Part shown: positions 1-64,000 of the stretch, one piece after another | Position numbering within the stretch: the stretch's first letter is position 1 | Layout: every line of letters starts with the position of its first letter | From: a bacterium | Lineage (GTDB): Bacteria; SAR324; XYD2-FULL-50-16 | NCBI GenBank assembly: GCA_024275165.1 | Contig: JAJRZQ010000012.1 | Span: forward strand, 186,001 to 250,000 | DNA length: 64,000 nucleotides | Reading direction: 5' to 3' | Translations under genes and position numbers: made by a program | The notes under the pieces: model-generated | What the model was told of the DNA's origin: nothing | Database searches by the model: none | What the model saw: only the letters and a program-made list of their open reading frames with translations

Positions 1-38
1 TTTCCCTTAAATGGAATGGAAAATCAATTAAAAACGGC

Positions 39-332
39 CTAGACAGGCATCCGACTGATTTCTTCGTAGGCGGAGATCATTTTATTTCTCACGGCCATCA
101 ACATTCTTAAACTGGTTTCCGCTTTTTCCATGGCAACCATGGTAGCGGGGATGTCTTTATTGGTTCCCGCGACCATCTCGCTGATCATTTGATCCGCTTT
201 TAGCTGTTCTTGGTTGACCTCGTCGAAGAGGGCGGAAAAGCCTCCAGCGATTTTTTCCGCCGTAGAGGTTGCGGGGCCTTGAGGCTTTTGCGTTTGTTGG
301 AGCTGGTTGAGTAGTCCTATGCTGCGAATCAT
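39..332 (-). CDS. fliE: flagellar hook-basal body protein FliE
   Basis: FliE is the adaptor between the MS ring (FliF) and the proximal rod of the flagellum. The 97-residue product has the usual FliE size and the conserved C-terminal half (AMEKAETSLRMLMAVRN followed by AYEEISRM), which forms the helical rod-binding region. The ATG at 332 is preceded by a TGGAG ribosome binding site seven bases upstream. It is the last gene of a flgB-flgC-unknown-fliE minus-strand group. fliF would be expected just past the left window edge, but the 38 bases left in the window carry no gene. Confidence 0.93.
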   Translation of the reverse strand: MIRSIGLLNQLQQTQKPQGPATSTAEKIAGGFSALFDEVNQEQLKADQMISEMVAGTNKDIPATMVAMEKAETSLRMLMAVRNKMISAYEEISRMPV

Positions 333-369
333 TGTGTTCTCCAGGAATCATGAGAGGCTAAAGTTTGGC

Positions 370-699
370 TTAAGAATCTTTGCCTTGATTTTGTTCATAT
401 TTACTGACGGCCAGCTTGGCATTGCCTGCTTGGGGCTGGGAGGGGGAAATATTTTCCACCAATCCCTTCATGGATTGGATCATGTTGCCGATTTGAGCGA
501 CTCCGTTCTTGACCGTTTGGGGGTTGCTGCCCTCTTTTACCTCAATCATGGCGTCGATCTCGCTGCCCATGCTTTCTAATCGTTCGACCGTTTTTTGCAA
601 TCTGGTTTCAAAGGCCTCGCCGGGCTCTTTGTTTTGCGGGGTTTTGGCCTTGGTTGTTTCTGGAAGGCCACCTAAACGGATTGGATCAATGTGTGTCAT
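370..699 (-). CDS. small unknown protein inside the flagellar rod operon
   Basis: This 109-residue soluble protein has no signal peptide or membrane segment. I do not recognise a family. It is largely helical by composition, with a coiled-coil-like stretch around residues 30-55 and a helical segment around residues 60-85. It lies between flgC and fliE with short gaps (10 and 37 bases), has its own AAGG ribosome binding site, and the reading frame is clean. Its position suggests a rod, export-gate or chaperone-like accessory factor, but that is inference from context only. flgB, flgC and fliE are usually directly adjacent, so the insertion is notable. Confidence 0.7.
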   Translation of the reverse strand: MTHIDPIRLGGLPETTKAKTPQNKEPGEAFETRLQKTVERLESMGSEIDAMIEVKEGSNPQTVKNGVAQIGNMIQSMKGLVENISPSQPQAGNAKLAVSKYEQNQGKDS

Positions 700-709
700 G
701 TTTTACCTT

Positions 710-1153
710 TTATCTTCCGATCTCTAAGGCTTTAGAAATCATTTGCTTGGTCGCGTTCATCGCCGCGATATTGGCCTCAAAGGAGCGCCTGGCAACCATC
801 AAATTAGTCATTTCCTCAACAATATCAATATTTGGCATGGCGACAAAACCCTCTTCATTGGCATCGGGGTGCCCTGGTTCATAAACCATGCGAGCTGGCT
901 TGCTGTCTTCGGTAACCCCTAAGACCTTGACATGCCGCGCCCCGTCATCTGGAGTGCGGTCTTTTAATTCTTCTAAAAAACTCTTGTGCGAGGGCAAAGC
1001 CCCAAAAATCACATCCTTACGCCGGTACGGCCCTCCGCCCGGGGTTCGGGTCGTGTTGACATTGGCAATGTTGGAAGAAATCACCTTTAATCTCAAACGC
1101 TGCGCGCTTAAGCCCGAAGAGGCGATTTCTAAGCTGTCGAACATGGAAGGCAT
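710..1153 (-). CDS. flgC: flagellar basal-body rod protein FlgC
   Basis: FlgC is a proximal rod subunit of the flagellar basal body, secreted by the flagellar type III apparatus. The N-terminus (SLEIASSGLSAQRLRLKVIS, then NIANVNTT) is the rod/hook N-terminal signature, and the C-terminus (VARRSFEANIAAMNATKQM) is the matching C-terminal rod motif. Length 147 residues is typical. The start overlaps the flgB stop by one base (TAATG) and has a strong AAGGAGG ribosome binding site, so translation is coupled to flgB. Confidence 0.96.
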   Translation of the reverse strand: MPSMFDSLEIASSGLSAQRLRLKVISSNIANVNTTRTPGGGPYRRKDVIFGALPSHKSFLEELKDRTPDDGARHVKVLGVTEDSKPARMVYEPGHPDANEEGFVAMPNIDIVEEMTNLMVARRSFEANIAAMNATKQMISKALEIGR

Positions 1154-1572
1154 TATTTACCTCCTTCGGTGATGGCGGTTTTGAGCGTTCTCATTTTCCA
1201 ATTGAGGGCCCGAACCTGGGAGGTAAAGAGCAATTGATTTTCAGCCAGTTTAGCCATTTCCTTATCTAGAATAACCGTGTTGCCGTCCATCCTGGGGTCG
1301 GGGTTAAAGCTGTTGATTTGTTCCCCCTGCACCAACTCTAAGGGTTCGCGGGTGACCCCGTCGAAATGCCTAGGGTCGCTGGTTTTTAGGGGGCCTGGTT
1401 GGTCAGAATGGAGGGCGCGCATCAATTGTTTTTCAAACACCAAGTCTTGGGCACGGTACCCTGGGGTTTCTCGGTTGGCAATGTTCGACGAAATCAAAGC
1501 CTGCCGCCTTTGGGTTAAGCTCATCGCTTGCGTCAGTAGCTGCATGTTTTTGTCGAATAAGCGGACCGCCAT
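1153..1572 (-). CDS. flgB: flagellar basal-body rod protein FlgB
   Basis: FlgB is a proximal rod component. The 139-residue protein has the typical QRRQALISSNIANRETPGYR motif near residues 20-40 and a C-terminal rod motif (LLFTSQVRALNWKMRTLKTA). A GGGAG ribosome binding site precedes the ATG at 1572. It is the first gene of the flgB-flgC-unknown-fliE unit. A sigma-54-like promoter lies about 40 bases upstream, which fits the class of flagellar genes controlled by RpoN with an FlrC/FleR-type activator. Confidence 0.95.
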   Translation of the reverse strand: MAVRLFDKNMQLLTQAMSLTQRRQALISSNIANRETPGYRAQDLVFEKQLMRALHSDQPGPLKTSDPRHFDGVTREPLELVQGEQINSFNPDPRMDGNTVILDKEMAKLAENQLLFTSQVRALNWKMRTLKTAITEGGK

Positions 1573-1610
1573 AGTAACTCCCGTGGTAAATAAAACTCAT
1601 TGAAAAGAAA

Positions 1611-1626
1611 TGCAAAGCAAAGGCCA
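1611..1626 (-). promoter_or_regulatory. sigma-54-type (-24/-12) promoter for flgB operon
   Basis: On the minus strand this reads TGGCCTTTGCTTTGCA. It has the invariant GG (-24) and GC (-12) dinucleotides separated by ten bases, and the TTGCA half of the RpoN consensus is intact. Transcription would start near 1600, leaving about 28 bases of leader containing the flgB ribosome binding site. Seen directly: motif and spacing. Inferred: RpoN dependence, consistent with the FleS/FlrB-like kinase nearby at 3263-4516. Confidence 0.65.
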
Positions 1627-1732
1627 TAAAAGCAATTTTTTTCAAAAAAAGTGGCCCTAGGGGGTTGGCCTGGGGCTGAAGTATGTTTTTCTTAAGGTGG
1701 AAATGCAAGAAAAGGGCCGCGAGCGGGAAGGG

Positions 1733-1758
1733 GCCGGCCCGGGCTATGCCGGGCCGGC
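1733..1758 (-). terminator. GC-rich hairpin after the thioredoxin reductase gene
   Basis: A perfect 10-bp GC inverted repeat (GCCGGCCCGG / CCGGGCCGGC) with a six-base loop starts 25 bases beyond the stop codon of the Grx-TrxR gene. There is no clean U tract directly after it on the minus strand, so it may be a weak or factor-assisted terminator that separates this gene from the flagellar operon. Confidence 0.45.
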
Positions 1759-1782
1759 AGAGAAAAGAAACTCAGAGGTTTT

Positions 1783-2982
1783 TTAATTTTCCTCGGCTAA
1801 GAAGCGTTCGGCGTCAATGGCGGCCATGCAACCGGAGCCCGCGGCCGTAATGGCTTGGCGGTAATGGGAATCCATGACATCCCCCGCGGCAAAAACACCG
1901 GGGATATTCATTTTTGCGGTGCCCGGGGTGGGCAGGAGGTAACCCTGTTCGTCCATTTTGAGTTGACCTTTAAAAATATCCGCGTTGGGGGTATGCCCAA
2001 TGGCCACAAAAAGCCCCTGTACCCCGAGTTCATGGGTTTGGTTGCTGTGGACATTTTTTACCCTGACATCGGTGAGTTGATTGCCGTCGCCTAAGACCTC
2101 TTCAATCACCGAGTCTAAAACCAATTCAATTTTAGGGTTCTTTTTGGCACGGTCCTGCATGGCCATGGAAGCGCGAAATTCCTGGCGGCGATGCACCAAA
2201 AAAACCTTTTCGCAGAAGTTGGTTAAGTAGGTTGCCTCTTCCAAGGCCGTATCGCCTCCACCGACCACGGCAACCTTTTGACCCTTAAAAAAGAAGCCGT
2301 CGCAGGTGGCGCAGGCAGAGACGCCTTTGTTTTTGTATTTATCCTCACTGGCTAAACCTAAGTAGCGAGCGCTGGCCCCGGTGGCGATGATCAAGGCGTC
2401 GCAGGTATAGGTGGTGTCGTCGGTTTCTAAGGTAAAGGGTCGTTTGGAAAGATCGGCTTTTTTGACTTCGCCAAAGACCATTTCAGTGTCGAAGCGGGTC
2501 GCTTGGGCTTCCATATTGTTGATCAGTTGGTTGCCGTCCACCCCTTCTGGGAACCCGGGGAAGTTGTCGACCTCGGTGGTGGTGGTCAATTGGCCGCCCT
2601 TTTGGGGGCCGGAAAGTACCATGGGGGATAGGTTGGCCCGCGCCGCGTAGATCGCGGCGGTATAACCGGCAGGGCCGGAGCCTAAGATGATGATTTTGCG
2701 ATGTTCTTGTTTTTGTTCCATTTTAACCCGTTCTAACAGTTCATCGAGCTTGCCTTGTGAATCGAGTGCGTAAAGGTCATCACAGCCGCCGATAGGTTGA
2801 TCGTCAATGAAAATTTGGGGTACCGTACGCCCACCGCCCGATTTTTCGCTCATTTCCTGGCGGAGTTGGGGGTTTAAATCGACCCGGATTTCCTCATAGT
2901 CCACGCCCTTGGCGTCGAGTAAAAATTTGGCCCGGTCACAGTAAGGGCAGCTGTCGGTGGAATAGATCACAATTTTTTTCAT
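1783..2982 (-). CDS. trxB: glutaredoxin-thioredoxin reductase fusion
   Basis: This single 399-residue protein joins a glutaredoxin to a low-molecular-weight thioredoxin reductase. Residues 1-85 are a GrxC-like domain with the dithiol active site CPYC (12-15) and the TVP cis-proline motif. Residues 95-399 are a complete FAD/NADPH thioredoxin reductase: FAD-binding GSGPAGYTAA (101-110), redox CATC (224-227), NADPH-binding VGGGDTALEEA, and the C-terminal FAD motif GVFAAGDV. It should pass electrons from NADPH to thioredoxin, and possibly directly to its own glutaredoxin head. The fusion is in one frame with no internal start needed. It is a single-gene unit with its own promoter. Confidence 0.95.
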   Translation of the reverse strand: MKKIVIYSTDSCPYCDRAKFLLDAKGVDYEEIRVDLNPQLRQEMSEKSGGGRTVPQIFIDDQPIGGCDDLYALDSQGKLDELLERVKMEQKQEHRKIIILGSGPAGYTAAIYAARANLSPMVLSGPQKGGQLTTTTEVDNFPGFPEGVDGNQLINNMEAQATRFDTEMVFGEVKKADLSKRPFTLETDDTTYTCDALIIATGASARYLGLASEDKYKNKGVSACATCDGFFFKGQKVAVVGGGDTALEEATYLTNFCEKVFLVHRRQEFRASMAMQDRAKKNPKIELVLDSVIEEVLGDGNQLTDVRVKNVHSNQTHELGVQGLFVAIGHTPNADIFKGQLKMDEQGYLLPTPGTAKMNIPGVFAAGDVMDSHYRQAITAAGSGCMAAIDAERFLAEEN

Positions 2983-3016
2983 AATCCGCTCAAAAGTTGT
3001 TGGTTTTTATTGTTTT

Positions 3017-3045
3017 AGCATATTCGATATATTTAAATAGGGCAA
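3017..3045 (-). promoter_or_regulatory. sigma-70-type promoter for the Grx-TrxR gene
   Basis: On the minus strand: TTGCCC, a 17-base AT-rich spacer, then TATGCT. The predicted start is near 3010, about 28 bases before the ATG at 2982, and GAGCGG just before the ATG can serve as ribosome binding site. Confidence 0.5.
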
Positions 3046-3198
3046 TCCATGGGAACAGAAATCCTGGGTTCGAAAAAAGATCAGCCCGGGATTGAAGCGA
3101 GCGAACAAAGAGTAGGGGCCTAGGGAGTTAAAGCGATAAAAAAGTTTACTCCAAGCGGGGAATCCCATTTAAGGTACAAGCTTTGCTTGCCCAAAGGC

Positions 3199-3226
3199 TT
3201 GACTTTGAGCCCTCTGGGCTTATGCT
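3199..3226 (+). promoter_or_regulatory. promoter with dyad spacer for the histidine kinase gene
   Basis: TTGACT, a 16-base spacer and TATGCT form a good sigma-70 match. The spacer contains the inverted repeat AGCCC-TCT-GGGCT (3208-3220), a possible operator. Transcription would begin near 3233, downstream of the TTG at 3230. This favours the ATG at 3263 as the true start of the kinase gene. Confidence 0.5.
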
Positions 3227-3262
3227 TTTTTGCAAGAGGGTTTGAACCTTAAAAAACAGACT

Positions 3263-4516
3263 ATGGACCTTAATTCATTTTCCATGGAGCAGCAAAAGCT
3301 GCTCGCCCGCGCTTTTGACTCCTTTAATGTCTCCATTGAAAAGCTCAGGAAGTATCAACTCAAACTGGAATCGCAGATCATTGAGTTGCGGCATGAGTTG
3401 GAGGTAAAAAATCAAGAGTTGACCAATATTTTGCAATCGCTCCCCTCCGGCTTGATCGTGACCGACTTAGAGGGGCGGATTCATACCTTTAACCGTTCCG
3501 CGCAACGGATTACGGGGATTGAGGCGGAACAGGCAAAGGGGAAAAAGATCAATGAGCTTTTAGGGCATCATTTGCTCCCCCCGCACTTGAATGAAGAGGC
3601 CTTGGATTTGTTGGCTCACGGCTTTGCCCAAAAGTTCAAACTGGAACGGCAGGGAGAAACCGCGACCTTGGAAAGCGAAACGACCTTAATGGAGTCGGAA
3701 GAAAAAGAAAAGCTGGGCATCATCATCAACCTTTCGGACATCACCCTCTTAGATCGCTTAAAAGAAGAGTCCGAACGAAAAAGGCGGCTGGTCGCCATGG
3801 GGGAAATCGCCATGCAGGTTGCCCATGAGGTGCGCAATCCCTTGGGGAGTATTGAGCTTTTTGTGTCCATGATGAAAAAGGACGCTGTCGAGGGGAGTGA
3901 GGATATGGATTTGATTGAGCATATTTTAGGTGCCGTGCGCTCGATGAATCATATTATTTCCAATTTGTTGGAGTATACCCGTCCCCGGCCCATTACCCTA
4001 GAAGTGCTGGATATGCATCATCTGTTGAGCGAGTTTGCCGACTTCTCTCGTCATTTCGCGGGCAGTCAGGGGATTGAAATCCATTTGGAACTGGACGCTG
4101 AAAAAGAGCGGGTCAAGGGAAATAAAGAGCTGATCAAACAGGTTTGCCTCAATATTTTTATGAATGCCTGTCAAGCCATGGAAGAGGGAGGTGATTTTTT
4201 CATCTCCACGACGAATTATATTGAAAAAGATTCCTTTGTTTTGGCTCGGTTTCATGGACGGGGCAGCGGAGAAGCGAGTATGCCTGTTTTTAGGGTTGAT
4301 TTGCGAGATACGGGTCGGGGGATGAATGAAGAGGTGAAACAAAAGATTTTTGATCCCTTTTTCACGACCCGGGAACAGGGTACGGGGTTGGGGATGTCGA
4401 TTATTCATAAGACCATGGCGAGCCACGGCGGGGCGATTTTGCTGGATTCCACGGTGGGGCGGGGCACCCGCGTCAGCCTGCTTTTTGTCCAAAACCAAGA
4501 TGTAGAGCTTTTTTAA
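3263..4516 (+). CDS. PAS-domain sensor histidine kinase, FleS/FlrB-like
   Basis: This is a cytosolic two-component kinase of 417 residues with no membrane segment. Order of domains: N-terminal coiled coil (about 15-60), PAS (about 60-160), HisKA with the phospho-acceptor in MQVAHEVRNPLGSIELF (His188 counted from this ATG), and HATPase with N-box NACQAMEEGG, G1 box DTGRGM and G2 GTGLGMSI. The HisKA sequence closely resembles FleS/FlrB kinases, which activate sigma-54-dependent flagellar genes. The nearby flgB RpoN-type promoter supports that role. No partner NtrC-type regulator is present in the window. A longer frame from TTG 3230 exists, but the promoter position argues against it. Confidence 0.87.
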   Translation: MDLNSFSMEQQKLLARAFDSFNVSIEKLRKYQLKLESQIIELRHELEVKNQELTNILQSLPSGLIVTDLEGRIHTFNRSAQRITGIEAEQAKGKKINELLGHHLLPPHLNEEALDLLAHGFAQKFKLERQGETATLESETTLMESEEKEKLGIIINLSDITLLDRLKEESERKRRLVAMGEIAMQVAHEVRNPLGSIELFVSMMKKDAVEGSEDMDLIEHILGAVRSMNHIISNLLEYTRPRPITLEVLDMHHLLSEFADFSRHFAGSQGIEIHLELDAEKERVKGNKELIKQVCLNIFMNACQAMEEGGDFFISTTNYIEKDSFVLARFHGRGSGEASMPVFRVDLRDTGRGMNEEVKQKIFDPFFTTREQGTGLGMSIIHKTMASHGGAILLDSTVGRGTRVSLLFVQNQDVELF

Positions 4517-4977
4517 TCTTTGTTGCCGCTGAGTTGGTTGAGGTAAGCGCGGTTCGCTTCGGCAAAGACATCCTTTAAGGGCACCCCCTTTTCTTTCGCC
4601 AGTTTGGCGCAATCTTCATACTCTGGGGCGTAGCCTACATTTGCCCCCTGATAAAAGCCGAGTTTGATTTTAATGGGGCCGTAAGGGGTTTGCACCTCTT
4701 CAAAGCGGCGTTCTAAGGCGTGACGGGTCACCGGAGTATAGCGAAAGCCTAAGGCGGTGGTGTTGGTGAAGATGAATTCTTCTACCAAATGGAGCGAATT
4801 TTGGGTGCAAAGCACCGACAACTGTACTCCTGGGCGGCCTTTTTTCATGAGGATGTGGGTCAGCCAAGCGTCGGCGGCGCCCAAGGTGATGAGGTCTTCT
4901 AAGAGGGGGGCGAGTTGCTCGGGGGATTGGTCGTCGATGTTGGAACGAACCTCAATGTATTCATGCTCAATTAACAT
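4513..4977 (-). CDS. orphan LarC C-terminal domain (DUF111 family)
   Basis: The 154-residue protein matches the C-terminal part of LarC, the nickel insertion protein that completes the nickel-pincer cofactor. Family features seen: an N-terminal start of the type IEVRSNIDDQSPEQLAPLLE, the segment WLTHILMKKGRPGVQLSVLC, and a basic RFEEVQTPYGPIKIKLG region. Full LarC is about 400 residues. Here the N-terminal (LarC1) part is absent, and DUF2062 directly precedes it with an 11-base overlap. In some lactobacilli larC1 and larC2 are joined by frameshifting, but no LarC1-like sequence lies upstream here. Whether it acts alone is unknown. Its 3' end overlaps the convergent kinase gene by four bases. 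Confidence 0.78.
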   Translation of the reverse strand: MLIEHEYIEVRSNIDDQSPEQLAPLLEDLITLGAADAWLTHILMKKGRPGVQLSVLCTQNSLHLVEEFIFTNTTALGFRYTPVTRHALERRFEEVQTPYGPIKIKLGFYQGANVGYAPEYEDCAKLAKEKGVPLKDVFAEANRAYLNQLSGNKD

Positions 4978-5632
4978 GCTTTTTCCTCCTTAAGGAATGT
5001 TTTTTATGATGTTTTTGACGCAACATTAAATCGGCTCGGTCCGGGCTGTGTTCAAAACGCGTGCGCCAGTCTTCATAAGCGATGCCCATTCTAGCCGCTT
5101 TTTGCATGCGGACGGAGAGCAGGTACTTTGAGGCGACAAAATAACTCAAGAAAGCGCAGGGGATCGCGTAAAAAAGACTCCCAATAATCATGGGGAAACC
5201 GAGGTCGATCAAGAGAAACTCAAACCCCTTTTCAACGACTTCAAAGGTGGAAAGGGCGGGGTTTTCGGTAATGGCGGAGAGCTGCAAGGTAAAGGTGTCG
5301 TAATTGATGGGCTCAACGGCGATTCCTAAGAAATTAAAGAAATGATACCCGGTAATTAAAAAACCGTAGTACATAAAGAACATGGTTAAGGGATTGCTGA
5401 TCCAGACCATTGCCGTGCCGATGAGGAGATCAAAAGGCCGATGAAAGGAAAATTTTAAAAAGAGCCAAGTCACCCAGACTAGCCACATCTGTATGCCCAC
5501 CGTGGGGGTGAGACCCCAAAACATTCCAACAGCGGCGCCGAGAGACGCTTGCGGAATGGGGGCATGGCTTTCCATAATCGGCTTGATCAGGTGTTCTTGC
5601 ACCTTGAATCGAACCTGTTTCCAAAGACCCAT
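4967..5632 (-). CDS. DUF2062 integral membrane protein
   Basis: The 221-residue protein has three or four hydrophobic segments (about 30-50, 55-80, 85-110 and 145-175) and the DUF2062 signature: PQASLGAAVGMFWGLTPTVG followed by ISNPLTMFFMYYGFLITGY. The biochemical role of DUF2062 proteins is not established. They are small inner-membrane proteins often found beside glycosyltransferases or metal-related genes. It is cotranscribed with the LarC-like gene (11-base overlap). The C-terminal tail is strongly basic, with a run of His, Lys and Arg. The ribosome binding site is weak (TAGG close to the ATG). Confidence 0.83.
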   Translation of the reverse strand: MGLWKQVRFKVQEHLIKPIMESHAPIPQASLGAAVGMFWGLTPTVGIQMWLVWVTWLFLKFSFHRPFDLLIGTAMVWISNPLTMFFMYYGFLITGYHFFNFLGIAVEPINYDTFTLQLSAITENPALSTFEVVEKGFEFLLIDLGFPMIIGSLFYAIPCAFLSYFVASKYLLSVRMQKAARMGIAYEDWRTRFEHSPDRADLMLRQKHHKKHSLRRKKHVN

Positions 5633-6184
5633 AACCTAGAAGCAACAAAAAAATTGAGAGAAAATATCTCTTCTAAATATGCTCTTTCTTTTAGAAGAAA
5701 GGCAAGCCGGAAACGCAAGGACCCGCAAAGAAAAGGGGCTTTTGCTGGGGAAGGGTTGCGAATCCATTTTTAGGTGGTTTGAGGGGGTTAGGGGAGGCAG
5801 GGATAAGGCAGCAGGTCACGCAAATTACGGTGGCTTTTTTGCGTCGATTTTTTTTCATTGAACGGGGAGGGTTTGACAATGGAGCGTTTTGTTTTACTCT
5901 TCCCCACTTTGCTGGGGAGGAGAAAGGCCGAAATAGTAAAAATCGACTTTTCAGCTTCTGTTGGATGCTGTAAATTAAATGTTTGAGGTGTTTTTTAGCG
6001 AAGCCCATTACTGGGCTTTTGCCGACTTTGAGGAGAGGGGCTCTATTTCCTCTCTTAAAAAAAGTCGTTTCACCTTGAGGAACCTCTGAAAAACTCTAAA
6101 CCTGATTGAGTTGGCGATTTATTTTTTGCCGGCAGAGAAGCCTTTGCGGACTTGAGGTTTTTAAACCTATTGACGGGAAACAAC
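5633..6184. other. 552-base intergenic region before leuA
   Basis: No convincing long gene. It holds a short hairpin (CTTTCTT-TTAG-AAGAAAG, 5684-5701), a possible promoter (TTGACA at 5873-5878 with a poor -10 TACTCT at 5895-5900), a terminator-like hairpin at 6001-6018, and one 36-codon open frame (5979-6089) rich in aromatic residues. The length and structures suggest a regulated leader for leuA, but no leucine-codon run, T-box sequence or other known leader class was recognised. Confidence 0.4.
6001..6020 (+). terminator. terminator-like hairpin upstream of leuA
   Basis: AAGCCCA-TTAC-TGGGCTT forms a 7-bp stem with a 4-base loop, ending in TTTT. If transcription starts near 5905, this would be an attenuator or early terminator for leuA. 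It lies inside the 36-codon open frame at 5979-6089. Confidence 0.4.
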
Positions 6185-7732
6185 ATGAACCCTCGGCAAA
6201 TTCAAATTTTTGATACCACCTTGCGCGACGGAGAACAGTCGCCAGGTTGCAGCATGAACGCAGAAGAAAAACTCGCGTTGGCGCGCCAACTTGAGCGCTT
6301 AGGCGTTGATCTGATCGAAGCGGGTTTCGCCGTATCCAGTCCCGGTGATTTTGATTCGGTGCGGCAAATCGGTCACGCTTTGCAAGGGCCTCGGGTCTTG
6401 AGTCTTTGCCGAGTCTTGGATAAAGATATCGACGCCGGGGTCCAGGCTTTGGAGGGAAGCTTTAACTGGGGGATTCATACCTTTGTGGGGACCTCGGACC
6501 TTCATTTAAAGTATAAGCTTAAGATGGAACGCCAAACGGCGCTTCAAAAGGCGGTACGGGCGGTTGAACGGGCGGCGAAGCATACCGATCATGTTGAGTT
6601 TTCCGCAGAAGACGCCACCCGCAGCGACCCCGAATTTTTAATCGAGATTCTTTCGGCGGTGGTGAAGGCCGGGGCAACGGTCATCAATGTGCCCGATACG
6701 GTGGGTTACACCACGCCGCAAGAGATTTACGCGCTCTTTGACCGCTTAAAAAACGAGGTTTACTAAGGGGATCAAGTCACCTTTTCCACCCATTGCCATA
6801 ACGATTTAGGGCTTGCGGTAGCCAACAGTTTAGCTGCTGTTCGCGCCGGAGCGACCCAGGTGGAATGCACCCTCAACGGAATCGGAGAACGGGCGGGCAA
6901 CGCGGCTTTGGAAGAGATCGTCATGGGGTTGAAAACCCGGTCTAATTATTATCAGGCTGAAACCGGGGTGGCAACGGAGCAGCTTTTCCCCGCCAGCCGA
7001 CTTTTGACTAAGCTTACGGGCAATGTGGTCCAGGCCAATAAGTCGATTGTGGGGGCCAATGCCTTTGCCCATGAATCGGGGATTCATCAAGACGGAGTGA
7101 TTAAGAATCCCTTGACCTACGAGATCATGAGCCCCGAATCGGTGGGGGCAACAAAGAATCAACTCGTTTTAGGCAAGCACTCTGGTCGCGCGGCTTTGGC
7201 AGAGCGGATCAAAGCCTTGGGTTATGAGGTCTCCAGCGAGGAGTTGCAACGGGTTTTCAAGGGCTTTAAACGCTTGGCGGATCAAAAAAAGACGGTCTAT
7301 GACGAAGATATTGAAATGCTGGTCATGGGGGATAAGTCCAAAGGGGTGGAACGCTTTAGCCTATTGCATTTAAATGTAAGTACAGGCACGGACTGCTTGC
7401 CGACAGCCACGGTAAAGTTGGAAATTGACGCTCAAGAACAAGAGGCCCAAGCCAGCTTTGGCGATGGCCCCGTTGACGCGGCCTTGAATACGATTCGCGC
7501 CATTACGGGGTTGGAGGCAAAGGTCACGGCTTATATTGTGAAAGCCATTACGGGGGGAACCGATGCCCAAGGGGTGGTTTCCATTTCAGTGGAAGAAGCC
7601 GGGGTGAGCGTAACCGGGCGGGGAAGTCATACGGATATCGTATTGGCTTCCGCTCAGGCTTTTATTAACGCGCTCAATCGTTTGGAGGTAAAAAAACGCA
7701 CACAACCGAGATTGAAGGAAGAGGGCGTATAG
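6185..7732 (+). pseudogene. leuA: 2-isopropylmalate synthase gene with an in-frame TAA
   Basis: LeuA condenses acetyl-CoA with 2-ketoisovalerate in the first step of leucine synthesis. Both halves are present in one frame: catalytic barrel start IFDTTLRDGEQSPGCSM, then metal-binding [18 protein letters not shown], the NGIGERAGN motif, SGIHQDG, and the C-terminal regulatory domain (residues about 390-500). The total of about 515 codons matches the family. A TAA at 6764-6766 interrupts it between KNEVY and [10 protein letters not shown]. No bases are inserted or deleted, and AAA (Lys) to TAA would explain it. As written, the 5' piece lacks the HCHND metal ligands and the 3' piece lacks the start of the barrel. 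It may be a true nonsense mutation, a sequencing or assembly error, or readthrough. The ATG at 6185 starts just before the conserved sequence. Confidence 0.88.
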
Positions 7733-7739
7733 CCCTCAT

Positions 7740-7768
7740 TTGACCCTGTCGCGTAAATCGACTAAAAT
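7740..7768 (+). promoter_or_regulatory. strong sigma-70-type promoter for lon
   Basis: TTGACC, a 17-base spacer and TAAAAT: five of six matches in each box. The predicted start near 7775 leaves about 28 bases of leader with AGGA before the lon ATG. No sigma-32-like element was seen. Confidence 0.7.
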
Positions 7769-7802
7769 TAAAAGACAATGAAGTATTATTCTAGGAATCT
7801 GC

Positions 7803-10223
7803 ATGCAAGAATATAACGATCAACAAATCGTCCGCCTACCCATGTTGCCCATGCGCAACATTGTAGTGTTCCCTCATATGACCACGCCCTTTTTTATTGG
7901 GCGCAAGCAGTCGATTGAGGCTTTGGAAAAAGCTCTCGCCGGGAATCGGCAGATTTTTGTGGTGGCGCAAAAAGACCCTCTGGTAGAAGAACCCAATGAA
8001 GAAGACCTCTACGAGGTGGGAACAGTAGGCCATATCTTGCAGGTGATGCGCCTGCCCAACGGCACCATCAAGGCGTTGTTCGAGGCGACGGATCGGGCTG
8101 TGCGTAAATCCGTGTATTTAGAGGGGGCCGCTTACGAAGTGGAATTGGAGATTAAAAAATCTCTGGAAGATCAGGATACGGATACCGTTGCCTTGCTGCG
8201 CTCGGTGCGGGATGAATTCAAAACCTTTGTTAAAAAGGGTTCCAAAACAAGCGAGAGCAATGACCGGATCTTAAACAGCGAGGCCAGTGCCGGTGAACTC
8301 TCCGATCTCGTTGCCCCCCTCTTGACCTTAGAGATTGCAAAACAGCAGGAACTCTTAAGTGAGCTCAACGCCTATCAACGGCTGGAACTGGTTTACACCC
8401 GGATGCTGGAAGAAGAAGAGCATAAAAAACTGGAGCAGAAACTAAAAGAACGGGTGCAGGGGCAGATTGGGCGCACCCAAAAAGAGTATTACCTCAATGA
8501 GCAGATGAAGGCGATTCAAAAGGAATTGGGCGCTGAGGATACCAAAGAGGAATTCGACGAACTGGAAGAAAAGATCGAGGCGGTTGGGCTTTCTGAAGGC
8601 GCGAAGGATACGGCCTTAAAAGAATTGAAAAAGTTGAAGATGATGCCGCCGATGTCGAGCGAGGCAAACATTGTCCGCAATTACCTGGACTGGATGGTGA
8701 CGGTGCCCTGGAAGGCAACGACAACCGACTTGATTGACCTGGACCATACCCAAAAGATTTTGGATGAAGACCACTACGCCTTAGAAAAGGTGAAGGAGCG
8801 GATCATCGAGTATATTGCCGTGGCAAAGATGGTTGGCAGCCTCAGAGGGCCGATTATTTGTTTGGTGGGGCCTCCCGGGGTGGGGAAGACAAGCCTGGCC
8901 CGCTCCATCGCTCGGTCGATTGGGCGCACCTTTGTGCGCATGAGCCTTGGCGGGGTGCGCGATGAAGCGGAGATTCGGGGGCACCGCCGCACCTACATCG
9001 GGGCGCTGCCGGGTAAGATTTTGCAGTCCATGAAAAAGGCGAAGACCAATAACCCGGTGTTGCTCTTGGATGAAATTGATAAAATGGGCCAAAGCCATTT
9101 GGGCGACCCGGCCAGCGCTTTGTTGGAAATTTTAGACCCGGAACAAAACAAAGAGTTCATGGATCACTATTTGGAAGTTGAATACGATCTTTCTCAAGTC
9201 ATGTTCATCTGCACCGCCAACAGTAAGCAAGACATCCCCCTGCCCTTGATGGATCGCTTGGAAGTGATCGAGCTTTCGGGGTATACGGAATTGGAAAAAG
9301 AAAAGATTGCCTTTAATTATTTGATTCCTCGGCAAAAATCAGAAAACGGGCTGAAGCCCGAACAGCTCGAATTTACCGATTTGGGTTTAAGCTCGGTGAT
9401 TCGTCATTACACCAAAGAAGCGGGGGTACGAAGCTTAGAACGGCGCATTGCCAAGCTTTGCCGTAAGGCGGTGACCGACTTGGTGAAGCAGGGGGATGCA
9501 GCGATGCGGATCGTACTCGATGAGCCGCAGGTACGCAAATACCTCGGGGTTGCTCCCTTTCAGCGAGAGTCGATTGACCGGGAAAACGAAGTGGGGATTG
9601 TCAACGGCTTAGCCTGGACCAGCGCAGGAGGCGAGGTGTTGACCATTGAAGTCAATACCATGAAGGGAAAGGGAAACATCACCTTAACGGGGAAGCTCGG
9701 CGATGTGATGAAGGAATCCGCCCAGGCGGCGCATAGTTGGGTGAGGGCCAATGCCAACCGCTGGGGAATTTATTCGAGTGTTTTTCGGGAGTTGGATATT
9801 CATGTCCATGTGCCCGAAGGGGCGACTCCGAAGGATGGCCCCAGTGCTGGGGTGGCCATTACCAGCGCTTTGGTTAGCGCCTTAACCGGGATTCCCATTC
9901 GTAAAGATATCGCTTTAACCGGTGAGGTCACCTTGCGGGGGAAGATTTTAGCAATCGGCGGTTTGAAGGAAAAGCTTTTGGCGGCAAAACGCAATGAGAT
10001 TTATGAAGTCTTAATTCCCTTTGAAAATGAAAAGGACTTAGAAGAAATCGAACCGGAGATTCAAAAGGGTTTGACCATTCGCCCCTTGAAGTATGTGGGG
10101 GATGTCTTAGAGCGAATTTTAGAAACCAAGCCCACCGCGGTGCGTGACGAAGATCAAGAAAAGTTGGCGGTGCCGCAGGTAGCCGGGTTTTCATCAGAGT
10201 CGCATCACATCAAGCCCAACTAG
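7803..10223 (+). CDS. lon: ATP-dependent Lon protease
   Basis: Lon degrades misfolded and regulatory proteins in the cytoplasm as a hexameric AAA+ serine protease. The 806-residue protein has the N-terminal substrate-binding domain (about 12-205, starting LPMLPMRNIVVFPHM), a coiled-coil region (about 205-300), AAA+ with Walker A GPPGVGKTS (about 356-364) and Walker B LLLDEIDKM, and a C-terminal protease domain with catalytic Ser681 in PKDGPSAGVA and the Lys about 43 residues later in GLKEKLLAAKRN. It heads a run lon-miaA-RF-like-AlkD-like-response regulator with gaps of three bases or overlaps. Confidence 0.98.
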   Translation: MQEYNDQQIVRLPMLPMRNIVVFPHMTTPFFIGRKQSIEALEKALAGNRQIFVVAQKDPLVEEPNEEDLYEVGTVGHILQVMRLPNGTIKALFEATDRAVRKSVYLEGAAYEVELEIKKSLEDQDTDTVALLRSVRDEFKTFVKKGSKTSESNDRILNSEASAGELSDLVAPLLTLEIAKQQELLSELNAYQRLELVYTRMLEEEEHKKLEQKLKERVQGQIGRTQKEYYLNEQMKAIQKELGAEDTKEEFDELEEKIEAVGLSEGAKDTALKELKKLKMMPPMSSEANIVRNYLDWMVTVPWKATTTDLIDLDHTQKILDEDHYALEKVKERIIEYIAVAKMVGSLRGPIICLVGPPGVGKTSLARSIARSIGRTFVRMSLGGVRDEAEIRGHRRTYIGALPGKILQSMKKAKTNNPVLLLDEIDKMGQSHLGDPASALLEILDPEQNKEFMDHYLEVEYDLSQVMFICTANSKQDIPLPLMDRLEVIELSGYTELEKEKIAFNYLIPRQKSENGLKPEQLEFTDLGLSSVIRHYTKEAGVRSLERRIAKLCRKAVTDLVKQGDAAMRIVLDEPQVRKYLGVAPFQRESIDRENEVGIVNGLAWTSAGGEVLTIEVNTMKGKGNITLTGKLGDVMKESAQAAHSWVRANANRWGIYSSVFRELDIHVHVPEGATPKDGPSAGVAITSALVSALTGIPIRKDIALTGEVTLRGKILAIGGLKEKLLAAKRNEIYEVLIPFENEKDLEEIEPEIQKGLTIRPLKYVGDVLERILETKPTAVRDEDQEKLAVPQVAGFSSESHHIKPN

Positions 10224-10226
10224 CCT

Positions 10227-11150
10227 TTGGCCGGGCTGGTTGCCATTGTAGGCCCCACCGCGAGCGGAAAGACCGCCTTGGGGCTGGAACTGGCCCAAGG
10301 CTTAGGGGGAGAGATCATCTCTGTCGATTCCATGCAAGTCTATCGTGGCATGGATATCGGCACCGCCAAGCCGAGCCTTACTGAACAGGGCGCGGTTCAG
10401 CATCATCTTCTCGATATCTTAAATCCCGATCAGCCTTATAACGCGGGGCAATTTGCCTTGGACGCAAAAAAGTTCCTGCTTGAAATTCAAGGGCGGGGAA
10501 AGGTCCCCATTTTACTGGGGGGGAGTCACCTCTATCATAAAGCTTTAATTTATGGTATCATTTCTCTACCCGAGGTTTCTTTAAAAACCAAAAAAACGGT
10601 TGCGGATTTCAACAAAGAGGGTGGAAAAATGGCGCTATACCATCGCTTGAGCGAGTTGGACCCTCTTTCGGCGCGCCGTCTGCACCCTAATGATATCGCT
10701 CGAGTGACCCGTGCTTTGGAAGTCGTGCTGGATCAAGGGGAAAGTTTGACGAAGATTCAAGAAAAACAGTCTTTTAAAAAACCTCTCTACCCTGTTTTAT
10801 ACCTTGCCCGCCAATGGAGCAGAGAAACCCTGTACCAACGCATCAACCAAAGAGGGGTGGAAATGGTAAAAGAGGGCTTGGTTCAAGAAACGGAGCGACT
10901 TTTAAAAAAAGGTTACGGCTCAGGCTTGCAAAGTCTGCGCTCAATCGGCTATAAACAGGCCACAGCTTTTTTGTCCGGTGAGATCAATCAGGCAGAAATG
11001 ATCCTTCAGATCCAGCAGGCCACCCGTCGCTACGCTAAAAAGCAGCTTACTTGGGTCGCTCGTTTGCCTCAAGTGCGCTGGGTTCGGCCTGAAGAAAGCG
11101 GCCCAGACCTGCTTAAGGAGGTACGGGTCTTTTTGGATGAAGCTCAATGA
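10227..11150 (+). CDS. miaA: tRNA dimethylallyltransferase MiaA
   Basis: MiaA adds a dimethylallyl group to A37 of tRNAs reading UNN codons. The 307-residue protein has the P-loop VAIVGPTASGKTALGLELA at the very start, substrate motifs ISVDSMQVYRGMDIGTAKP and HHLLDI, and LRSIGYKQ near the C-terminus. The start is TTG, three bases after the lon stop, and no earlier in-frame ATG fits the family length. Translational coupling with lon is likely. It overlaps the next gene by four bases (ATGA). Confidence 0.96.
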   Translation: MAGLVAIVGPTASGKTALGLELAQGLGGEIISVDSMQVYRGMDIGTAKPSLTEQGAVQHHLLDILNPDQPYNAGQFALDAKKFLLEIQGRGKVPILLGGSHLYHKALIYGIISLPEVSLKTKKTVADFNKEGGKMALYHRLSELDPLSARRLHPNDIARVTRALEVVLDQGESLTKIQEKQSFKKPLYPVLYLARQWSRETLYQRINQRGVEMVKEGLVQETERLLKKGYGSGLQSLRSIGYKQATAFLSGEINQAEMILQIQQATRRYAKKQLTWVARLPQVRWVRPEESGPDLLKEVRVFLDEAQ

Positions 11151-11695
11151 GCGGGGCTTCCTGGCGGTATTTTGCGCAATTGCAAGATCCCGCTTTATTG
11201 GCCCACTGTGAGCGTCAAGACTATAAAGGGAGCGGTAAGGGGGGACAAAAAAGAAACAAGACCAGCAACGGGGTTCGTTTGCGTTTGCAGGAGTTGCAAG
11301 TTACCGAAGAGGGGAGCCGCAGCCGTGAGGCGAATCAGCGGCACGCTTTGGTGAAACTGCGCCTTGCTTTGGCTTGCGAGCTTTGGCAGGGAAGGGAATT
11401 GAGAAAGGTGGAACAAGACCCCTTGCCCCTGCTGCGCACCTGCTTGCAGGGGGGGCGTTTGCGAGTGAGTGAAAAAAACCCGCTCTTTCCCTTGGTGGTC
11501 GGTTGCCTCTTCGATGGAATTATATTATTCACGGGAGTTGCCGGGCTGGCAAAGGCTTTGGATTGTTCTAAGACGCAGTTGGAACGGTTTTTTTTTCGCC
11601 ACCCTTTTTTGCTCTCCTCTTATCGGAGGTTAAAAGAAAAAGATGCCCTTTATCTTAAAGCAGGCGATGAGCCGCCTAGGGGCCTTGGCGAATGA
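11147..11695 (+). CDS. release-factor-domain protein (GGQ, ArfB/PrfH-like)
   Basis: The 182-residue protein contains the class I release-factor catalytic core GSGKGGQKRNKTSNGVRL at about residues 27-44, with the GGQ tripeptide that triggers peptidyl-tRNA hydrolysis. It lacks the N-terminal codon-recognition domains of RF1/RF2, so it resembles the ribosome-rescue families (ArfB/YaeJ, PrfH) or the single-domain RF-like proteins. The C-terminal 90 residues (GRLRVSEKNPLFPLVVGCLF onwards) are not the short basic ArfB tail and carry no motif I know. It is coupled to miaA (ATGA overlap), so this operon joins protein quality control, tRNA modification and probable ribosome rescue. Confidence 0.8.
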   Translation: MSGASWRYFAQLQDPALLAHCERQDYKGSGKGGQKRNKTSNGVRLRLQELQVTEEGSRSREANQRHALVKLRLALACELWQGRELRKVEQDPLPLLRTCLQGGRLRVSEKNPLFPLVVGCLFDGIILFTGVAGLAKALDCSKTQLERFFFRHPFLLSSYRRLKEKDALYLKAGDEPPRGLGE

Positions 11696-12329
11696 GGAAA
11701 ACGCCGCGGGGAAAAAGCGTTTTGGAATTGCCGGGGAGGTATTCGGCGTGGGGATGGCTCCCTTGCGGAGTCTGGCCAAGGAAATCGGGAAAGACGAGGC
11801 CTTGGCTAAGCTTTTGTGGAAACAGGGCCAGAACGAAAGCAAAATTTTAGCCCTGCTGATTTGGCCTAAGGAGGCCCTAGGGGCATCTGCCATTCGCTTT
11901 TGGGAGCCCGGTCTGGATTCGTGGGATGTGGTGGATCAGGCGGCCTCCTTATTGGCGAAACAGGGCCGGGGGATGGAGCAAATGGAGCGTTTGCGCCAAC
12001 AAGAAGAAGAATACAGCAAACGCTTGGCCTTTAGCTTGATGGCCATGCTGGCTCTGCATGGGAAAAAAATACCGGATAGGGAGTTTGTTGTTTACTTAGA
12101 TTGGATCAAAGAGGCAGCGGGAGATGAAAGGAATTTTGTTAAAAAATCGGTGAATTGGGCTTTGCGGCAAATCGGCAAGCGGAGTATGAAGCTGCATCCC
12201 TTGGCGGTTCAACTGGCCCGTGAGTTGGCTCAAGGCGCTGAAAAATCGGCTCAATGGATTGGTAAAAACGCTCTGAAAGAACTTTTGGATCCTGAGCAAA
12301 TACAACGACTTCAGAAAAAAAGGTTATGA
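11643..12329 (+). CDS. DNA alkylation repair (AlkD-like) HEAT protein
   Basis: The 228-residue helical protein fits the COG4912/AlkD family of HEAT-like DNA glycosylases, which remove N3/N7-alkylated purines. Family features: an N-terminal KKRFGIAGEVFGVGMAPLRS block, then ALLIWPKEA, DSWDVVDQAA, and the C-terminal FVKKSVNWALRQIGKRS motif. The start overlaps the RF-like gene by 53 bases. A GGAGG lies about 13 bases before ATG 11643, and an alternative ATG is at 11667. The gene is followed with a four-base overlap by the response regulator. Confidence 0.82.
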   Translation: MPFILKQAMSRLGALANEENAAGKKRFGIAGEVFGVGMAPLRSLAKEIGKDEALAKLLWKQGQNESKILALLIWPKEALGASAIRFWEPGLDSWDVVDQAASLLAKQGRGMEQMERLRQQEEEYSKRLAFSLMAMLALHGKKIPDREFVVYLDWIKEAAGDERNFVKKSVNWALRQIGKRSMKLHPLAVQLARELAQGAEKSAQWIGKNALKELLDPEQIQRLQKKRL

Positions 12330-12688
12330 AAATACTGATCGCGGATGATGAAGAGGGCAGCCGCCAGATGTTGGCCGGCTTTTTAAGCAAGCGAGGGCAT
12401 GAGGTACTGCAGGCGATGAATGGGGAGGAAGCCTTGGATATGGCCCTGACAGAGCAGCCTGAAATTTTACTGCTGGACTGGGTTATGCCCCATAAAAGCG
12501 GGTTGGAGGTGTTGGAATCCTTGAAAAAACAAGGAACGAACCCCCCTAAGGTTTTCATGACCACCGGGAAGGATCAACCCCAGGAAATCACGGCAATGAA
12601 GGCTGCCGGGGCTGATGAAATATTGATTAAACCCTATGATTTAGTTGGCTTATTAGGGCATATTGAAAAAATTAAAAATAATGCTTAG
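12326..12688 (+). CDS. single-domain response regulator (CheY-like)
   Basis: A 120-residue receiver domain with no output domain. It has the acidic pocket ADDEE near the N-terminus, the phospho-acceptor Asp in LLLDWVMPHKSG (about residue 52), Thr in FMTTGKD and Lys in IKPYD. All receiver landmarks are intact, so it should be phosphorylated. It is the last gene of the lon operon (ATGA overlap) and lies 106 bases before the giant signalling protein, which may be a functional partner. Confidence 0.93.
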   Translation: MKILIADDEEGSRQMLAGFLSKRGHEVLQAMNGEEALDMALTEQPEILLLDWVMPHKSGLEVLESLKKQGTNPPKVFMTTGKDQPQEITAMKAAGADEILIKPYDLVGLLGHIEKIKNNA

Positions 12689-12794
12689 TTAGAAAATAGT
12701 TGGTTTTGAAAATGATCGCCATGGAGTTGAAACGCGGAACATGAAAAACCCTTGGAGTATGCAGAGCTGCCTTAAATTCAATTTGAAATAAAGA

Positions 12795-15700
12795 ATGGCA
12801 AACCGCGCTGATTATGAAGTTCACGAAGTACTCTCCTTTTCTGAAAAGGTTTGTTATTATGGTGGGGTTCGCCTTGGGGACCAGCGGCCAATCTTACTCA
12901 AACAGATTCGTGGCGACCTGGACTCCATTCCGTTGTACCCTTGGCAAAGTGAATTTGATCAAGTTCATCAAGCGCGTTTAAACTCTGTGCCCGAGGTGAT
13001 CGAAACCTTGGAAAACAGTTCGGATGGTTGGCTGATTTTGAACCGACCTCCAGGAAAGCTCCTCTCTCGTCATATTACAGAACGAAATCACCAAGTGCTT
13101 TTTGTCTTGCAGGTTGCGCTCAACCTAGCTCAGGGCTTGCGACAAATGCATGAAAAGGGGTTTTTACACCTCTGCTTAGAGCCTCAATCCATCCTGGTGC
13201 ATGACTTAAGCGCGGAAATCACCCTGCTCGACTTCTCGCAAACCAAGTACATTCTCCCGGGCCAGCAAATTTATGTTGCAGAGGGTCGCTTACAGCACCT
13301 TTTACCCTATATCGCGCCCGAGCAGACCGGGCTGCTGCATTGCTCCGTTGATCATCGAGCGGACCTGTATAGCCTGGGGGTGATTTTTTATGAAATGATT
13401 ACGGGGGCGCCACCCTTTGCCGAGAAGCGGCAAGAAGAATTGATTTTGGCGAAGCTGAAAGAACCGATTCCTTCCATGCATTCCATGCCCTTAGGCTTTC
13501 CCTCCCAGTTTTTGCGCATCGTTCATCAACTTTTGGCCCTCAGGCCGACGGATCGCTATTTAAGTGCCGCCGGTTTAGTGATGGACTTACAACACACCCT
13601 CCTAGACCTAAAAAAGGGGGATATGCCAAAATTTCCCCTTTCAATCAAAGAACCCTGTCCTCGTTTTTTTTTCCCCAGTGACCTCTATGGGAGGGATCAA
13701 GAATTGTCCGTGATTCAGCTTGCCTTGGATTGCGCGCTGGAGGGGCAGGCGCAGGTGGTGTTGATCTCGGGTGAGGCGGGAATCGGCAAAACTCGTTTGA
13801 TCCAACAGATACGCAGTCCCTTAGCTTTAAGGGGAGGGTTGTTTTTACAGTTTGAACCGGACCAGAGAACTCGTTATATTCCCTACTATGGTGTTTTACA
13901 GGCTTTTAGGTCTTTTTTGCAGCCGCTTTTAGAAGGGGATTTACCTCAGCGAGAGGAGTGGAAGGAAAGAATTTTATCTTATTTAGGCACCGACCTTGGT
14001 GTTTTATGTGAGCTTTTACCGGAATTGGGCTGTTTGCTGCGCTGGCAGAGCAAGCTTCAACTCCAGCGCGAGGCGGATCAAAAAAATCAAATCTACCATG
14101 CCCTAACCCGGCTGGTCGAGGCCTTGGCCAGTGCCGAGCGGCCTTTGGTTTTTTGCATTGATGACCTCCATTACTTAGATGAATCCTCTCTGGTTTGGAT
14201 TCAGACCCTGCTCAACCATTCCCAACAATATAACCTGCTGATTTTAGGTGCCTATCAACCCTCTTTAATCGAGACAAACCAAAGTCTTTTAACTTGCGTT
14301 GAAGGAGGGAAAAAAAGGGGGTTGAACTTGACCGAAATTGCCCTGAAAGGGCTGAACTATGAAGGGGTGAACGCTTTTATAGCGGATTTGCTGAACCAGC
14401 CGGGAGAAAAACTTTCTCGCTTGACCGAGTCTCTATTGGAGCAAACCCAGGGGAGCCCCTTTTTGCTCAAGCAGGTCTTAAAAAAGCAATATGAAGAGGG
14501 AAAGATTTATTTTTCGCGGTCCAGGGGGTGTTGGCATTGGTCGTCGGCAGAGCAATATCAAGCTGTTTTGCCTTTTGGGGAGCAGAGACTAAAGGCATTA
14601 AAGTCGGCTTCTTTAGAGGCCTATCACCTGTTGACGGAGGCGAGCACTTTAGGGCGAGCTTTCCGTATTGGGGATTTGCTGGATTTTTATCAAGGAGATA
14701 AAAAAAAGGTATGGGATGGATTGAAAATCCCTGCCCTGACCGACTGGCTTGTTTTTGAGCCGATTTTCAAGCGGAGGTCCAATGCCGCCTTGTTGGCGCA
14801 AAGGGAGGAGCGAGAGGGGTATTGTTTTCTCTCCAATGAAAATTACCTTGCCCTGCGAGAATCAATTGACCCGAGGCAAAAAGCGCAGTGGCACCTTCGT
14901 TTGGGGAAGATGCTCTTGAAGGAGGAGGTTGCCGCTTCTTTTCCGGAACCCTTTTTTACAGCGCTTTATCACCTCAATCAGGGTGAGCTTGTGGCAGATA
15001 GAGCTGAAAAGGGGAAGCTTTTGCAGGCGAACCAAAAAGCGGTTGAGGTTTGTTTACGATTGGGGGCTTACGCAGAGGGAGATTATTATTTACGGCAGGC
15101 GAGGAATTTAGGGGACGCGCTAAAGGCCTCTAAGGTGGAGGCGCTCTATTTGGAGCGACTGGAACTGGAACTGCGATATAAAACGGGGGCGCTGAATTTT
15201 GTAGAACAAAAGGCGAAGGAGTTGCTCAGCGCCAACCTCTCTAAGTCCCTGCGCTTTGACACGGTTTTGTTGCTCCTACGAGTGCTGGTTGAAAGGGCTC
15301 GCCTGCAAGAGGCGAGTCAATTGGGGGTCGAGGAATGGCCTATATGGGGGGAGGCTCGCGCTTTAAGACGAAATCGGCCCTTTTGGAAAAAAATGCGAGC
15401 CAAGCGGGTTCAAGACTTTTTGAGCATCAGCGAAGCAAAAAGCGTGGTTGCCGCCTGGGCGGCTCCCTTAGAGATCCAAGCCCCCATGCGGTTATTGGGG
15501 GTTTTGTTGCAGGTCAACCAAAGCTTAGGCGATGAAGATTTTTGCGAGGTCATTGCCTTGGAAATTCTCTCTCGAACCGTTCAAAATGGAGTCGTGGAAG
15601 AAAGCATAGAGGCCTTAATGCAACTCGGTTGTCTTTGGGTGCGGCGGGCCGCGTTGCGCTCTTGGGGGGTGAGGTTGGCCTCGGAGGCCATTCGGTTAGC

Positions 15701-17873
15701 CGAGCAAGGGGAGTTGCGCGGCCTGTTGCCCCGCTTAAAAATTTCTTTTGTGCAAGATATTCTGCAATGGAGTGGCCCCGCGGCCTTGAGTTTGCCTTAC
15801 CTAAAAGAAGCGGGGCAAACCGCTTTAGACCAAGGGGATTGCGAACAAGCGAAACAGGCCGCGGTTCTGACCTTTTATTTTTCTCATTTGATGGGGAAAC
15901 CCTTATTTGAGTCCTTAAGGTATTATGAGACGCGGCGAAAGTTGATTTCTCGCCCTACCGACCCCTCTACCCAGGAGGGATTTTACGCCTTAAAACAAAG
16001 CTTGGTGCAGTTTTTAAATCATCATCGACAAGAGCAACTCGAATACGGGGATTCCATTCGCTTAACCAGTGAAGGTGGAGCCTTGACTCACTATATCGCT
16101 CAGGGGCGGCTTTGGTATTTTTTTGGTTACCATGATTTGGCCCGACAAAGCTTCGCCCAGGCGAAAAAAAGGGTTCAGCAGCAGCAAAATCATCCTTTAT
16201 TAATTGATTTTTATTTCTTTTCCGGGCTGAATTGTCAAGCTTTGCTGCACAGTTCCACTTGGTTGAAGGGATGGGGCTTGCAAGCGGAGTTGCGCCATTG
16301 CCTCAAGCAACTGGCGAAATGGGCGACTCCCTGGCCTCAAGTCTATTTGAGGCGAAAATTGTTGTTGCTCGCCGGGCAGGCGCAATGGCGCAATCACCGA
16401 TTGGTCGCTTCTCAGTTGTATGATCGGGCCATTGAAGAGGCCTTGGGAAGTGAAAATCTAAGCGATATTGCCTTGGCTTATGAGTTGGCGGCAAAAAATT
16501 GCGTTTCGGGCAGGTTGAGGCAGCATGCCAAAGGTTTTTTGGAAAAAGCGAGGCATTATTATCGTCTCTATGGGGCGGTGGGAAAGATACGCCAATTAGA
16601 AGAAGAGGCGGAAAATTACAAGATAAGCGAGTTGGCGACCGGTTCCTTGGCCTTGCCTGCCAGCAATCAAACCGATGCCTATGCCCTGTTGTTTGCCAGT
16701 CATGCCTTGAGCCGAGAAATCTGTTATCGCCCCTTTATCGAGGTGGTTTTAAAGGTGATGGTTGAAAATTCCGGGGCTCAAAAAGGGGAGGTTTTTTCCT
16801 ATAATGAAGAGGGGCTGAGTTCCTTAGGGAAACTCACGGGGAGTTTGCTCAAAATGGAAGTGGAGCCGAAACCGCTCCACAGGCGGACCGATCTCCCCTG
16901 GGAGGTTGTCAACGACCAAGCCAAACAGGGAGAAAGCCTGGTGCGGTTGCGCCCTTCTGAAAGCATGCGCAAGCACAAACCTCTGGGGATGATGATTTTC
17001 CCCATTGTAATGGAGGGGAAGACCCGCTTTGTGGTCTATTTGGAATTTACCCAATTGCCGATTGACTGCTCTCCTGATCGAGTCAATCTGGTTAAAACCC
17101 TATCGTTACAGATTAGCGATCATTTTGCGAGGGTTTTGCGGCATGAGAAACTGCAAGAGAGCCTAAGGGATGTGAACCGAAAGTTATCTTTTCAGCACAG
17201 GCTAGCCCAGGTTGAAGACGGTTTGGTTTGGTTTCGGCCCAATGAACCTGGAGAAAAGGCAGAACATGTCAAAGCTCTTTTAGGCAAGGAAGTTTGTTTT
17301 ATGGCCACTTCCGGCCCGACGCCATCGATCTGGTTGAAGCCCAAGGGCCGTGGTTGGCTGATGTGTATGTTGACCATCCAAGGGATGGATTCTGTAGGAG
17401 AAGAATTTGCCTTGCGTCTCGGCATGCTTTTTAGTCGCCTCCCCCTAGATCAAGCGACCCCGGAAGAACTCTTCGCCTTAATCGGGGCTGAAGTGAAAAA
17501 ACAAAATTGGGAGAGAGAGGCAAAGGGGTTGTCTTTTGCCTTGCTGGAATATAATCCGGATTCAAAGCAATGCGCGATAGCCGGGGAGGGCATGGGGCTT
17601 TGGTTGGAAAAGCAAGGAAAGGTAAAAAATTTGCGTCTCGGCACAGGGTTGGGGGCAACTTCGAGCTTGTCGATGCGGTTAAAGAAAAATCAACGGCTTT
17701 TTATCGTCAATCTCAATAAGGACCCCCACGGCTGGGAGCAACGCCTGGAAAGCTGTATCTTAGAGAATTTAACAACAGGCGCAGAGCAGCTTAAATCCAG
17801 CTTGCAACAGGCTGATCAAGAGGGGGCCTTGCCTGTGGGCATGGCTTTGGTGGGGATTTGTCCCTCTTCATGA
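12795..17873 (+). CDS. giant pseudokinase-STAND ATPase-GAF-pseudophosphatase protein
   Basis: A 1692-residue cytosolic signalling protein. Residues about 10-270 have the protein kinase fold (beta-3 Lys36; LYSLGVIFYEMITGAPPF). The catalytic loop reads HLCLEPQSI (125-133): the catalytic Asp is Cys127 and the metal Asn is Ser132, and DFG is DFS (146-148). Residues about 295-640 are an AAA/STAND ATPase with Walker A SGEAGIGKTR and Walker B FCIDDLH. Residues about 650-1270 form helical TPR-like repeats. A GAF domain (about 1285-1440), a coiled coil and a SpoIIE/PP2C-like domain (about 1490-1692) follow. The last keeps the AGEGMGLWL fold motif but lacks the GDVSGHG and TDG metal sites. It resembles the multidomain STAND kinases of myxobacteria and cyanobacteria, but both catalytic ends look dead. 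The 3' end overlaps the convergent MFS gene by 58 bases. Confidence 0.87.
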   Translation: MANRADYEVHEVLSFSEKVCYYGGVRLGDQRPILLKQIRGDLDSIPLYPWQSEFDQVHQARLNSVPEVIETLENSSDGWLILNRPPGKLLSRHITERNHQVLFVLQVALNLAQGLRQMHEKGFLHLCLEPQSILVHDLSAEITLLDFSQTKYILPGQQIYVAEGRLQHLLPYIAPEQTGLLHCSVDHRADLYSLGVIFYEMITGAPPFAEKRQEELILAKLKEPIPSMHSMPLGFPSQFLRIVHQLLALRPTDRYLSAAGLVMDLQHTLLDLKKGDMPKFPLSIKEPCPRFFFPSDLYGRDQELSVIQLALDCALEGQAQVVLISGEAGIGKTRLIQQIRSPLALRGGLFLQFEPDQRTRYIPYYGVLQAFRSFLQPLLEGDLPQREEWKERILSYLGTDLGVLCELLPELGCLLRWQSKLQLQREADQKNQIYHALTRLVEALASAERPLVFCIDDLHYLDESSLVWIQTLLNHSQQYNLLILGAYQPSLIETNQSLLTCVEGGKKRGLNLTEIALKGLNYEGVNAFIADLLNQPGEKLSRLTESLLEQTQGSPFLLKQVLKKQYEEGKIYFSRSRGCWHWSSAEQYQAVLPFGEQRLKALKSASLEAYHLLTEASTLGRAFRIGDLLDFYQGDKKKVWDGLKIPALTDWLVFEPIFKRRSNAALLAQREEREGYCFLSNENYLALRESIDPRQKAQWHLRLGKMLLKEEVAASFPEPFFTALYHLNQGELVADRAEKGKLLQANQKAVEVCLRLGAYAEGDYYLRQARNLGDALKASKVEALYLERLELELRYKTGALNFVEQKAKELLSANLSKSLRFDTVLLLLRVLVERARLQEASQLGVEEWPIWGEARALRRNRPFWKKMRAKRVQDFLSISEAKSVVAAWAAPLEIQAPMRLLGVLLQVNQSLGDEDFCEVIALEILSRTVQNGVVEESIEALMQLGCLWVRRAALRSWGVRLASEAIRLAEQGELRGLLPRLKISFVQDILQWSGPAALSLPYLKEAGQTALDQGDCEQAKQAAVLTFYFSHLMGKPLFESLRYYETRRKLISRPTDPSTQEGFYALKQSLVQFLNHHRQEQLEYGDSIRLTSEGGALTHYIAQGRLWYFFGYHDLARQSFAQAKKRVQQQQNHPLLIDFYFFSGLNCQALLHSSTWLKGWGLQAELRHCLKQLAKWATPWPQVYLRRKLLLLAGQAQWRNHRLVASQLYDRAIEEALGSENLSDIALAYELAAKNCVSGRLRQHAKGFLEKARHYYRLYGAVGKIRQLEEEAENYKISELATGSLALPASNQTDAYALLFASHALSREICYRPFIEVVLKVMVENSGAQKGEVFSYNEEGLSSLGKLTGSLLKMEVEPKPLHRRTDLPWEVVNDQAKQGESLVRLRPSESMRKHKPLGMMIFPIVMEGKTRFVVYLEFTQLPIDCSPDRVNLVKTLSLQISDHFARVLRHEKLQESLRDVNRKLSFQHRLAQVEDGLVWFRPNEPGEKAEHVKALLGKEVCFMATSGPTPSIWLKPKGRGWLMCMLTIQGMDSVGEEFALRLGMLFSRLPLDQATPEELFALIGAEVKKQNWEREAKGLSFALLEYNPDSKQCAIAGEGMGLWLEKQGKVKNLRLGTGLGATSSLSMRLKKNQRLFIVNLNKDPHGWEQRLESCILENLTTGAEQLKSSLQQADQEGALPVGMALVGICPSS

Positions 17874-19456
17874 TATTCTAGTTTGCCCTGCTTAAGCTGG
17901 AGTTGGCCGGAGCGCATTGCCTTTGCCCACTGGGCCCAATCCCTTTGCGTTTTTTGCTGGATCCATTCTTTTTCTTCGATATAAATCACCGCGCCATCGG
18001 CAGAGCGCGCTTGCGCCTTGCTGAAAGGGGTCTGGGGAGAGGTAAAGAAGATTTCCGTTTCTTCTGCCGCCTGCAAATCAAGGCGCTGGCTCCAAGAAAG
18101 GCGGGGCCCCGTGAGGAGTCGCAATTGGCCCGGCAGGGTTAGAGTCAACCTTTTTTGCCCGATTTGGTAGAGCAACCAGGACAGGGATTGATAGATTAAA
18201 GAGGGGCGTTGCCAAGCAAAGAGCAGGGTCACGCTAAGGATGACCCAGCCTAAGCAATGGAGGACCTCGACTTCAGAGTAGCGCAGCAGATTGCGCAACA
18301 AGAGAGTTAAAGCCGTTGCCGATACCATGAACAAAGCATTTAAGATATTGTTTAGGGCCATCATCCGCGCGCGGTCTTTGGGTTGGGTTTTGTATTGTAA
18401 AAAGGCATTGAGCGGCACGATATAAAAACCGGCGAATAAACCGATGAAGAGGAGGTCGATAAAGGGACGGGTGAGATCAAACCAAGATTGAGCCTGCTTA
18501 GGGGGGAAAAGGCCAAAATCAAGGCAAAACAAACCCATTCCCAGGCTGCCGATCAAGAGGAGGGAAAGGTCGATGCGAAAACGAGAGAGGGGCACACAGA
18601 GCAGGCTACCCGTACCAATGCCGATGGAAAACAAGATCACCATGAAGTTGGTTTGCCTCGCGCTGGCTCCAACCCAAACCCCGTAACCTGGAAGGAGCTG
18701 CAAGAAGATAGCCCCGGTAAACCAGAAAAAGGAAATCCCTAAAATCGTCAAGGTGAGGTTGGATGACTCCTTCATCTGCCTTAAATCCCTCAGTATTTGT
18801 AAGGGAAAGCACCAGGGAAAAGGCTGGTTGGGGTTTTGTCTCGCAGTAGGGGGGATTTTTCGACTGAAAAAATAACCCAAGAGGGCAATCAGGAGGAAAA
18901 ACAACCCCATCTTAACCGGAGCATTTCCAAACCAGTCAACGAGCCAGCCGCCGAGATAGGTGCCCAGCAAAATCGCCACAAAGGTACCCATTTCTAAGAG
19001 TCCATTGCCCATCGTCAGTTGGCTATGGGGTAGAATTTCGGGGATGATGCCGTATTTTGAGGGGCCAAAGAGAGCAGACTGGGTGCCCATCAAAAACAAC
19101 ACCGCCAGTAAAAGCCAGATCCCCGGCACGGGATCGGCAAGGTCGAGCAGCCCATAGGCGAGGCTGCCGCAAGCCATGATCGCGATTTCTAACACTTTGG
19201 TGGCGCGAATCACGGCGCTTTTGCCCTTTTCATCGGCCCAGTAAGCCCCCCAGTTGGAAAAAAGCACAAAGGGCAAGATAAAGATGCCCGCCCCCAAACT
19301 GACAAAAAAATCAGCTTGGTCTTTGGGGAGGGAGCGAGCCAATTGAAAGCTCACCATAAAGACAATGCTCTGCTTAAAGAGGTTGTCGTTAAAGGCCCCG
19401 AGGTACTGAGTCCAAAAAAAGCCGTAAAAAGAAGGAGAAAAAAGTAACCCCCTCAT
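17816..19456 (-). CDS. MFS transporter, LplT-like, with C-terminal extension
   Basis: The 546-residue inner-membrane protein begins directly with FYGFFWTQYLGAFNDNLFKQ, the signature of the LplT/Aas-associated major facilitator branch (lysophospholipid flippases), and contains ALFGPSKYGIIPEILP. About 12 membrane segments span residues 5-420. LplT proteins are about 400 residues, or are fused to an acyltransferase. Here the last 120 residues are soluble and show no PlsC motif (no HxxxxD). It starts with an ATGA overlap after the interrupted ankyrin/propeller gene, so the two are cotranscribed. Substrate is inferred from family only. Confidence 0.8.
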   Translation of the reverse strand: MRGLLFSPSFYGFFWTQYLGAFNDNLFKQSIVFMVSFQLARSLPKDQADFFVSLGAGIFILPFVLFSNWGAYWADEKGKSAVIRATKVLEIAIMACGSLAYGLLDLADPVPGIWLLLAVLFLMGTQSALFGPSKYGIIPEILPHSQLTMGNGLLEMGTFVAILLGTYLGGWLVDWFGNAPVKMGLFFLLIALLGYFFSRKIPPTARQNPNQPFPWCFPLQILRDLRQMKESSNLTLTILGISFFWFTGAIFLQLLPGYGVWVGASARQTNFMVILFSIGIGTGSLLCVPLSRFRIDLSLLLIGSLGMGLFCLDFGLFPPKQAQSWFDLTRPFIDLLFIGLFAGFYIVPLNAFLQYKTQPKDRARMMALNNILNALFMVSATALTLLLRNLLRYSEVEVLHCLGWVILSVTLLFAWQRPSLIYQSLSWLLYQIGQKRLTLTLPGQLRLLTGPRLSWSQRLDLQAAEETEIFFTSPQTPFSKAQARSADGAVIYIEEKEWIQQKTQRDWAQWAKAMRSGQLQLKQGKLEYHEEGQIPTKAMPTGKAPS

Positions 19457-20175
19457 CGGGTTTTTTCCGAAAGGGGCCGAGCCGGGGCCAAGGCCTTAAA
19501 ATTACCGGCCCAAGCGCATTGAGCCAAGTCAAAGAGAGAGACTTGATACTCCTTGGAAAGCACCCCTAAAAACTCTTCTGGTCCGTAGAGTTTCGCTTGT
19601 TGTTTTAGGTTGAGCTTTTCTTCATAGATTACCTTTTGTTGTTGCAGGTGCCACAAGAGAAAATAACCCTGAGTTTGCCGGAAGGGGTCGGGGGAAAACA
19701 AGAGGGCCAGGGTTTGATCCTTGGCCACGAAACAAGCCGCGGAGAGGGCGCGGAAATCAATGGGCAAGATGGCCTGCTCTCCCGTAGCGAGGTCGAGTAG
19801 AACCCCCTGCCGTTCTTGCTGAATGAGCAGTTTGTTTTTGTTTTTGGCACAGGCCAACAGCCTGGAATCCCCCCCATAGAGGCCGAAGTTGCGCTCCTTT
19901 CCGCTCAAGAGGTCGGTGACCAAGGCAGTGGGGGCAAATTGCCGATTGTCCCCCAGAAAGACCAAAGGGTCATTGGGGGTGGTTGGTGGTTGGAGGATGC
20001 CTAAGCGGGGGCAGGGCTTTTCGGAAACCAGTTCCCCCGTTAGGGGGGAAAATCCAAGCAGGTGGTGCCATACATTGTCTTTTGGGGCGTTGAGGCTTCC
20101 GGCGTCGAGAAAGTAATAATTCTCGTCATAGGCAGCGAGTTGGTCGGCCTGTTGGGCCTCGAGACGGAGCAGCAA
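19453..20175 (-). CDS. detached C-terminal part of the ankyrin/propeller protein
   Basis: This 240-codon frame is in the same phase as the ankyrin-like gene upstream; a single TAG at 20278-20280 separates them and all 35 codons between are open and protein-like (for example SEIWDLSDQPTLLLRLEAQ). The nominal start is a TTG at 20175 with no ribosome binding site. The content is beta-rich, with repeats of the type GNRQFAPTALVTDL and RQGVLLDLATGEQA, like blades of a beta-propeller that begin before the TAG. It is most likely the C-terminus of one 1151-residue protein and may not be made separately. It overlaps the MFS gene by four bases. Confidence 0.62.
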   Translation of the reverse strand: MLLRLEAQQADQLAAYDENYYFLDAGSLNAPKDNVWHHLLGFSPLTGELVSEKPCPRLGILQPPTTPNDPLVFLGDNRQFAPTALVTDLLSGKERNFGLYGGDSRLLACAKNKNKLLIQQERQGVLLDLATGEQAILPIDFRALSAACFVAKDQTLALLFSPDPFRQTQGYFLLWHLQQQKVIYEEKLNLKQQAKLYGPEEFLGVLSKEYQVSLFDLAQCAWAGNFKALAPARPLSEKTR

Positions 20176-20277
20176 GGTCGGCTGGTCGGATAAATCCCAA
20201 ATTTCGCTTTTTTCTTCTCCCTTTAACCATAGCCGTTTGCCTTGATCAAAGAGGCGTACCTCTTCGGGGTGGGTAAT

Positions 20278-22908
20278 CTAGGAAGAAAAACCCTGGAACT
20301 CGTTTGGTTTTTTTAGATTGGCTAAGATCATTTTTCCTTGGGTGGGGCCGTAGAGAATTTTGCGGTTGCCTTGAGCCCAGCGGAAATAAAAAGGGTAGGG
20401 GGCTTCTTGCTCGCTTTGGTGAAAGAGGGGAACGGTGGTTTGATGCACCAAGTCCACTAAGAGCAGCAATCTGGATTGAAGAAAGATCAAGGCTCGGCTC
20501 CCGTCTGGGTGGGGGAGGTAGCTGTGTACCTTGGAAAAACTTTGCCCCTGGGGCCCCTCAACGCTACAGCGTTGAGCCAAGGCGAGATCGCGTTTTTTGA
20601 TCCGGCTGATCAAGGCTAAGACCTCTTGCTCTCGCTCTCGTTTCGGGATGCTTCTGCTTTCGGGGAGGGTGTGCAGGGGGGTGAAAAAGTCTTCCCCCAC
20701 AATGAGGCCCAATTCGATTCCTCGCTGTAAGGTGAGGTCGGGAGTGAGGTATTCCCGTTCTTCAATTGGGTCGTGGCGGTCTCTTTGGTGGTTGGGGTTG
20801 CGTAGTTCTTGTAAGATCGCCACCTCGGCTTCGATGGGGTTGAGGGTTAATTCCAGCGCCTCGGGGTGGCTGAGGGAAAAAAGCTTTAAGTTTTCGGGGA
20901 AAAGAGCCAGCCATTTCTTAAAGAGGTTGAAAATCGTTCCATTGGCCCTACCTTTGGCTAGGTTTAAGGTTTCGCCCAAATCCAGCCCGTTGCTGAGCAG
21001 GCTTTGATAATAGGATTTATGGTTGTCTTTGAGTTTGCGCAAAATCCAATGGAGGAGGTAATCGGTCAGCAACAGGTTGTCTTCCCCAATGGCGGTTTTT
21101 AAAGCTTGGGTTAGAGAAAAACCCTTTCCCGCTAAGAGTTTTATTAAGTCGAGGTTGTTTTCCAACATGGCGAGACTCAGCAGGCTATCGCCATAGAGGG
21201 TTTGCCAATAAAGCAGATCGGGTTGCTTGTCTAAGAGCAGGCTTAAGAGGTCTAAGCGTTGGTGGGCGATGAAGAAGACCGCGGGGGATTGCTCGGCTAA
21301 GGTGTAGAGCAGCCAGTTCGATTGCAGTTCTTCAGGGTGGTAGAAGCCGTCTTTAAAGCGAAAGAAATGGTTGGATTTATTTAAGATTTCCTTAAAGGGT
21401 TCTAGGGTTTCAAACTGGAGGCAAAGAGGGATAAGCTTAGGCCAGGGAAGGATGACGAACTCGTTTAAACGGCCTAATTCGATGAGGGTTTTTTTGATTA
21501 ACTCGGGGTAACCGTGGTTTTCTAAAGCGAGGAGAATCAGATGATTGAGGTCGATCACCAGTTTTTCAGCCAAAGTAAATTGTTCTTTGCGGTTTTTAAG
21601 CTGCAAGTGTTGCCCTTGGCGGCTTAAATCCTCAAAACATTCCAAGGCCCAGATTACCGTTTCCACGGTACCAAAGAAGGAGTCCCCCTCATTTTGGTAA
21701 ACCCGCTCCAAGGCCCTCGTAAAGGGGATATCTAAAGCGGCGTAATGTTGCGCCAAAGGGCTGCCTGGCACTAAGAGTTTTTCTCTGCATTCGCTTAAAA
21801 AAGAGCGCAGGACGCTCATATCTAAGTCAGCTTGAAAATTGGCATCGTCGAGCAGGTTATCCCCTCCGCAAAACCCTTGGTAAAAGGCATGGGAGAGGCT
21901 TGCCCCTAGTTCGAGCAGCAGGTTGGCCGCCGGATCGAGTTTGCGCGCTATGGCGATAAAAAGGGGCTGGGAGGGGTCGTTTTGACTGTTCAGGGGGAAG
22001 CCCAATCGGGCTAAGGCCCGGATATATTGCAAATCGTTGCGGCATAGGGGGAAGATATAAGGGCTCTCAAAATCGAGGGGGAGGCGGGGTTTTTGGAAGG
22101 AGTAAACCGCTTCTAAGAGTTGAGGCTCTCCCCGGAGGCCTAAGGCTTGAATGATTTCTTCGTCCTCATTGATATTGAAGGGGCAATGATGGCGCAGCAG
22201 GTATTCGATGAGTTTTCGGTCCCCCTGGCCTAAAATAGCGGTGGATAAGGGGTTGGCCGATTTTAAGCGGCGAAATTCAGGCAAGGTATAACCTAAGCCG
22301 ATGGGGCCGCTGATCTCTTGTAGGTTTTGCCCGTATTGGGTGCTTAGGTATTTGTCGTAGTCCTCCCAAAGAGATTGGGTTAAGGGGAGGTCATTCAAGG
22401 CGGTGGCGCTGTATAATAAGGAAAGCAGTTCTTGCCCATTTAACGAGCTTTGCTCCTGTAGCTTGTGTAAGATAAAGTTTTTATCCAACAAGGTGGTTTG
22501 GTATTGTTGCTCCGGGTTCTGCGCCACCATTTGCCAAGCCATTTCTTGGTAGGCCCGCTCAAGGTAGGGGGATAAAAAAAGGGAGAGCTGGGTTTGGGTC
22601 GTGGGATATAAAAAGCGCAACAAAAGCTGGTTTTGAAAATCCTTGTTTCGCAGGGGGCCAAAGATTCCAGAAAGATAGATTTCAGTGAGTTGCGCTTCTT
22701 CAGGAGGGAGAAAATAGGGGAGGCTGTTTAAGGGGTTGAGTTTGAGGTCATCGGGGAAGAATCGTTTCGCCACCCTTTGGGCTAAAAAATCTAAAGCTTG
22801 TTGCAGGTTCGGGTCGAGTTCCAAAGGAATCTGGTTGACCAGCCATTGGGGCATGGTTTGAAACCCCCGATGCAAATTGATAAAATAAATTGCCTCTTCC
22901 AGATGCAT
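20278..22908 (-). CDS. large ankyrin-like repeat protein, ended early by TAG
   Basis: The 876-residue soluble protein has degenerate ankyrin-type helical pairs, for example GDRKLIEYLLRHHCPFNINE (about residue 230), AANLLLELGASL, and GDSLLSLAMLENNLDLIKLL (about residue 580). Residues about 780-876 begin a beta-propeller-like region (SRALIFLQSRLLLLVDLVHQ) that continues in the same frame after the TAG at 20278-20280. No signal peptide. The ATG at 22908 has an excellent AGGAGGT site. The family function is unknown; ankyrin proteins bind other proteins. It is divergent from the V-ATPase operon and in one transcription unit with the MFS gene. A nonsense mutation or a sequence error is likely. Confidence 0.75.
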   Translation of the reverse strand: MHLEEAIYFINLHRGFQTMPQWLVNQIPLELDPNLQQALDFLAQRVAKRFFPDDLKLNPLNSLPYFLPPEEAQLTEIYLSGIFGPLRNKDFQNQLLLRFLYPTTQTQLSLFLSPYLERAYQEMAWQMVAQNPEQQYQTTLLDKNFILHKLQEQSSLNGQELLSLLYSATALNDLPLTQSLWEDYDKYLSTQYGQNLQEISGPIGLGYTLPEFRRLKSANPLSTAILGQGDRKLIEYLLRHHCPFNINEDEEIIQALGLRGEPQLLEAVYSFQKPRLPLDFESPYIFPLCRNDLQYIRALARLGFPLNSQNDPSQPLFIAIARKLDPAANLLLELGASLSHAFYQGFCGGDNLLDDANFQADLDMSVLRSFLSECREKLLVPGSPLAQHYAALDIPFTRALERVYQNEGDSFFGTVETVIWALECFEDLSRQGQHLQLKNRKEQFTLAEKLVIDLNHLILLALENHGYPELIKKTLIELGRLNEFVILPWPKLIPLCLQFETLEPFKEILNKSNHFFRFKDGFYHPEELQSNWLLYTLAEQSPAVFFIAHQRLDLLSLLLDKQPDLLYWQTLYGDSLLSLAMLENNLDLIKLLAGKGFSLTQALKTAIGEDNLLLTDYLLHWILRKLKDNHKSYYQSLLSNGLDLGETLNLAKGRANGTIFNLFKKWLALFPENLKLFSLSHPEALELTLNPIEAEVAILQELRNPNHQRDRHDPIEEREYLTPDLTLQRGIELGLIVGEDFFTPLHTLPESRSIPKREREQEVLALISRIKKRDLALAQRCSVEGPQGQSFSKVHSYLPHPDGSRALIFLQSRLLLLVDLVHQTTVPLFHQSEQEAPYPFYFRWAQGNRKILYGPTQGKMILANLKKPNEFQGFSS

Positions 22909-22994
22909 AAAGACCTCCTAAAAAACAGACTACTACGAGTGATACTATCCTGTAAAGCCGCAAGGGGAGAGGCGGATTCGGGCTTTCCTTTTTT

Positions 22995-23023
22995 TTGAAA
23001 ATAAGAGTAGGTTAAGGTATAGA
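22995..23023 (+). promoter_or_regulatory. possible promoter of the V-ATPase operon
   Basis: TTGAAA, a 17-base spacer and TATAGA match sigma-70 well. The predicted start near 23030 would leave almost no leader before the ATG at 23035 and would remove part of its AGAGGT ribosome binding site, so the true start may be elsewhere in the 126-base divergent gap. Confidence 0.4.
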
Positions 23024-23034
23024 AAGAGGTTCTC

Positions 23035-23658
23035 ATGCAGTCAGAAGCTATTTTATTAGATCAGTTGATCCGTCGTTTGCAAAAAGAAGGGGTCGATCAA
23101 GCTCAGCAAGAGGCGGCAAGAATCATTGAAGAGGCCCAAAAGGAAGCGCAAGAGATTAAGCGGCAAGCGATTGGCGAAACCAAAGAATGGGCCGCTGAGG
23201 CCAAAGCGGAACTGCATCGCCATCAAGAGGCATTAGAGCAACGGCTGCGGCTTGCTGCCAGAGACTTGGTTTTGCTCACCAAAGAAAACCTAGAACAGGC
23301 CTTTGCCCAGTTTTTAAAACAATCCATTCAAAAAAATTTTACGCAAGAGGTGATGCAAAAGGCTCTGCTTGCGTTGGCCAAGAGCTTTAACCAAGGCGAT
23401 AAGTTGACCTTGGTTTGGCCCGAGGCAATGAAGGAGCAATTGGCGAATCAGTTGACCCAGGCCTTTGCCCAGGCCCTAGGGCAGGAGGTAGAGCAAGCGA
23501 GGGATCAAGGCCTGGAACAGGGTTTTTGGCTCTATTTGGACGAAGAGAAGAAATATTATGATTTTTCCGTGCGACATCTGGGAGAAATCTTTTTCAATCG
23601 GCTCAGCGGCCCCATTAAAGAAGCCTTGGTGGGGTTTAATCTCCCCAGCGAATCATGA
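23035..23658 (+). CDS. atpE: V-type ATPase subunit E
   Basis: Subunit E is a peripheral-stalk protein of V/A-type ATPases. The 207-residue product has the long charged N-terminal helix AARIIEEAQKEAQEIKRQA typical of E and H subunits, and a compact C-terminal domain. AAAGAGGT lies just before the ATG. It is the first gene of a seven-gene operon in the order E-DUF2764-A-B-D-I-K, the arrangement known from spirochaetes and chlamydiae. Overlaps the next gene by four bases. Confidence 0.85.
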   Translation: MQSEAILLDQLIRRLQKEGVDQAQQEAARIIEEAQKEAQEIKRQAIGETKEWAAEAKAELHRHQEALEQRLRLAARDLVLLTKENLEQAFAQFLKQSIQKNFTQEVMQKALLALAKSFNQGDKLTLVWPEAMKEQLANQLTQAFAQALGQEVEQARDQGLEQGFWLYLDEEKKYYDFSVRHLGEIFFNRLSGPIKEALVGFNLPSES

Positions 23659-24188
23659 GCCTCGTCTACCTTTTAACCACCCAACCCCCCTTGCTTTGGG
23701 GCAACCCCGCCCCGCTGAAGTGGGATGAGTTTTGCGAGCAGATCAAGGCTCTGCTGCCGGGCCAAGCCTCTGCCTGCTTGGCCTTTGCTCAGCCCCCCTA
23801 CCCCCCCTTGGGCGAGGCGACCCAGCGCTGGCGGGAATATGCCCAATCCTTGGCCCATGAGTTGGCAAAAGCCCGTAGCAAACGGCTTCGTCGCAACGAT
23901 CAAAGCCTTTCTTTAGAATACTTCCCCCAATGCCCCAGCAAGGATTTAGAAGAGATATTACAAGCCCCAAACCCTTTAGAGGCGCAAAAAAGTCATTCTT
24001 CCCTGCTTTGGGAAGAGGCGGAACGGCAAGAGGCCCCCTTGGGTTATTGCCTGGAGCGGCTCGCTTTTTACGCCTTGAAGCTGAGTTTGTTGTTGCGCTT
24101 AGATGCTTATCATGAGCCCCAAGCCAGAGAAAAACTGGATTTTTGGTTGCAGGAAAAGATCACCCAACAGCTTAGGGGCCATCCATGA
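23655..24188 (+). CDS. V-type ATPase-associated DUF2764-like subunit
   Basis: The 177-residue soluble protein sits between E and A, exactly where spirochaete and chlamydial operons carry a DUF2764 protein. It has the family pattern of an N-terminal LVYLLTTQPPLLWG segment and a leucine-rich helical C-terminus (LERLAFYALKLSLLLRLDAY). No subunit C or F gene is seen, and this protein may fill the central-shaft connection normally made by C/d; that role is inference from gene order. It overlaps both neighbours by four bases, indicating tight coupling. Confidence 0.7.
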   Translation: MSLVYLLTTQPPLLWGNPAPLKWDEFCEQIKALLPGQASACLAFAQPPYPPLGEATQRWREYAQSLAHELAKARSKRLRRNDQSLSLEYFPQCPSKDLEEILQAPNPLEAQKSHSSLLWEEAERQEAPLGYCLERLAFYALKLSLLLRLDAYHEPQAREKLDFWLQEKITQQLRGHP

Positions 24189-25927
24189 ATCAAACCCAGG
24201 GCCGGGTGACAGGCATCAACGCCAATTTGGTGAAGGTGGAGTTTGCGGGGGCAGTGCGGCAAAACGAAATCGCCTATCTTCATCAGGGTAAAAACCGCTT
24301 AAAGAGTGAGGTGATCCGCATTCAGGGAAACCAAGCCGAAATGCAGGTTTTTGAAGACACTCGAGGGCTTCAGGTGGGGGACAGGGCGAGTTTTACAGGA
24401 GAGCTTTTAAGTGTCGAGCTGGGGCCGGGGCTTTTGGGCCAGATTTTTGACGGGTTGCAAAACCCCTTGGAGGTCTTAGCGGCAAAAAAGGGGCTTTTTA
24501 CCCCCAAGGGCTTTGAGGTGCCTAAACTCGACCAAAAAAAACGCTGGGATTATACCCCGGTCGCTGAGATGGGGCAAAGGTTGAAAGGAGGTCAGGCCTT
24601 AGGGGCGGTGCCCGAAATGGCCTTTGTTCATCAGATTTTTGTCCCCTATTCTTGGCAGGGGGCTTGGGAATTGGTTTGGGTGGCCCGGGCCGGGGCCTAT
24701 AGCTTAAAAGAACCGATTGCCCGCTTAAAAAACAGCCAAGGGCAAGAGCGGGAAGCTTTTTTAAGTTTTTCCTGGCCGGTCAAACGCCCGATTCAGGCCT
24801 TTAAGCAAAGGCTGCGGCCCACAGAGCCCATGATTACGCAAATTCGCTTGATTGATTGCTTTTTCCCTGTCGCCAAGGGGGGAACCTATTGCATCCCCGG
24901 GCCGTTTGGGGCGGGGAAGACGGTTTTGCAGCAATTAACCAGCCGTTACGCCGGAGTGGATGTGGTGCTGATCGCTGCTTGCGGCGAGCGGGCCAATGAG
25001 GTGGTGGAAACGATTAAAGAGTTCCCCTTGCTCAAAGACCCGAAACGAGGCACGAGCTTGATGGAACGAACCATCATCATCTGCAATACCTCCAGCATGC
25101 CGGTGGCGGCCCGAGAATCGAGCGTCTATACGGCGGTCACCTTGGCGGAGCATTATCGGCAAATGGGGTTGGATGTCCTGCTTTTGGCCGATTCCACCAG
25201 CCGCTGGGCCCAAGCCTTGCGAGAGCGGAGCGGCCGTTTGGAGGAGATCCCCGGGGAAGAAGCCTTCCCCGCTTACCTTGAATCGGTGATCGCCGCTTTT
25301 TACGAGCGCGCCGGGCGGGTGGAGTTGGAAAACGACCAAACCGGCTCGGTCACCATTGGGGGCACGGTCAGCCCCGCGGGGGGGAACTTTGAAGAGCCGG
25401 TCACCAAAGCGACCTTAAAGGTCGTGGGGGCCTTTCATGCCTTAAGTCGAGAGCGCTCGGACGCGCGCAAGTTCCCGGCGATTCACCCTTTAGAAAGTTG
25501 GACCCGTTATCAGGGGATTTTACCTGGTTCTGAACGAGAAGAAATTCTTTCACTCCTGCGTCGCGCTCAAGTGGTAGAAGAGATGATGAAGGTCGTAGGG
25601 GAAGAGGGGACCAGCTTGGAAGACTTTATTCTTTATTTGAAAGGGGAGTTTTTTGAACAGGTCTTTTTACAGCAAAACGCCTTTGACTTAGTCGATGCCG
25701 CGACCAGCCAAGAACGGCAGATTTACGGTATCCAGTTGGCGCAAGAGGTCTTGCAGGCAAAGTTTGCCTTTCAGACAAAAGACCCGGCCCGCAGCCTCTT
25801 TCATCGCTTGAGGCAAGCCTTTGTGGACTACAATTCCACCCCCTGGGAGAAAGAAAAGATTGAGCCTTTGGTAGAACGCATCGGCGGATTGATTGATGAG
25901 GGGGTAGGGAATGAAGGCGAAATTTAA
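24185..25927 (+). CDS. atpA: V-type ATPase catalytic subunit A
   Basis: The catalytic, nucleotide-hydrolysing subunit of the V/A-type complex, 580 residues. It has the N-terminal beta barrel ([15 protein letters not shown]), the non-homologous bulge region specific to A subunits (about 110-200), Walker [13 protein letters not shown] (about 238-249), the ACGERANEV motif, Walker [14 protein letters not shown], and [17 protein letters not shown]. All catalytic residues are present. It has four-base overlap with the upstream gene and 17-base overlap with atpB. Confidence 0.97.
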
Positions 25928-27221
25928 TCGCATTCAAAAGATTTTAGGCAATGTGGTCATGGTTCGCGCCGAGGGCGTGAGTTATGGCGAATTGGCCTTG
26001 ATCCGCTCGAAAGAGGGGGAAAGCCTCTCTGAGGTGATTCGGATTGAAAAGGAGGAGGTTTCCTTGCAGGTCTTTGCCGGTAGCGCCGGGATTGGCACCC
26101 ACGATGAGGTGGAATTTTTAGGCAGCGGGATGAAGGTTCCCTTTTCCGCTCATTTGGTTGGGCGGATTTTCGACGGGAAAGGAACCCCGCGCGATGGCGG
26201 CCCCGCCTTGACGGATCAGTTGATCGAGGTGGGCGGCCCCTGCCTAAACCCGGTGACTCGCTTGCTGCCCTCAAAGATGATTCATACCCATATCCCCATG
26301 ATCGACCTGTTCAACAGCTTGGTGGAGGCGCAAAAAATCTCGATTTTTTCCTCTTCCGGGGAACCGCATAACGAGGTCATGGCCCGGATCGCCTTGCAGG
26401 CGGAAGTGGATTTAATCGTCTTAGGCGGGATGGGGTTGAGGTATGACGATTATCTCTTTTTCAAAGAACAATTAGAAGAAAGCGGTGCCTTGAGCCGCTC
26501 GATTTTGTTTATTCACACGGCGCAAAACCCGGTCGTCGAGGCCTTAAAGGTGCCCGACCTATGCCTTGCGGTGGCGGAAAACTTTGCCTTGCAGGGCAAA
26601 CGGGTGTTGTGCCTGCTCACCGATATGACAAACTTTTGCGATGCCTTGAAAGAGGTGTCGATCATCATGGAGCAAATCCCGGCGAATCGAGGTTATCCCG
26701 GGGATTTATACAGCCAACTGGCCAAACGCTATGAAAAAGCCGCCGCCTTTGACGGCGCGGGCTCTGTGACCCTGTTGAGCGTAACCACCATGCCCGGGGG
26801 GGATGTAACCCATCCCGTGCCCGACAACACCGGCTATATCACCGAAGGGCAATATTACCTCAACAAGGGCCGGATTGAGCCCTTCGGCAGCTTGAGCCGA
26901 CTCAAGCAGTTGGTGAACAAACACACGAGACAAGACCACCGAGCCATTATGGATGTGATGATCCAGCTTTACGCTAAATCTCAGGAAACAATGGAAAAAA
27001 GATCCATGGGCTTTCGGATGTCGGAATGGGATCAACGGCTCTTAGCCTATGGAGAGGCCTTTGAAGCGGAATTGATGAGCCTGAAACTCGACCTCACCTT
27101 GGAAAAAGCCTTGGATCATAGCTGGGCCTTGCTCGCTCGTTTTTTCAATCAGGAAGAAACGGGGTTGCAAAGCGAGTTGGTCCAGCGGTTTTGGCCAATG
27201 CCAGCAGCAAAACAGGGGTAG
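25911..27221 (+). CDS. atpB: V-type ATPase subunit B
   Basis: The non-catalytic nucleotide-binding subunit, 436 residues. It has the B-subunit barrel start, [36 protein letters not shown] in place of a P-loop (the Walker A Gly-Lys-Thr is absent, as expected), [19 protein letters not shown] and [19 protein letters not shown]. It pairs with subunit A in the hexameric head. Its start lies inside the end of atpA. Confidence 0.97.
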
Positions 27222-27222
27222 G

Positions 27223-27840
27223 ATGAGCCGCTTGCAATTGACGCAAAAGGAGCTGAAACGGCAAAAGGATCAATTAAAATCCTTTCGTCGCTATTTGCCC
27301 ACCTTAAACCAAAAAAAGAAGCTTTTACAAAAGGAGTTGCGGCTTTTAATCCAGGAAGAGTCCGCCCTAGCGCGGCAAATCGAAGCGCGGGCCCGCCAGG
27401 CCAAGGCTTGGCTTGGCGTCTTTGCCGAGGCGCGGCCTTCTTTTGAGTTGCTGGAAGTCAACCAATTGGTTTTAGAGCAAGATTCTTTAGCGGGGATTGA
27501 GCTTCCCCGTTTGGTGAGTGTAGAGATGAGCGTAGGAGAATACGACCTGTACCAGACCCCGGTTTGGGTGGATGGGGCCTTGGTTTGGCTGCAAGAAGAG
27601 TTAAAGTTGCGTTTTCGGTTTCAAATCGCCTTAAAACGCAAAGAACGGGCGCAAGAAGAGTTTTTACAAACAACGCAACGGATCAACTTGTTTGAAAAAG
27701 TCAAGATTCCCCAGGCCCAAGCCGCGATTCGTAAAATCAACGCCTATTTGGACGACCAACAAACCATCGCCATTGGCTGGGCCTTAGGGGCCAAAAAGAA
27801 GCTCGCCCTGGCCGAGGGGAGCAAGGGAGAGGGGCGATGA
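27223..27840 (+). CDS. atpD: V-type ATPase subunit D
   Basis: Subunit D is the central rotor shaft. The 205-residue protein begins LQLTQKELKRQKDQLKSF, has two long helices (1-65 and 130-175) and the conserved C-terminal RINLFEKVKIPQAQAAIRKI, which is the diagnostic D-subunit motif. It follows atpB directly and overlaps atpI by four bases. Confidence 0.95.
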   Translation: MSRLQLTQKELKRQKDQLKSFRRYLPTLNQKKKLLQKELRLLIQEESALARQIEARARQAKAWLGVFAEARPSFELLEVNQLVLEQDSLAGIELPRLVSVEMSVGEYDLYQTPVWVDGALVWLQEELKLRFRFQIALKRKERAQEEFLQTTQRINLFEKVKIPQAQAAIRKINAYLDDQQTIAIGWALGAKKKLALAEGSKGEGR

Positions 27841-29639
27841 TCGAGCCAATGTTGCAGGTGACCCTGTTGTTTACCCAACAACGCCAAGAGGCTATTTTGC
27901 TCGCTTTGCAACAAGACGGCCTGATCCACTTTGACTTAGCCGCGCCTACGGCGGCCGCTTTAGAGCCCCCGGTGCAGTACCGGAAAAAAATCGAAGCCCT
28001 GCTGAAATTGTATCCCCCCGGTCATTTTAGCCAGATTCGTAGAGAGGTCAGCTTGGAGCTGGATTTAACCGTGGTCGATGAGTTGACCCGCGTGCATCGT
28101 TCCATCCAGGAGACGCAAAAGGAAATCACCTTGATTTGTTCTGAGATCCCGATAGCCGCCCCCTATGGAGATTTTAACGAAGCCTTGTTGGAAGAGTTGC
28201 GAAAGCAGGGGCTTTATTTGCTTCACTACCGGGTTGATCAAGGGGAACTCCGCAGCTTAAAGGGCTTGGATTGGTTTTCTATCTTTACCAAAGAGGGGAA
28301 GGAGTATCTGGTGGTGGTCTCGAAAGACCCCAACCTAGAGCTGCCCTTTAAAAAATTGAGCTTGCCGGAAAAAAGCGTAACCGCGCTCAAAGGAGAACTC
28401 AAAGCCCTAAGGGAGCAAAAAGAGTCGCTTTTAAGGCAGGAGGAAATCTTATTAGAAGATCCTACCCCAATTCAGCACCTGCATTGGGAGGTTTCCAACC
28501 TCATTGAGTTTGAGCGGGCAAAAAAGACGACTCAACAAGAAGAGCAGGTGAACTGGCTGGTGGGCTATTGCCCTAAGGATCGCTTGTTTATTTTAGAAGC
28601 AATGGCGCAGTCTCATGGCTTTGCGTTGCTCGCTCGGGACGCGGACCAAAGCGCGGCGACCCCGGTGCGGATCAAACAAAATCGTTGGACTCGGCTTTTT
28701 GCCCCCGTGATGGCCTTTATTGGGGTTGTTCCCGGTTATGATGAGCGAGATGCCGGCCCCGCCTTTTTAATCTTTTTTACCCTCTTTTTTGCCCTCTTGG
28801 TGGGGGATGGAGGGTATGGATTGGTGATGCTCGCGCTCACTTGCGCGCTGAAGCTTAAAAAAAAGGACTGGCCTCCTGAGGTGTTCCATCTTTTTTTTCT
28901 GTTGTCTGGGGCGAGTCTGGTTTGGGGAGCCCTAACCGGTTTGTGGTTTGGTTATGAGCCCCTGGGGAGTCAAGGTTTTTTGCGCGCGCTGGTGATCCCG
29001 GAGCTTTACGCCTACGCCAAAGAATCCGACGCTTTGATGATCCGTTTGGTTTTTATCTTAGGCTTAACGCAATTGCTGTTGGCCCACTTTTGGGAATTCA
29101 GCCGTAAGCCGAGGTTGGCGCAGAGGCTCACCGAGGTGGGTTGGGGCTTGTTTTTAATCGGGGCCTTCTTTTTGGCGAAATATTTTCTTTTGCAAGACCC
29201 CATGCCCCCCTTGGCAAAATCTTTGTTTGTTGTGGGGCTGGGTTTGGTCTTGTTGTTTGGGGAGCAGCGACCGCAGCGAAGTTGGTTAAAGGGGCTTGCT
29301 TGGGGGGTGGCGCAATTTCCCATGAACCTTTTGGGGGCCATTGGTTTTTTTTCCGATCTCGTGAGTTACATCCGCTTGTTTGCCTTGGGGCTGGCGACCA
29401 AACAAATGGCGCAAGCGGCCAACGACCTTGCCTTAAGCGGCGGCCATGAAGGGTTTTTTGGGGTTTTGGGGGCCGTCGTGATCTTGCTTTTGGGGCACAG
29501 CATCAACCTGACCTTAGCGGGCGTCGCGGTGATGGTGCATGGGATTCGTTTGAATTTTTTAGAGTTTGCCAAGCACTTAAATATGCAATGGACGGGGAAA
29601 CCCTTTGTTCCCTTTCAACGCGCTCCTCGGAGCTTTTAA
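27837..29639 (+). CDS. atpI: V-type ATPase subunit I (membrane a-subunit)
   Basis: Subunit I forms the ion half-channels and holds the stator. The 600-residue protein has a soluble N-terminal half (1-290) with coiled coils, and a C-terminal membrane half with about seven or eight segments. Conserved membrane motifs: MAFIGVVPGYDERDAGPAFL, LVGDGGYGLVMLAL, FSDLVSYIRLFALGLATKQM (with the essential Arg) and HSINLTLAGVAVMVHGIRLN. Typical length and position next to K. Confidence 0.96.
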   Translation: MIEPMLQVTLLFTQQRQEAILLALQQDGLIHFDLAAPTAAALEPPVQYRKKIEALLKLYPPGHFSQIRREVSLELDLTVVDELTRVHRSIQETQKEITLICSEIPIAAPYGDFNEALLEELRKQGLYLLHYRVDQGELRSLKGLDWFSIFTKEGKEYLVVVSKDPNLELPFKKLSLPEKSVTALKGELKALREQKESLLRQEEILLEDPTPIQHLHWEVSNLIEFERAKKTTQQEEQVNWLVGYCPKDRLFILEAMAQSHGFALLARDADQSAATPVRIKQNRWTRLFAPVMAFIGVVPGYDERDAGPAFLIFFTLFFALLVGDGGYGLVMLALTCALKLKKKDWPPEVFHLFFLLSGASLVWGALTGLWFGYEPLGSQGFLRALVIPELYAYAKESDALMIRLVFILGLTQLLLAHFWEFSRKPRLAQRLTEVGWGLFLIGAFFLAKYFLLQDPMPPLAKSLFVVGLGLVLLFGEQRPQRSWLKGLAWGVAQFPMNLLGAIGFFSDLVSYIRLFALGLATKQMAQAANDLALSGGHEGFFGVLGAVVILLLGHSINLTLAGVAVMVHGIRLNFLEFAKHLNMQWTGKPFVPFQRAPRSF

Positions 29640-29650
29640 TAGGAGAGATT

Positions 29651-30094
29651 ATGCAATGGTTTGATTCTTTTGGCGCCGCCGGTTATATCTTTGCTCTCAC
29701 CTTTGCCGCCATGGGCAGCGCCTTGGGCACGGGGATCACGGGCCAGGCGGCTATTGGCGCTTGGCGCAAGGCCTTTTTAAAAGGGCAGGCGGCGCCTTTT
29801 ATTCTCATTGCCTTTGCCTCGGCACCCCTTTCCCAAACCATTTACGGGATGATTTTGATGAACAGCCTGAAGGCGGCGGGGTTGGAGGTTCCTCCCATGG
29901 TGAAAGCGATGAGCGGTCTTTTTGGGGGGATGGCGATTGGGGCTTCGGCTTGGCTTCAGGGCAAGGCGGGGGCAGCGGCCTGCGAGGCTTTAGTGGATAC
30001 CGACAAAGGCTTAGGTAATTATATCATGATCTTGGGCATTATTGAAACCGTTGCCCTATTCGTGATGGTTTTTTTAATGACCGCCCTAGGCTAA
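29651..30094 (+). CDS. atpK: V-type ATPase proteolipid subunit K
   Basis: The c-ring subunit, 147 residues with four membrane helices (two fused hairpins). The ATG at 29651 follows AGGAGAG; a longer frame from 29588 lies inside atpI and is not supported. Helix 2 contains APLSQTIYG, helix 3 ends with WLQGKAGAA, and helix 4 has the ion-carrying Glu in GIIETVALFVM. The Gln/Thr in helix 2, the Gln in helix 3 and Glu-Thr in helix 4 resemble the sodium-liganding set described for Enterococcus NtpK, so sodium coupling is possible. Last gene of the operon, overlapping the convergent barrel gene by four bases. Confidence 0.93.
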   Translation: MQWFDSFGAAGYIFALTFAAMGSALGTGITGQAAIGAWRKAFLKGQAAPFILIAFASAPLSQTIYGMILMNSLKAAGLEVPPMVKAMSGLFGGMAIGASAWLQGKAGAAACEALVDTDKGLGNYIMILGIIETVALFVMVFLMTALG

Positions 30095-31134
30095 AAATAA
30101 GCTTGCAGCCCAAGCTGTACCTGCGCTTGGTTGACTCGTTTTTGCAAGGGTTCTTGCAGCCATTGGGCGCGGCCAATCCAGTGTAGGGGGCCTTTCCCCA
30201 GGCTTTGTTTGATTGCCAGACTGAAGCTTTGCAGCAGTTCAACCTGATTCACCGAGTTGAGAGCCCAATCATTGAGTGTTTTTTGGTAGAGGTCTTTGCG
30301 GTTGGCTACTTTGAATTGATGTCGGAAGGTCAACTCCGCATCGCCGTAGAGCCAGGCAAACTGATTTTCAATCTCAAAGCGATAACTGGTCTGAGTCCCT
30401 CTTTTTTCTCGTTGGATAAAATAGGTTAAATTTCTCCAAAAGGGTAGGAACCCGGGGATTTCGGGCCGTCTGTTTTCGTACTTGTACCCCGAGAGGAGCG
30501 CAAAGGGGGTCTCGACCCCTTGGGTGAGGATGGAGCGATTGTTGAAATAGAGGGAGTGATAGCGATAAGCATTGGAAATCCAACCGATTTCGACTTGGTG
30601 GTTGGTATATTGCACCCAATCGAGATTGCGCCCTGTTTGTAATTCGCTTCGCCTTTCCAGCCTGCGGGAGAACTCGATAAAACTTCCCTTTTCCTCAAAC
30701 CGTAAGCTGCCGCCGAAGGTATTGGGGAGGGTTTTTTCTTGGGTTTTCGCCTGGTAAGAGCCCCGTTCTTTACCGGCAATCCATTGGGTGCTGTTGATTT
30801 GCAGGTCCATTTTTCCCGTTTTGATTTGGAAAAAGGACTTGTTTAAGGAAAAGGTTTGACGGTGTAAGAGGTCGGCAGTGGAATCATAAATTTGTTCCTG
30901 GAACTCTTCTGTTTCAAACTCCCAGGTGAAGCGACCTAGGGGGATGGAAACATTCCGGCGGGTGCGTTGCGCCTCTTCTTTGATCTCGAGTTGCAAGGGG
31001 CTGAGCGCGTCTTTTTGGCTGTATTGGCTTTGGCTCTCTGCCTCCCCTTGCAGGGTGAGTTGGAAGGCGGAGAGCGGCGTGGGGAAAAGGGCAAGCCAGA
31101 TCAAGGTCAAGAGGAGGGGGGTAAATCGTTTCAT
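30091..31134 (-). CDS. predicted outer-membrane beta-barrel protein
   Basis: The 347-residue product from the ATG at 31134 has a clear signal peptide (MKRFTPLLLTLIWLALFPTP, cleavage near LSAFQ). The mature part shows alternating polar and aromatic residues (for example YRYHSLYFNNRSILTQG and FRHQFKVANRKDLY) and ends in VQLGLQAYF, the terminal-Phe signature of outer-membrane barrels. I do not recognise a family. The start is coupled by ATGA to the pentapeptide/FGE lipoprotein gene, so the two probably act together at the outer membrane. A longer frame to 31236 would bury the signal peptide and is rejected. Confidence 0.72.
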   Translation of the reverse strand: MKRFTPLLLTLIWLALFPTPLSAFQLTLQGEAESQSQYSQKDALSPLQLEIKEEAQRTRRNVSIPLGRFTWEFETEEFQEQIYDSTADLLHRQTFSLNKSFFQIKTGKMDLQINSTQWIAGKERGSYQAKTQEKTLPNTFGGSLRFEEKGSFIEFSRRLERRSELQTGRNLDWVQYTNHQVEIGWISNAYRYHSLYFNNRSILTQGVETPFALLSGYKYENRRPEIPGFLPFWRNLTYFIQREKRGTQTSYRFEIENQFAWLYGDAELTFRHQFKVANRKDLYQKTLNDWALNSVNQVELLQSFSLAIKQSLGKGPLHWIGRAQWLQEPLQKRVNQAQVQLGLQAYF

Positions 31135-32933
31135 GGCCCTTCCCAAGCGAGTCGGAACCCCAGGGTCGCTTTTTCCTCCCCTCGCTGGACAAAACTGCGT
31201 TTCGAGCAGCGCAGGGCAGAGGAACCGTCGAACCAACTCCCGCCGCGTTTGACTTGAAACAAGCGGTCACCTTGCAGGGTGGGGTTTTGGGGCGGTAAGA
31301 GATCGTAGGCGCGCTCGTTCCAGCTATCGGCAACCAGTTCTTCAACATTGCCGCTCAAGTCATAAAATCCCAATAAGTTGGGGGCAAAGAGCTTGACAGG
31401 GACAGGGCCTTTCCATTTCCCTCCAAAATGATGAAAGCGCCGACCTTTTTTGATCATCGAATATTGGGCAATGCCCGTGGCTTGCGCGTTAAAGGCCATC
31501 CAGTCGGGTCGGGCAATATTTTTCCCATTGCCGAAGCGCACTTTTCTGCCCAGCTGCCTACAGGCATACTCCCACTCCGCTTCACTAGGCAGGCGCAAGG
31601 CCCATCCCGTTTTTGATTTTGCCTCTTGCACAAAGGCATTGATCTCTTGAGGGGTGAGATGATCAACCGGCTTTTGTAGATTTTTTGCGTTAAAGCCTAG
31701 ATTTTGCTTTCGCAAAGTGAGCCATTGTTCTTGCGTGAGCTCGGTTTCAGCGAGCCAGTAATCCTTGAGGCAAACAGGGTGCGGTTTGGAGGGGAACCCT
31801 TGGGTCTCCCTAAAGAGGTCGCCCATTTGATAACAACCCTGGGGAACCTCGATAAAGGTGAGGCCTAGGTATTGTTCTGTTCTTCTAGGAAAAGTCATGC
31901 CCGCAAACTCAGCCGGTTCGAATTGGCTTCGCCGAAAGAGCCCCAAGCTGAGTTCGGCGTCATTAAAATAGGTTTGCCTTAAATTGGACTCCATAAAGGC
32001 AACCTCCCCTTTGATTTGGGAAAAATCAGCGCCTTTTAGGTTAACTTGCTTGAAACTACTTTGACTAAAGCGGCTATGGCTAAAATTCGCTTGGGGCATT
32101 TGCAGGTTGGCAAACACCCCTTGCTCGATCATCGAGCCTTGAAAGTTTGGTTGAGCAAAACTGGCTTGGGTGAAATCGACTTTGGTCAAATGTGAATCAA
32201 TAAAGCTTGCCTGACGGAGGTCGGCCTGCTGAAAACTCGTATGCGCCAGCCTAGCTTGGTCGAATTTAGCTCCCGTAAGCTTAGATCCTTTAAAACTAAC
32301 ATTGGAGAGGTCGGCTTTGGTAAAATCGGCTTGACTTAAGTCTAAATATTCCAATTTGAGGCCCGAGAGGTTGGTTTGGATAAATTGGGCTCCCTTTAAA
32401 TCGGCAAAGGAAAAATGAACCGCAATCAGTTGACTTTTTGAAAAATCAGCCCCCCTTAAATTCCCGTTTGAAAAATTCGCCCCCTTGAGCTTAGCCCGTT
32501 TAAACTGAGCTTGGGATAGATCAAGCTTAGAGAAGTTTGCCCCTTCTAAGTTGGTGTCGTTAAAAATCGTTTTTCTGAGTTTCGCTTGATGCAACCAGGC
32601 GTAGCGCACATTGCTTTTTGTAAAGTCCGCCCCTTCGAGTTGAGCGTCGCGAAAGTCGGTTTGCAGCAAGTCGGCCTCGACAAATTTTGCCTTTCTTAAA
32701 TCGGCTCGACGAAATTGGGTTTCTTGTAGGGAGGCATGGCTAAAATCTTGTTCTACCAGTTGCCAATCGGAAAAATTGTATTCTTGGAGGTTGCCCTGGG
32801 GGACTCCCGAACTTCTTAAACCAAGCGCGATATGGGCTTGGCAAGCTGCCAACAAGATTAGAGGCAGTAATAAAGAGCTTCTTTTCCAGCGGTTTTGCCG
32901 TGAGGTTAAGATGGGGTACGAGAAAGGGACCAA
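31131..32933 (-). CDS. pentapeptide-repeat lipoprotein with FGE/SUMF1-like domain
   Basis: The 600-residue protein has a lipoprotein signal (LLLPLILLAAC with Cys at about residue 30). Residues about 45-345 are pentapeptide repeats (A-D/N-F/L type, such as LEGADFTKSNVRYAWLHQAK), predicted to form a right-handed beta-helix. Residues about 350-600 are a formylglycine-generating-enzyme/SUMF1-like domain: EVPQGCYQMGD, AETELTQEQWL, LRLPSEAEWEYACRQLG, DLSGNVEELVADSW, KRGGSWFDGSSALRCSKR and TLGFRLAW. Many such domains are ligand-binding or enzyme scaffolds and not true FGE. The start is TTG at 32933 after TGAGG; no ATG precedes the signal peptide. Cotranscribed with the barrel gene. Confidence 0.82.
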   Translation of the reverse strand: MVPFSYPILTSRQNRWKRSSLLLPLILLAACQAHIALGLRSSGVPQGNLQEYNFSDWQLVEQDFSHASLQETQFRRADLRKAKFVEADLLQTDFRDAQLEGADFTKSNVRYAWLHQAKLRKTIFNDTNLEGANFSKLDLSQAQFKRAKLKGANFSNGNLRGADFSKSQLIAVHFSFADLKGAQFIQTNLSGLKLEYLDLSQADFTKADLSNVSFKGSKLTGAKFDQARLAHTSFQQADLRQASFIDSHLTKVDFTQASFAQPNFQGSMIEQGVFANLQMPQANFSHSRFSQSSFKQVNLKGADFSQIKGEVAFMESNLRQTYFNDAELSLGLFRRSQFEPAEFAGMTFPRRTEQYLGLTFIEVPQGCYQMGDLFRETQGFPSKPHPVCLKDYWLAETELTQEQWLTLRKQNLGFNAKNLQKPVDHLTPQEINAFVQEAKSKTGWALRLPSEAEWEYACRQLGRKVRFGNGKNIARPDWMAFNAQATGIAQYSMIKKGRRFHHFGGKWKGPVPVKLFAPNLLGFYDLSGNVEELVADSWNERAYDLLPPQNPTLQGDRLFQVKRGGSWFDGSSALRCSKRSFVQRGEEKATLGFRLAWEGP

Positions 32934-33293
32934 GGGAACCTCATACGATAAAAGGGCTCTCTGGATGAGCAGAGATTTTTCAAAGACCGTTTGTCGAAGC
33001 GGGCGCGGGCGCTAGTATGCTTTTTGGACAAAGAATACCGCGTCATCGCGCAAAGACGGATGCGTATCGCGCAAAGAATATACAATTGATGTGCCATAAA
33101 AAGCATGAAGATGATTTAACCGAAGCTTTTTGCCCAGAGGGGTTGCAAAGGGAAATCAAACCGGGCAGGGGGATGAAATGGGTTCAATTTCTTGTCAAGT
33201 TTTGCGCTAAAGAGTATTAGGGAGAATCAAGGAACGATCAAACTCGCATCCGAATCATCTTATTTTTGAACAACCCTTTAATAAAAGGTTCCC
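32934..33293. promoter_or_regulatory. 360-base divergent control region
   Basis: No gene seen. It contains two 12-base direct copies of ATCGCGCAAAGA (33045-33056 and 33066-33077), 21 bases apart from start to start, which is two helical turns and typical of operator spacing. A plus-strand promoter TTGTCA, 17 bases, TATTAG (33192-33220) precedes the gene at 33294 by about 70 bases. No clear promoter was found for the minus-strand lipoprotein gene. Confidence 0.4.
33192..33220 (+). promoter_or_regulatory. sigma-70-type promoter before the 33294 gene
   Basis: TTGTCA (five of six), a 17-base spacer and TATTAG (four of six). The predicted start near 33227 leaves a 67-base leader. Confidence 0.42.
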
Positions 33294-34169
33294 ATGTCAA
33301 CTGGTACTGAGAAGAAAAAAGCTCGTTTTCCCATTGTTATTGCCTTTGTTTTGCTGCTCGGCGCGGTAAGCTTGCTGAAAAACGCTGTTTTAGAACCCTT
33401 TCCCAAATTAGAACAACGAATTATTTCAGATTCTGCGGATCAAGAATACGATAAGGTGTTGGAAGAGGTGCATAAGGTGCGCGAACATTATCCGGAGCGC
33501 TATTGGGAAACTCAATTGGGTTATTTTCACGCAAAAGCCTTGGCCGCAAAAGACAAGCCCCAAGAAAGCTTAAATCAAATTGAGGAATATATAAAAAAAA
33601 CGACCCATGAACTCTATAGCGAAACCCTCAGGTTGCAAGCCGATGATTTGCTCACCTTGGGACGAACTCAAGACGCCTTGGTGATCTTGGTGAAGTTGTA
33701 CCAGGCCGCGCCTTTGAGAAATCTCAATTTTTTAGATGAAATGGCTCAACTGGACGCAAACTTTGATCCGAAAGCCTACTTAGACCCAAAAACAGAGCAA
33801 CTCGCTTACGATGTCGTTGCGGCCTATCAACAAAATCACGGAAAGCACAAAAACTGGGATGGCTGGGTTCAGTTGCCCCAAAAAAGCCCCGTACACCTAA
33901 GCCAAAGCCTTTATTTTCAAGTCAAGCAGGTTCAAGTGGTCCCGCAAGGCCAGGAGAGTAAAGTAACCGGGGTTATTGAAAGCAAAATCAAATTGAAGAA
34001 TTTAGGGGTTCGGGTGCAGGGCCGCAATGCGAAGAATTTGTTTTTGGATGAACAAGATTGCATGATTGGCGTGGTCCAAAAAAATCAAGGGAAACCCTTT
34101 ACCTGCATGCTTCAAGACCCAGGCCCCATCAAGCGGGTACAGTTTTCCGAAGTCAAATACGAGCACTAA
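33294..34169 (+). CDS. membrane-anchored protein of unknown function
   Basis: The 291-residue protein has one N-terminal membrane anchor (FPIVIAFVLLLGAVSLL, about residues 12-28) with a Lys-Arg-rich cytoplasmic start, so the rest should face the periplasm. Residues about 40-150 are helical with TPR-like pairs (FHAKALAAKDKPQESLNQIE), followed by a beta-rich C-terminal domain (about 190-291) with two cysteines that could pair (CMIGVVQKNQGKPFTCML). I recognise no family. It is a single-gene unit, convergent with the response regulator at 34185. Confidence 0.65.
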   Translation: MSTGTEKKKARFPIVIAFVLLLGAVSLLKNAVLEPFPKLEQRIISDSADQEYDKVLEEVHKVREHYPERYWETQLGYFHAKALAAKDKPQESLNQIEEYIKKTTHELYSETLRLQADDLLTLGRTQDALVILVKLYQAAPLRNLNFLDEMAQLDANFDPKAYLDPKTEQLAYDVVAAYQQNHGKHKNWDGWVQLPQKSPVHLSQSLYFQVKQVQVVPQGQESKVTGVIESKIKLKNLGVRVQGRNAKNLFLDEQDCMIGVVQKNQGKPFTCMLQDPGPIKRVQFSEVKYEH

Positions 34170-34184
34170 TACCCTATAGAGGCT

Positions 34185-34649
34185 TTAAAAAATTTTCAGG
34201 GTGCGCTTGATTTCTAGGGTGCGCTCTAAAAAGACCATGCGCAGCCACGCCTTGAGTTGCAAGGTAAAGGCGAAATAATTCATTTCATCTTTAGCGATAA
34301 AACCCATGGCCCCCTTTCTAAAAGCCTCTTTTTTTTCATCCACACTGGAAGAAAGAAAGCAGAAAAAGCTGAAGGGGTGTTTTTTTAGGTACTGTTTTCT
34401 AAACAGGGCCAAGAGGCCAAATCCATCCATGACGGGCATATTGATATCGGCTAAGATAATATCGGGCTGGGTTTTATCCATCAGCAAAGCGGCTTCTTTT
34501 CCATTGGCCGCTTCCAAAACTTGACAATTCAGATGCTTGTTGGCTTTGGCCTTTGCAAAATATTTAACCATCAACTTGCGGGTTGGTTCATTGTCTTCAA
34601 CGATCAGGACTTTTTGGGTCCACTTCGTGGGGGAGGTTGATTTGGCCAT
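34185..34649 (-). CDS. single-domain response regulator
   Basis: A 154-residue receiver protein. It has acidic residues in LIVEDNEPTRK, the phospho-acceptor Asp in ILADINMPVMDG and Ser in place of the usual Thr in FLSSSVDE. The conserved Lys is in GFIAKDEMN but lacks the following Pro. A 20-residue basic tail follows the receiver. There is no DNA-binding domain, so it would act by protein contact. It stands alone on the minus strand between two plus-strand genes; the partner is unknown. Confidence 0.85.
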   Translation of the reverse strand: MAKSTSPTKWTQKVLIVEDNEPTRKLMVKYFAKAKANKHLNCQVLEAANGKEAALLMDKTQPDIILADINMPVMDGFGLLALFRKQYLKKHPFSFFCFLSSSVDEKKEAFRKGAMGFIAKDEMNYFAFTLQLKAWLRMVFLERTLEIKRTLKIF

Positions 34650-34694
34650 GGGTTGCTCATTTTATTGGTTCTATCCGGTTTTTACCATATTGCT

Positions 34695-34723
34695 TTGAAT
34701 CAATAAAGCAAATAGGGTAGAAT
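34695..34723 (+). promoter_or_regulatory. promoter for the cyclic-nucleotide-domain gene
   Basis: TTGAAT, a 17-base spacer and TAGAAT, four and five matches to consensus. The predicted start is near 34730, about 50 bases before the ATG at 34781. Confidence 0.55.
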
Positions 34724-34780
34724 ACCCAGAATGGAAAGAGAGTCGTTGCAGGTAAATCCTATAAGGATACAGGGGTCAGC

Positions 34781-37624
34781 ATGAGTTGGGATGTCAATCG
34801 ATATTATCAGGTTCCTCAGGGGGGAGAAGAAGCGAAAAAGCTCGTCGAGAGTCTTTTGCAAAGTTACCCCTTGACGAAAGTCGCCTTTGAAATATTAGGC
34901 TCATCCCTGATTGATCAATCCTCTTTCGCCTACATTGGGGAGGGGAAAGACATCATTACCCAAGGGGAAAAGGGTAAAGACCTCTACTTGGTCTGCTTGA
35001 ACCCCGTGCAGGTTTTAGTGGATGGGGGGGTGGTCGTTACGATGGATTCGCCTGTTTTATTGGGGGATAAGGCCTTGATCTGGCCTGATTCTACCCGTGC
35101 GGCAACGATCCGGGTTCCTGCTAAAATGCGGGCCTTGGTGATTAAAATTCCCATGGGGTTGTTTTTGAGAGATTTTACCTATGCCGAAATTTCCGATACC
35201 AGTTTTAAGCGGGAAAAAGATATTTATTTAGGTCTCTTTCAAGAGATTCAAGCTCGACTTTTCAGCTATGTGCCGGAGCAAAAAAATCTCTTTGAAAGTA
35301 TCAACAGCACGATTTTAGGGCTGAACCGAAAATTTATCGCCCAACTTTTAGAAAAGGGAGAAGAGCTTTTTTGGCCGGAAGACGCCTGGGTGAGCCTGCA
35401 AAATTTTTTGCAGAGTAAATTTGAGTTTTACCCGCCGAAGGGGGAAAAACTAACCGTCGCTAATTTTAAACCCCTGTTGCAGGCGCACTTTAATACCCGC
35501 TATCGGCTTGGTTCTCTACCGGGGAATGAAGCGGAGAAGGTGGCTAAAAGACAAATGTTGTGGAATAGCTGGATTGCCCAAGCGGCAACCCACTTAGTGG
35601 GCAGTCTGCCGCAAAAAAATCTCAGTTTTTCCTTAAAGGATATTCAACTTTTTAATCCCCTCAATTACCAGGCTTCCATGAAAACTCTCATGGAACGGGT
35701 CGAGAACTTTTTTCCCCCTAGAGCCAAAGCGGTTCAAAAAGGGGATATCAGTGATTATTTGAAGTCCGGTGAGCAAAGCGGAGAGGTTGACCTCCATGCC
35801 TATCAGGCATATTTATGCAAGCATTACTACTTGAAATATCCCCAACGGGTGATCGCCATGCTGGCTCAATCCTGCGCCAGGATCGCCGCGGAGTGCGAAA
35901 ACGGATTCAACAAGGCCCTCGCTAAGATACGCCAGTACGATGAAAGCACCCAGCATTATAAATCCACGGTACAAGAGGCAACAACCAAGGAACTCGAGCC
36001 CAAGGTGGTACAAGCCCACTTGAATCAACTTTTGCGCGGATTCAACAAGTTGGCGCAAAATCGGGTCGGCGTGGGGGAGGTGCCTTTGGGAGAAACTCAT
36101 TATGTTCCCGCCTTAAGCGGGAAATTGCCCGAAGTGGCTGCCACGGGCTCAACCAAGCATGTGCAGGAATCTATTTCGGTCGCCTATCGAGAATTGTTGG
36201 AACATTTGGGCTTAGTCCAGGAGCCCTTGGGACTGGGGCCCCTCATTGAAAGAGTTCAACTTATGAGCGGTTTGCCCGGGAACCGCGTCCCCGCCTCAGA
36301 GTTGACAAAAAATTATTTTATCCCCCTTGGCAAGGGGATTCAGTTGAAATGCAATGATGTGTTTATTGAAAACGCCCAGCCCGGTGGTTTTTATGGGGGG
36401 GAGGGCTGGTTGCCGGTTGAGGAGGGAGCGGATCAACCCTATTTAAATCTACCGGAACGCAAAAAAGACGGTTTGGTGGATCAAGGGCATCTTTTTTTGG
36501 TGATTCCCAATTTGGATTTGAGCAAAACCCACATCAACGAAGAAAAGTTTGACACAGAGACCTTGCCTTGGTGGGTTTGGCTGAAAGATCGCATGATTCG
36601 TGAACTGCTGACCCTTACCAAAAACCGAGACCAACTTTTAGAGCGCTGCTTAAGCTTAGAAGAAGCCTTGAGCTTAGATGAAAAGGTAGCGGGGCTGGAA
36701 GAAAACGAAAACCCCTTGGGCGAAAACGAAGCGGAGCAGATTAAGGCATTGCTCACGCAACTTGCCGACTTTACTTGGGAAGAGCCGGGACTGAGTTCCA
36801 AAGAAGTGACCCGCCGCCTTTATGAGCATCTCGTTATCCAGGCGAAAACAGAAAACCCGGAGCATTCCGACGACCAGATTCAAAACCATTGTTATACTCG
36901 CTTTCGCTTTTTCTTAAGTGAAATGGTGCGGCTCTTAAATCAACCAGATAAGAGCGAAGAAGAAAAGGTCGATCAGGTGGACTATAGCCCTGTGGCGACG
37001 GTTCTCCATCATCGCTTGGCGCGGCTTTTGGAAGAAGAGGAGATCGAGCAGGCAAAACAATGGGTGCAAACCGATGGATCAAGTTTGGAGATTGATTTAA
37101 AAGAGATTCTTGCCACACAAAAGACCCTGGAAAAAAAGAAGAAGATTTTTCGGTTGATCCAAGGGAATCTAGAGCAAGAAGTTCTGAAATTGCGCAGGCA
37201 ACGGCGCCGCTTGGAAGAGCGGTTTGTGATCGTCGCCTCTGGGCAGCAGGGGGAAAAAGCCAAAGAACTGCAAAAGAAATTTATCCAAGAGCAGGTGGAA
37301 AAATTAGATAAATTGTTGTCGAAAGGGCTGCAAAGCGAGTTGAGTTCAGGTGAGGAAAGGCAAGATATTGAGGCAGCGTCCGCTGACACCCCGGAATCGG
37401 TCGCGACCGAGGGAGAAGAAGAGTTGGAATTGAGCCTAGACGATTTAGGTAAAGGGGGGTTGGATGACGATGACTTAGAAGGTGATTTAGGGGAAGGAGG
37501 ATTGGACGAGGATGACTTAGAAGGTGATTTAGGGGAAGGAGGATTGGACGAGGATGACTTAGAAGGTGATTTAGGGGAAGGAGGATTGGACGACGCGGCC
37601 CTGGAAGAGGGCTTAGCCGAATAG
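34781..37624 (+). CDS. cyclic-nucleotide-binding-domain protein with acidic repeat tail
   Basis: The 947-residue protein starts with a cNMP-binding-like beta barrel (about residues 35-130: FAYIGEGKDIITQGEKGKDL, then a DKALIWPDSTRAATIR segment). The classical phosphate cassette GE-RAA is only partly kept (ALIWPDSTRAAT), so cAMP or c-di-GMP binding is uncertain. The long middle (about 150-800) is helical with no family I recognise. A coiled coil (about 785-850) and a strongly acidic C-terminus with four 14-residue repeats follow. There is no DNA-binding domain. Soluble; single-gene unit with its own promoter, convergent with the nitrate reductase gene. Confidence 0.72.
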   Translation: MSWDVNRYYQVPQGGEEAKKLVESLLQSYPLTKVAFEILGSSLIDQSSFAYIGEGKDIITQGEKGKDLYLVCLNPVQVLVDGGVVVTMDSPVLLGDKALIWPDSTRAATIRVPAKMRALVIKIPMGLFLRDFTYAEISDTSFKREKDIYLGLFQEIQARLFSYVPEQKNLFESINSTILGLNRKFIAQLLEKGEELFWPEDAWVSLQNFLQSKFEFYPPKGEKLTVANFKPLLQAHFNTRYRLGSLPGNEAEKVAKRQMLWNSWIAQAATHLVGSLPQKNLSFSLKDIQLFNPLNYQASMKTLMERVENFFPPRAKAVQKGDISDYLKSGEQSGEVDLHAYQAYLCKHYYLKYPQRVIAMLAQSCARIAAECENGFNKALAKIRQYDESTQHYKSTVQEATTKELEPKVVQAHLNQLLRGFNKLAQNRVGVGEVPLGETHYVPALSGKLPEVAATGSTKHVQESISVAYRELLEHLGLVQEPLGLGPLIERVQLMSGLPGNRVPASELTKNYFIPLGKGIQLKCNDVFIENAQPGGFYGGEGWLPVEEGADQPYLNLPERKKDGLVDQGHLFLVIPNLDLSKTHINEEKFDTETLPWWVWLKDRMIRELLTLTKNRDQLLERCLSLEEALSLDEKVAGLEENENPLGENEAEQIKALLTQLADFTWEEPGLSSKEVTRRLYEHLVIQAKTENPEHSDDQIQNHCYTRFRFFLSEMVRLLNQPDKSEEEKVDQVDYSPVATVLHHRLARLLEEEEIEQAKQWVQTDGSSLEIDLKEILATQKTLEKKKKIFRLIQGNLEQEVLKLRRQRRRLEERFVIVASGQQGEKAKELQKKFIQEQVEKLDKLLSKGLQSELSSGEERQDIEAASADTPESVATEGEEELELSLDDLGKGGLDDDDLEGDLGEGGLDEDDLEGDLGEGGLDEDDLEGDLGEGGLDDAALEEGLAE
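37448..37615 (+). repeat. four tandem 42-bp coding repeats
   Basis: Four copies of a 42-bp unit encode GxGGLDDDDLEGDL-type 14-residue repeats (residues about 890-945 of the cyclic-nucleotide-domain protein). Copies 2 and 3 are nearly identical at the DNA level, which implies recent duplication; copies 1 and 4 have diverged. Copy number variation is expected. Confidence 0.9.
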
Positions 37625-37650
37625 GGGGTTTAGGCGTTCAACCCCTCGCC

Positions 37651-39837
37651 TCAAGACTTGAGCAAACGCACCGGGGTATATTTATAACTCGGTTGTTTGG
37701 ATTGGGGGTCAAAATCAGGCAAGAGGATCCAGTTCACCTCTGGATAATGCATGGGCATGAAGACTTGCCCCAGGGCCACCTGAGGGCTGATCAGGCATTG
37801 CGCCCGCGCCTTGCCTTGTTTGCTTTCGACCCAGATGCTTTGACCGCTGACAAATCCTAAATTTTCCGCGTCGAGCGGGTTGACCTCCACATAGAGTTGG
37901 CGGGGAGACATTTTTTTTAAAATCGGGGCTCTCTCCGTGCGGGTGCCGGTATGCCACTGTACGGAGCTGCCTCGACCAGTCAATAAAATCAGTGGAAAAG
38001 AGAAGCTAGCTCGACCCGCGGGGGGGAGGGGCTCTCCAAAGCAAAAATGAGCCTTGCCTTGGGGGTGAAAAAATTCGCCCTCGGCAAAGAGGCGTTTTTT
38101 TTCAACTCCCTCTGCTCGCGGTTGAGGCCATTGCACCCCGCCTTTTTGTTTTAACTCCTCGTAACCGGCAATACCGGAAAAATCACAGGGCTGGCCTTGC
38201 GAAAGCTCTTGCAGTAAAGCAAAAGTTTGTTTTGGGCTCCCAAAACGGGCGACCAAGTCGTGGAGTCCCCATGCCTGACCCAGCAGCCTAAAGATTTCAA
38301 AATCGGTTTTGGCTCCCGCTGGTTTGGGGTGGGCCGGGGCTACATGGGCGAAGCGGCGTTCTGAATTGATCAAGGTGCCCTCCTTTTCTCCCCAAGCCGC
38401 GGCAGGCAAAAAAAGATCGGCCATTTTCGCGGTTGCCGTATCCGGGTAGAGGTCTTGTACGACCAAAAAGTCCAGCTTTTCTCGTAAACGCTTCCAGCGA
38501 GCCGGATCAATCCAGGAATGGGCCGGGTTGGTGGCAATGACCCAAAGCCCTTTGATCTTCCCCGCTTCAACCTCCTCCAGGATGCCTTGGTAGTCCAAGG
38601 AGTTTTCTTGGGGAATCGAGCTTTCTTCGATTTTTAAAATCCTCGCCACCTTGCCGCGATGAGCGGAGTTGGCAAACTCATGCCCCCCTAAAAGGTTGGT
38701 GGTGTTGGAAAAGAGCCTTGAGCCCATGGCATTGCATTGGCCCGTGATGCTGTTGGCCCCCGTGCCGGGGCGGCCTAGATTGCCGGTCATCAAAGCGAGG
38801 TTGATGAGAGCTTGGGCGACCAATACCCCTTGGTGGCTTTGGTTGACCCCCATGGTCCACCAAAAGGAGACGCGTTTTCCCTCTTGGATGCTCTCACCGA
38901 GTTCTAAGAGCAGGCTCTCATTTAAACCGGTTGCTGCCGCTACTTGGCTGAGGGGGAAGGCTTCGACAAAAGCGGCAAACTCGTTAAACCCCTGGGTATG
39001 GGCTTCAATATAGTCTTTATCAATGGCCCCCTGCCCAATCAGCCAATGGGCGAGCCCGTAAAATAGAATGAGGTCGGATTTAGGGCGCAAGGGGTAATGC
39101 GCGGTCGCTGCCTGAGCGGTTTGAGTCTTTCGCGGGTCGATTACGATGATTTTCGGGTTTTGTTGGTTGGCTAAAACCCGCTTCCATAATATGGGATGAT
39201 TGATACAGGGGTTGGCCCCGACAAAAACCAAGACATCGGATTCTTCTAAATCCTCATAACTAAAGGGAGGGGCATCGAACCCGAAGGATTGCTTATAGGC
39301 CGTTGCCGCGGTGGCCATACATTGGCGGGTGTTGCCGTCCCCGTGGAGCATGCCCATACCGAATTTGGCGAGACTGCCCAAAAAGGCCATCTCCTCGGTG
39401 ACGATTTGTCCGGTACTCAAAAAGGCGTTGGCGCTGGAGCTGGCGGTCTTTTGAATCTTTTGAAATCCCTGTACGAACAGTTCTGCCGCCCTTTCCCAAG
39501 AAATCGGTTGCAAGGAGCCGTCTGCTCGCTTCATCTGGGGTTGGCTTACCCGATCTGGCGAGTCTAAAGGGACTAAGCCTTGCCAACCCTTGGGGCACGC
39601 CTTCCCCTGGTTGACATTGAAGGCTTTATCCGGGGTTAGGTTGACGGTCTTCCCCTCTTTTTGATGGGCGATCAGGTTGCAGCCCGTGGAGCAAAATCCG
39701 CAAACCAGTTTGACCAAGGCCGTGGGTTGGAGTTTTTCTGGCAAGTTCCCCAAACCTTGATCCGACTTGGTTTGCCGCAAACTCTGGGTGAGGGGCCCCT
39801 GTTGATGAAAGAGCAGTTGTTTGAGTTTTATTTTCAT
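37651..39837 (-). CDS. nasA: assimilatory nitrate reductase catalytic subunit
   Basis: A 728-residue Mo-bis-MGD oxidoreductase that reduces nitrate to nitrite. Residues about 44-85 bind a 4Fe-4S cluster (CGFCSTGCNL and GKACPKG). The TRQCMATAATAYKQSFG block carries the candidate molybdenum ligand Cys, followed by DVLVFVGANPCINHPILW, and a C-terminal molydopterin dinucleotide-binding domain (LTGRGSSVQWHTGTRT). No Tat signal is present, so it is cytoplasmic and assimilatory. It overlaps the FeS/anchor gene by four bases, and the nirB-nirD-narK genes lie across the divergent control region. Confidence 0.92.
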   Translation of the reverse strand: MKIKLKQLLFHQQGPLTQSLRQTKSDQGLGNLPEKLQPTALVKLVCGFCSTGCNLIAHQKEGKTVNLTPDKAFNVNQGKACPKGWQGLVPLDSPDRVSQPQMKRADGSLQPISWERAAELFVQGFQKIQKTASSSANAFLSTGQIVTEEMAFLGSLAKFGMGMLHGDGNTRQCMATAATAYKQSFGFDAPPFSYEDLEESDVLVFVGANPCINHPILWKRVLANQQNPKIIVIDPRKTQTAQAATAHYPLRPKSDLILFYGLAHWLIGQGAIDKDYIEAHTQGFNEFAAFVEAFPLSQVAAATGLNESLLLELGESIQEGKRVSFWWTMGVNQSHQGVLVAQALINLALMTGNLGRPGTGANSITGQCNAMGSRLFSNTTNLLGGHEFANSAHRGKVARILKIEESSIPQENSLDYQGILEEVEAGKIKGLWVIATNPAHSWIDPARWKRLREKLDFLVVQDLYPDTATAKMADLFLPAAAWGEKEGTLINSERRFAHVAPAHPKPAGAKTDFEIFRLLGQAWGLHDLVARFGSPKQTFALLQELSQGQPCDFSGIAGYEELKQKGGVQWPQPRAEGVEKKRLFAEGEFFHPQGKAHFCFGEPLPPAGRASFSFPLILLTGRGSSVQWHTGTRTERAPILKKMSPRQLYVEVNPLDAENLGFVSGQSIWVESKQGKARAQCLISPQVALGQVFMPMHYPEVNWILLPDFDPQSKQPSYKYTPVRLLKS

Positions 39838-41252
39838 CCGGCTAATCCGATAGGCATTTTGGGGCCCAATCCGGCTTTAAAAAAGAGCAACCGCTCGCTC
39901 AAAGCGGCTCCCCAAGCGCTCAGGGCAATGAATAAAAAGAAGTAGCTATTCCATAGGGGGGAATAAAGGGCCCAAGGCAAGAGGCACCCCCACAGCACCC
40001 TTTGTTTCCATAAAGCGGCTAAAGGCCCCTGCATGAGTTGAACGCTCTTTTGGGCCAATCCGCTTTTGGCTTGCATGAAACTCGCCAACTCGATGCCGAG
40101 CAAGCCGCCGCCAGAAAGCGAGATCAGGCCCAAAACCAAAGTGAATTCATTGGCCTGTGCCCATAGTAGAGCTAAGACCGAGCCTAAACTGAAGGCGGTG
40201 AGATAAAACCCCAGCAGGGTACGGGCCCTGTTCCAGTGGGGCCGAGGGGTTTGCAGGTAGAGGTTGGCGGAACACCAAACCCCGGCCGCCCCGGCGCAGA
40301 GGGTCGCCCCCTTGACTGCCTCGGTGATTGCCTCTAGGGGAAACAACCAACGCAAAAGGATGGTGGCCAGGGCTAAATGGGCGTATAAACCAAAGCTTAA
40401 GACTTCTCGACTGATCCACGAGGTTCTCCAGCCTAAAATAGCCCGAAAGGCAAAGGTTGGGCGACCGAGATGCAATAAACTGGCATTGAGACCGACAAAG
40501 CCGAAAGCGAGGCTGAGAAGCTCGAACTTTTGCGCTTCCCGCAAAAAGAAGGAGACCCCCCACAAGCCGACGGAAGCCTGGGTGAGCAGCAGCATTACGA
40601 CTAAGGGCCAGTGGGTTGCCTCCGGCTCGCGGGTTTTATCGAGGGAGGAAAAGGTTTTCAGGGTCTTTGATTTCTCTCGGTATTTTGTCGCGGGCTCGGT
40701 AAAGGTGATTTCGGCCTCGGGGCTGAACCCAGGGGTTCCCTTCGAGTGGTCTTGGATCTCGCTTTTTGTACGAATCACCACCTTTAGAGCCTCATTGGGG
40801 CAGGCTTGCACGCAGGCGGGTTCTTCATTCACCGCTAAGCGCTGTTGACAGAGGTCGCACTTGCGGACGATCCTCAAGGCGGGTATCCATTTCGGCGCGT
40901 CATAGGGGCAGCGCAAAAGGCAATATTGGCAGCCGATGCATTGGTCGTCGAGATGTTTTACGATACCGGTGAGGGTGTCTTTTTCATAGGCCAAGGTGGG
41001 GCACCCGCTCATGCAGGCGGGGTCGAGGCAATGGTGGCATGAAGTGGTAATGGTTTGGTTGAAACTCGTTGCTTCCCCTTGTACCTGGGCTATCCCAATC
41101 GAGCGCCAGCTTTCTTCGGGTTCCAAACCGTTTAGGCTGTGGCAGGCGGTCACGCAGCCTTTGCAGCCCGTGCAAAGTTTTAGATCAACCTCGAAGGCGT
41201 ATTGTTCCCCTTTTTGGGGCAGCCGCTGGGGGATTAAAGAGAGAGCGTTCAT
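39834..41252 (-). CDS. FeS electron-transfer and DmsC-like membrane anchor fusion for nitrate reductase
   Basis: A 472-residue fusion. Residues about 15-160 form a DmsB/NrfC-type ferredoxin with four Cys clusters (CTGCKGCVTAC, CHHCLDPACMSGC, CIGCQYCLLRC and CDLCQQRL...CVQAC), enough for four 4Fe-4S centres. Residues about 215-470 form about eight membrane segments, like DmsC/YnfH quinol-oxidising anchors. It would pass electrons from membrane quinol to the cytoplasmic nitrate reductase that follows it. Its four-base overlap with nasA supports a complex. No good ribosome binding site precedes the ATG. Confidence 0.88.
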   Translation of the reverse strand: MNALSLIPQRLPQKGEQYAFEVDLKLCTGCKGCVTACHSLNGLEPEESWRSIGIAQVQGEATSFNQTITTSCHHCLDPACMSGCPTLAYEKDTLTGIVKHLDDQCIGCQYCLLRCPYDAPKWIPALRIVRKCDLCQQRLAVNEEPACVQACPNEALKVVIRTKSEIQDHSKGTPGFSPEAEITFTEPATKYREKSKTLKTFSSLDKTREPEATHWPLVVMLLLTQASVGLWGVSFFLREAQKFELLSLAFGFVGLNASLLHLGRPTFAFRAILGWRTSWISREVLSFGLYAHLALATILLRWLFPLEAITEAVKGATLCAGAAGVWCSANLYLQTPRPHWNRARTLLGFYLTAFSLGSVLALLWAQANEFTLVLGLISLSGGGLLGIELASFMQAKSGLAQKSVQLMQGPLAALWKQRVLWGCLLPWALYSPLWNSYFFLFIALSAWGAALSERLLFFKAGLGPKMPIGLAG

Positions 41253-41450
41253 GCTTTAAGTTGAGTTGTGGTTATATGGCTTTGGGCTTGAGGCCCCGAA
41301 CAGATCCAAACGAACCCCTGCAAATTTTCGTCTCCTCACGATTACTCCTGGGGTGGCCTCCCTTTGGGGGAGGAATCTTTTAATTTGCAATTTGGATACC
41401 CTTTGAATTATCTTTTATTATCAATTAGTTGATGATCCAAACTGGATGAC

Positions 41451-41465
41451 AGAATTGACAATTCT
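41451..41465. promoter_or_regulatory. 15-base palindrome, candidate operator
   Basis: AGAATTGACAATTCT is a perfect inverted repeat around a central A. A second GAATT/AATTC palindrome lies at 41498-41507. Sited about 85-120 bases upstream of the nirB -10/-35 region, they could bind a nitrogen or nitrate regulator. The protein is unknown. Confidence 0.35.
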
Positions 41466-41549
41466 CATCTATTTGGCATTCTTACCACTAATGACAAGAA
41501 TTAATTCAATAGCTTGCATATATATGTATCAAATAATAGATATTTTTAT

Positions 41550-41578
41550 TTGACATTTAGGGGGAAATGAGATTTAAT
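41550..41578 (+). promoter_or_regulatory. consensus sigma-70 promoter for nirB
   Basis: A perfect TTGACA, a 17-base spacer and TTTAAT (five of six). Transcription would begin near 41585, giving a leader of about 80 bases that contains the stem-loop at 41613-41661. Confidence 0.65.
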
Positions 41579-41612
41579 GAGCCCATCTCCTCCGAATTAT
41601 CCGCACGATTAC

Positions 41613-41661
41613 TCCTGATTTCGTCACCAATCCGGCCTTTGGTCCGGTGTACAAATCAGGA
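41613..41661 (+). promoter_or_regulatory. nirB leader stem-loop covering the ribosome binding site
   Basis: TCCTGATTT (41613-41621) pairs perfectly over nine bases with AAATCAGGA (41653-41661). The AGGA ribosome binding site (41658-41661, five bases before the ATG at 41667) is inside the 3' strand. The enclosed segment has a second GC-rich helix possibility around CCGGCCTTTGGTCCGG (41632-41647). Upstream, the 5' strand is part of the 14-base repeat at 41604-41617. The arrangement predicts that translation is off until the stem is opened by a ligand, protein or ribosome. It matches no leader class that I recognise. Confidence 0.55.
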
Positions 41662-41666
41662 ACTCC

Positions 41667-44162
41667 ATGGTTCGTCTTAGTAAATTGATCGTTATCGGCA
41701 ACGGTATGGTAGGGGCTAAGTTCTTAGACCTCCTCTGCCAAAGCCCGGCCCGCGAGCTTTATGAAATTCAGGTCTTTGGCGCTGAGCCCCAACCCGCTTA
41801 TGACCGGGTTGCCCTCTCGCGCCTCTTTGCCGACGCGACTCCGCAAGATTTAGAACTCTACCCCACCGCTTGGTATAAAGAGCAGGGCATTGAACTCCAT
41901 CTAAACTGCCCTATTGAGCGGTTGGATCTCATTCACAAAACCGTCCAGAGCAAAGAGGGTATCCTTCACCCCTATGACAAGTTGGTCATTGCCAGCGGCT
42001 CGAAGGCGTTTATCCCTCCGGTGGAGGGGTTGAGCGGGGAAGGGGTCTTTACCTATCGCGATTTGGCGGATGTGGATTCCATTCAGACTTACGGGAAAAA
42101 ACAAAAAAACGCTCTGGTGATCGGGGGAGGGCTTTTGGGGCTGGAAGCGGCAAAAGCCTTAAACGACTTCGGCCTCACTGTGACCATCTTGGAAGCGGCA
42201 CCTCGCCTGATGCCCATGCAACTCGATAATGAGGGCGCCCAAGAATTGCAATCTCAAATCGAAGACCTGGGGCTGAAGGTGATGACCCAAGCCTTGAGCG
42301 AACGAGTCGAGCGGGAAGGGGCGGGTTTGCGGCTCCATTTAAGGGGAGGCAAGGTCTTGCCTACCGATATGATTGTCGTTTCGGCGGGAATCCGCCCCCA
42401 GGACGAGCTGGCACGGCAAGCCGGCTTGGCTCTCGGGGAGCGGGGAGGAATCAAGATCGACCACAACATGCAAACCAGTGAGCCCAATGTGTTTGCTTTG
42501 GGTGAGGTGGCCTCCTTCGCGGGCCAGACCTTCGGGCTCGTGGCGCCGGGTTATCAGATGGCCCGTGCCGCCGTGGCGGTTTTCAATCAGGAAAAATCAC
42601 CCTTTGAGTTGCCTAATATATCCACTAAGCTGAAATTGTTGGGTGTCGAGGTAGCCAGTTTTGGGGACGCCTTGGAAGAGACCCCCGGTTGCGATGCCTT
42701 ACGGCTTTCCAACCCCGCGGCGGGGATGTATAAAAAGCTGGTTTTTCATCCGGAGGAAAACCGCCTTTTAGGCGGGGTCTTGGTGGGGGATGTCTCCGAA
42801 TTTGGAAAGCTCTCCCAACTGGTGCAGCGCGAGGCCGCGCTTCCCCCTAAACCCGAGGAGCTGCTTTTTCCGACAAAAAGCGACTCCAGCCCGACCAGTT
42901 TGGCTTTGCTGCCTTCAAGAACGGTGATTTGCAACTGCGAGAATCTAACCAAGGGCAAGATCATTGAAACCATTCGTGCCCAAGGGATCACCAATCTGGC
43001 CGATTTAAAGAAGGCCACCCGGGGGGGAACCGGTTGCGGAGGTTGCTCGCAACTTCTGACCGACTTGCTCAATTTAGAGTTGGAAGGCCAAGGAGTAGTG
43101 GTCAATAAGTCCCTCTGCGAACACTTTGCTTATACCCGAACTGAATTGTACGCAGAGATCAAAAAAGGGGGATACCACCTTTTTAGCGAGGTTTTGTCTC
43201 ATTTGGGCAGCGGCAAAGGCTGTGAAGTCTGCAAGCCGGTGGTGGCGAATCTTTTGGCCACTTTGTGGAATGATTCGGTGATGTCGAATAAGGAGATTCA
43301 AGATACCAATGACGCCTTTTTGGCTAATATTCAGGTGAATGGCAGTTACTCGGTGATCCCCAGGATGCCCGGGGGAGAAACCACGGCAGAGGGCTTAATC
43401 GCCATTGGCGAGGTGGCCAAAGAATTTAATTTGTATGTCAAACTCACCGGTGGCGAACGGATTGCCCTTTTTGGCGCCTCTTTGGAAGATCTCCCAAAAA
43501 TTTGGGGTCGGCTCATTGCGGCGGGTTTTGAATCCGGTCATGCCTATGGGAAGTCTCTCCGTACCGTTAAATCTTGTGTGGGCTCGACTTGGTGTCATTT
43601 AGGGGTGGGGGACTCACTGGATATGGCGGTGACTCTAGAAAACCGCTACAAAAGCTTGCGTGGTCCCCACAAGATGAAGGGGGCCGCTTCGGGCTGCATG
43701 CGGGAATGCGCTGAGGCGAATTGCAAGGATTTTGGTCTGATCGCGACGGAAAAGGGTTGGAACCTCTTTGTCGGCGGGAACGGCGGAATCAAGCCCCAGC
43801 ACGGCCAGCTTTTGGCCGCCGACATCACCAAGGAAGAGGCGATTCGCTATATTGACCGTTACCTAATCTATTATTTCCGCACCGCCGATAAGCTCACCCG
43901 CACCTCGACTTGGTTGAGCCTGTTGGAAGGGGGGATTGAACGCCTCAAAGAAATCATCGTTCAAGACTCTTTAGGCATTGCCGCGGAACTCGAAGCGGAG
44001 ATGGAACGCCTCGTGGCCAATCAGCATTGCGAATGGAAACGGCTCTTAGCGGATCCGCCAAAGCTGAGCCTCTTCCGCCCCTTCTTAAACAGCGACGACA
44101 GCGATGAGAGCATCCGCTTTCAAGAAAAACGCAGCCAAGTCGTTCCCCTTTTAACCCCCTAA
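41667..44162 (+). CDS. nirB: nitrite reductase (NADH) large subunit NirB
   Basis: NirB reduces nitrite to ammonium in the cytoplasm. The 831-residue protein has the NADH/FAD oxidoreductase part (about 1-400: VIGNGMVGAKFLDLL, VIGGGLLGLEAAKAL), a BFD-like 2Fe-2S domain (ICNCENLTKGKI ... GTGCGGCSQLL, about 415-465), and the siroheme/4Fe-4S part with SCVGSTWCHLGVGDS and SGCMRECAEANCKDFGLI (about 635-690). Length is normal. Its ribosome binding site is predicted to lie in the leader stem. It is followed by nirD with a short gap, or one-base overlap depending on the nirD start. Confidence 0.98.
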   Translation: MVRLSKLIVIGNGMVGAKFLDLLCQSPARELYEIQVFGAEPQPAYDRVALSRLFADATPQDLELYPTAWYKEQGIELHLNCPIERLDLIHKTVQSKEGILHPYDKLVIASGSKAFIPPVEGLSGEGVFTYRDLADVDSIQTYGKKQKNALVIGGGLLGLEAAKALNDFGLTVTILEAAPRLMPMQLDNEGAQELQSQIEDLGLKVMTQALSERVEREGAGLRLHLRGGKVLPTDMIVVSAGIRPQDELARQAGLALGERGGIKIDHNMQTSEPNVFALGEVASFAGQTFGLVAPGYQMARAAVAVFNQEKSPFELPNISTKLKLLGVEVASFGDALEETPGCDALRLSNPAAGMYKKLVFHPEENRLLGGVLVGDVSEFGKLSQLVQREAALPPKPEELLFPTKSDSSPTSLALLPSRTVICNCENLTKGKIIETIRAQGITNLADLKKATRGGTGCGGCSQLLTDLLNLELEGQGVVVNKSLCEHFAYTRTELYAEIKKGGYHLFSEVLSHLGSGKGCEVCKPVVANLLATLWNDSVMSNKEIQDTNDAFLANIQVNGSYSVIPRMPGGETTAEGLIAIGEVAKEFNLYVKLTGGERIALFGASLEDLPKIWGRLIAAGFESGHAYGKSLRTVKSCVGSTWCHLGVGDSLDMAVTLENRYKSLRGPHKMKGAASGCMRECAEANCKDFGLIATEKGWNLFVGGNGGIKPQHGQLLAADITKEEAIRYIDRYLIYYFRTADKLTRTSTWLSLLEGGIERLKEIIVQDSLGIAAELEAEMERLVANQHCEWKRLLADPPKLSLFRPFLNSDDSDESIRFQEKRSQVVPLLTP

Positions 44163-44173
44163 TGGAGACTTTG

Positions 44174-44497
44174 ATGAAATGGTATCCCACGATTGCGATT
44201 GAGCGGCTGGAGGTTGGTTTTGGCGGCTGCGTCAAACTGGAAGGGCAGCAGATCGCGGTTTTCCGCTATGGCCCAGAGGAGTTTTACGCTCTTTCGAACT
44301 GCTGCCCCCATAAAAAGCAGATGGTGATCGCGAGAGGTCTAATCGGCGACCTCGCAGGAAAACCAAAGGTTGCCTGCGCTTTGCACAAAAATCAATTTTC
44401 CTTAGAAACAGGAAAGTGCCTGAACACCGACTTAAGCAGTCTAAAAACCTATCAAGTTAAATTGGAAGAGGGGCAAGTCTGCATTGGCTTGCCCTAA
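44174..44497 (+). CDS. nirD: nitrite reductase (NADH) small subunit NirD
   Basis: The 107-residue Rieske-like small subunit of assimilatory nitrite reductase. It has CCPHKKQM and CALHKNQF, that is, Cys-Pro-His and Cys-x-x-His pairs that could bind a 2Fe-2S cluster; many NirD proteins have lost these ligands. I chose the ATG at 44174 because GGAG lies just before it. An ATG at 44162 in the same frame overlaps the nirB stop by one base and has no site. Confidence 0.93.
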   Translation: MKWYPTIAIERLEVGFGGCVKLEGQQIAVFRYGPEEFYALSNCCPHKKQMVIARGLIGDLAGKPKVACALHKNQFSLETGKCLNTDLSSLKTYQVKLEEGQVCIGLP

Positions 44498-44557
44498 GCT
44501 TATTTTAGTCTTTTTTTTTCCGCTTTTAAGGAATCGAGAGTAAAGCTCCCTTCCTGA

Positions 44558-44590
44558 ACCCCATCAAGCCGCGATGCGGCTTGATGGGGT
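44558..44590 (+). terminator. 15-bp perfect hairpin between nirD and narK
   Basis: ACCCCATCAAGCCGC (44558-44572), loop GAT, then the exact complement (44576-44590). The following GGATTTTCCC has only a short T run, so this is not a classical terminator. It could be a partial terminator, an RNA processing or stabilising element, or a target for an antitermination protein. A second small palindrome TGAGCC-AA-GGCTCA (44648-44661) lies just before the narK ribosome binding site. Confidence 0.5.
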
Positions 44591-44682
44591 GGATTTTCCC
44601 TGACCCCATTTTGAAACCTTTGAATTTTTTAATGGTCGATTAATTTTTGAGCCAAGGCTCAGCTTTATGAGGAATTATTTTC

Positions 44683-46176
44683 ATGTCTACCCTTATTGGT
44701 GAGAGCGAAAAGCTCAATTTATTTTCCTTTACCGGCAAGATCAAGACCCTGCATTTGAGTTGGTTTGCCTTCTTTTTGACCTTTGTGGTTTGGTTTAATT
44801 TTGCCCCTCTGTTGGCTTCGATTCAAGAGACTTTAGGTTTAACGGGGCAGCAGGTTAAGCTCTTGATGATCCTCAATGTCGCCTTGACGATTCCCGCGCG
44901 TATCTTAATCGGTATGTTGGTGGATAAATTCGGCCCTCGGATAACCTATTCCTTGCTTTTGGCGATTTCCGGGGTGCTGTGCATGCTCTTTGCCTATGCG
45001 GATAGCTTTGAAAAAATGGCCCTGTACCGCTTTTTATTGGGCTTTGTCGGGGCGGGATTCGTGATTGGAATTCGCTTGGTCGCCGAATGGTTCCCGGCTA
45101 AACAAGTGGGTTTGGCCGAGGGGATTTATGGCGGATGGGGGAATTTCGGTTCCGCCGCGGCGGCAATGACCCTGCCTGCTTTAGCATTGATCTTTGGTGG
45201 TGAAGAGGGGTGGAGGCACGCCATCGCCTTGACTGGGGTGATTTCGCTGATTTATTCTTTTGTGTTTTACGCAATCGTCAGCAACAACCCTAAGGGGACG
45301 ACCTATTTCAAACCGAAGCAGCTCGGTGCCATGGAGGTGACCAGCAAGGGCGACTTTTTTCTTTACTGCTTGATGAGCGCCCCTTTATATTTAACCTTAG
45401 GGCTGCTGGTTTGGAAGATGTCACCGGTCAATCTTCAATTTTTTACGAACATCGAATCGCTGATTCTTTATGTTGCCCTCGCCGTGATCTATCTCTATCA
45501 AATCTTACAGATTTATCGGGTGAACCGAGGGCTGTTTGGGCCGAACGCTAAGCTTATTCCAGAAGTTCAACGCTATCAGTTTCGTCAGGTGGCGATTTTG
45601 GATTTAGCCTATCTGGGTACCTTTGGCTCGGAATTGGCGGTGATCTCGATGTTGCCCCTGTTTTTTAAAGATACCTTTGGGCTTTCGCAGTCCACCGCCG
45701 GCCTGCTCGCCTCTGGTTACGCTTTTATGAATCTCTTTGCCCGCCCCGGGGGGGGATTGATCTCCGATAAGTTTGGCCGGAAAAAAACCGTGTTGATTTT
45801 AATGTTGGGGCTCGCGGTGGGGTATGGCGTCATGGGGATGATCGATGGCTCTTGGCCCGTTGCTTTGGCGGTGGTGATCATTATGGCCTGTTCTTTTTTT
45901 GTGCAGGCTGGCGAAGGCGCGGTCTTTGGAATTATCCCCCTGATCAAGCGTCGCCTGACCGGGCAGATTGCCGGGATGGCCGGGGCCTATGGGAATGTAG
46001 GGGCGGTGCTTTTTTTAACCATCCTTTCTTTTGTAGAACCCACGGTTTTCTTTTACACTATTTCTGTGGCAGCCTTTATCACCGTGATTTTGGTCTTTTT
46101 TTTCTTAGAGGAGCCTAAAGGCTTTATCTATGAAGAACAACCCGATGGCAGCATCGAAAAGATCGCGGTGCATTAG
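44683..46176 (+). CDS. narK: nitrate/nitrite MFS transporter, NarK/NasA-type
   Basis: The 497-residue inner-membrane protein of the nitrate/nitrite porter family should import nitrate for the adjacent reductases. It shows about 12 segments plus one extra hydrophobic pair in the middle (about 225-275), WFAFFLTFVVWFNFAPLL in helix 1, GLAEGIYGGWGNFGSAAAAM (nitrate signature 1, family GGxGNxG pattern) and GQIAGMAGAYGNVGAVLFL (signature 2). GAGGAA precedes the ATG. The gene begins 185 bases after nirD and leads into the PP2C-kinase gene with a 23-base gap. Confidence 0.95.
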   Translation: MSTLIGESEKLNLFSFTGKIKTLHLSWFAFFLTFVVWFNFAPLLASIQETLGLTGQQVKLLMILNVALTIPARILIGMLVDKFGPRITYSLLLAISGVLCMLFAYADSFEKMALYRFLLGFVGAGFVIGIRLVAEWFPAKQVGLAEGIYGGWGNFGSAAAAMTLPALALIFGGEEGWRHAIALTGVISLIYSFVFYAIVSNNPKGTTYFKPKQLGAMEVTSKGDFFLYCLMSAPLYLTLGLLVWKMSPVNLQFFTNIESLILYVALAVIYLYQILQIYRVNRGLFGPNAKLIPEVQRYQFRQVAILDLAYLGTFGSELAVISMLPLFFKDTFGLSQSTAGLLASGYAFMNLFARPGGGLISDKFGRKKTVLILMLGLAVGYGVMGMIDGSWPVALAVVIIMACSFFVQAGEGAVFGIIPLIKRRLTGQIAGMAGAYGNVGAVLFLTILSFVEPTVFFYTISVAAFITVILVFFFLEEPKGFIYEEQPDGSIEKIAVH

Positions 46177-46199
46177 ATGACAAACAAAGAAAATTATTG

Positions 46200-47912
46200 A
46201 TGCGGCAAAATATAATCGTCAAGGCGGGGCAATGTTCCCACGCCGGGATCAAACCCTCCAATCAGGATTGCTGCGGGATTCGCATTCCTGAGGGTTCGGT
46301 TCTAGAATACAAAGGCATTGTCGCCGTGGTGGCCGATGGAGTGGGGAGTTCCGCCGCCGGGCGCGAAGCGAGCGAGCATTGCGTGAAAAGCTTTATCAGT
46401 GATTATTATAGTTCACCGGATTCCTGGGCGGCGCGCCGTTCCGGGGAAACAGTCACCAAGGCGCTCAATTCCTGGCTTTATAATCAAGGGCAAAAGCTTT
46501 ATGAAGAAGAATTATCTTTGGCTTCGACCTTGAGCGCTCTAGTATTAAAATCCACGACCGCCTATTTGTTTCATGTGGGGGATACTCGGATTCAATTGAT
46601 TCGCCAAGGGGTTTTAAAACCTCTGACCCGAGATCATCATATTATCGCAGGTCCGAAAAAGCGGTATTTGGCCCGGGCCATGGGGGCCGATAGCCAAGTC
46701 AATGTAGATTATTATCAGTTGGACTTACAGCCGCTGGATATCTTTATTCTCACCACCGACGGGGTGCATGAATCCTTAAGCCCCTTAGAACTCAAGGAAT
46801 TGGCTTTGGATGAGGGGAACAACCTCGAAGAACGGGCACGCCGCATTGTCGCCCAAGCGGTGGAACGGGGGTCGCAGGACAATACCACCTGCCAGATTTT
46901 GCAGATTGAAAGTTTACCCAATGAGCAGGATGAGGCGTTTTATGAAAAACTCACCGCCTTGCCCTTCCCCCCCCCGCTCAAGGCCGGCGACCGCTTTGAA
47001 GGGTATGAGATTATTAAGGAGCTTCATGCCAGTTCCAAGGTTCAGGTTTATTTGGCTCAAGACTTAGAACAAAAAAAAAAGGTGGTGATCAAAACCCCTT
47101 CCATCAACTATGAGGACGACTTGGCCTATATTCAGCGTTTTACCCATGAGGAATGGGTGGGCAAGGCCCTATCCAGCCCTCGAGTGTTGAAGGTGCTGGC
47201 ACCCTCAAAGCGTAAAAATTTTCTCTATTATGTAACGGATTATGTTGAAGGGGAAACGCTGGCCCAGTGGATTTTAGACCACCCCCTCCCCCCCCTGCAA
47301 AGGGTGCGCGAGTTTACTGCCCAGATTATTGAGGGGTTGCGCGCCTTTCAACGCAGAGAGATGGTTCACCAAGATTTAAAGCCTGAAAATATTTTGCTCG
47401 ATGCCCAAGGGCAGATCAAGCTGATTGATTTTGGTTGCGTCTTTGTGGCGGGGTTGCAAGAACTCTATTCTCCGGTGGAAGACAGCCGTATTCAAGGTAC
47501 GGAGGATTACATCGCCCCGGAGGTGCAAGAGGGCTTTGCCCCCACCTATCAAGCTGATTTGTATGCTTTAGGGGTGACGGTTTATGAAATGTTGACGGGG
47601 AAAATGCCCTATCCCCCCAAAGGCGACCTGCGTTTACCGGGAAAGCGGGAATACCGCCCAGCCCGTTTGAGCAACCCTTTGGTGCCCATTTGGATGGATG
47701 AGACGATTAAAAAAGCGGTTTGCCCTCAACCTCAATATCGCTATGAGAGTTTTTCTGAGTTTTTTTTCGACCTGAATAATCCCAACCCCGCTTTTTTTAA
47801 GCATCAGGCTCCCTTGATGGAGCGAGACCCCCTAACCTTTTGGAAGGGCTTTGCCCTTTTGCTTTTTTTGCTCAATGTGCTCTGGATTTTTCTTTTGGCC
47901 CAGGGGAAATAG
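46200..47912 (+). CDS. PP2C phosphatase-Ser/Thr kinase fusion with C-terminal anchor
   Basis: A 570-residue bifunctional regulator. Residues 1-240 are a PP2C phosphatase (NQDCCGIRI, VVADGVGSSAAGREASE, HVGDTRIQLI, LTTDGVHESL, DNTTCQIL, with metal Asp residues present). Residues about 260-530 are a Hanks-type kinase with Lys in KKKVVIKTPS, catalytic HQDLKPENIL (Asp about 392) and DFG, so both activities look intact. A single membrane helix (FALLLFLLNVLWIFLLAQ) ends the protein. Such fusions are known beside nirBD/nasA and nitrate transporters (for example in Pseudomonas), so it probably tunes nitrate assimilation by reversible phosphorylation; the substrate is unknown. I chose ATG 46200 over the TTG just before it. 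Confidence 0.92.
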   Translation: MRQNIIVKAGQCSHAGIKPSNQDCCGIRIPEGSVLEYKGIVAVVADGVGSSAAGREASEHCVKSFISDYYSSPDSWAARRSGETVTKALNSWLYNQGQKLYEEELSLASTLSALVLKSTTAYLFHVGDTRIQLIRQGVLKPLTRDHHIIAGPKKRYLARAMGADSQVNVDYYQLDLQPLDIFILTTDGVHESLSPLELKELALDEGNNLEERARRIVAQAVERGSQDNTTCQILQIESLPNEQDEAFYEKLTALPFPPPLKAGDRFEGYEIIKELHASSKVQVYLAQDLEQKKKVVIKTPSINYEDDLAYIQRFTHEEWVGKALSSPRVLKVLAPSKRKNFLYYVTDYVEGETLAQWILDHPLPPLQRVREFTAQIIEGLRAFQRREMVHQDLKPENILLDAQGQIKLIDFGCVFVAGLQELYSPVEDSRIQGTEDYIAPEVQEGFAPTYQADLYALGVTVYEMLTGKMPYPPKGDLRLPGKREYRPARLSNPLVPIWMDETIKKAVCPQPQYRYESFSEFFFDLNNPNPAFFKHQAPLMERDPLTFWKGFALLLFLLNVLWIFLLAQGK

Positions 47913-48066
47913 CCCGGTTTTACGAGCGGTTTTTTTTGGGGGGGGCTGACAATGCCCCCTTGCGCGCGATACAAGTAGGTATAAAGCTTGGTGCCGCCGG
48001 CGAGCCAAATCGCAGGCAGCGCCGTACAGCGGGCCACAGGGGGGAAAACCCAAACAAAGGGCTTAT

Positions 48067-50025
48067 TTAGGGCAGAAAACCAGAAGGATTTTTCATCATA
48101 ACCATATCGGTGAGGCCTAAGTTGGTGCCCTCAAAAGCTCCGGTCGAATCGCCGCCGAGCCAGACATTGCCGTTTGCGTCCACCCAGATTCCCCATCCCT
48201 TGTCGTCACCCGCGGTTCCAGGTTGCTTGGTCCATAACAGGGTGCCGGATCCATCGAATTTGGCGATAAACATATCTATTCCGCCATGATCCACATTGCC
48301 CGCAAAGGCGCCGGTAACATATCCCGTCAAGTAGATGCCATCCTTGGCGTCCACATACATTCCATTGGCCGTATCCGCGTTTGCGGTTCCCAGTTGCTTT
48401 GTCCAAAGTAAGGTTCCCGTGGTATCCAGCTTGAGCAGAAATATATCGCTACTCCCTAAATAGGTTTGATTGTTCAGACTTGCCCCCGTGACTCCGGTTA
48501 CATAGATATTGCCCTTCTTGTCCAGATCGATTCCGTAGCCGACATCAGGTTGGGCGGTTCCGATTTGCTTGGTCCAGAGCCGGTTTCCATTGGAATCATA
48601 TTTTAATACAATGATATCGCTGGAACCCTGGTTGCTGTTGGAGTGCAAATTCCCATAGGAAAACCCGGTGAGGTATACATTGGAATTGCTGTCGATTGCC
48701 ACATCGTATATCGCGTCGCTTGCCGTGGTTCCCGTTTGGGTAACCCAAAGCCGAGTCCCGGAACTATCGTATTTAGCGAGATACAGATCCCAACCTCCAA
48801 GGTAGCTGTTTGCGGGAAACGCGCCGTAGCTGTAGCCGACTACAAAGGAGTTGCCCGCCGAATCAACGGCCAAGGCAACCCCCCGATCATCCTTATTGGT
48901 TCCTGACTGCTTTCGCCATTGCAGCGTTCCCGCAGCGTCGTATTTGGCCAAAAAATAGTCGTTGCTGCCTAAAAGTCCACCAGTACCAAAAGACCCTGCC
49001 GTGGTGCCAAAGACATAAAGATTGCCGGCAGCGTCGATTTGAATATCCCCCACTCCATCGCCCGCGGTAGTGCCTTCCTGTTTGGTCCATTGTAAAGTGC
49101 CCGCCGCGTTGTATTTGGAAATAATCACATCTTGCCCCCCCAGCGCGGTCTGCCCGTCGATAGAGCCCGAAGCGGAACCGGCAAAATAGATGTTGCCCGC
49201 CGAGTCGCCGCTCAGCTCTCTGGTATAATCGGTGCCGGAACTGGAGTTCTGCTTGGTCCAGGAGCTGGTCAACAAGATCGAGTCGGTCGTCGCTTCCGAA
49301 AGGTTGCCCGCGTCGTCCTGGTACCAGGCATAGAGGGGTTTGCTCCCTTCTGTAGCGCTCAAGGTAAAAACAGTCGAACCCGAATAGCTCGTGGTCGAGG
49401 TTACCTTAACCCATCCGGAGTCGGTGGAACTGGGGGCTTGCGAGGATTCGGAGATAAAATAGGCACTCACCCCGCTGTTGTCGGTCGCGCTTAGGCTCAA
49501 GGTGACGCTTGTTGAGGTGGTGGAAGTCCCGTTGGAGTTGATCGAGAGGCTGGGGTTGGTCGGCCCCGTCACATCGTTGCTTGCCGTTGTCGCAAGCGAA
49601 TCGATCAAAACCTGATAATCTTGTGTGCTTTTATCCTCCGCAGAAACCCGGTAAGTGACCGAGGAGGAAAAATCATTGACCGTCGTGCCGCTGTTCTGGG
49701 TGATCCCACTGACCGCAACGCTCGCGCCGGTAGTGGTGAAGTCCGCTACCAGAGCGCTTTTATCGGTTCCCTGGGGAACGGTGGCGGTAATTTGATTTTT
49801 TGTGATGGTTCCGACCACATCGGTGGAGAGGGCTGGATTGGCAGCGGCAGTGAAACGGAAATCGGTGATGGCCTTGTCGCTGGATTTGGCGGGGGGGCCT
49901 GTGTCGGTCGTGGTGATCTCAATGCCGGCAGGTTTTTTGTCGATTTTGCCGCAGGACGACAGAGCCCCGAGGAAGGCAAGAAAAAAAGCGATTTCCACCC
50001 CAATCATTGATCCTTTGAAACCCAT
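48067..50025 (-). CDS. SBBP beta-propeller repeat lipoprotein
   Basis: A 652-residue secreted lipoprotein (signal ending LGALSSC, Cys at about residue 25). Residues about 50-145 are a beta-sandwich domain of the cadherin-like/DUF5018 type (ITDFRFTAAANPALSTDVVG). Residues about 155-255 form an Ig-like domain (VTLSLSATDNSGVSAYFISE). Residues about 260-650 are SBBP repeats of about 52 residues, each with WTKQxGTxxxDxxxGIxxD and GNIYVTG-type strands, probably forming a seven-bladed propeller. GGGAG precedes the ATG. The role is unknown; such proteins are common in large-genome environmental bacteria and usually bind surfaces or polymers. Convergent with the PP2C-kinase gene. Confidence 0.85.
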   Translation of the reverse strand: MGFKGSMIGVEIAFFLAFLGALSSCGKIDKKPAGIEITTTDTGPPAKSSDKAITDFRFTAAANPALSTDVVGTITKNQITATVPQGTDKSALVADFTTTGASVAVSGITQNSGTTVNDFSSSVTYRVSAEDKSTQDYQVLIDSLATTASNDVTGPTNPSLSINSNGTSTTSTSVTLSLSATDNSGVSAYFISESSQAPSSTDSGWVKVTSTTSYSGSTVFTLSATEGSKPLYAWYQDDAGNLSEATTDSILLTSSWTKQNSSSGTDYTRELSGDSAGNIYFAGSASGSIDGQTALGGQDVIISKYNAAGTLQWTKQEGTTAGDGVGDIQIDAAGNLYVFGTTAGSFGTGGLLGSNDYFLAKYDAAGTLQWRKQSGTNKDDRGVALAVDSAGNSFVVGYSYGAFPANSYLGGWDLYLAKYDSSGTRLWVTQTGTTASDAIYDVAIDSNSNVYLTGFSYGNLHSNSNQGSSDIIVLKYDSNGNRLWTKQIGTAQPDVGYGIDLDKKGNIYVTGVTGASLNNQTYLGSSDIFLLKLDTTGTLLWTKQLGTANADTANGMYVDAKDGIYLTGYVTGAFAGNVDHGGIDMFIAKFDGSGTLLWTKQPGTAGDDKGWGIWVDANGNVWLGGDSTGAFEGTNLGLTDMVMMKNPSGFLP

Positions 50026-50198
50026 TGGAATCTCCCTGTTTGTTGTTGCTGAAAACGATTTTGTTTGAAAAAGGGTAGTTACAGACTATGATATCGGCAG
50101 GTGAAAACCAGAAAAATCAGGGGTAAAAATAGGGTAAAAATCGACAAAACCCTTGCTGCTGGAGGATGAAGCAAGAGAGTCACAAGCAATGGTTATGA

Positions 50199-50627
50199 AT
50201 CGGAGCGCAATATTTTGGTGGGGACAGCGGGCTGTCGGTAAGCTTTTCCAGACCCGATTTCGGCCTGGGAGGGAGGAAGTCGGGAGCTTTAAGTTTAAGT
50301 CTTGGGACTTGGCTCGCTGCCGCAGGTGAGGGCCTTGAATCTGATCTTTTGAAGGTTCCCCATCATGGTACGGCAGGGGTCGCGCCTTTAGGTTTTTTTG
50401 AGAGAGTGAAACCGAAAGCAGCCTTGATCCCCTCACCTTGGGCGCTTTGGTGTGCAAAAAGGAGTGATTTGGCAAGAAATTGGGTGAAGAAAAATAAAAT
50501 TTCCTTTTATGTCAATGGTTCTTTGGGTAATGTGATCATTGACTTTCAAAACCAAAATTATACCATTACTCCTCAGTATGAGCACCTCAGATTTGTAGGT
50601 AATAAATTGGATTGGTGGACCCATTGA
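50199..50627 (+). pseudogene. remnant of a ComEC-type metallo-beta-lactamase gene
   Basis: The frame is open from 50199 without an ATG. Its C-terminal 95 codons look like the end of the beta-lactamase-like domain found in ComEC/Rec2 and related hydrolases: DLLKVPHHGTAG, then FFERVKPKAALIPSP and KISFYVNGSLGNVIIDF. The N-terminal metal-binding HxHxDH part and the membrane part are absent, and the codons before DLLKV fit the family poorly. It is therefore a decayed 3' fragment or a highly diverged orphan. Only a TTG at 50349 could start the conserved part, and no ribosome binding site was seen. Confidence 0.5.
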
Positions 50628-50782
50628 TTTATTCACAGGGCCACAGGGGGCTGTTATCGCTAAAGTTCCAAGGTAGGAAAAAAAACAGAAAAGAAAGTTC
50701 AGGCAAGCGATCTAGAAGCCCGGCGCTAAAGGCTTTTGAATATTGGCTTGGAGCCCGGTTTGGCGGCGAAGCGCCTTAAGGG

Positions 50783-50858
50783 TGGTGGAGCCTAGCGGGG
50801 TCGAACCGCTGACCTCAACACTGCCAGTGTTGCGCTCTACCAGCTGAGCTAAGGCCCC
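50783..50858 (-). tRNA. tRNA-Ala (anticodon GGC)
   Basis: A full cloverleaf on the minus strand. The 7-bp acceptor stem is GGGGCCT/AGGCTCC with one G-U pair, the D arm is AGCTCAGCTGGTAGAGC, and the anticodon stem CAACA/TGTTG has loop CTGGCAG, giving anticodon GGC. The T arm is AGCGG-TTCGACC-CCGCT. The 3' CCA is encoded (50783-50785). It reads GCC and GCU alanine codons. Confidence 0.97.
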
Positions 50859-50871
50859 ACATAAAGCCCAA

Positions 50872-50903
50872 TAGATAACGGTTGACTCTTTTTTTGTCAA
50901 CCG
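50872..50903 (-). promoter_or_regulatory. tRNA-Ala promoter overlapping an inverted repeat
   Basis: On the minus strand, TTGACA (50895-50900) is followed after 17 bases by TATCTA (50872-50877), placing the start near 50865, just before the tRNA. The -35 box lies in one arm of an 8-bp inverted repeat, CGGTTGAC/GTCAACCG (50879-50886 and 50896-50903), with a T-rich 9-base centre. Confidence 0.5.
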
Positions 50904-51080
50904 GAAAACAATCTTTTGAGAAAGCGCTGAAAAACTCAAAGTTTTCTTTACGGAGCGGGTTAACGCCGCCAAATCAATGAATGAAGTAAATTGTTGGTTT
51001 GCTGATCCGGATTCGTTTCCGGCTCACCAAAGATGAAAAAAGCTCAGGAATGGGGTTTTTAAGAAAAACACCGGGTAAAG

Positions 51081-51782
51081 CTAGGCATCGGCCTTATTTT
51101 TCCCCTCTTCACCGGCGGGCCCGTAGAGGCGGCGCGAACCGCTTAAGTCTTGCTGGAGAAGGTAGCGCAGTACAATCCATTGATTTCGCCAAAAAGAAGG
51201 CCAAAACCCAATTCGTTGGTATCTACGGGAGCTAGTGCATAGGGGTAGCTTAGAATGGATTAAGGCCCCTTGTTGGCGAATCCGACGAACAAACTCAAAA
51301 TCTTCCATGATTTCCATGGAGGCAAAGCCCCCTAGTTGATTAAAAAACTCCCGAGAGATAAACAATCCCTGATCCCCATAGGACAACCCCAAGTAGCGAC
51401 TCCGCAAGTTGGCTCCTTTTTGGGTGAGCCAAGCGGCAAAGCCCTGTGTATCTAAAGCAAAGGCAAAGGCGCCGGCGCGCCTCGGTTGGTTTAGGATTTG
51501 TTCAATCTCTTCTTTCCATCCTTGGGGCAGGCTGGAGTCCGCATGGAGAAAGAATAACAGTTCGCCTTGGGCCTGGGCGGCTCCAAAATTAAGCTGATTC
51601 GCTCTTGGGCGAGGGGCGCGAAAGAGCCGGATTCCCGGTAAGCTTTGCAATATCCTAAAATCCTCCTCGCTACCCTCGCCCTCTACCACGATGCACTCGA
51701 TATCGGGCTGTGCCGCCAACTCCTTGAGCAGGGGGAGGGGGCGGGAACCTTCATGCAACAGGGGAAGAATGACCGAGATCAT
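51081..51782 (-). CDS. glycosyltransferase, TIGR04283 type
   Basis: The 233-residue GT2-fold enzyme starts ISVILPLLHEGSRPLPLLKE, has the nucleotide-binding FLHADSSLPQGW (Asp-x-Ser in place of DxD) and GDQGLFISREFFNQLGGF with IMEDFEFVRR as acceptor motif. It belongs to the family labelled TIGR04283 (arsenosugar-associated/uncharacterised GT2), which commonly pairs with the TIGR04282 protein. The two overlap by four bases here. Sugar donor and acceptor are not known for this organism, and no arsenic gene is seen nearby. Confidence 0.85.
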   Translation of the reverse strand: MISVILPLLHEGSRPLPLLKELAAQPDIECIVVEGEGSEEDFRILQSLPGIRLFRAPRPRANQLNFGAAQAQGELLFFLHADSSLPQGWKEEIEQILNQPRRAGAFAFALDTQGFAAWLTQKGANLRSRYLGLSYGDQGLFISREFFNQLGGFASMEIMEDFEFVRRIRQQGALIHSKLPLCTSSRRYQRIGFWPSFWRNQWIVLRYLLQQDLSGSRRLYGPAGEEGKNKADA

Positions 51783-52393
51783 GATAAAACCAGTTGGGGG
51801 TAAAACCTTAAATCCGGGGGTTCGTCGATGTCTCTCAAGGTGGGGAGGAGTACCGGATGAAGGTCAAGATCCTTAGCCCGCTCTAAGGTGAGTTGGCAGA
51901 CCTTTGGAGTACTCCAGGGAATATCGTGAAAAAGAGAGGGCACGGGGCGGGCGAGGCCGATGAGATAATACCCGCCATCAACGCAAGGGCCAAGGGTGAA
52001 GGGGGATTGATCCAAGGCCTGAAAGGCTTGGGATAAAATTTCAGCAGAGAGGTCTGGGATGTCGGTTCCCACCAACACCACTTTGTTGGCCCCCGCGGTA
52101 AAAGCTCGTTGGAATTGACTCGACATTCTTTGTCCTAAATCGCCCGCGCTTTGGGGCGTAAAGCAAAAACCCTCGCCTGCCCATAAGGCAAGCAGGCCCG
52201 GTTGTTGGCCCCCATAGGCGATTTCTAAAGCGATTGCCTCTTGCTGAGCGAGTTGCGAGGCCGCCGTAAAAACCCTCTGGGCCAAGAGTTGGTAGATTTT
52301 TAAGGCTCCTTCCGGCCCCAAGGCGGGGATCAAACGGGTTTTAACCTGACCGGCAAGGGGTTCTTTCGCAAAAATAATGAGTTGGTGGGGCAT
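51779..52393 (-). CDS. TIGR04282/DUF2064 nucleotidyl/glycosyltransferase
   Basis: The 204-residue protein begins LIIFAKEPLAGQVKTRLIPA, the characteristic start of DUF2064 (TIGR04282) GT-A-fold proteins. It contains VVLVGTDIPDLSAEILSQAF and LGPCVDGGYYLIGL, with the conserved Asp and Gly residues. Members resemble CofC-like nucleotidyltransferases and are linked to the TIGR04283 glycosyltransferase. The pair is cotranscribed with the chorismate-mutase-like gene upstream. Confidence 0.87.
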   Translation of the reverse strand: MPHQLIIFAKEPLAGQVKTRLIPALGPEGALKIYQLLAQRVFTAASQLAQQEAIALEIAYGGQQPGLLALWAGEGFCFTPQSAGDLGQRMSSQFQRAFTAGANKVVLVGTDIPDLSAEILSQAFQALDQSPFTLGPCVDGGYYLIGLARPVPSLFHDIPWSTPKVCQLTLERAKDLDLHPVLLPTLRDIDEPPDLRFYPQLVLS

Positions 52394-52400
52394 CCTTTGC

Positions 52401-52967
52401 CTAGCCTTGTCGGAGGGATTCCATTTTTAAAGCCTCGGTGTGAACCGCTTCAAAGAGGCTTAAGACAAAGGACCAGGGGAGGCCCCATTGATCGGCGTCT
52501 TGGCGTTTTTTGCGCATCAGCGCTTCCCACCGCGCCGGGTCTAGGGGGGGCAACCCCTGCCGGGCTTTGAGTTGGCCGATTTCGCTGACCACGGCAAAAC
52601 GCTGGGCCAAGATTAAGATTAATGCCTGCTCCAGCCGCTTTAAGGGCGTGCGAAAGGCTTGCTCGGAGAGGCCTTCTAAGTCGAGAGTCAGCAGGGTTGG
52701 GTCTGGTTGCGGCCGGGTATCGTATAAAAGACGAAACAGGACCTGAACAAAGTCGAGGGTCAGGCCTTGCATTTCAGCGAAATTCGCGAGTCCCTTGATC
52801 TCTTCGATACGCTGGACGCTGGGGGTTAGAGGGCGGTTTTTGGCCGTTTTCCAAGCGAGAGCTTGTTTTAGGATCCGCAAGCGCTCGCTCAAGAGGGGTA
52901 AAAGAGCGGCATCGAGTCGATCAATGGAGGCCCGGTGGTTTTCTAAAAGTTTGCTTCCTTCATCCAT
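52401..52967 (-). CDS. tandem AroQ-type chorismate-mutase-like protein
   Basis: A 188-residue all-helical protein holding two copies of the AroQ fold. Copy 1 (about residues 5-80) begins LENHRASIDRLDAALLPLLS; copy 2 (about 100-175) begins TPLKRLEQALILILAQRFAV. Both keep the equivalents of E. coli Arg11, Arg28, Lys39 and Arg51 by spacing, and copy 2 keeps Asp48. The catalytic Glu52 position appears to be Ile in copy 1 and Trp in copy 2, so activity is uncertain. Normal AroQ proteins are dimers of one copy. ATG 52967 gives an eight-base overlap with the upstream CoA-binding gene; an in-frame start at 53000 is less likely. Confidence 0.72.
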   Translation of the reverse strand: MDEGSKLLENHRASIDRLDAALLPLLSERLRILKQALAWKTAKNRPLTPSVQRIEEIKGLANFAEMQGLTLDFVQVLFRLLYDTRPQPDPTLLTLDLEGLSEQAFRTPLKRLEQALILILAQRFAVVSEIGQLKARQGLPPLDPARWEALMRKKRQDADQWGLPWSFVLSLFEAVHTEALKMESLRQG

Positions 52968-53367
52968 GCAGGTTCCACTCGATTTTAGGGCAGTGATCAA
53001 AAATCAGGGGAATTCCCGCTTGTTCAATTGCTTGATTGAATTCTTCGTTCACGACACCCAATTGGCACCAAAGCAATTTGGGTTGGAGTCGCAAGATTTC
53101 GGGGAGGAGGTCCGGCAGGCGGGTGGGATTTAAAAAGAGGTCGATCCAATCGACTTCTCCTGGAGCGAGTTCCGCTAAAGAAGCCTTGGCCCGGATTCCT
53201 AAAATCTCCCCCCCCGTGGGGTTGATGGGGGTGATTTGAAAGCCTTGTCCTTGTAAAAAGCGCCCGATTTGAAAGCTGGGGCGATCTTGGTTGGCGCTCA
53301 AGCCAACAATAGCGACTTTTTTATGGGTCTGAATAAAAGACAAGGCTTCTTTGCCTGAGAGCGTCAT
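52960..53367 (-). CDS. CoA-binding domain protein (YccU-like)
   Basis: The 135-residue Rossmann-fold protein has VAIVGLSANQDRPSFQIGRF near the N-terminus, ITPINPTGGEILG, IDLFLNPTRLPDLLPEIL and LWCQLGVVNEEF, all standard for the YccU/CoA_binding_2 family related to the N-terminus of succinyl-CoA synthetase alpha. Function is not established. I chose ATG 53367 because GAGG lies six bases before it; the ATG at 53379 has no site. First gene of the minus-strand group ending with the two glycosyltransferases. Confidence 0.88.
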   Translation of the reverse strand: MTLSGKEALSFIQTHKKVAIVGLSANQDRPSFQIGRFLQGQGFQITPINPTGGEILGIRAKASLAELAPGEVDWIDLFLNPTRLPDLLPEILRLQPKLLWCQLGVVNEEFNQAIEQAGIPLIFDHCPKIEWNLHG

Positions 53368-53464
53368 ACAATACCTCATGCGAGTTGAAAGAGCCTTTGA
53401 GTCGGTTAAGGCTCTGGATTAGGCAACGATTTCTGGAAGGACGGCAACGCCTTGACGGCCTTTG

Positions 53465-55195
53465 TCACTGTTCTGTATCAGTATAGCGATTTCTGAGCTG
53501 TAAGGCAAATGACTCTGCCTCGTCTAAGGAGTGTTTATTGATGAATTGAAAGGCGATTTTTTTACAATCAATGGAGTTCACCTTGCTCAGAATCTTTTTG
53601 GTTTTTAAGATCATATTGGGACTCATGGAGAAGGTGATTTCACCGACTCCCAATAAAAACATTTGCATAATCGGGTCTGAAGCCAGTTCCCCGCAGATGG
53701 ATAAGGGCTTGTTGCGGCGATTGGCTTGGGTAACGATCTGCATGAGCATCTTCAGCACGGCGGGATGGTAGGGACTAAAGAGATCGGTGACATGCTCGTT
53801 GAGACGGTCCACCGCCAGAGCATACTGAATCAAGTCATTGGTGCCAATGGAAAGAAAATCACAGACATCCAACAATTCATCAATCAAAAATACCATGGCC
53901 GGGGTTTCGACCATGCAACCTAAGGGGATATCCACCTGAGTCAGACCTAAGGCCCTTTTTTCTTCTTCGATCAACTCTTTGGTGCGGGTGATTTCTTCGA
54001 TTCTCGTCACCATGGGCAACATGATGCGAATGCGTCCTTGCTGAGCCACCTGAATCAAGGCACGGAGTTGCACCCGAAAGAACTTTTCTTCTTGCAGGCA
54101 GATGCGGATTGCTCTTAAGCCCAAAGCGGGGTTCGATTCTTTTTCCAGGTCCTTAAAGAGGCCATAGCTTTTATCCGCGCCGATATCCCAGGTGCGAATC
54201 GTGACGGGACTACAGTCGGTTTCTTGTAAAATCTTAGAAAAAAGGCGCATTTGCTCTTCTTCATCGGGCAGGCGGTCTTTTAAAAAAAAGAGAAACTCGG
54301 TACGCACTAAGCCGATGGAGGGAATCTTTAATTTTTGGATCAAGGAGAGTTCTTCCAAAAAATCCAAATTCGCCGCCAAGTCAACTAAAGGATCATCAGC
54401 GAGACGGCAATCCACATTGATCAGTTTATCCAACTCGTTTTGGTAAAAACTAAACCGCTCTTGCTTGTTTAGTTTTTCTTCGATCATCTCTTCGGAAGGT
54501 TGATCAATGACTTCTCCGGCATTGCCGTCTAAAATGAGGATGTTATCATCTAAGATGCGCTGGGTTGCCGCCTGCACCCCCACCACCGCGGGGATATTCA
54601 TCGCCCGCGCGAGAATGGAGGAATGGCTGGTAGTGCCTCCCAATTCGGTGACAATGCCTAAGATATTTTCTTTATTTAAATGAAAGGCGTCCGCGGGGCT
54701 CAAGTCATGGCAAACTAAGATGACCGGATCTTTCAAGCGGGAAAGGTCTAAAAACTTGTTTTGCTGTAGGTTTTTCATCAAGCGTTCGCCCAATTGACGA
54801 ATGTCGTCGAAGCGAGCGCGGATATAAGGGTCGGGCAGGGCCTTAAATTTTTGTTCCAGGTTGGCAATCACCCGAATCAAGGCCCATTCGGCATTGATCT
54901 TGTTGTGGGTGATTTTGCCTTGAATCGCGGGGATAAACTGCTTGTCTTTTAAAAAGAGCCGATAGCCGGCAAAGATTCCCTGAAACTCCTCGGAGAGGTC
55001 ATGGGATTGGGTTTCCAGCTCTTTTAATTGAGCCTCGGTGAGTTGTAACGCCTGATCGAGCCGCTCTAACTCTTGAGGGATGTCTTGGTCATCCGAAAGC
55101 TCAATGCGGGGGTAATTGACAAAGGCGGAATGGATTTTTAAGGCCTTGCCAATGGATACCCCTTCAGATACTCCAAGACCATGGTAGGTTTGCAT
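53465..55195 (-). CDS. ptsI: phosphoenolpyruvate-protein phosphotransferase (PTS enzyme I)
   Basis: Enzyme I transfers phosphate from PEP to HPr. The 576-residue protein has the N-terminal HPr-binding helical domain, the phosphohistidine site GGTTSHSSILARAMNIPAVV (about residues 186-205) and the C-terminal PEP barrel with LRAIRI, RIMLPMVTRIEE, GCMVETPA, LSIGTNDLIQYALAVDR and active-site Cys in SICGELASDP. Length matches normal PtsI with no GAF domain, so it is not PtsP. HPr and EII genes are not in the window. Followed 98 bases later by the CoA-binding gene. Confidence 0.97.
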   Translation of the reverse strand: MQTYHGLGVSEGVSIGKALKIHSAFVNYPRIELSDDQDIPQELERLDQALQLTEAQLKELETQSHDLSEEFQGIFAGYRLFLKDKQFIPAIQGKITHNKINAEWALIRVIANLEQKFKALPDPYIRARFDDIRQLGERLMKNLQQNKFLDLSRLKDPVILVCHDLSPADAFHLNKENILGIVTELGGTTSHSSILARAMNIPAVVGVQAATQRILDDNILILDGNAGEVIDQPSEEMIEEKLNKQERFSFYQNELDKLINVDCRLADDPLVDLAANLDFLEELSLIQKLKIPSIGLVRTEFLFFLKDRLPDEEEQMRLFSKILQETDCSPVTIRTWDIGADKSYGLFKDLEKESNPALGLRAIRICLQEEKFFRVQLRALIQVAQQGRIRIMLPMVTRIEEITRTKELIEEEKRALGLTQVDIPLGCMVETPAMVFLIDELLDVCDFLSIGTNDLIQYALAVDRLNEHVTDLFSPYHPAVLKMLMQIVTQANRRNKPLSICGELASDPIMQMFLLGVGEITFSMSPNMILKTKKILSKVNSIDCKKIAFQFINKHSLDEAESFALQLRNRYTDTEQ

Positions 55196-55230
55196 GCTGT
55201 AAGCTTCCTGAAATTAAGCCCCGGGTTGGC

Positions 55231-57069
55231 CTATTTTTTTCGCAACTGGGTCAAATCCCGCACCGCGCCCTTAGCCGCGGAGGTTACCATCAAGGAGTAG
55301 GCCTGTAGGGCCACGGAAAGAGGTCGATCTCGTTCGGGTCGAAAGGCCTTTTCTCCCTTGCTTTGCATGATTTCCCGACGCTTTTTCAGGGTCTCGGGAG
55401 CAACGACAAGATGAATCGAGCGTAGAGGAATATCGATAGTCACTAGATCCCCCTCTTCGACCAAACCGATTTCCCCCCCCTCGGCCGCTTCGGGCGAAAC
55501 ATGACCAATGGAGAGGCCGCTGGTTCCGCCGGAAAAACGCCCGTCTGTGATTAAGGCGCAATCCGAACCCAATCCCTTGGATTTTAAAAAGCTGGTGGGA
55601 TAGAGCATTTCTTGCATCCCCGGCCCGCCCTTCGGCCCTTCGTAGATAATAAAAACGACATCTCCCTTGACAATTTGATCGGCTAAAATGGCTTGACAGG
55701 CATCGTCTTGGGAGTGAAATACCCTCGCGCGACCGGTAAACTTCCAATTGCTTGGATCCACGCCCGCGGTCTTGACCACGCAGCCCTCTTGGGCGATATT
55801 GCCGTAGAGTACGCAAAGCCCACCCTCTTGCGCATAGGCGTGAGCCCTGTCGCGGATGCAGCCTTGTTCGCGGTCGAGGTCTTGACTCTCCCACTTGGCG
55901 TTTTGGCTAAAGGCCTTGATGTTGAAAAAGCCACCTGGCCCCGCGGAAAAAAGGTCGAGGGCCTTTTGGTTGTCGCTGCGCTTTAGGTTAAAGGCGGCAA
56001 TCTGCTCGGCTAAAGTCAGGCCCGATACGGTGGGGGAAGAGCCGTCAAGCTTTCCTGCCTTGAAGAGTTCGCCTAAAATCGCCATGATGCCGCCTGCGCG
56101 GTGTACATCTTCGATATGGTAGGAACTCGAAGGGGCCACCTTGCAAAGAGTGGGCACCTGCCGACTCAGTTCGTCCATATCTTTCATGCTGTAGTTGATC
56201 TTGGCTTCATGGGCAATGGCTAAGAGGTGCAATACGGTGTTGGTCGAGCCGCCCATGGCAATATCTAAAGCCATGGCGTTTTCAAAGGCCTTGCGATTGG
56301 CGATGTTGCGGGGCAGAACTTGATCTGAAGCGGAAAAATAATACTGCTTTGCCATCTCTACAATGCGCTTTGCCGCTTCTTCAAAGAGTAGCCAGCGCCG
56401 TTGGTGGGTGGCCACCAGAGTTCCATTGCCCGGTAGAGCGAGGCCTAAGGCCTCAGCGAGACAATTCATCGAGTTGGCCGTAAAGAGGCCCGAGCAGCTA
56501 CCACAGGTAGGGCAGGCATTGCGCTCGATTTCGTTCAATTGACTTTCGGAGACACTTCGATCCCCCCCGGCGATCATGGGATCAATCAAATCCAGTTTGA
56601 CTCCTTGGCTCAATCCGGCTTCCATCGGCCCCCCGGAGACAAAAATGGTCGGGATGTTGAGGCGCATGGCGGCCATCATCATGCCGGGGGTGATTTTATC
56701 GCAGTTGGAGATACAAATCATGGCATCGGCGCAATGAGCGTTGACCATGTATTCCACCGAATCGGCAATCAAGTCGCGACTCGGTAGGCTGTACAGCATT
56801 CCGGCATGCCCCATGGCAATGCCGTCGTCAATGGCAATGGTGTTGAACTCCACCCCAAAACCGCCGGCTTGGTCGATGACCTCTTTGACCTGCTGCCCTA
56901 CATCTTTTAAGTGGACATGCCCCGGCACAAACTGGGTAAAGCTGTTGACGATCGCGATGATGGGCTTGCCGAAATCTTGGTCTTTCATTCCCGTAGCGCG
57001 CCATAAAGAGCGGGCCCCGGCCATGGTTCGCCCTTCGGTGGAAGTGGCGCTTCTGAGTTTTCCCTTCAT
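55231..57069 (-). CDS. ilvD: dihydroxy-acid dehydratase IlvD
   Basis: IlvD dehydrates dihydroxy acids in valine, leucine and isoleucine synthesis using an FeS cluster. The 612-residue protein has [20 protein letters not shown] at the start, cluster ligands in [14 protein letters not shown] and [20 protein letters not shown], and the C-terminal [20 protein letters not shown]. Full length and intact. Together with the damaged leuA it represents the branched-chain pathway here. Its start overlaps the end of the unknown upstream gene by four bases. Confidence 0.98.
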
Positions 57070-58814
57070 TTTTCCTGAATCATGGTAAAGAATTTATCAA
57101 AGGCTTCCAAGACTTCGGGAGACTGGAAGCTGTATTCGAACACCGACTCCCCCCGTATAACGCGCTGGTCAACGGGCTCCCCCATGGGAGCGAGTTTTTT
57201 GTTGCAACCGTAGATAAAATAAGGCGTAAACTGGTAGTTGGACTGGGTTCCGCTTTTTTGGTAGCCCATGCCCAACTGCTTGGCCTTGACTTCTGCCCCA
57301 AGAAAGCAAAAGTGCCAGGTCTCATCGGGGCCGGTTTTTTCCTTGATGAGATAGGGCAAAATCCATTCGTGCTTGGGGGTTCTGCGTTGGATCAAGGTTG
57401 ACTCGCTCACGCTGCTGAAGATGCGAGTGAGCTCTTTGGCAAAATTTTTATAGCCTTCCAGCCCCATTTTACTGCGCAGCAGGGTCAAGGTTTTGGGGAA
57501 GTCCCCTACGGTTTTTGTTAAGTAGGGAAAATCAATTTCGTTTTTCTTTAGTTTGATGACTTCGTAGGTGGTTTCAAACTCTTCGGGTTCTGGCTCGGGC
57601 ACATTGACCAGTTCCGGCTTTTCGCTTGCCTGGGGCTGCCGAGCCGATGCTTTGGGCATTGGCTTGGCTTTGCCGCCCGTGACCATTTCCTTGAGTTTGG
57701 CGATACTTGCCTTGGCAGCGGTGGTTGCCACGGCGAAGTGTTGCACGAACTCGGAGAATCCACCGAAGTTTTCGCTCAGGGCTTCGATTTCTGTTTTAAG
57801 GTCGTCTGCTACTTCAGCGTTGACCTGAGCGGTGAGGTCGTTAAATACATTGGAGGGGAGTTGTTGAAGGATTTCAATCTCTTGTTCCGGCGCAATGGAG
57901 ACCCATTCAAATACGGTTTTCCCCTCAAAGGAGTATTTTTTATAGATTTCGGTTTTAGCAGGATTCCCCGCTAAGGTATCTTGCATCCAGTGGATCAGAA
58001 ACTCTTGTTTTAAAATCTCAAAATCCAAAAAATTGTAATGAAAGCTTTTGACCTCTCCGGCGATTTTTGCCTTCATCCCTGAATAAAAGTAAATAAAAAA
58101 GAAGTGATTGCGATAATTGAACTTTTTTAACACATGGGGGAAGATGTAACTGATCTCTTGTTCCTTGCGTTTTAAAATCGCTTCAGGAGAGATATGCTGG
58201 GGAGTGATCCCGCGATAAAGCTCTTTTTGGTATTTGGGCTGGATGCACATCTGGAACATGAGCCGAAACACGGTTTTTAGGTTTTGTAAAATCTCAATCT
58301 GCTTTTTGGAGGGAAAGTGCGAAGGGAAGGCCCCCCCAGAGGTGATGCGATTATACAAAACATCAATCGACTCAATGGTTTTGTTGAGCTTATAGAGATC
58401 CCAAAGAATACGGATTTCTTTTTCTTGGTCGTTTAGACCGCGAAAGACCAAGAATTTTTTATCGTCGGACTCTTTTACCTGAAAAAAATGCAGCAAAAGA
58501 ACCTTGATCCCCCCCTTTTGGTAAAAGGGAGGAAGAAATTGCAGGTACTTCTTTTTTAAAATAGGATCAGAAACCTGATCGCGAATCCATTCGATTCGGT
58601 GGCGAAGGAACTGCACCAAGAATTTACGCATTGCCATCGCTTCTCGAACATCTTCAGAGTCATAATCGAATTTGGATTCGAAATATTGCTCTTGCAAGAG
58701 CTTTAAGTTGTCTTGCCAAAATTGCACCTTTTGCAGCATATCAATAATCAACTGCTCAGGGCTTTTTGGTTGCTCTATGATGATCAAGTCGACGACTTTT
58801 TTTAAGTCGGACAT
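57066..58814 (-). CDS. unknown protein with a duplicated domain
   Basis: A 582-residue soluble protein that I do not recognise. Residues 1-220 are helical ([20 protein letters not shown]). Residues about 222-320 and 484-578 look like two copies of one domain: YIFPHVLKK and WILPYLIKE start them, [16 protein letters not shown] matches [16 protein letters not shown], and [19 protein letters not shown] matches [18 protein letters not shown], with 74 and 71 residues between first and last landmarks. A Pro/Lys-rich linker (about 375-415) separates them. It is translationally coupled to ilvD (ATGA overlap) but shows no metabolic-enzyme motif. No signal peptide or membrane helix. Confidence 0.72.
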
Positions 58815-59104
58815 GGTAATTTACTGAAAAGTTCCTATTTTATTATTCTTTTGGTCCTAAAAGCGTGTTTTGGTGCTGAACTTGAATTCCTGAGGAAAAC
58901 CGTCAGGGCCTTTTGCTTTTTTTGGCGACTTGCCTGGGATGAAGCAAAAAAAACATTTGGCTCATCAAGGCACCAAGGTGAAAAAACAAGGGGTATTTTG
59001 CTTGGGTTTAAATTCTCGTTTTTTCTTTGGGTCGATCTTCGACTCCCAACTGGAATGACTGATGCTAAGCTTTTTGTCTGGATTCAGCAACCCTTTTTAA
59101 CATA

Positions 59105-60127
59105 GTGACGGTGAGCGCAAAAGGAAATGAAAAACGGATTGCCCTGGTTTTGGGAAGGGCATTGCTGCCGCTGCTGAGCATCGTTTTGCTCGGGAGTTTA
59201 GGGTATCATTTTATTGAGGGTTGGCCTTGGTTTGACAGCCTGTATATGACCATCATTACCTTGACGACGGTAGGTTATCAAGAAACCCACCCTTTGAGCC
59301 AAATCGGCAAAGGATTTACCTTGATTTTGCTCTTGGTGGGAATCGGTAATTTTGCCTATGTGGTTCGAACCCTTTCATTGGATTTCTTAAACCCGCTGCT
59401 TTCAGGATATTTTAAGGATTTACGCATGGAGCAGACATTAGAAAAACTTAAAAACCATTATATAATTTGCGGTTATGGCCGCATCGGTAGGGATGTGGTC
59501 GCTCAGTTGCTGGCGGCGGATAAATCCGTGGTGGTCATTGATGGGCTCGAACCGGAAAAACTAGGTGGGGTAGATTCTGGTTTGTTGTTTGTTCAAGGGG
59601 ATGCCAGTCATGAAGAGGTTTTATATAAAGCGGGTATAGAGCGGGCGAAGGGATTGGTCAGCGCGGTGCGCTCCGAGGCGGAAAATGTTTTTATCACCAT
59701 GACGGCTCGGGGAATCAACGCGAAACTTTTTATTATCGCTCGTTACGAAGAAGAACCAACGAAAAAAAAGCTGATCCGCGCCGGCGCCAACCGAGTAATC
59801 AATCCTTATAGCATTGGCAGCAGCAAGATCAGTCAGATTATTTTACAGCCCACGGTGAGTAAAATTATTGATTTTGCCTCCTCTCATGAAGGCTTAAATT
59901 TAAATTTTGAAGAATTCGACATCCACCCCACCCATCCCTTTGTCGGGCAAACTCCACAAACCTGCGGGGTGAGAGAACAATTTAATGTCATTATCATCGC
60001 GGTGGAAAAAGCAGGGGGAAGAATCATCTCCAATCCCGGCGCCCAATATGTCTTTGAAGCGGGAGACAAGGTGGTGATGATTGCCGATCAACAAGAAATG
60101 GTTAAACTGTTAAAAAGCTATGCTTGA
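59105..60127 (+). CDS. two-TM potassium channel with RCK/TrkA domains
   Basis: The 340-residue protein has two membrane helices (about residues 12-32 and 72-92) around a pore with filter TTVGYQE, then an RCK_N domain (YIICGYGRIGRDVVAQLLAA, about 118-240) and a TrkA_C domain (about 255-340). This is the MthK/Kch-like architecture of ligand-gated potassium channels. The filter ends GYQE, not GYGD or GYGE, which is unusual. The start is GTG 59105 (GTG 59111 is possible). It overlaps the WD40 gene by eight bases. Confidence 0.88.
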   Translation: MTVSAKGNEKRIALVLGRALLPLLSIVLLGSLGYHFIEGWPWFDSLYMTIITLTTVGYQETHPLSQIGKGFTLILLLVGIGNFAYVVRTLSLDFLNPLLSGYFKDLRMEQTLEKLKNHYIICGYGRIGRDVVAQLLAADKSVVVIDGLEPEKLGGVDSGLLFVQGDASHEEVLYKAGIERAKGLVSAVRSEAENVFITMTARGINAKLFIIARYEEEPTKKKLIRAGANRVINPYSIGSSKISQIILQPTVSKIIDFASSHEGLNLNFEEFDIHPTHPFVGQTPQTCGVREQFNVIIIAVEKAGGRIISNPGAQYVFEAGDKVVMIADQQEMVKLLKSYA

Positions 60128-63023
60128 GCGATTCGTATGCTTACGACCCCTTTTGCTGGGAATGATTTGGCTTTTATTCCTACCGAACCTTAGCCTCGCT
60201 AAGGAGGAATATGTAGTCAACCGCACCTATAACGCGCCGAAAGGCACTCTTTATGGGGGCAGTATGTCTCGCGATGGAAAGTATATCTTTGCCATTGATA
60301 AAGATTACAACCTGAGGATTTGGAGGTATACTACAGGAAGAATCATCAAATCCATCAAGGGCGGCCGTCATCGGCCCATTGCCGGGGTTTTTCATCCCAC
60401 GCGCCCGATTCTTTTCACGGTGGGTAAAGATGGAAATGTCTATATCTGGGATATTGCCAAGGGCGCTAAAATACAGGTTTTACAGACCCATATTCAAGAG
60501 TTGCACGCGATTGCCATTAGCCCCAATGGGAAAAAGTTGGCCGTAGGGGGGAAGGGACGCAATATTATCATCTGGAGTCTGGACCGTTATAAAATATATA
60601 AAAAAATTATTGAACCGAGCCGGAATGTCTTATCCTTAGATTATCATCCAGATGGGAAAACGATTGCCTGGTCGAACGGCAATCAAGAGGTCAAAGTCTG
60701 GAACACCGCCAGCGATACTCTGGTCGCCCGTTATAAGAAACACAAAACAAAAATCACTCACCTGAAATTTCACCCTTCGGGAAAGCTCATTGCCAGCGCT
60801 GATTTTTCGGGTCAGGTGGTTTTATATAACCTGGAAAAACGAGCGGTTCAGCGAGTTTTTAAGGAAAATAAAAAGGCTGTTTCCGCCGTTGATTTTGATG
60901 TCACCGGAAAAGAGATGATGACCTGTTCGCTGGACGGCACCATTAAGCTGCGCAGGCTCAGGAGCAATAAACAAATCCAAAAGTTTAAATTGGTGGGGAA
61001 ACCGGTTCACTTTTGCGAGTTTTCCGCTGACTCCAAGCAGGTGGTGGCTATTTTCGATACCAGTTACCTCAGGAGTTGGAATTTGGAGGATTCGAGTCAT
61101 ATCGGTTCCTTTAAGGGGCATAAAAAGGCAATTGTTGATTTGGATATCTCCCCCAATGGGGCCTTACTCGTTTCCGTGGGGCAGGACAATCAAATTATTC
61201 TTTGGAATGTAGCAAAAAAGTCCATGATCCGCTCTTTCAATGCCGAGGGACACAACCCGCAAGCCATTCGTTTTTCTCCAGATAACTTAAGGTTTGCCAC
61301 TGCCGGGGGGGATGCCACCATCAAAATCTGGAATAAGGCGAACGGTAAGGTTCTCAATACCTTGAAGGGGCATTCGGGGAAGGTCAATGCCTTGGCGTTC
61401 CACCCTTTTGAGAATACGCTTTTGAGTGCCGGGGCAGATAAAAAAGTGATCCAATGGGATTTGTCGACGGGCAGCAGAATGTTTGAACGGACCGAGCATC
61501 AAGGGCAAATTTTTCAAATTAAAATCAGCGAAGATGGGGAAAAATATCTCACCGCCAGTCAAGACCGAACCGCGAAGTTATGGCGTTACTACGATCACCA
61601 ACTGCTTTACGAATTCAAGGGGCACAAGAGAGGAGTTCGGGCCATTGCCTTTGCTCCCGGTAAGGAGAGGGTCGCTACCGGTTCGGACGATAAAAGCATT
61701 CGGATTTGGGATACCAGCACGGGCAAAATGAGCCATATGCTTTTAGGGCATGATTTTATCATTAGCGGTTTGCGATTTGCGACCGATGGGAAAACCTTGG
61801 TTAGTTCGAGCCGAGATAAAACCATTCGGATGTGGGATGCCCAGAGGGGCGCGTTTATCCGTACCTTATCGGGTCAGGATGATCAAATCGTCGCTATTTC
61901 AGTGACTTCAAATGGAAAATTTTTAGCTTCTGGAACCTTGAACGGGGAAATCAATTTGCTCAAATTACCCAAAGAACTCTTTCGCGCCACGGCTTCCTCG
62001 GCAGAGCAAAAGCGCAAGGCCTTACCGCTGGGGGAGGATTTGCCTAGCGATGCGACCGCTTTTTTTGAGCCCCTCCCAAACCCTAAGCCAAGCGTGGAAA
62101 AAAAGAAATCCTCCGCGGTGAAGGAAAAGGATATTATTGAAGAAGAAGTGATAGAGCGCAAAGACAATGTGTTTGAGCCCCTCGTCGTGCAAGAAAATCA
62201 AGAACTCAAAGCGGCCAGGGTTAGCTTAAACAATGCCTTAAAAAATACTGCGAACTGTGTTAATTCGGTTCAAATCGCCAACCTCGCATTTGAAATTTTA
62301 AAAAAAACCCCCGATGATTTAACGGCTTACTATGCTCTTTTGCGTTATTATTTGGCGCAAAAGGATATGCAAGCTTTATTTATGGTGGCGCAAATCGGCC
62401 AAAGGGGGAAATTCTACAAGGAAGTTTATGATTATAAATCCGAACAACGGGTGCGTGATATTTTTAAGGATTGGAATAATAATATTTTAGAAGTGGAAGA
62501 TACAAAAAATCAAATTCAATTTGAGCTGGTTGATTGCAACCAGATGGTCACGGATGTAGAAGTTCCTAAAGCTTTACCGGTTCTCAGTTTGCCCCTTGAG
62601 GTTGGGGCGCGGGTTTTAAATGGTGAGATTCGATTGGATTTAAGCCTCTTCGCAGGTTTGGAAAAACAGCCCGAAGTGTTTATCAATCGGTTTTTTGCTT
62701 TTGTTCAAGGGAGCATGCGCAAGCTAAAGCGGGTCAACCTCCAAACCCTTGAGCCCTACCAACCCCCTCCCGTAGGGGAAGCGATTTTTGGTTATTTAGT
62801 GCTTGATTTGGTTCAGTTTCAGTCGATGGGGCAACCAGAGGGGAGAGTGTTTTTTCAATTAAAAAAAGGCCAGGAGGGCTGGCGTACCTATGGTACGACA
62901 CTGAAAAAGAAGCGAGAATTGATGCTGCTCAAGGGGAATTATTATCTCAAAGTAGGGGGGGAGGTGGTCAGTGCCTTTGAAATCAATAAAAATAAGCAGG
63001 TCATTACCCAGGCCGTTCCCTAA
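60120..63023 (+). CDS. secreted WD40-repeat protein with C-terminal domain
   Basis: A 967-residue exported protein. The signal peptide is residues 1-27 (LLLGMIWLLFLPNLSLA). Residues about 35-625 contain about fourteen WD40 repeats with GH/IWD landmarks (for example LKGHSGKVNALAFHPFENTL and SDDKSIRIWDTSTGKMSHML), enough for two seven-bladed propellers. A low-complexity linker (about 630-690), a helical region (about 695-800) and a beta-rich C-terminal domain (about 810-967) follow. The helical region and C-terminal domain match no family I know. It is translationally coupled to the potassium channel gene. Confidence 0.87.
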   Translation: MLERFVCLRPLLLGMIWLLFLPNLSLAKEEYVVNRTYNAPKGTLYGGSMSRDGKYIFAIDKDYNLRIWRYTTGRIIKSIKGGRHRPIAGVFHPTRPILFTVGKDGNVYIWDIAKGAKIQVLQTHIQELHAIAISPNGKKLAVGGKGRNIIIWSLDRYKIYKKIIEPSRNVLSLDYHPDGKTIAWSNGNQEVKVWNTASDTLVARYKKHKTKITHLKFHPSGKLIASADFSGQVVLYNLEKRAVQRVFKENKKAVSAVDFDVTGKEMMTCSLDGTIKLRRLRSNKQIQKFKLVGKPVHFCEFSADSKQVVAIFDTSYLRSWNLEDSSHIGSFKGHKKAIVDLDISPNGALLVSVGQDNQIILWNVAKKSMIRSFNAEGHNPQAIRFSPDNLRFATAGGDATIKIWNKANGKVLNTLKGHSGKVNALAFHPFENTLLSAGADKKVIQWDLSTGSRMFERTEHQGQIFQIKISEDGEKYLTASQDRTAKLWRYYDHQLLYEFKGHKRGVRAIAFAPGKERVATGSDDKSIRIWDTSTGKMSHMLLGHDFIISGLRFATDGKTLVSSSRDKTIRMWDAQRGAFIRTLSGQDDQIVAISVTSNGKFLASGTLNGEINLLKLPKELFRATASSAEQKRKALPLGEDLPSDATAFFEPLPNPKPSVEKKKSSAVKEKDIIEEEVIERKDNVFEPLVVQENQELKAARVSLNNALKNTANCVNSVQIANLAFEILKKTPDDLTAYYALLRYYLAQKDMQALFMVAQIGQRGKFYKEVYDYKSEQRVRDIFKDWNNNILEVEDTKNQIQFELVDCNQMVTDVEVPKALPVLSLPLEVGARVLNGEIRLDLSLFAGLEKQPEVFINRFFAFVQGSMRKLKRVNLQTLEPYQPPPVGEAIFGYLVLDLVQFQSMGQPEGRVFFQLKKGQEGWRTYGTTLKKKRELMLLKGNYYLKVGGEVVSAFEINKNKQVITQAVP

Positions 63024-63078
63024 TAAACAGTACCTGTATCGCTAAGTTGCGGACATGATAATTTTTATTATTTGATTT

Positions 63079-64000
63079 TTAAGTCTCTTGAGGCCGCAAA
63101 TTGGAGCCGATTAAGCGGGAATCCTTGCTTTTGTGGTATTGCAAAAATGCCGCGGCCTCTTCTGTGCCCAGGTACTTAGCCAAGTTACGGCGCTCCGTAT
63201 GCAAAAGATCAACCAGTACCAGGCCATCCACACAATCTCCAAATTTTGGGTCTCGGTTGAACCCGAGAAAACGCCCCCCTAACTTGATATATTGCTTCAT
63301 CAAAATAGGGATGCTTTTTTCTCCCTGTTCCAACTCTTTGATGGAGTCGGCAAGTTGCTCTAAGGAAAACGCGGCGGTGTCCAAGTTCAGCCCCGTTTTT
63401 TTAAGATCCTTTAACTTTAGGGGGAGTCTGGGTTTGACTAACTCCTGTAGCTTTTTCAATTCCTTGTTTCGGTTAAAGTAGTCAATCATCATCTCTCGAG
63501 AAAGGGATTGATAAGAGGTGCTGATACTGACGGGGCCGAAAAGGGCCCGAATCTCTTTATTTTGTGAGATATACACGGCAATGCCCTTCCATAACAACAT
63601 TAGGGGGGTGAAGCTGCGTTGGGATTCGCCGCGAATAAAAGAACGACCGAGTTCCAGGGCTTCGCCGATTTCAGTAAAAAAAGCGGTCTTGAATTTAAAG
63701 AGGGTGTGACTATAAAAACCCTTTTTGCGAAATTTCGCAATAATGTTGGAAGCCTCACCAAGGCGATAGGCCCCGATGAGTTGATTTTCTTTTTTATCCC
63801 ATAAAAAAAGATGCAGGTAGTATTCATCAAATATATCCAAATCAACGCAGGTGCCTGTTCCTTCACCAACGGCGCGAAATGTCAATTCTCTGAGGCGTCC
63901 GATTTCCAAGAGTAGGTTGGGAATCTCGCTGGCTTCGGCGATATGGACCTCCAAATCCCCTGAACCGGTAAGCTTTTGCGATTTTTTTAAACCTTGAACC
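63079..64000 (-). CDS. GNAT-type (COG3176/OlsB-like) acyltransferase, N-terminus outside window
   Basis: The frame stays open to the window edge, so the TTG at 63954 is not a real start and the protein continues beyond 64000. The visible 306 residues include VHIAEASEIPNLLLEIGRLR, EYYLHLFLWDKKENQLIGAYRLG, EALELGRSFIRGESQRSFTP and LLWKGIAVYI, the signature of hemolysin/COG3176 GNAT proteins such as the ornithine-lipid N-acyltransferase OlsB. In larger members this part follows a PlsC-type acyltransferase domain, and the basic linker at the edge (KKSQKLTGSGDLEV) suggests that arrangement. Likely role: acylation in lipid synthesis. Confidence 0.8.
   Translation of the reverse strand, partial: VQGLKKSQKLTGSGDLEVHIAEASEIPNLLLEIGRLRELTFRAVGEGTGTCVDLDIFDEYYLHLFLWDKKENQLIGAYRLGEASNIIAKFRKKGFYSHTLFKFKTAFFTEIGEALELGRSFIRGESQRSFTPLMLLWKGIAVYISQNKEIRALFGPVSISTSYQSLSREMMIDYFNRNKELKKLQELVKPRLPLKLKDLKKTGLNLDTAAFSLEQLADSIKELEQGEKSIPILMKQYIKLGGRFLGFNRDPKFGDCVDGLVLVDLLHTERRNLAKYLGTEEAAAFLQYHKSKDSRLIGSNLRPQET

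Follow-up and report, generated by a model that had tools for sequence, protein, structure and literature searches.

Introduction

In the published passages cited here, approximately 40% of the members of the CP1 family of kinase-like proteins are pseudokinases, and their function is described as unknown (O'Boyle et al., 2025; PMC12599244). All are linked, in the same passages, to a COG3899 ATPase, often carry FhlA/GAF parts and have no membrane span (PMC12599244). The related cyanobacterial family III (cbSTKIII) goes by the name of "KD" kinases in the cited part of an older survey (PMC2176072). On the phosphatase side, excerpts on Escherichia coli RssB describe a receiver joined to a PP2C-fold effector without active-site residues, which binds sigma-S and ClpX (PMC7226468; PMC5468089), and one of them names TAB1 a pseudo-PP2C (PMC5468089). 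Here we describe an open reading frame (ORF) from a SAR324 bacterium (GCA_024275165.1) whose product appears to have lost the active sites of both a kinase and a PP2C phosphatase within one chain. It lies in a window of 64,000 nucleotides (contig JAJRZQ010000012.1), to which coordinates refer unless a locus or contig handle is given.

Architecture of the ORF protein

The ORF is uninterrupted and its predicted parts follow one another in this order:

12795..17873, + strand, whole ORF (1692 aa): pseudokinase, STAND ATPase, TPR-like region, degenerate GAF, pseudo-PP2C
12795..13604, + strand, kinase-like domain, residues 1-270 (Pfam Pkinase 51-256, 1.1e-18; best PDB sequence match PknB)
13683..14243, + strand, AAA_16/STAND NTPase, residues 297-483 (Pfam AAA_16, 1.7e-28)
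14955..16694, + strand, residues 721-1300, a helical, TPR-like stretch that runs collinear with the family
16695..17174, + strand, GAF-equivalent region, residues 1301-1460, where erosion is strongest (20 of 57 conserved columns retained)
17283..17864, + strand, SpoIIE/PP2C-like domain, residues 1497-1690, without any metal-Asp motif (alignment, profile and fold comparison)

The chain is collinear with kinase-STAND-TPR-GAF proteins of the same class and of many named bacteria, at 20-30% identity. Beyond the kinase and AAA_16 domains, the rest was recognized through these relatives alone; residues 721-1300 are presumably TPR-like, and no Pfam match was found in the 697 aa tested from 14700-16790. 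The AAA_16 match directly follows the kinase, as in the family, which bears on the linked COG3899 ATPase of CP1 proteins. Further, a simple scan detected no membrane span (highest 19-residue Kyte-Doolittle mean, 1.41). The ORF protein belongs to a kinase-STAND-GAF family that, judged from the published description, matches the CP1 (pseudo)kinases. At its 3' end the ORF overlaps by 58 bases (17816-17873) the end of a convergent MFS gene, whose product is a relative of the transporter portion found in acyl-ACP phospholipid acyltransferases. Farther on, 20278-22908 (- strand) encodes a protein of 876 aa in which Pfam recognizes weak ankyrin repeats and nothing else.

A predicted pseudokinase at the amino terminus

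We aligned the first 720 residues of the ORF protein with 109 homologues (110 rows), of which 29 came from related genomes and 80 were the best of 571 confirmed in genome contigs. Since one of the two conserved patterns used to find the 80 lies in the kinase, this sampling is not neutral. The alignment placed the catalytic positions as follows:

12900..12902, + strand, beta-3 Lys36, kept (110-row alignment)
13167..13190, + strand, catalytic loop HLCLEPQS, residues 125-132, with Asp replaced by Cys127 and Asn by Ser132 (family consensus HKD(I/L)xPxN)
13230..13238, + strand, DFS, residues 146-148, with D146 kept and Ser normal for the family (110-row alignment)

Column 127 holds Asp in 93 rows, Asn in 13, and Cys, Gln, Tyr and a gap in one each, the sole Cys being that of the ORF protein. 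At column 132, where the ORF protein has Ser, 101 of the 110 rows have Asn. The homologues thus bear out an earlier note on this DNA, which had described a kinase fold that keeps Lys36 and D146 but carries Cys127 at the site of the catalytic Asp and Ser132 at that of the metal Asn. The same note had counted DFS in place of DFG among the defects; it is not one, because Ser is the commonest residue at position 148 in the family (Ser in 47 rows, Gly in 44). Compared with an active Hanks-type Ser/Thr kinase, the ORF protein retains the beta-3 Lys and the DFG Asp and lacks the catalytic-loop Asp (HRD); like CP1 pseudokinases, it combines a kinase fold with at least one degraded catalytic motif. With Cys127 and Ser132 in place of the conserved Asp and Asn, the kinase part is therefore, by sequence, a pseudokinase of a recurring and already known kind.

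Among the 108 homologues that have both columns 127 and 146, 77 keep the Lys, the catalytic Asp and the DFG Asp. The catalytic Asp is absent in 15 of them, so a dead kinase is not special in this family; the DFG Asp is absent in 21, both are absent in seven, and D127 and N132 are jointly lost in five. The residues that are invariant across the kinase in a 17-sequence alignment (K36, H119, P130, P175, E176, D190 and R254) are all kept in the ORF protein, as are 28 of 37 near-invariant kinase columns. We rejected an assignment as an anti-phage defence kinase: the PD-T4-6 and MADS6 matches (PADLOC, NCBIfam) are confined to the kinase domain rather than spanning the whole length, and the MADS6 match scores 73.6 bits versus a cut-off of 460.

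A PP2C-like tail without metal-binding residues

The Pfam SpoIIE model matched the tail under its cut-off (E 0.098-0.2), which is insufficient as proof of a PP2C domain. A motif search with inspection found that a SpoIIE domain ends nine of the 98 long relatives, at the same place in the chain as the tail. The metal-binding Asp residues are invariant across these nine, all of which also have an intact kinase (K36, D127, N132 and D146). When aligned with six of them (alignment A4), the tail has a gap at GGDYY, Thr1527 in place of the GD Asp, another gap at TDG, and E1676/G1677 at the final DD. None of the metal Asp positions of SpoIIE/PP2C phosphatases (GGD, GDxxGHG, TDG and DD) is therefore preserved.

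Profile comparison with hhalign gave the tail a probability of 17-34%. In a first control that included the coiled-coil linker, none of 200 shuffles scored as high as the tail, but 63 of 77 non-SpoIIE family tails did; 60 of the 63 started in the linker and three past it. Once the linker had been removed, at a cut chosen after the first control had failed, the tail scored 31.0 versus 19.9 for the best of the 77 family tails and 20.5 for the best of 100 shuffles, so that none of either set (0/77 and 0/100) reached it. A structural model predicted from the single sequence had low confidence (pLDDT 45.2) and showed the PP2C order of elements. Its first 44 PDB matches were PP2C folds, headed by SiaA, SpoIIE, Pseudomonas aeruginosa RssB and RsbX; SidD, whose fold is PP2C-like, is also among these matches. 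A second model, built on an alignment of the six relatives, reached a pLDDT of 65.9 and matched SiaA-PP2C with a Z of 18.0 (3.6 Å over 221 residues), E. coli RssB and TAB1 being among the other matches; this model is not independent of the PP2C assignment, because SpoIIE sequences formed its alignment. On the predicted structures and the profile comparison, the tail is predicted to have a PP2C fold. The reading of the carboxy terminus as a PP2C-like domain devoid of metal Asp, also made from the sequence earlier, was borne out by alignment, controlled profile comparison and fold comparison, and its identification as a pseudo-PP2C is well supported.

Erosion across the chain

The central ATPase combines preserved nucleotide-binding loops with replacements at positions that the family conserves:

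13770..13793, + strand, Walker A GEAGIGKT, residues 326-333, kept (family alignment)
14088..14090, + strand, Gln432, where 98 of 98 relatives have Arg (family alignment)
14148..14171, + strand, Walker B VFCIDDLH, residues 452-459, Asp456 kept (family alignment)
14256..14258, + strand, Gln488, replacing the Arg of the AYR motif (Arg in 93 of 98; family alignment)
14832..14834, + strand, Ser680, replacing the His of the family HDR motif (His in 98 of 98; family alignment)

The Walker residues K332, T333 and D456 are all retained in the STAND part. Asn554, like R432 and H680 invariant in the 98 long relatives, is also replaced, in this case by Ser. Judging by position, R488 would be the sensor-1 Arg, and H680 would correspond to the MHD histidine of plant NLRs. 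The loss of R432, N554 and H680 may have left the STAND part incapable of switching.

For each domain, we measured erosion as the fraction kept of the columns that reach 70% conservation or more among relatives. The full-length analyses exclude 11 homologues whose open frames do not exceed 1400 aa, hence 98 relatives. The ORF protein keeps 0.53 in the kinase, 0.46 in the STAND part, 0.53 in the arm, 0.54 in the TPR-like region and 0.35 in the GAF part; the other 98 relatives average 0.83-0.87 across domains. The ATPase region is, overall, as eroded as the kinase. The earlier note had read the protein as kinase and phosphatase ends turned sensors or scaffolds around an intact STAND nucleotide switch. 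Its GEAGIGKT and CIDDLH motifs are indeed present and its two non-catalytic ends are supported by the loss of D127 and N132 in the kinase and of the metal Asps in the tail. The intactness of the core is not supported, given the four replaced STAND residues: the nucleotide-binding loops remain, but family-invariant residues are gone and the erosion is chain-wide. The picture is one of a chain that has drifted throughout, rather than of two dead ends around a preserved core.

Genomic setting

The genome (2.69 Mb, 47 contigs) encodes three Pfam kinases: the ORF protein, a PP2C-kinase fusion and the paralogue L002. It also has four SpoIIE domains over the cut-off, two of them fused to receivers, seven STAS domains over the cut-off and HATPase_c_2 proteins, so the organism probably uses partner switching. 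CP1-like proteins in relatives are placed beside partner-switching parts (STAS genes), and no STAS gene adjoins the ORF. Among 51 further genomes of its class (the phylum pool being the same 52 genomes), we found no orthologue of the ORF. With the GAF part added to the query, weak matches appeared in two of the 51, confined to that part, and P0001 alone had no match in the genome contigs. FastTree placed L027 as sister to the ORF protein (support 0.885), a grouping we do not trust because both are long branches.

The paralogue L002 (1765-6288) keeps HQD and has lost the DFG Asp. It belongs to a supported clade of eight whose members end after the GAF part. Together with L016, which is cut by its contig and lies outside the tree, these make nine L002-type loci, five of which are followed by a STAS gene (L002, L009, L010, L014 and L015). 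This pseudokinase-STAS pair is conserved and merits separate study. In this family-wide group of CP1-like proteins (L002, L009, L010, L013-L016, L025 and L026) the DFG Asp is replaced by Gly or Ser and the catalytic Asp is kept.

Several other proteins combine related domains. At approximately 46200-47909 of the window (L003 697-2406) is the PP2C_2-kinase fusion, with a carboxy-terminal hydrophobic segment and a canonical HQDLKPEN; by motif, it is the only one of the three kinases of the genome that looks fully active. Locus L036 (G000 C9:35654-36592) encodes a receiver-SpoIIE-HATPase_c_2 fusion, which brings phosphatase and anti-sigma-kinase type domains together in one chain. The CP1-like protein L045 of Sorangium cellulosum has a carboxy-terminal tail that is STAS-like by eye.

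Proposed function and alternatives

We tentatively favor, at somewhat less than even probability, a lineage-specific, non-catalytic CP1-type adaptor as the product of the ORF. Because the catalytic residues of both ends appear to be lost, the protein probably works via partner binding rather than by adding or removing phosphate. The pseudokinase may have kept ATP binding, via K36 and D146, and the STAND part, in which both Walker motifs remain, may have kept nucleotide binding. The TPR-like and GAF-equivalent parts would sense signals that alter the shape of the protein. As in E. coli RssB, the pseudo-PP2C tail would offer a protein-docking surface and would sequester or present a partner rather than dephosphorylate it, with anti-anti-sigma proteins of the STAS type and receiver domains as the likeliest candidates. 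The partner-switching repertoire of the genome fits this reading, as do the STAS genes that follow L002 and four of the other eight L002-type loci; that no STAS gene adjoins the ORF counts against it.

The main rival, which we consider unlikely though a real prospect, is that the ORF is an eroding paralogue under relaxed selection, heading to loss, with no present function that needs the tail or the kinase. Chain-wide erosion that extends beyond the active sites fits relaxed selection as well. At the 70% threshold, no relative retains as few conserved columns as the ORF protein in the STAND, arm, TPR-like or GAF parts, and in the kinase one of the 98 retains fewer; its branch is the longest of the 99 sequences (2.16 versus 1.40 for the next); and it lacks an orthologue among the 51 genomes. 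Against decay stand the near-invariant kinase columns still kept, a codon usage (0.669) near that of the neighbours (0.670-0.738, the neighbours being themselves the reference) and a frame without a stop. That 1692 codons stay open despite the longest branch, with neighbour-like codon usage, favours a retained protein over a decaying gene. Retention in the kinase of the residues invariant in the 17-sequence alignment likewise favours a maintained protein, as far as sequence can indicate.

It is doubtful, on present evidence, that the ORF protein forms half of a split RssB-like module in which the neighbouring regulator acts in trans on the tail and, depending on its own phosphorylation, determines what the tail binds:

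12326..12688, + strand, single-domain response regulator just upstream of the ORF (Pfam Response_reg, 1.8e-22)

By eye, this protein has D51, T79 or T80, and K102. It lies on the same strand as the ORF, 106 bases away, and a scan found no terminator-like site between the two, the sole one being inside the regulator gene. Consistent with such a module, receivers are fused to SpoIIE domains twice in this genome, and in E. coli RssB, according to the cited excerpt, a receiver is joined to a PP2C-fold effector devoid of active-site residues (PMC7226468). However, response regulators are common, and this one may be part of the operon of the upstream DNA_alkylation gene, whose end its start overlaps. 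What suggests this CheY-like protein as the target of the ORF protein, a possibility raised in the earlier note, is adjacency.

Rather improbable is a more elaborate scheme, a double pseudoenzyme in which a de-tuned STAND part would join the dead kinase to the dead PP2C in a single adaptor, an RssB-like switch on a CP1 scaffold; its two ends would recognize and retain phospho-signalling partners, namely a STAS protein and, in trans, a receiver. There is also a small chance that the kinase-like domain carries out some other ATP-dependent reaction, in the manner of SelO or SidJ, or retains weak kinase activity despite Cys127. K36 and D146 are kept, and other bacterial pseudokinases have gained new chemistry, according to the cited passages of PMC12599244; against this, N132 is lost too and we identified no replacement base or flipped-ATP motif. 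Very improbable is that the tail is unrelated to PP2C and matched by chance topology, as its sub-threshold Pfam value, modest hhalign probability and low single-sequence pLDDT might suggest, because no linker-free control reached its score, the first 44 matches of the alignment-free model were PP2C folds and it sits where nine relatives carry SpoIIE.

If the product of the ORF is maintained, the adaptor reading would imply that the CP1 architecture can work by binding alone. If erosion is all there is, the locus is a useful reminder that motifs by themselves do not justify naming such chains "switches".

Comparison with known systems

The ORF protein and CP1 proteins, as the latter are described in the cited passages, share a kinase domain, a predicted ATPase, GAF/FhlA-type parts and the lack of a membrane span (PMC12599244). 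Leptospira Q8F1M0, a CP1 protein given there, reads VLIK, Hkslcpgn and DFS where the ORF protein reads ILLK, HLCLEPQS and DFS (PMC12599244). Those passages mention no pseudo-PP2C tail, whereas the ORF protein has one and has also lost Asn132 (PMC12599244). Nine CP1-like relatives with a SpoIIE tail (L004, L006, L024, L066, L069, L075, L094, L110 and L119) have the same order of parts, yet they keep K36, D127, N132, D146 and the metal Asps, and the ORF protein lacks D127, N132 and the metal Asps. The HstK-type dual kinases of cyanobacteria resemble it at the front end, with a "KD" kinase and then GAF, but end, in the cited description, in histidine kinases rather than in a dead PP2C (PMC2176072).

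In the open PMC library, our literature search found no description of a dead kinase and a dead PP2C combined in a single protein. By sequence, the new point is thus the apparent loss of both active sites in one chain; the pseudokinase part was already known. TAB1 is, like the tail, a pseudo-PP2C and one of its fold matches, but it is eukaryotic and unrelated in architecture. The closest functional precedent for the tail, by analogy, is E. coli RssB, whose PP2C-fold effector likewise lacks active-site residues and which acts, in the cited excerpts, as an adaptor (PMC7226468; PMC5468089). Unlike the ORF protein, RssB has its receiver fused in cis, has no kinase or STAND part and delivers sigma-S to ClpXP. 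Should the adaptor reading be true, the ORF protein could join RssB as a bacterial case of a PP2C fold turned to adaptor use.

Follow-up and report, generated by a model that had tools for sequence, protein, structure and literature searches.

A predicted hairpin masking the Shine-Dalgarno sequence of nirB in a SAR324 bacterium, and its plausible role in regulation

Introduction

A hairpin that masks the Shine-Dalgarno (SD) sequence is the form that RNA thermometers take, and in the standard design of a toehold switch the SD is placed in the loop. In leader hairpins that sequester the SD, the motif lies in the 3′ arm of a stable stem and the start codon just outside it. In synthetic toehold switches (e.g. 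PMC9071393), an unpaired 5′ stretch precedes an SD-hiding stem, which a complementary RNA could invade. Nitrate-assimilation genes are known targets of ANTAR regulation (PMC7496416, PMC5424462), and NasR-type ANTAR targets consist of two hairpins with hexanucleotide loops, which carry A1 and G4 and are closed by a C:G pair (PMC7496416).

Here we describe the leader of an assimilatory nitrite reductase gene, nirB, in a bacterium of the SAR324 lineage. The window, that is the whole stretch of DNA analysed, comprises 64,000 nucleotides (GenBank assembly GCA_024275165.1, contig JAJRZQ010000012.1, positions 186,001 to 250,000 of the forward strand), and coordinates below refer to it. The nirB hairpin resembles SD-sequestering leader hairpins in the placement of its SD and start codon, and differs from them in being without phylogenetic support. 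With the NasR/NasT leaders (PMC7496416, PMC5424462) it shares the presence of RNA structure before a nitrate-assimilation gene; unlike those two-hairpin leaders, it has one hairpin, no pair of hexaloops, and no terminator between the hairpin and the gene. It has the same order of single-stranded 5′ stretch and SD-hiding stem as a toehold switch, but its sequence is natural, any trigger is hypothetical, and its SD lies within the stem, not the loop.

Results

Genes of the region

The nirB start codon was backed by comparison of the N-terminus with those of homologues. The genes around it are as follows.

37651-39837: nasA-like molybdopterin oxidoreductase, after nasB
39834-41252, minus strand: divergent gene, here called nasB, 472 aa, 4Fe-4S plus DmsC-like membrane subunit (Pfam)
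41667-44162, plus strand: nirB, NAD(P)H nitrite reductase large subunit, 831 aa (Pfam Pyr_redox_2, Fer2_BFD, NIR_SIR)
44162-44497: nirD, downstream of nirB
44683-46176: NarK-like MFS transporter, downstream of nirD
46197-47912: PP2C phosphatase-Ser/Thr kinase fusion, immediately downstream of the NarK-like transporter

Two further genes of the window were recorded, one next to nasA (34781-37624) encoding a 947-aa protein without Pfam matches whose acidic C-terminus is repetitive (DDLEGDLGEGGLDE repeats), the other (60120-63023) encoding a 967-aa WD40-repeat protein with strong matches to eukaryotic beta-propeller models.

The predicted fold of the nirB leader

The original prediction had been that a perfect nine-base stem in the nirB leader contains the AGGA of the ribosome-binding site in its 3′ strand and buries it. 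The stem is present at exactly the positions given, with zero mismatches, and its parts are listed here.

41613-41621, plus strand: 5′ arm of the SD-masking stem, TCCTGATTT
41622-41652, plus strand: apical part of the hairpin in the predicted fold, where CACC and GGTG form a second helix and a small helix sits at the top
41653-41661, plus strand: 3′ arm, AAATCAGGA, which includes the nirB SD AGGA (41658-41661); predicted P(SD unpaired) about 0.02

Beyond the nine perfect pairs the arms continue imperfectly, reaching 16 nt in all (41613-41628 with 41646-41661, 81% complementary), and the nirB ATG (41667) follows five bases past the end of the AGGA (41661), so that the AUG lies immediately beyond the stem. 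Both the 9-bp stem and the second enclosed helix are present in the leader's minimum-energy fold, and the 49-nt hairpin by itself has a predicted energy of -19.5 kcal/mol. In the predicted ensemble the SD was about 98% paired, as the burial claim requires, for any 5′ end tried from 41430 to 41612; the probability of an unpaired SD reached about 0.3 only with a 5′ end at 41616 or later. The predicted masking is therefore independent of the candidate promoter, which is located as follows.

41550-41578, plus strand: candidate nirB promoter, TTGACA-17-TTTAAT, with 11 of 12 consensus matches and an implied start near 41585

The leader had been placed behind a consensus promoter, and 11 of the 12 positions do match, but the -10 box TTTAAT is without the usual A at position 2. 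By its sequence the promoter is plausible rather than clearly consensus, and the start near 41585 is a guess. Within the nirB leader no alternative partner was seen for the 5′ arm, and hence no built-in second state is visible.

Comparison with known RNA classes

The original prediction also held that the leader differs from the ANTAR targets and from any familiar leader class. An Rfam covariance comparison agreed, as no family matched the region at the gathering score (best unthresholded E values 1.9 and 2.1). An ANTAR-type (NasR/NasT) antitermination leader would fit a gene class known to be targeted in this way, but the nirB leader contains no tandem A1/G4 hexaloop hairpins, the sole A1/G4 hexaloop, at 41554, being unpartnered and closed by a U-A pair. 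Nor was the ANTAR domain PF03861 found in the genome of the window (G000, 98% complete); as controls, the same domain was found in two proteins of a Pseudomonas genome and in none of the Klebsiella genome tried. An RNA thermometer would be expected to open on warming, but the predicted P(SD unpaired) rose only from 0.004 to 0.039 between 4°C and 65°C, so the fold is hardly temperature-responsive. That the nirB leader is either an ANTAR-type leader or a thermometer is thus barely credible.

Comparison of the stem with chance expectation

When both arms were searched for at their native spacing, with up to 3 mismatches permitted, the window yielded 1 match, the perfect one, against 0.04 expected in shuffled windows, and with any spacer from 10 to 40 bases the perfect arm pair is found just once in the 2.7-Mb genome. 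For comparison, gene starts were predicted in a 393-kb sample of this genome, and every leader that had an SD of 4 bases or more and 82 bases free upstream was kept, 104 in all; the starts were set by a simple rule and are approximate, some being wrong (e.g. nasB at 41153). Ranked by the longest perfect stem covering the SD, nirB came first of the 104 with 9 bp, the others having 0-7; the runner-up, with 7, comes from a start wrongly placed within nasB, and after it comes a leader with 6. By P(SD unpaired), about 9% of the sampled leaders have an SD as occluded as that of nirB. Shuffling of the upstream leader with the SD region held fixed gave a probability of 0.003 per leader for a stem of at least 9 bp, so that chance alone would give about 0.3 such stems among the 104 leaders and the first rank of nirB is suggestive only. 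The folding energy of the whole leader is ordinary relative to shuffled sequence (z = -1.19). The nirB stem stands out, yet by itself it is not beyond chance.

These numbers make it a serious possibility, though one we would not bet on, that the stem is chance complementarity with no regulatory role, nirB then being expressed through cotranscriptional ribosome loading or from a transcription start within the leader. The expected number of chance stems and the unremarkable z-score favour such an accident, as does the fact that the stem is kept in no homologue leader (see below). It fits less well with the first rank of nirB and the exact coverage of its SD, with the second enclosed helix, and with the overlap between the 5′ arm and an improbable 14-mer repeat.

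Relatives and their nirB leaders

To follow the stem in relatives, we collected nirB genes by several searches. Across 52 genomes of the phylum, 4 others encode NirB at E <= 1e-100, with 37-53% identity, and an alignment-based scan returned 80 nirB loci with 47-52% identity; scans of genome and viral contig collections revealed no close NirB relatives, and a plasmid search with the nirB leader gave no match. The nearest nirB genes found are 50-53% identical, and divergence between the leaders is too great for alignment. Scoring was attempted on 83 nirB leaders (the 80 scan loci plus three of the phylum) and succeeded for 78, none of which has a 9-bp stem covering the SD; one has 8 bp, one 7, and nearly all others 0-5. 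The same-phylum relatives G027, G042 and G001 have an SD-covering stem of 3 bp. The absence of the stem from these diverged leaders argues against a widespread class, not against a stem maintained within the lineage.

In G027, nasB and nirB are divergent, as in the window, and both G027 and G042 have a gene for a NorR-like AAA+/Fis-type regulator near nirB. A 55% identical homologue of this regulator, containing GAFTGA, is encoded elsewhere in the genome of the window (L149 1495-3000, on G000:C45) and is a candidate activator of these genes.

The repeated 14-mer and the divergent leader

The 5′ arm had been reported to overlap a 14-base motif recurring at 41337. Indeed, CACGATTACTCCTG occurs exactly at 41337-41350 and 41604-41617, and the match extends to 17 of 18 bases. 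Both copies and the features beside them are as follows.

41256-41339, minus strand: possible leader-peptide ORF of 27 codons with a GTG start at 41339 and a good SD (sequence inspection)
41333-41350: repeat copy 1, TCCTCACGATTACTCCTG on the plus strand; the minus strand reads CAGGAGTAATCGTG, an SD and GTG, with the 27-codon ORF
41357-41373: GC-rich palindrome CCTCCC-TTTGG-GGGAGG adjoining copy 1, terminator-like on the plus strand
41600-41617: repeat copy 2, TCCGCACGATTACTCCTG on the plus strand; the minus strand reads CAGGAGTAATCGTG, an SD and GTG, with a 10-codon ORF

When the intergenic region was Markov-shuffled 1000 times, an exact repeat of at least 14 nt arose in only 2 of the shuffles, and the 14-mer is the longest repeat among 110 intergenic regions, one at a contig end excepted. 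Local alignment of the two repeat regions was significant, owing to the 18-mer. A genome-wide search returned no regulon for the 14-mer; the nearest further match is the SD and start of recA, whose ATG is also preceded by the AGGAGTAATC context. Elsewhere, the start of contig C47 (L048 1-545) has a 30-base direct repeat, CTTAACAGAGCCAACGAGGCGGGGTCGCCG, with a spacing of 175.

The more informative reading of the repeat appears to be that on the minus strand, where it would represent an SD and start codon beside the divergent nitrate-reductase gene. From inspection of the sequence, copy 1 is plausibly the ribosome site of a leader ORF. The 27-codon ORF stops 3 nt before the nasB ATG (41252) and in the same frame (TAA AGC ATG), and inspection revealed no SD before that ATG, which makes translational coupling of nasB through the short ORF plausible; in the 393-kb sample, SD-poor starts are common among the predicted genes. 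On the minus strand the palindrome at 41357-41373 would form a hairpin upstream of the SD of the 27-codon ORF. Further upstream of nasB, the minus strand at 41386-41401 reads GGGTATCCAAATTGCA, a sigma-54-like element (GG-N10-GC, 8 consensus matches) that would put the nasB start near 41375, and a 7-1-7 palindrome, AGAATTGACAATTCT, lies at 41451-41465, at activator distance upstream of this element.

The repeats and inverted arms could instead act at the DNA level, with a protein binding to them at both ends of the divergent nasB-nirB promoter region and the RNA stem a by-product. The position of the 17/18-nt direct repeat at both ends of this region would suit such a protein, as would the NorR-like regulator genes of G027 and G042 and their homologue here. 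We nevertheless consider it unlikely: the inverted arm AAATCAGGA is missing from copy 1, the 14-mer has no palindromic symmetry, the next-best copy in this genome is the recA SD and ATG, and no clear copy was seen by eye in the intergenic sequence of relatives that was read.

The same repeat raises the possibility that the two divergent leaders form a natural toehold-like switch: the leader RNA of the nitrate-reductase operon would open the masked nirB SD while covering its own. In this scheme CAGGAGUAAUCGUGAGGA (41350-41333, minus strand) would pair with UCCGCACGAUUACUCCUG, the unpaired 5′ side of the nirB leader, and invade the lower stem. Of 18 positions, 17 are complementary between the nasB leader RNA and this 5′ side, the hybrid has a predicted energy of -27.8 kcal/mol, with a predicted net of -6.6 to -8.5 kcal/mol after opening costs, and occupation of 41600-41617 is predicted to raise P(SD unpaired) from 0.02 to about 0.34. 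Such opening of the nirB SD is only partial, however, and complementarity follows automatically from a direct repeat between divergent transcripts, so that the 17/18 match adds nothing independent. Nor is the global duplex score specific, as another leader reaches -51.0 where nasB has -50.0. Because of this automatic complementarity and unspecific score, we regard the switch as very improbable. If it were true, synthesis of nitrite reductase would be tied to the presence of the nitrate-reductase message, and a trigger from the divergent leader would be a natural counterpart of the synthetic design.

Discussion

We tentatively favour a lineage-specific hairpin that gates nirB translation, a reading to which we give somewhat less than an even chance. 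The nirB leader would fold into a long hairpin with the SD within its basal nine pairs, which by default would make ribosomes initiate less often on nirB and, if the downstream genes are coupled to it, on these as well. Relief could come from disturbance of the 5′ arm, by a bound protein or a pairing RNA, or from ribosome loading during transcription. From the predicted fold we infer that the hairpin may form in the cell, that it may control translation and that this control may itself be regulated; a role in regulation is plausible. In favour of such gating is the overlap of the 5′ arm with the repeated 14-mer, itself improbable by chance. Against it, the stem had been picked for its looks in the original prediction, from a genome in which a fraction of one such stem is expected in the sampled leaders.

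The case so far consists of one hairpin in one genome. If real, the hairpin would represent translational control of an assimilatory nitrite reductase in a lineage in which the ANTAR protein was not found, and would add a regulatory layer beyond those in the nas literature that we found.
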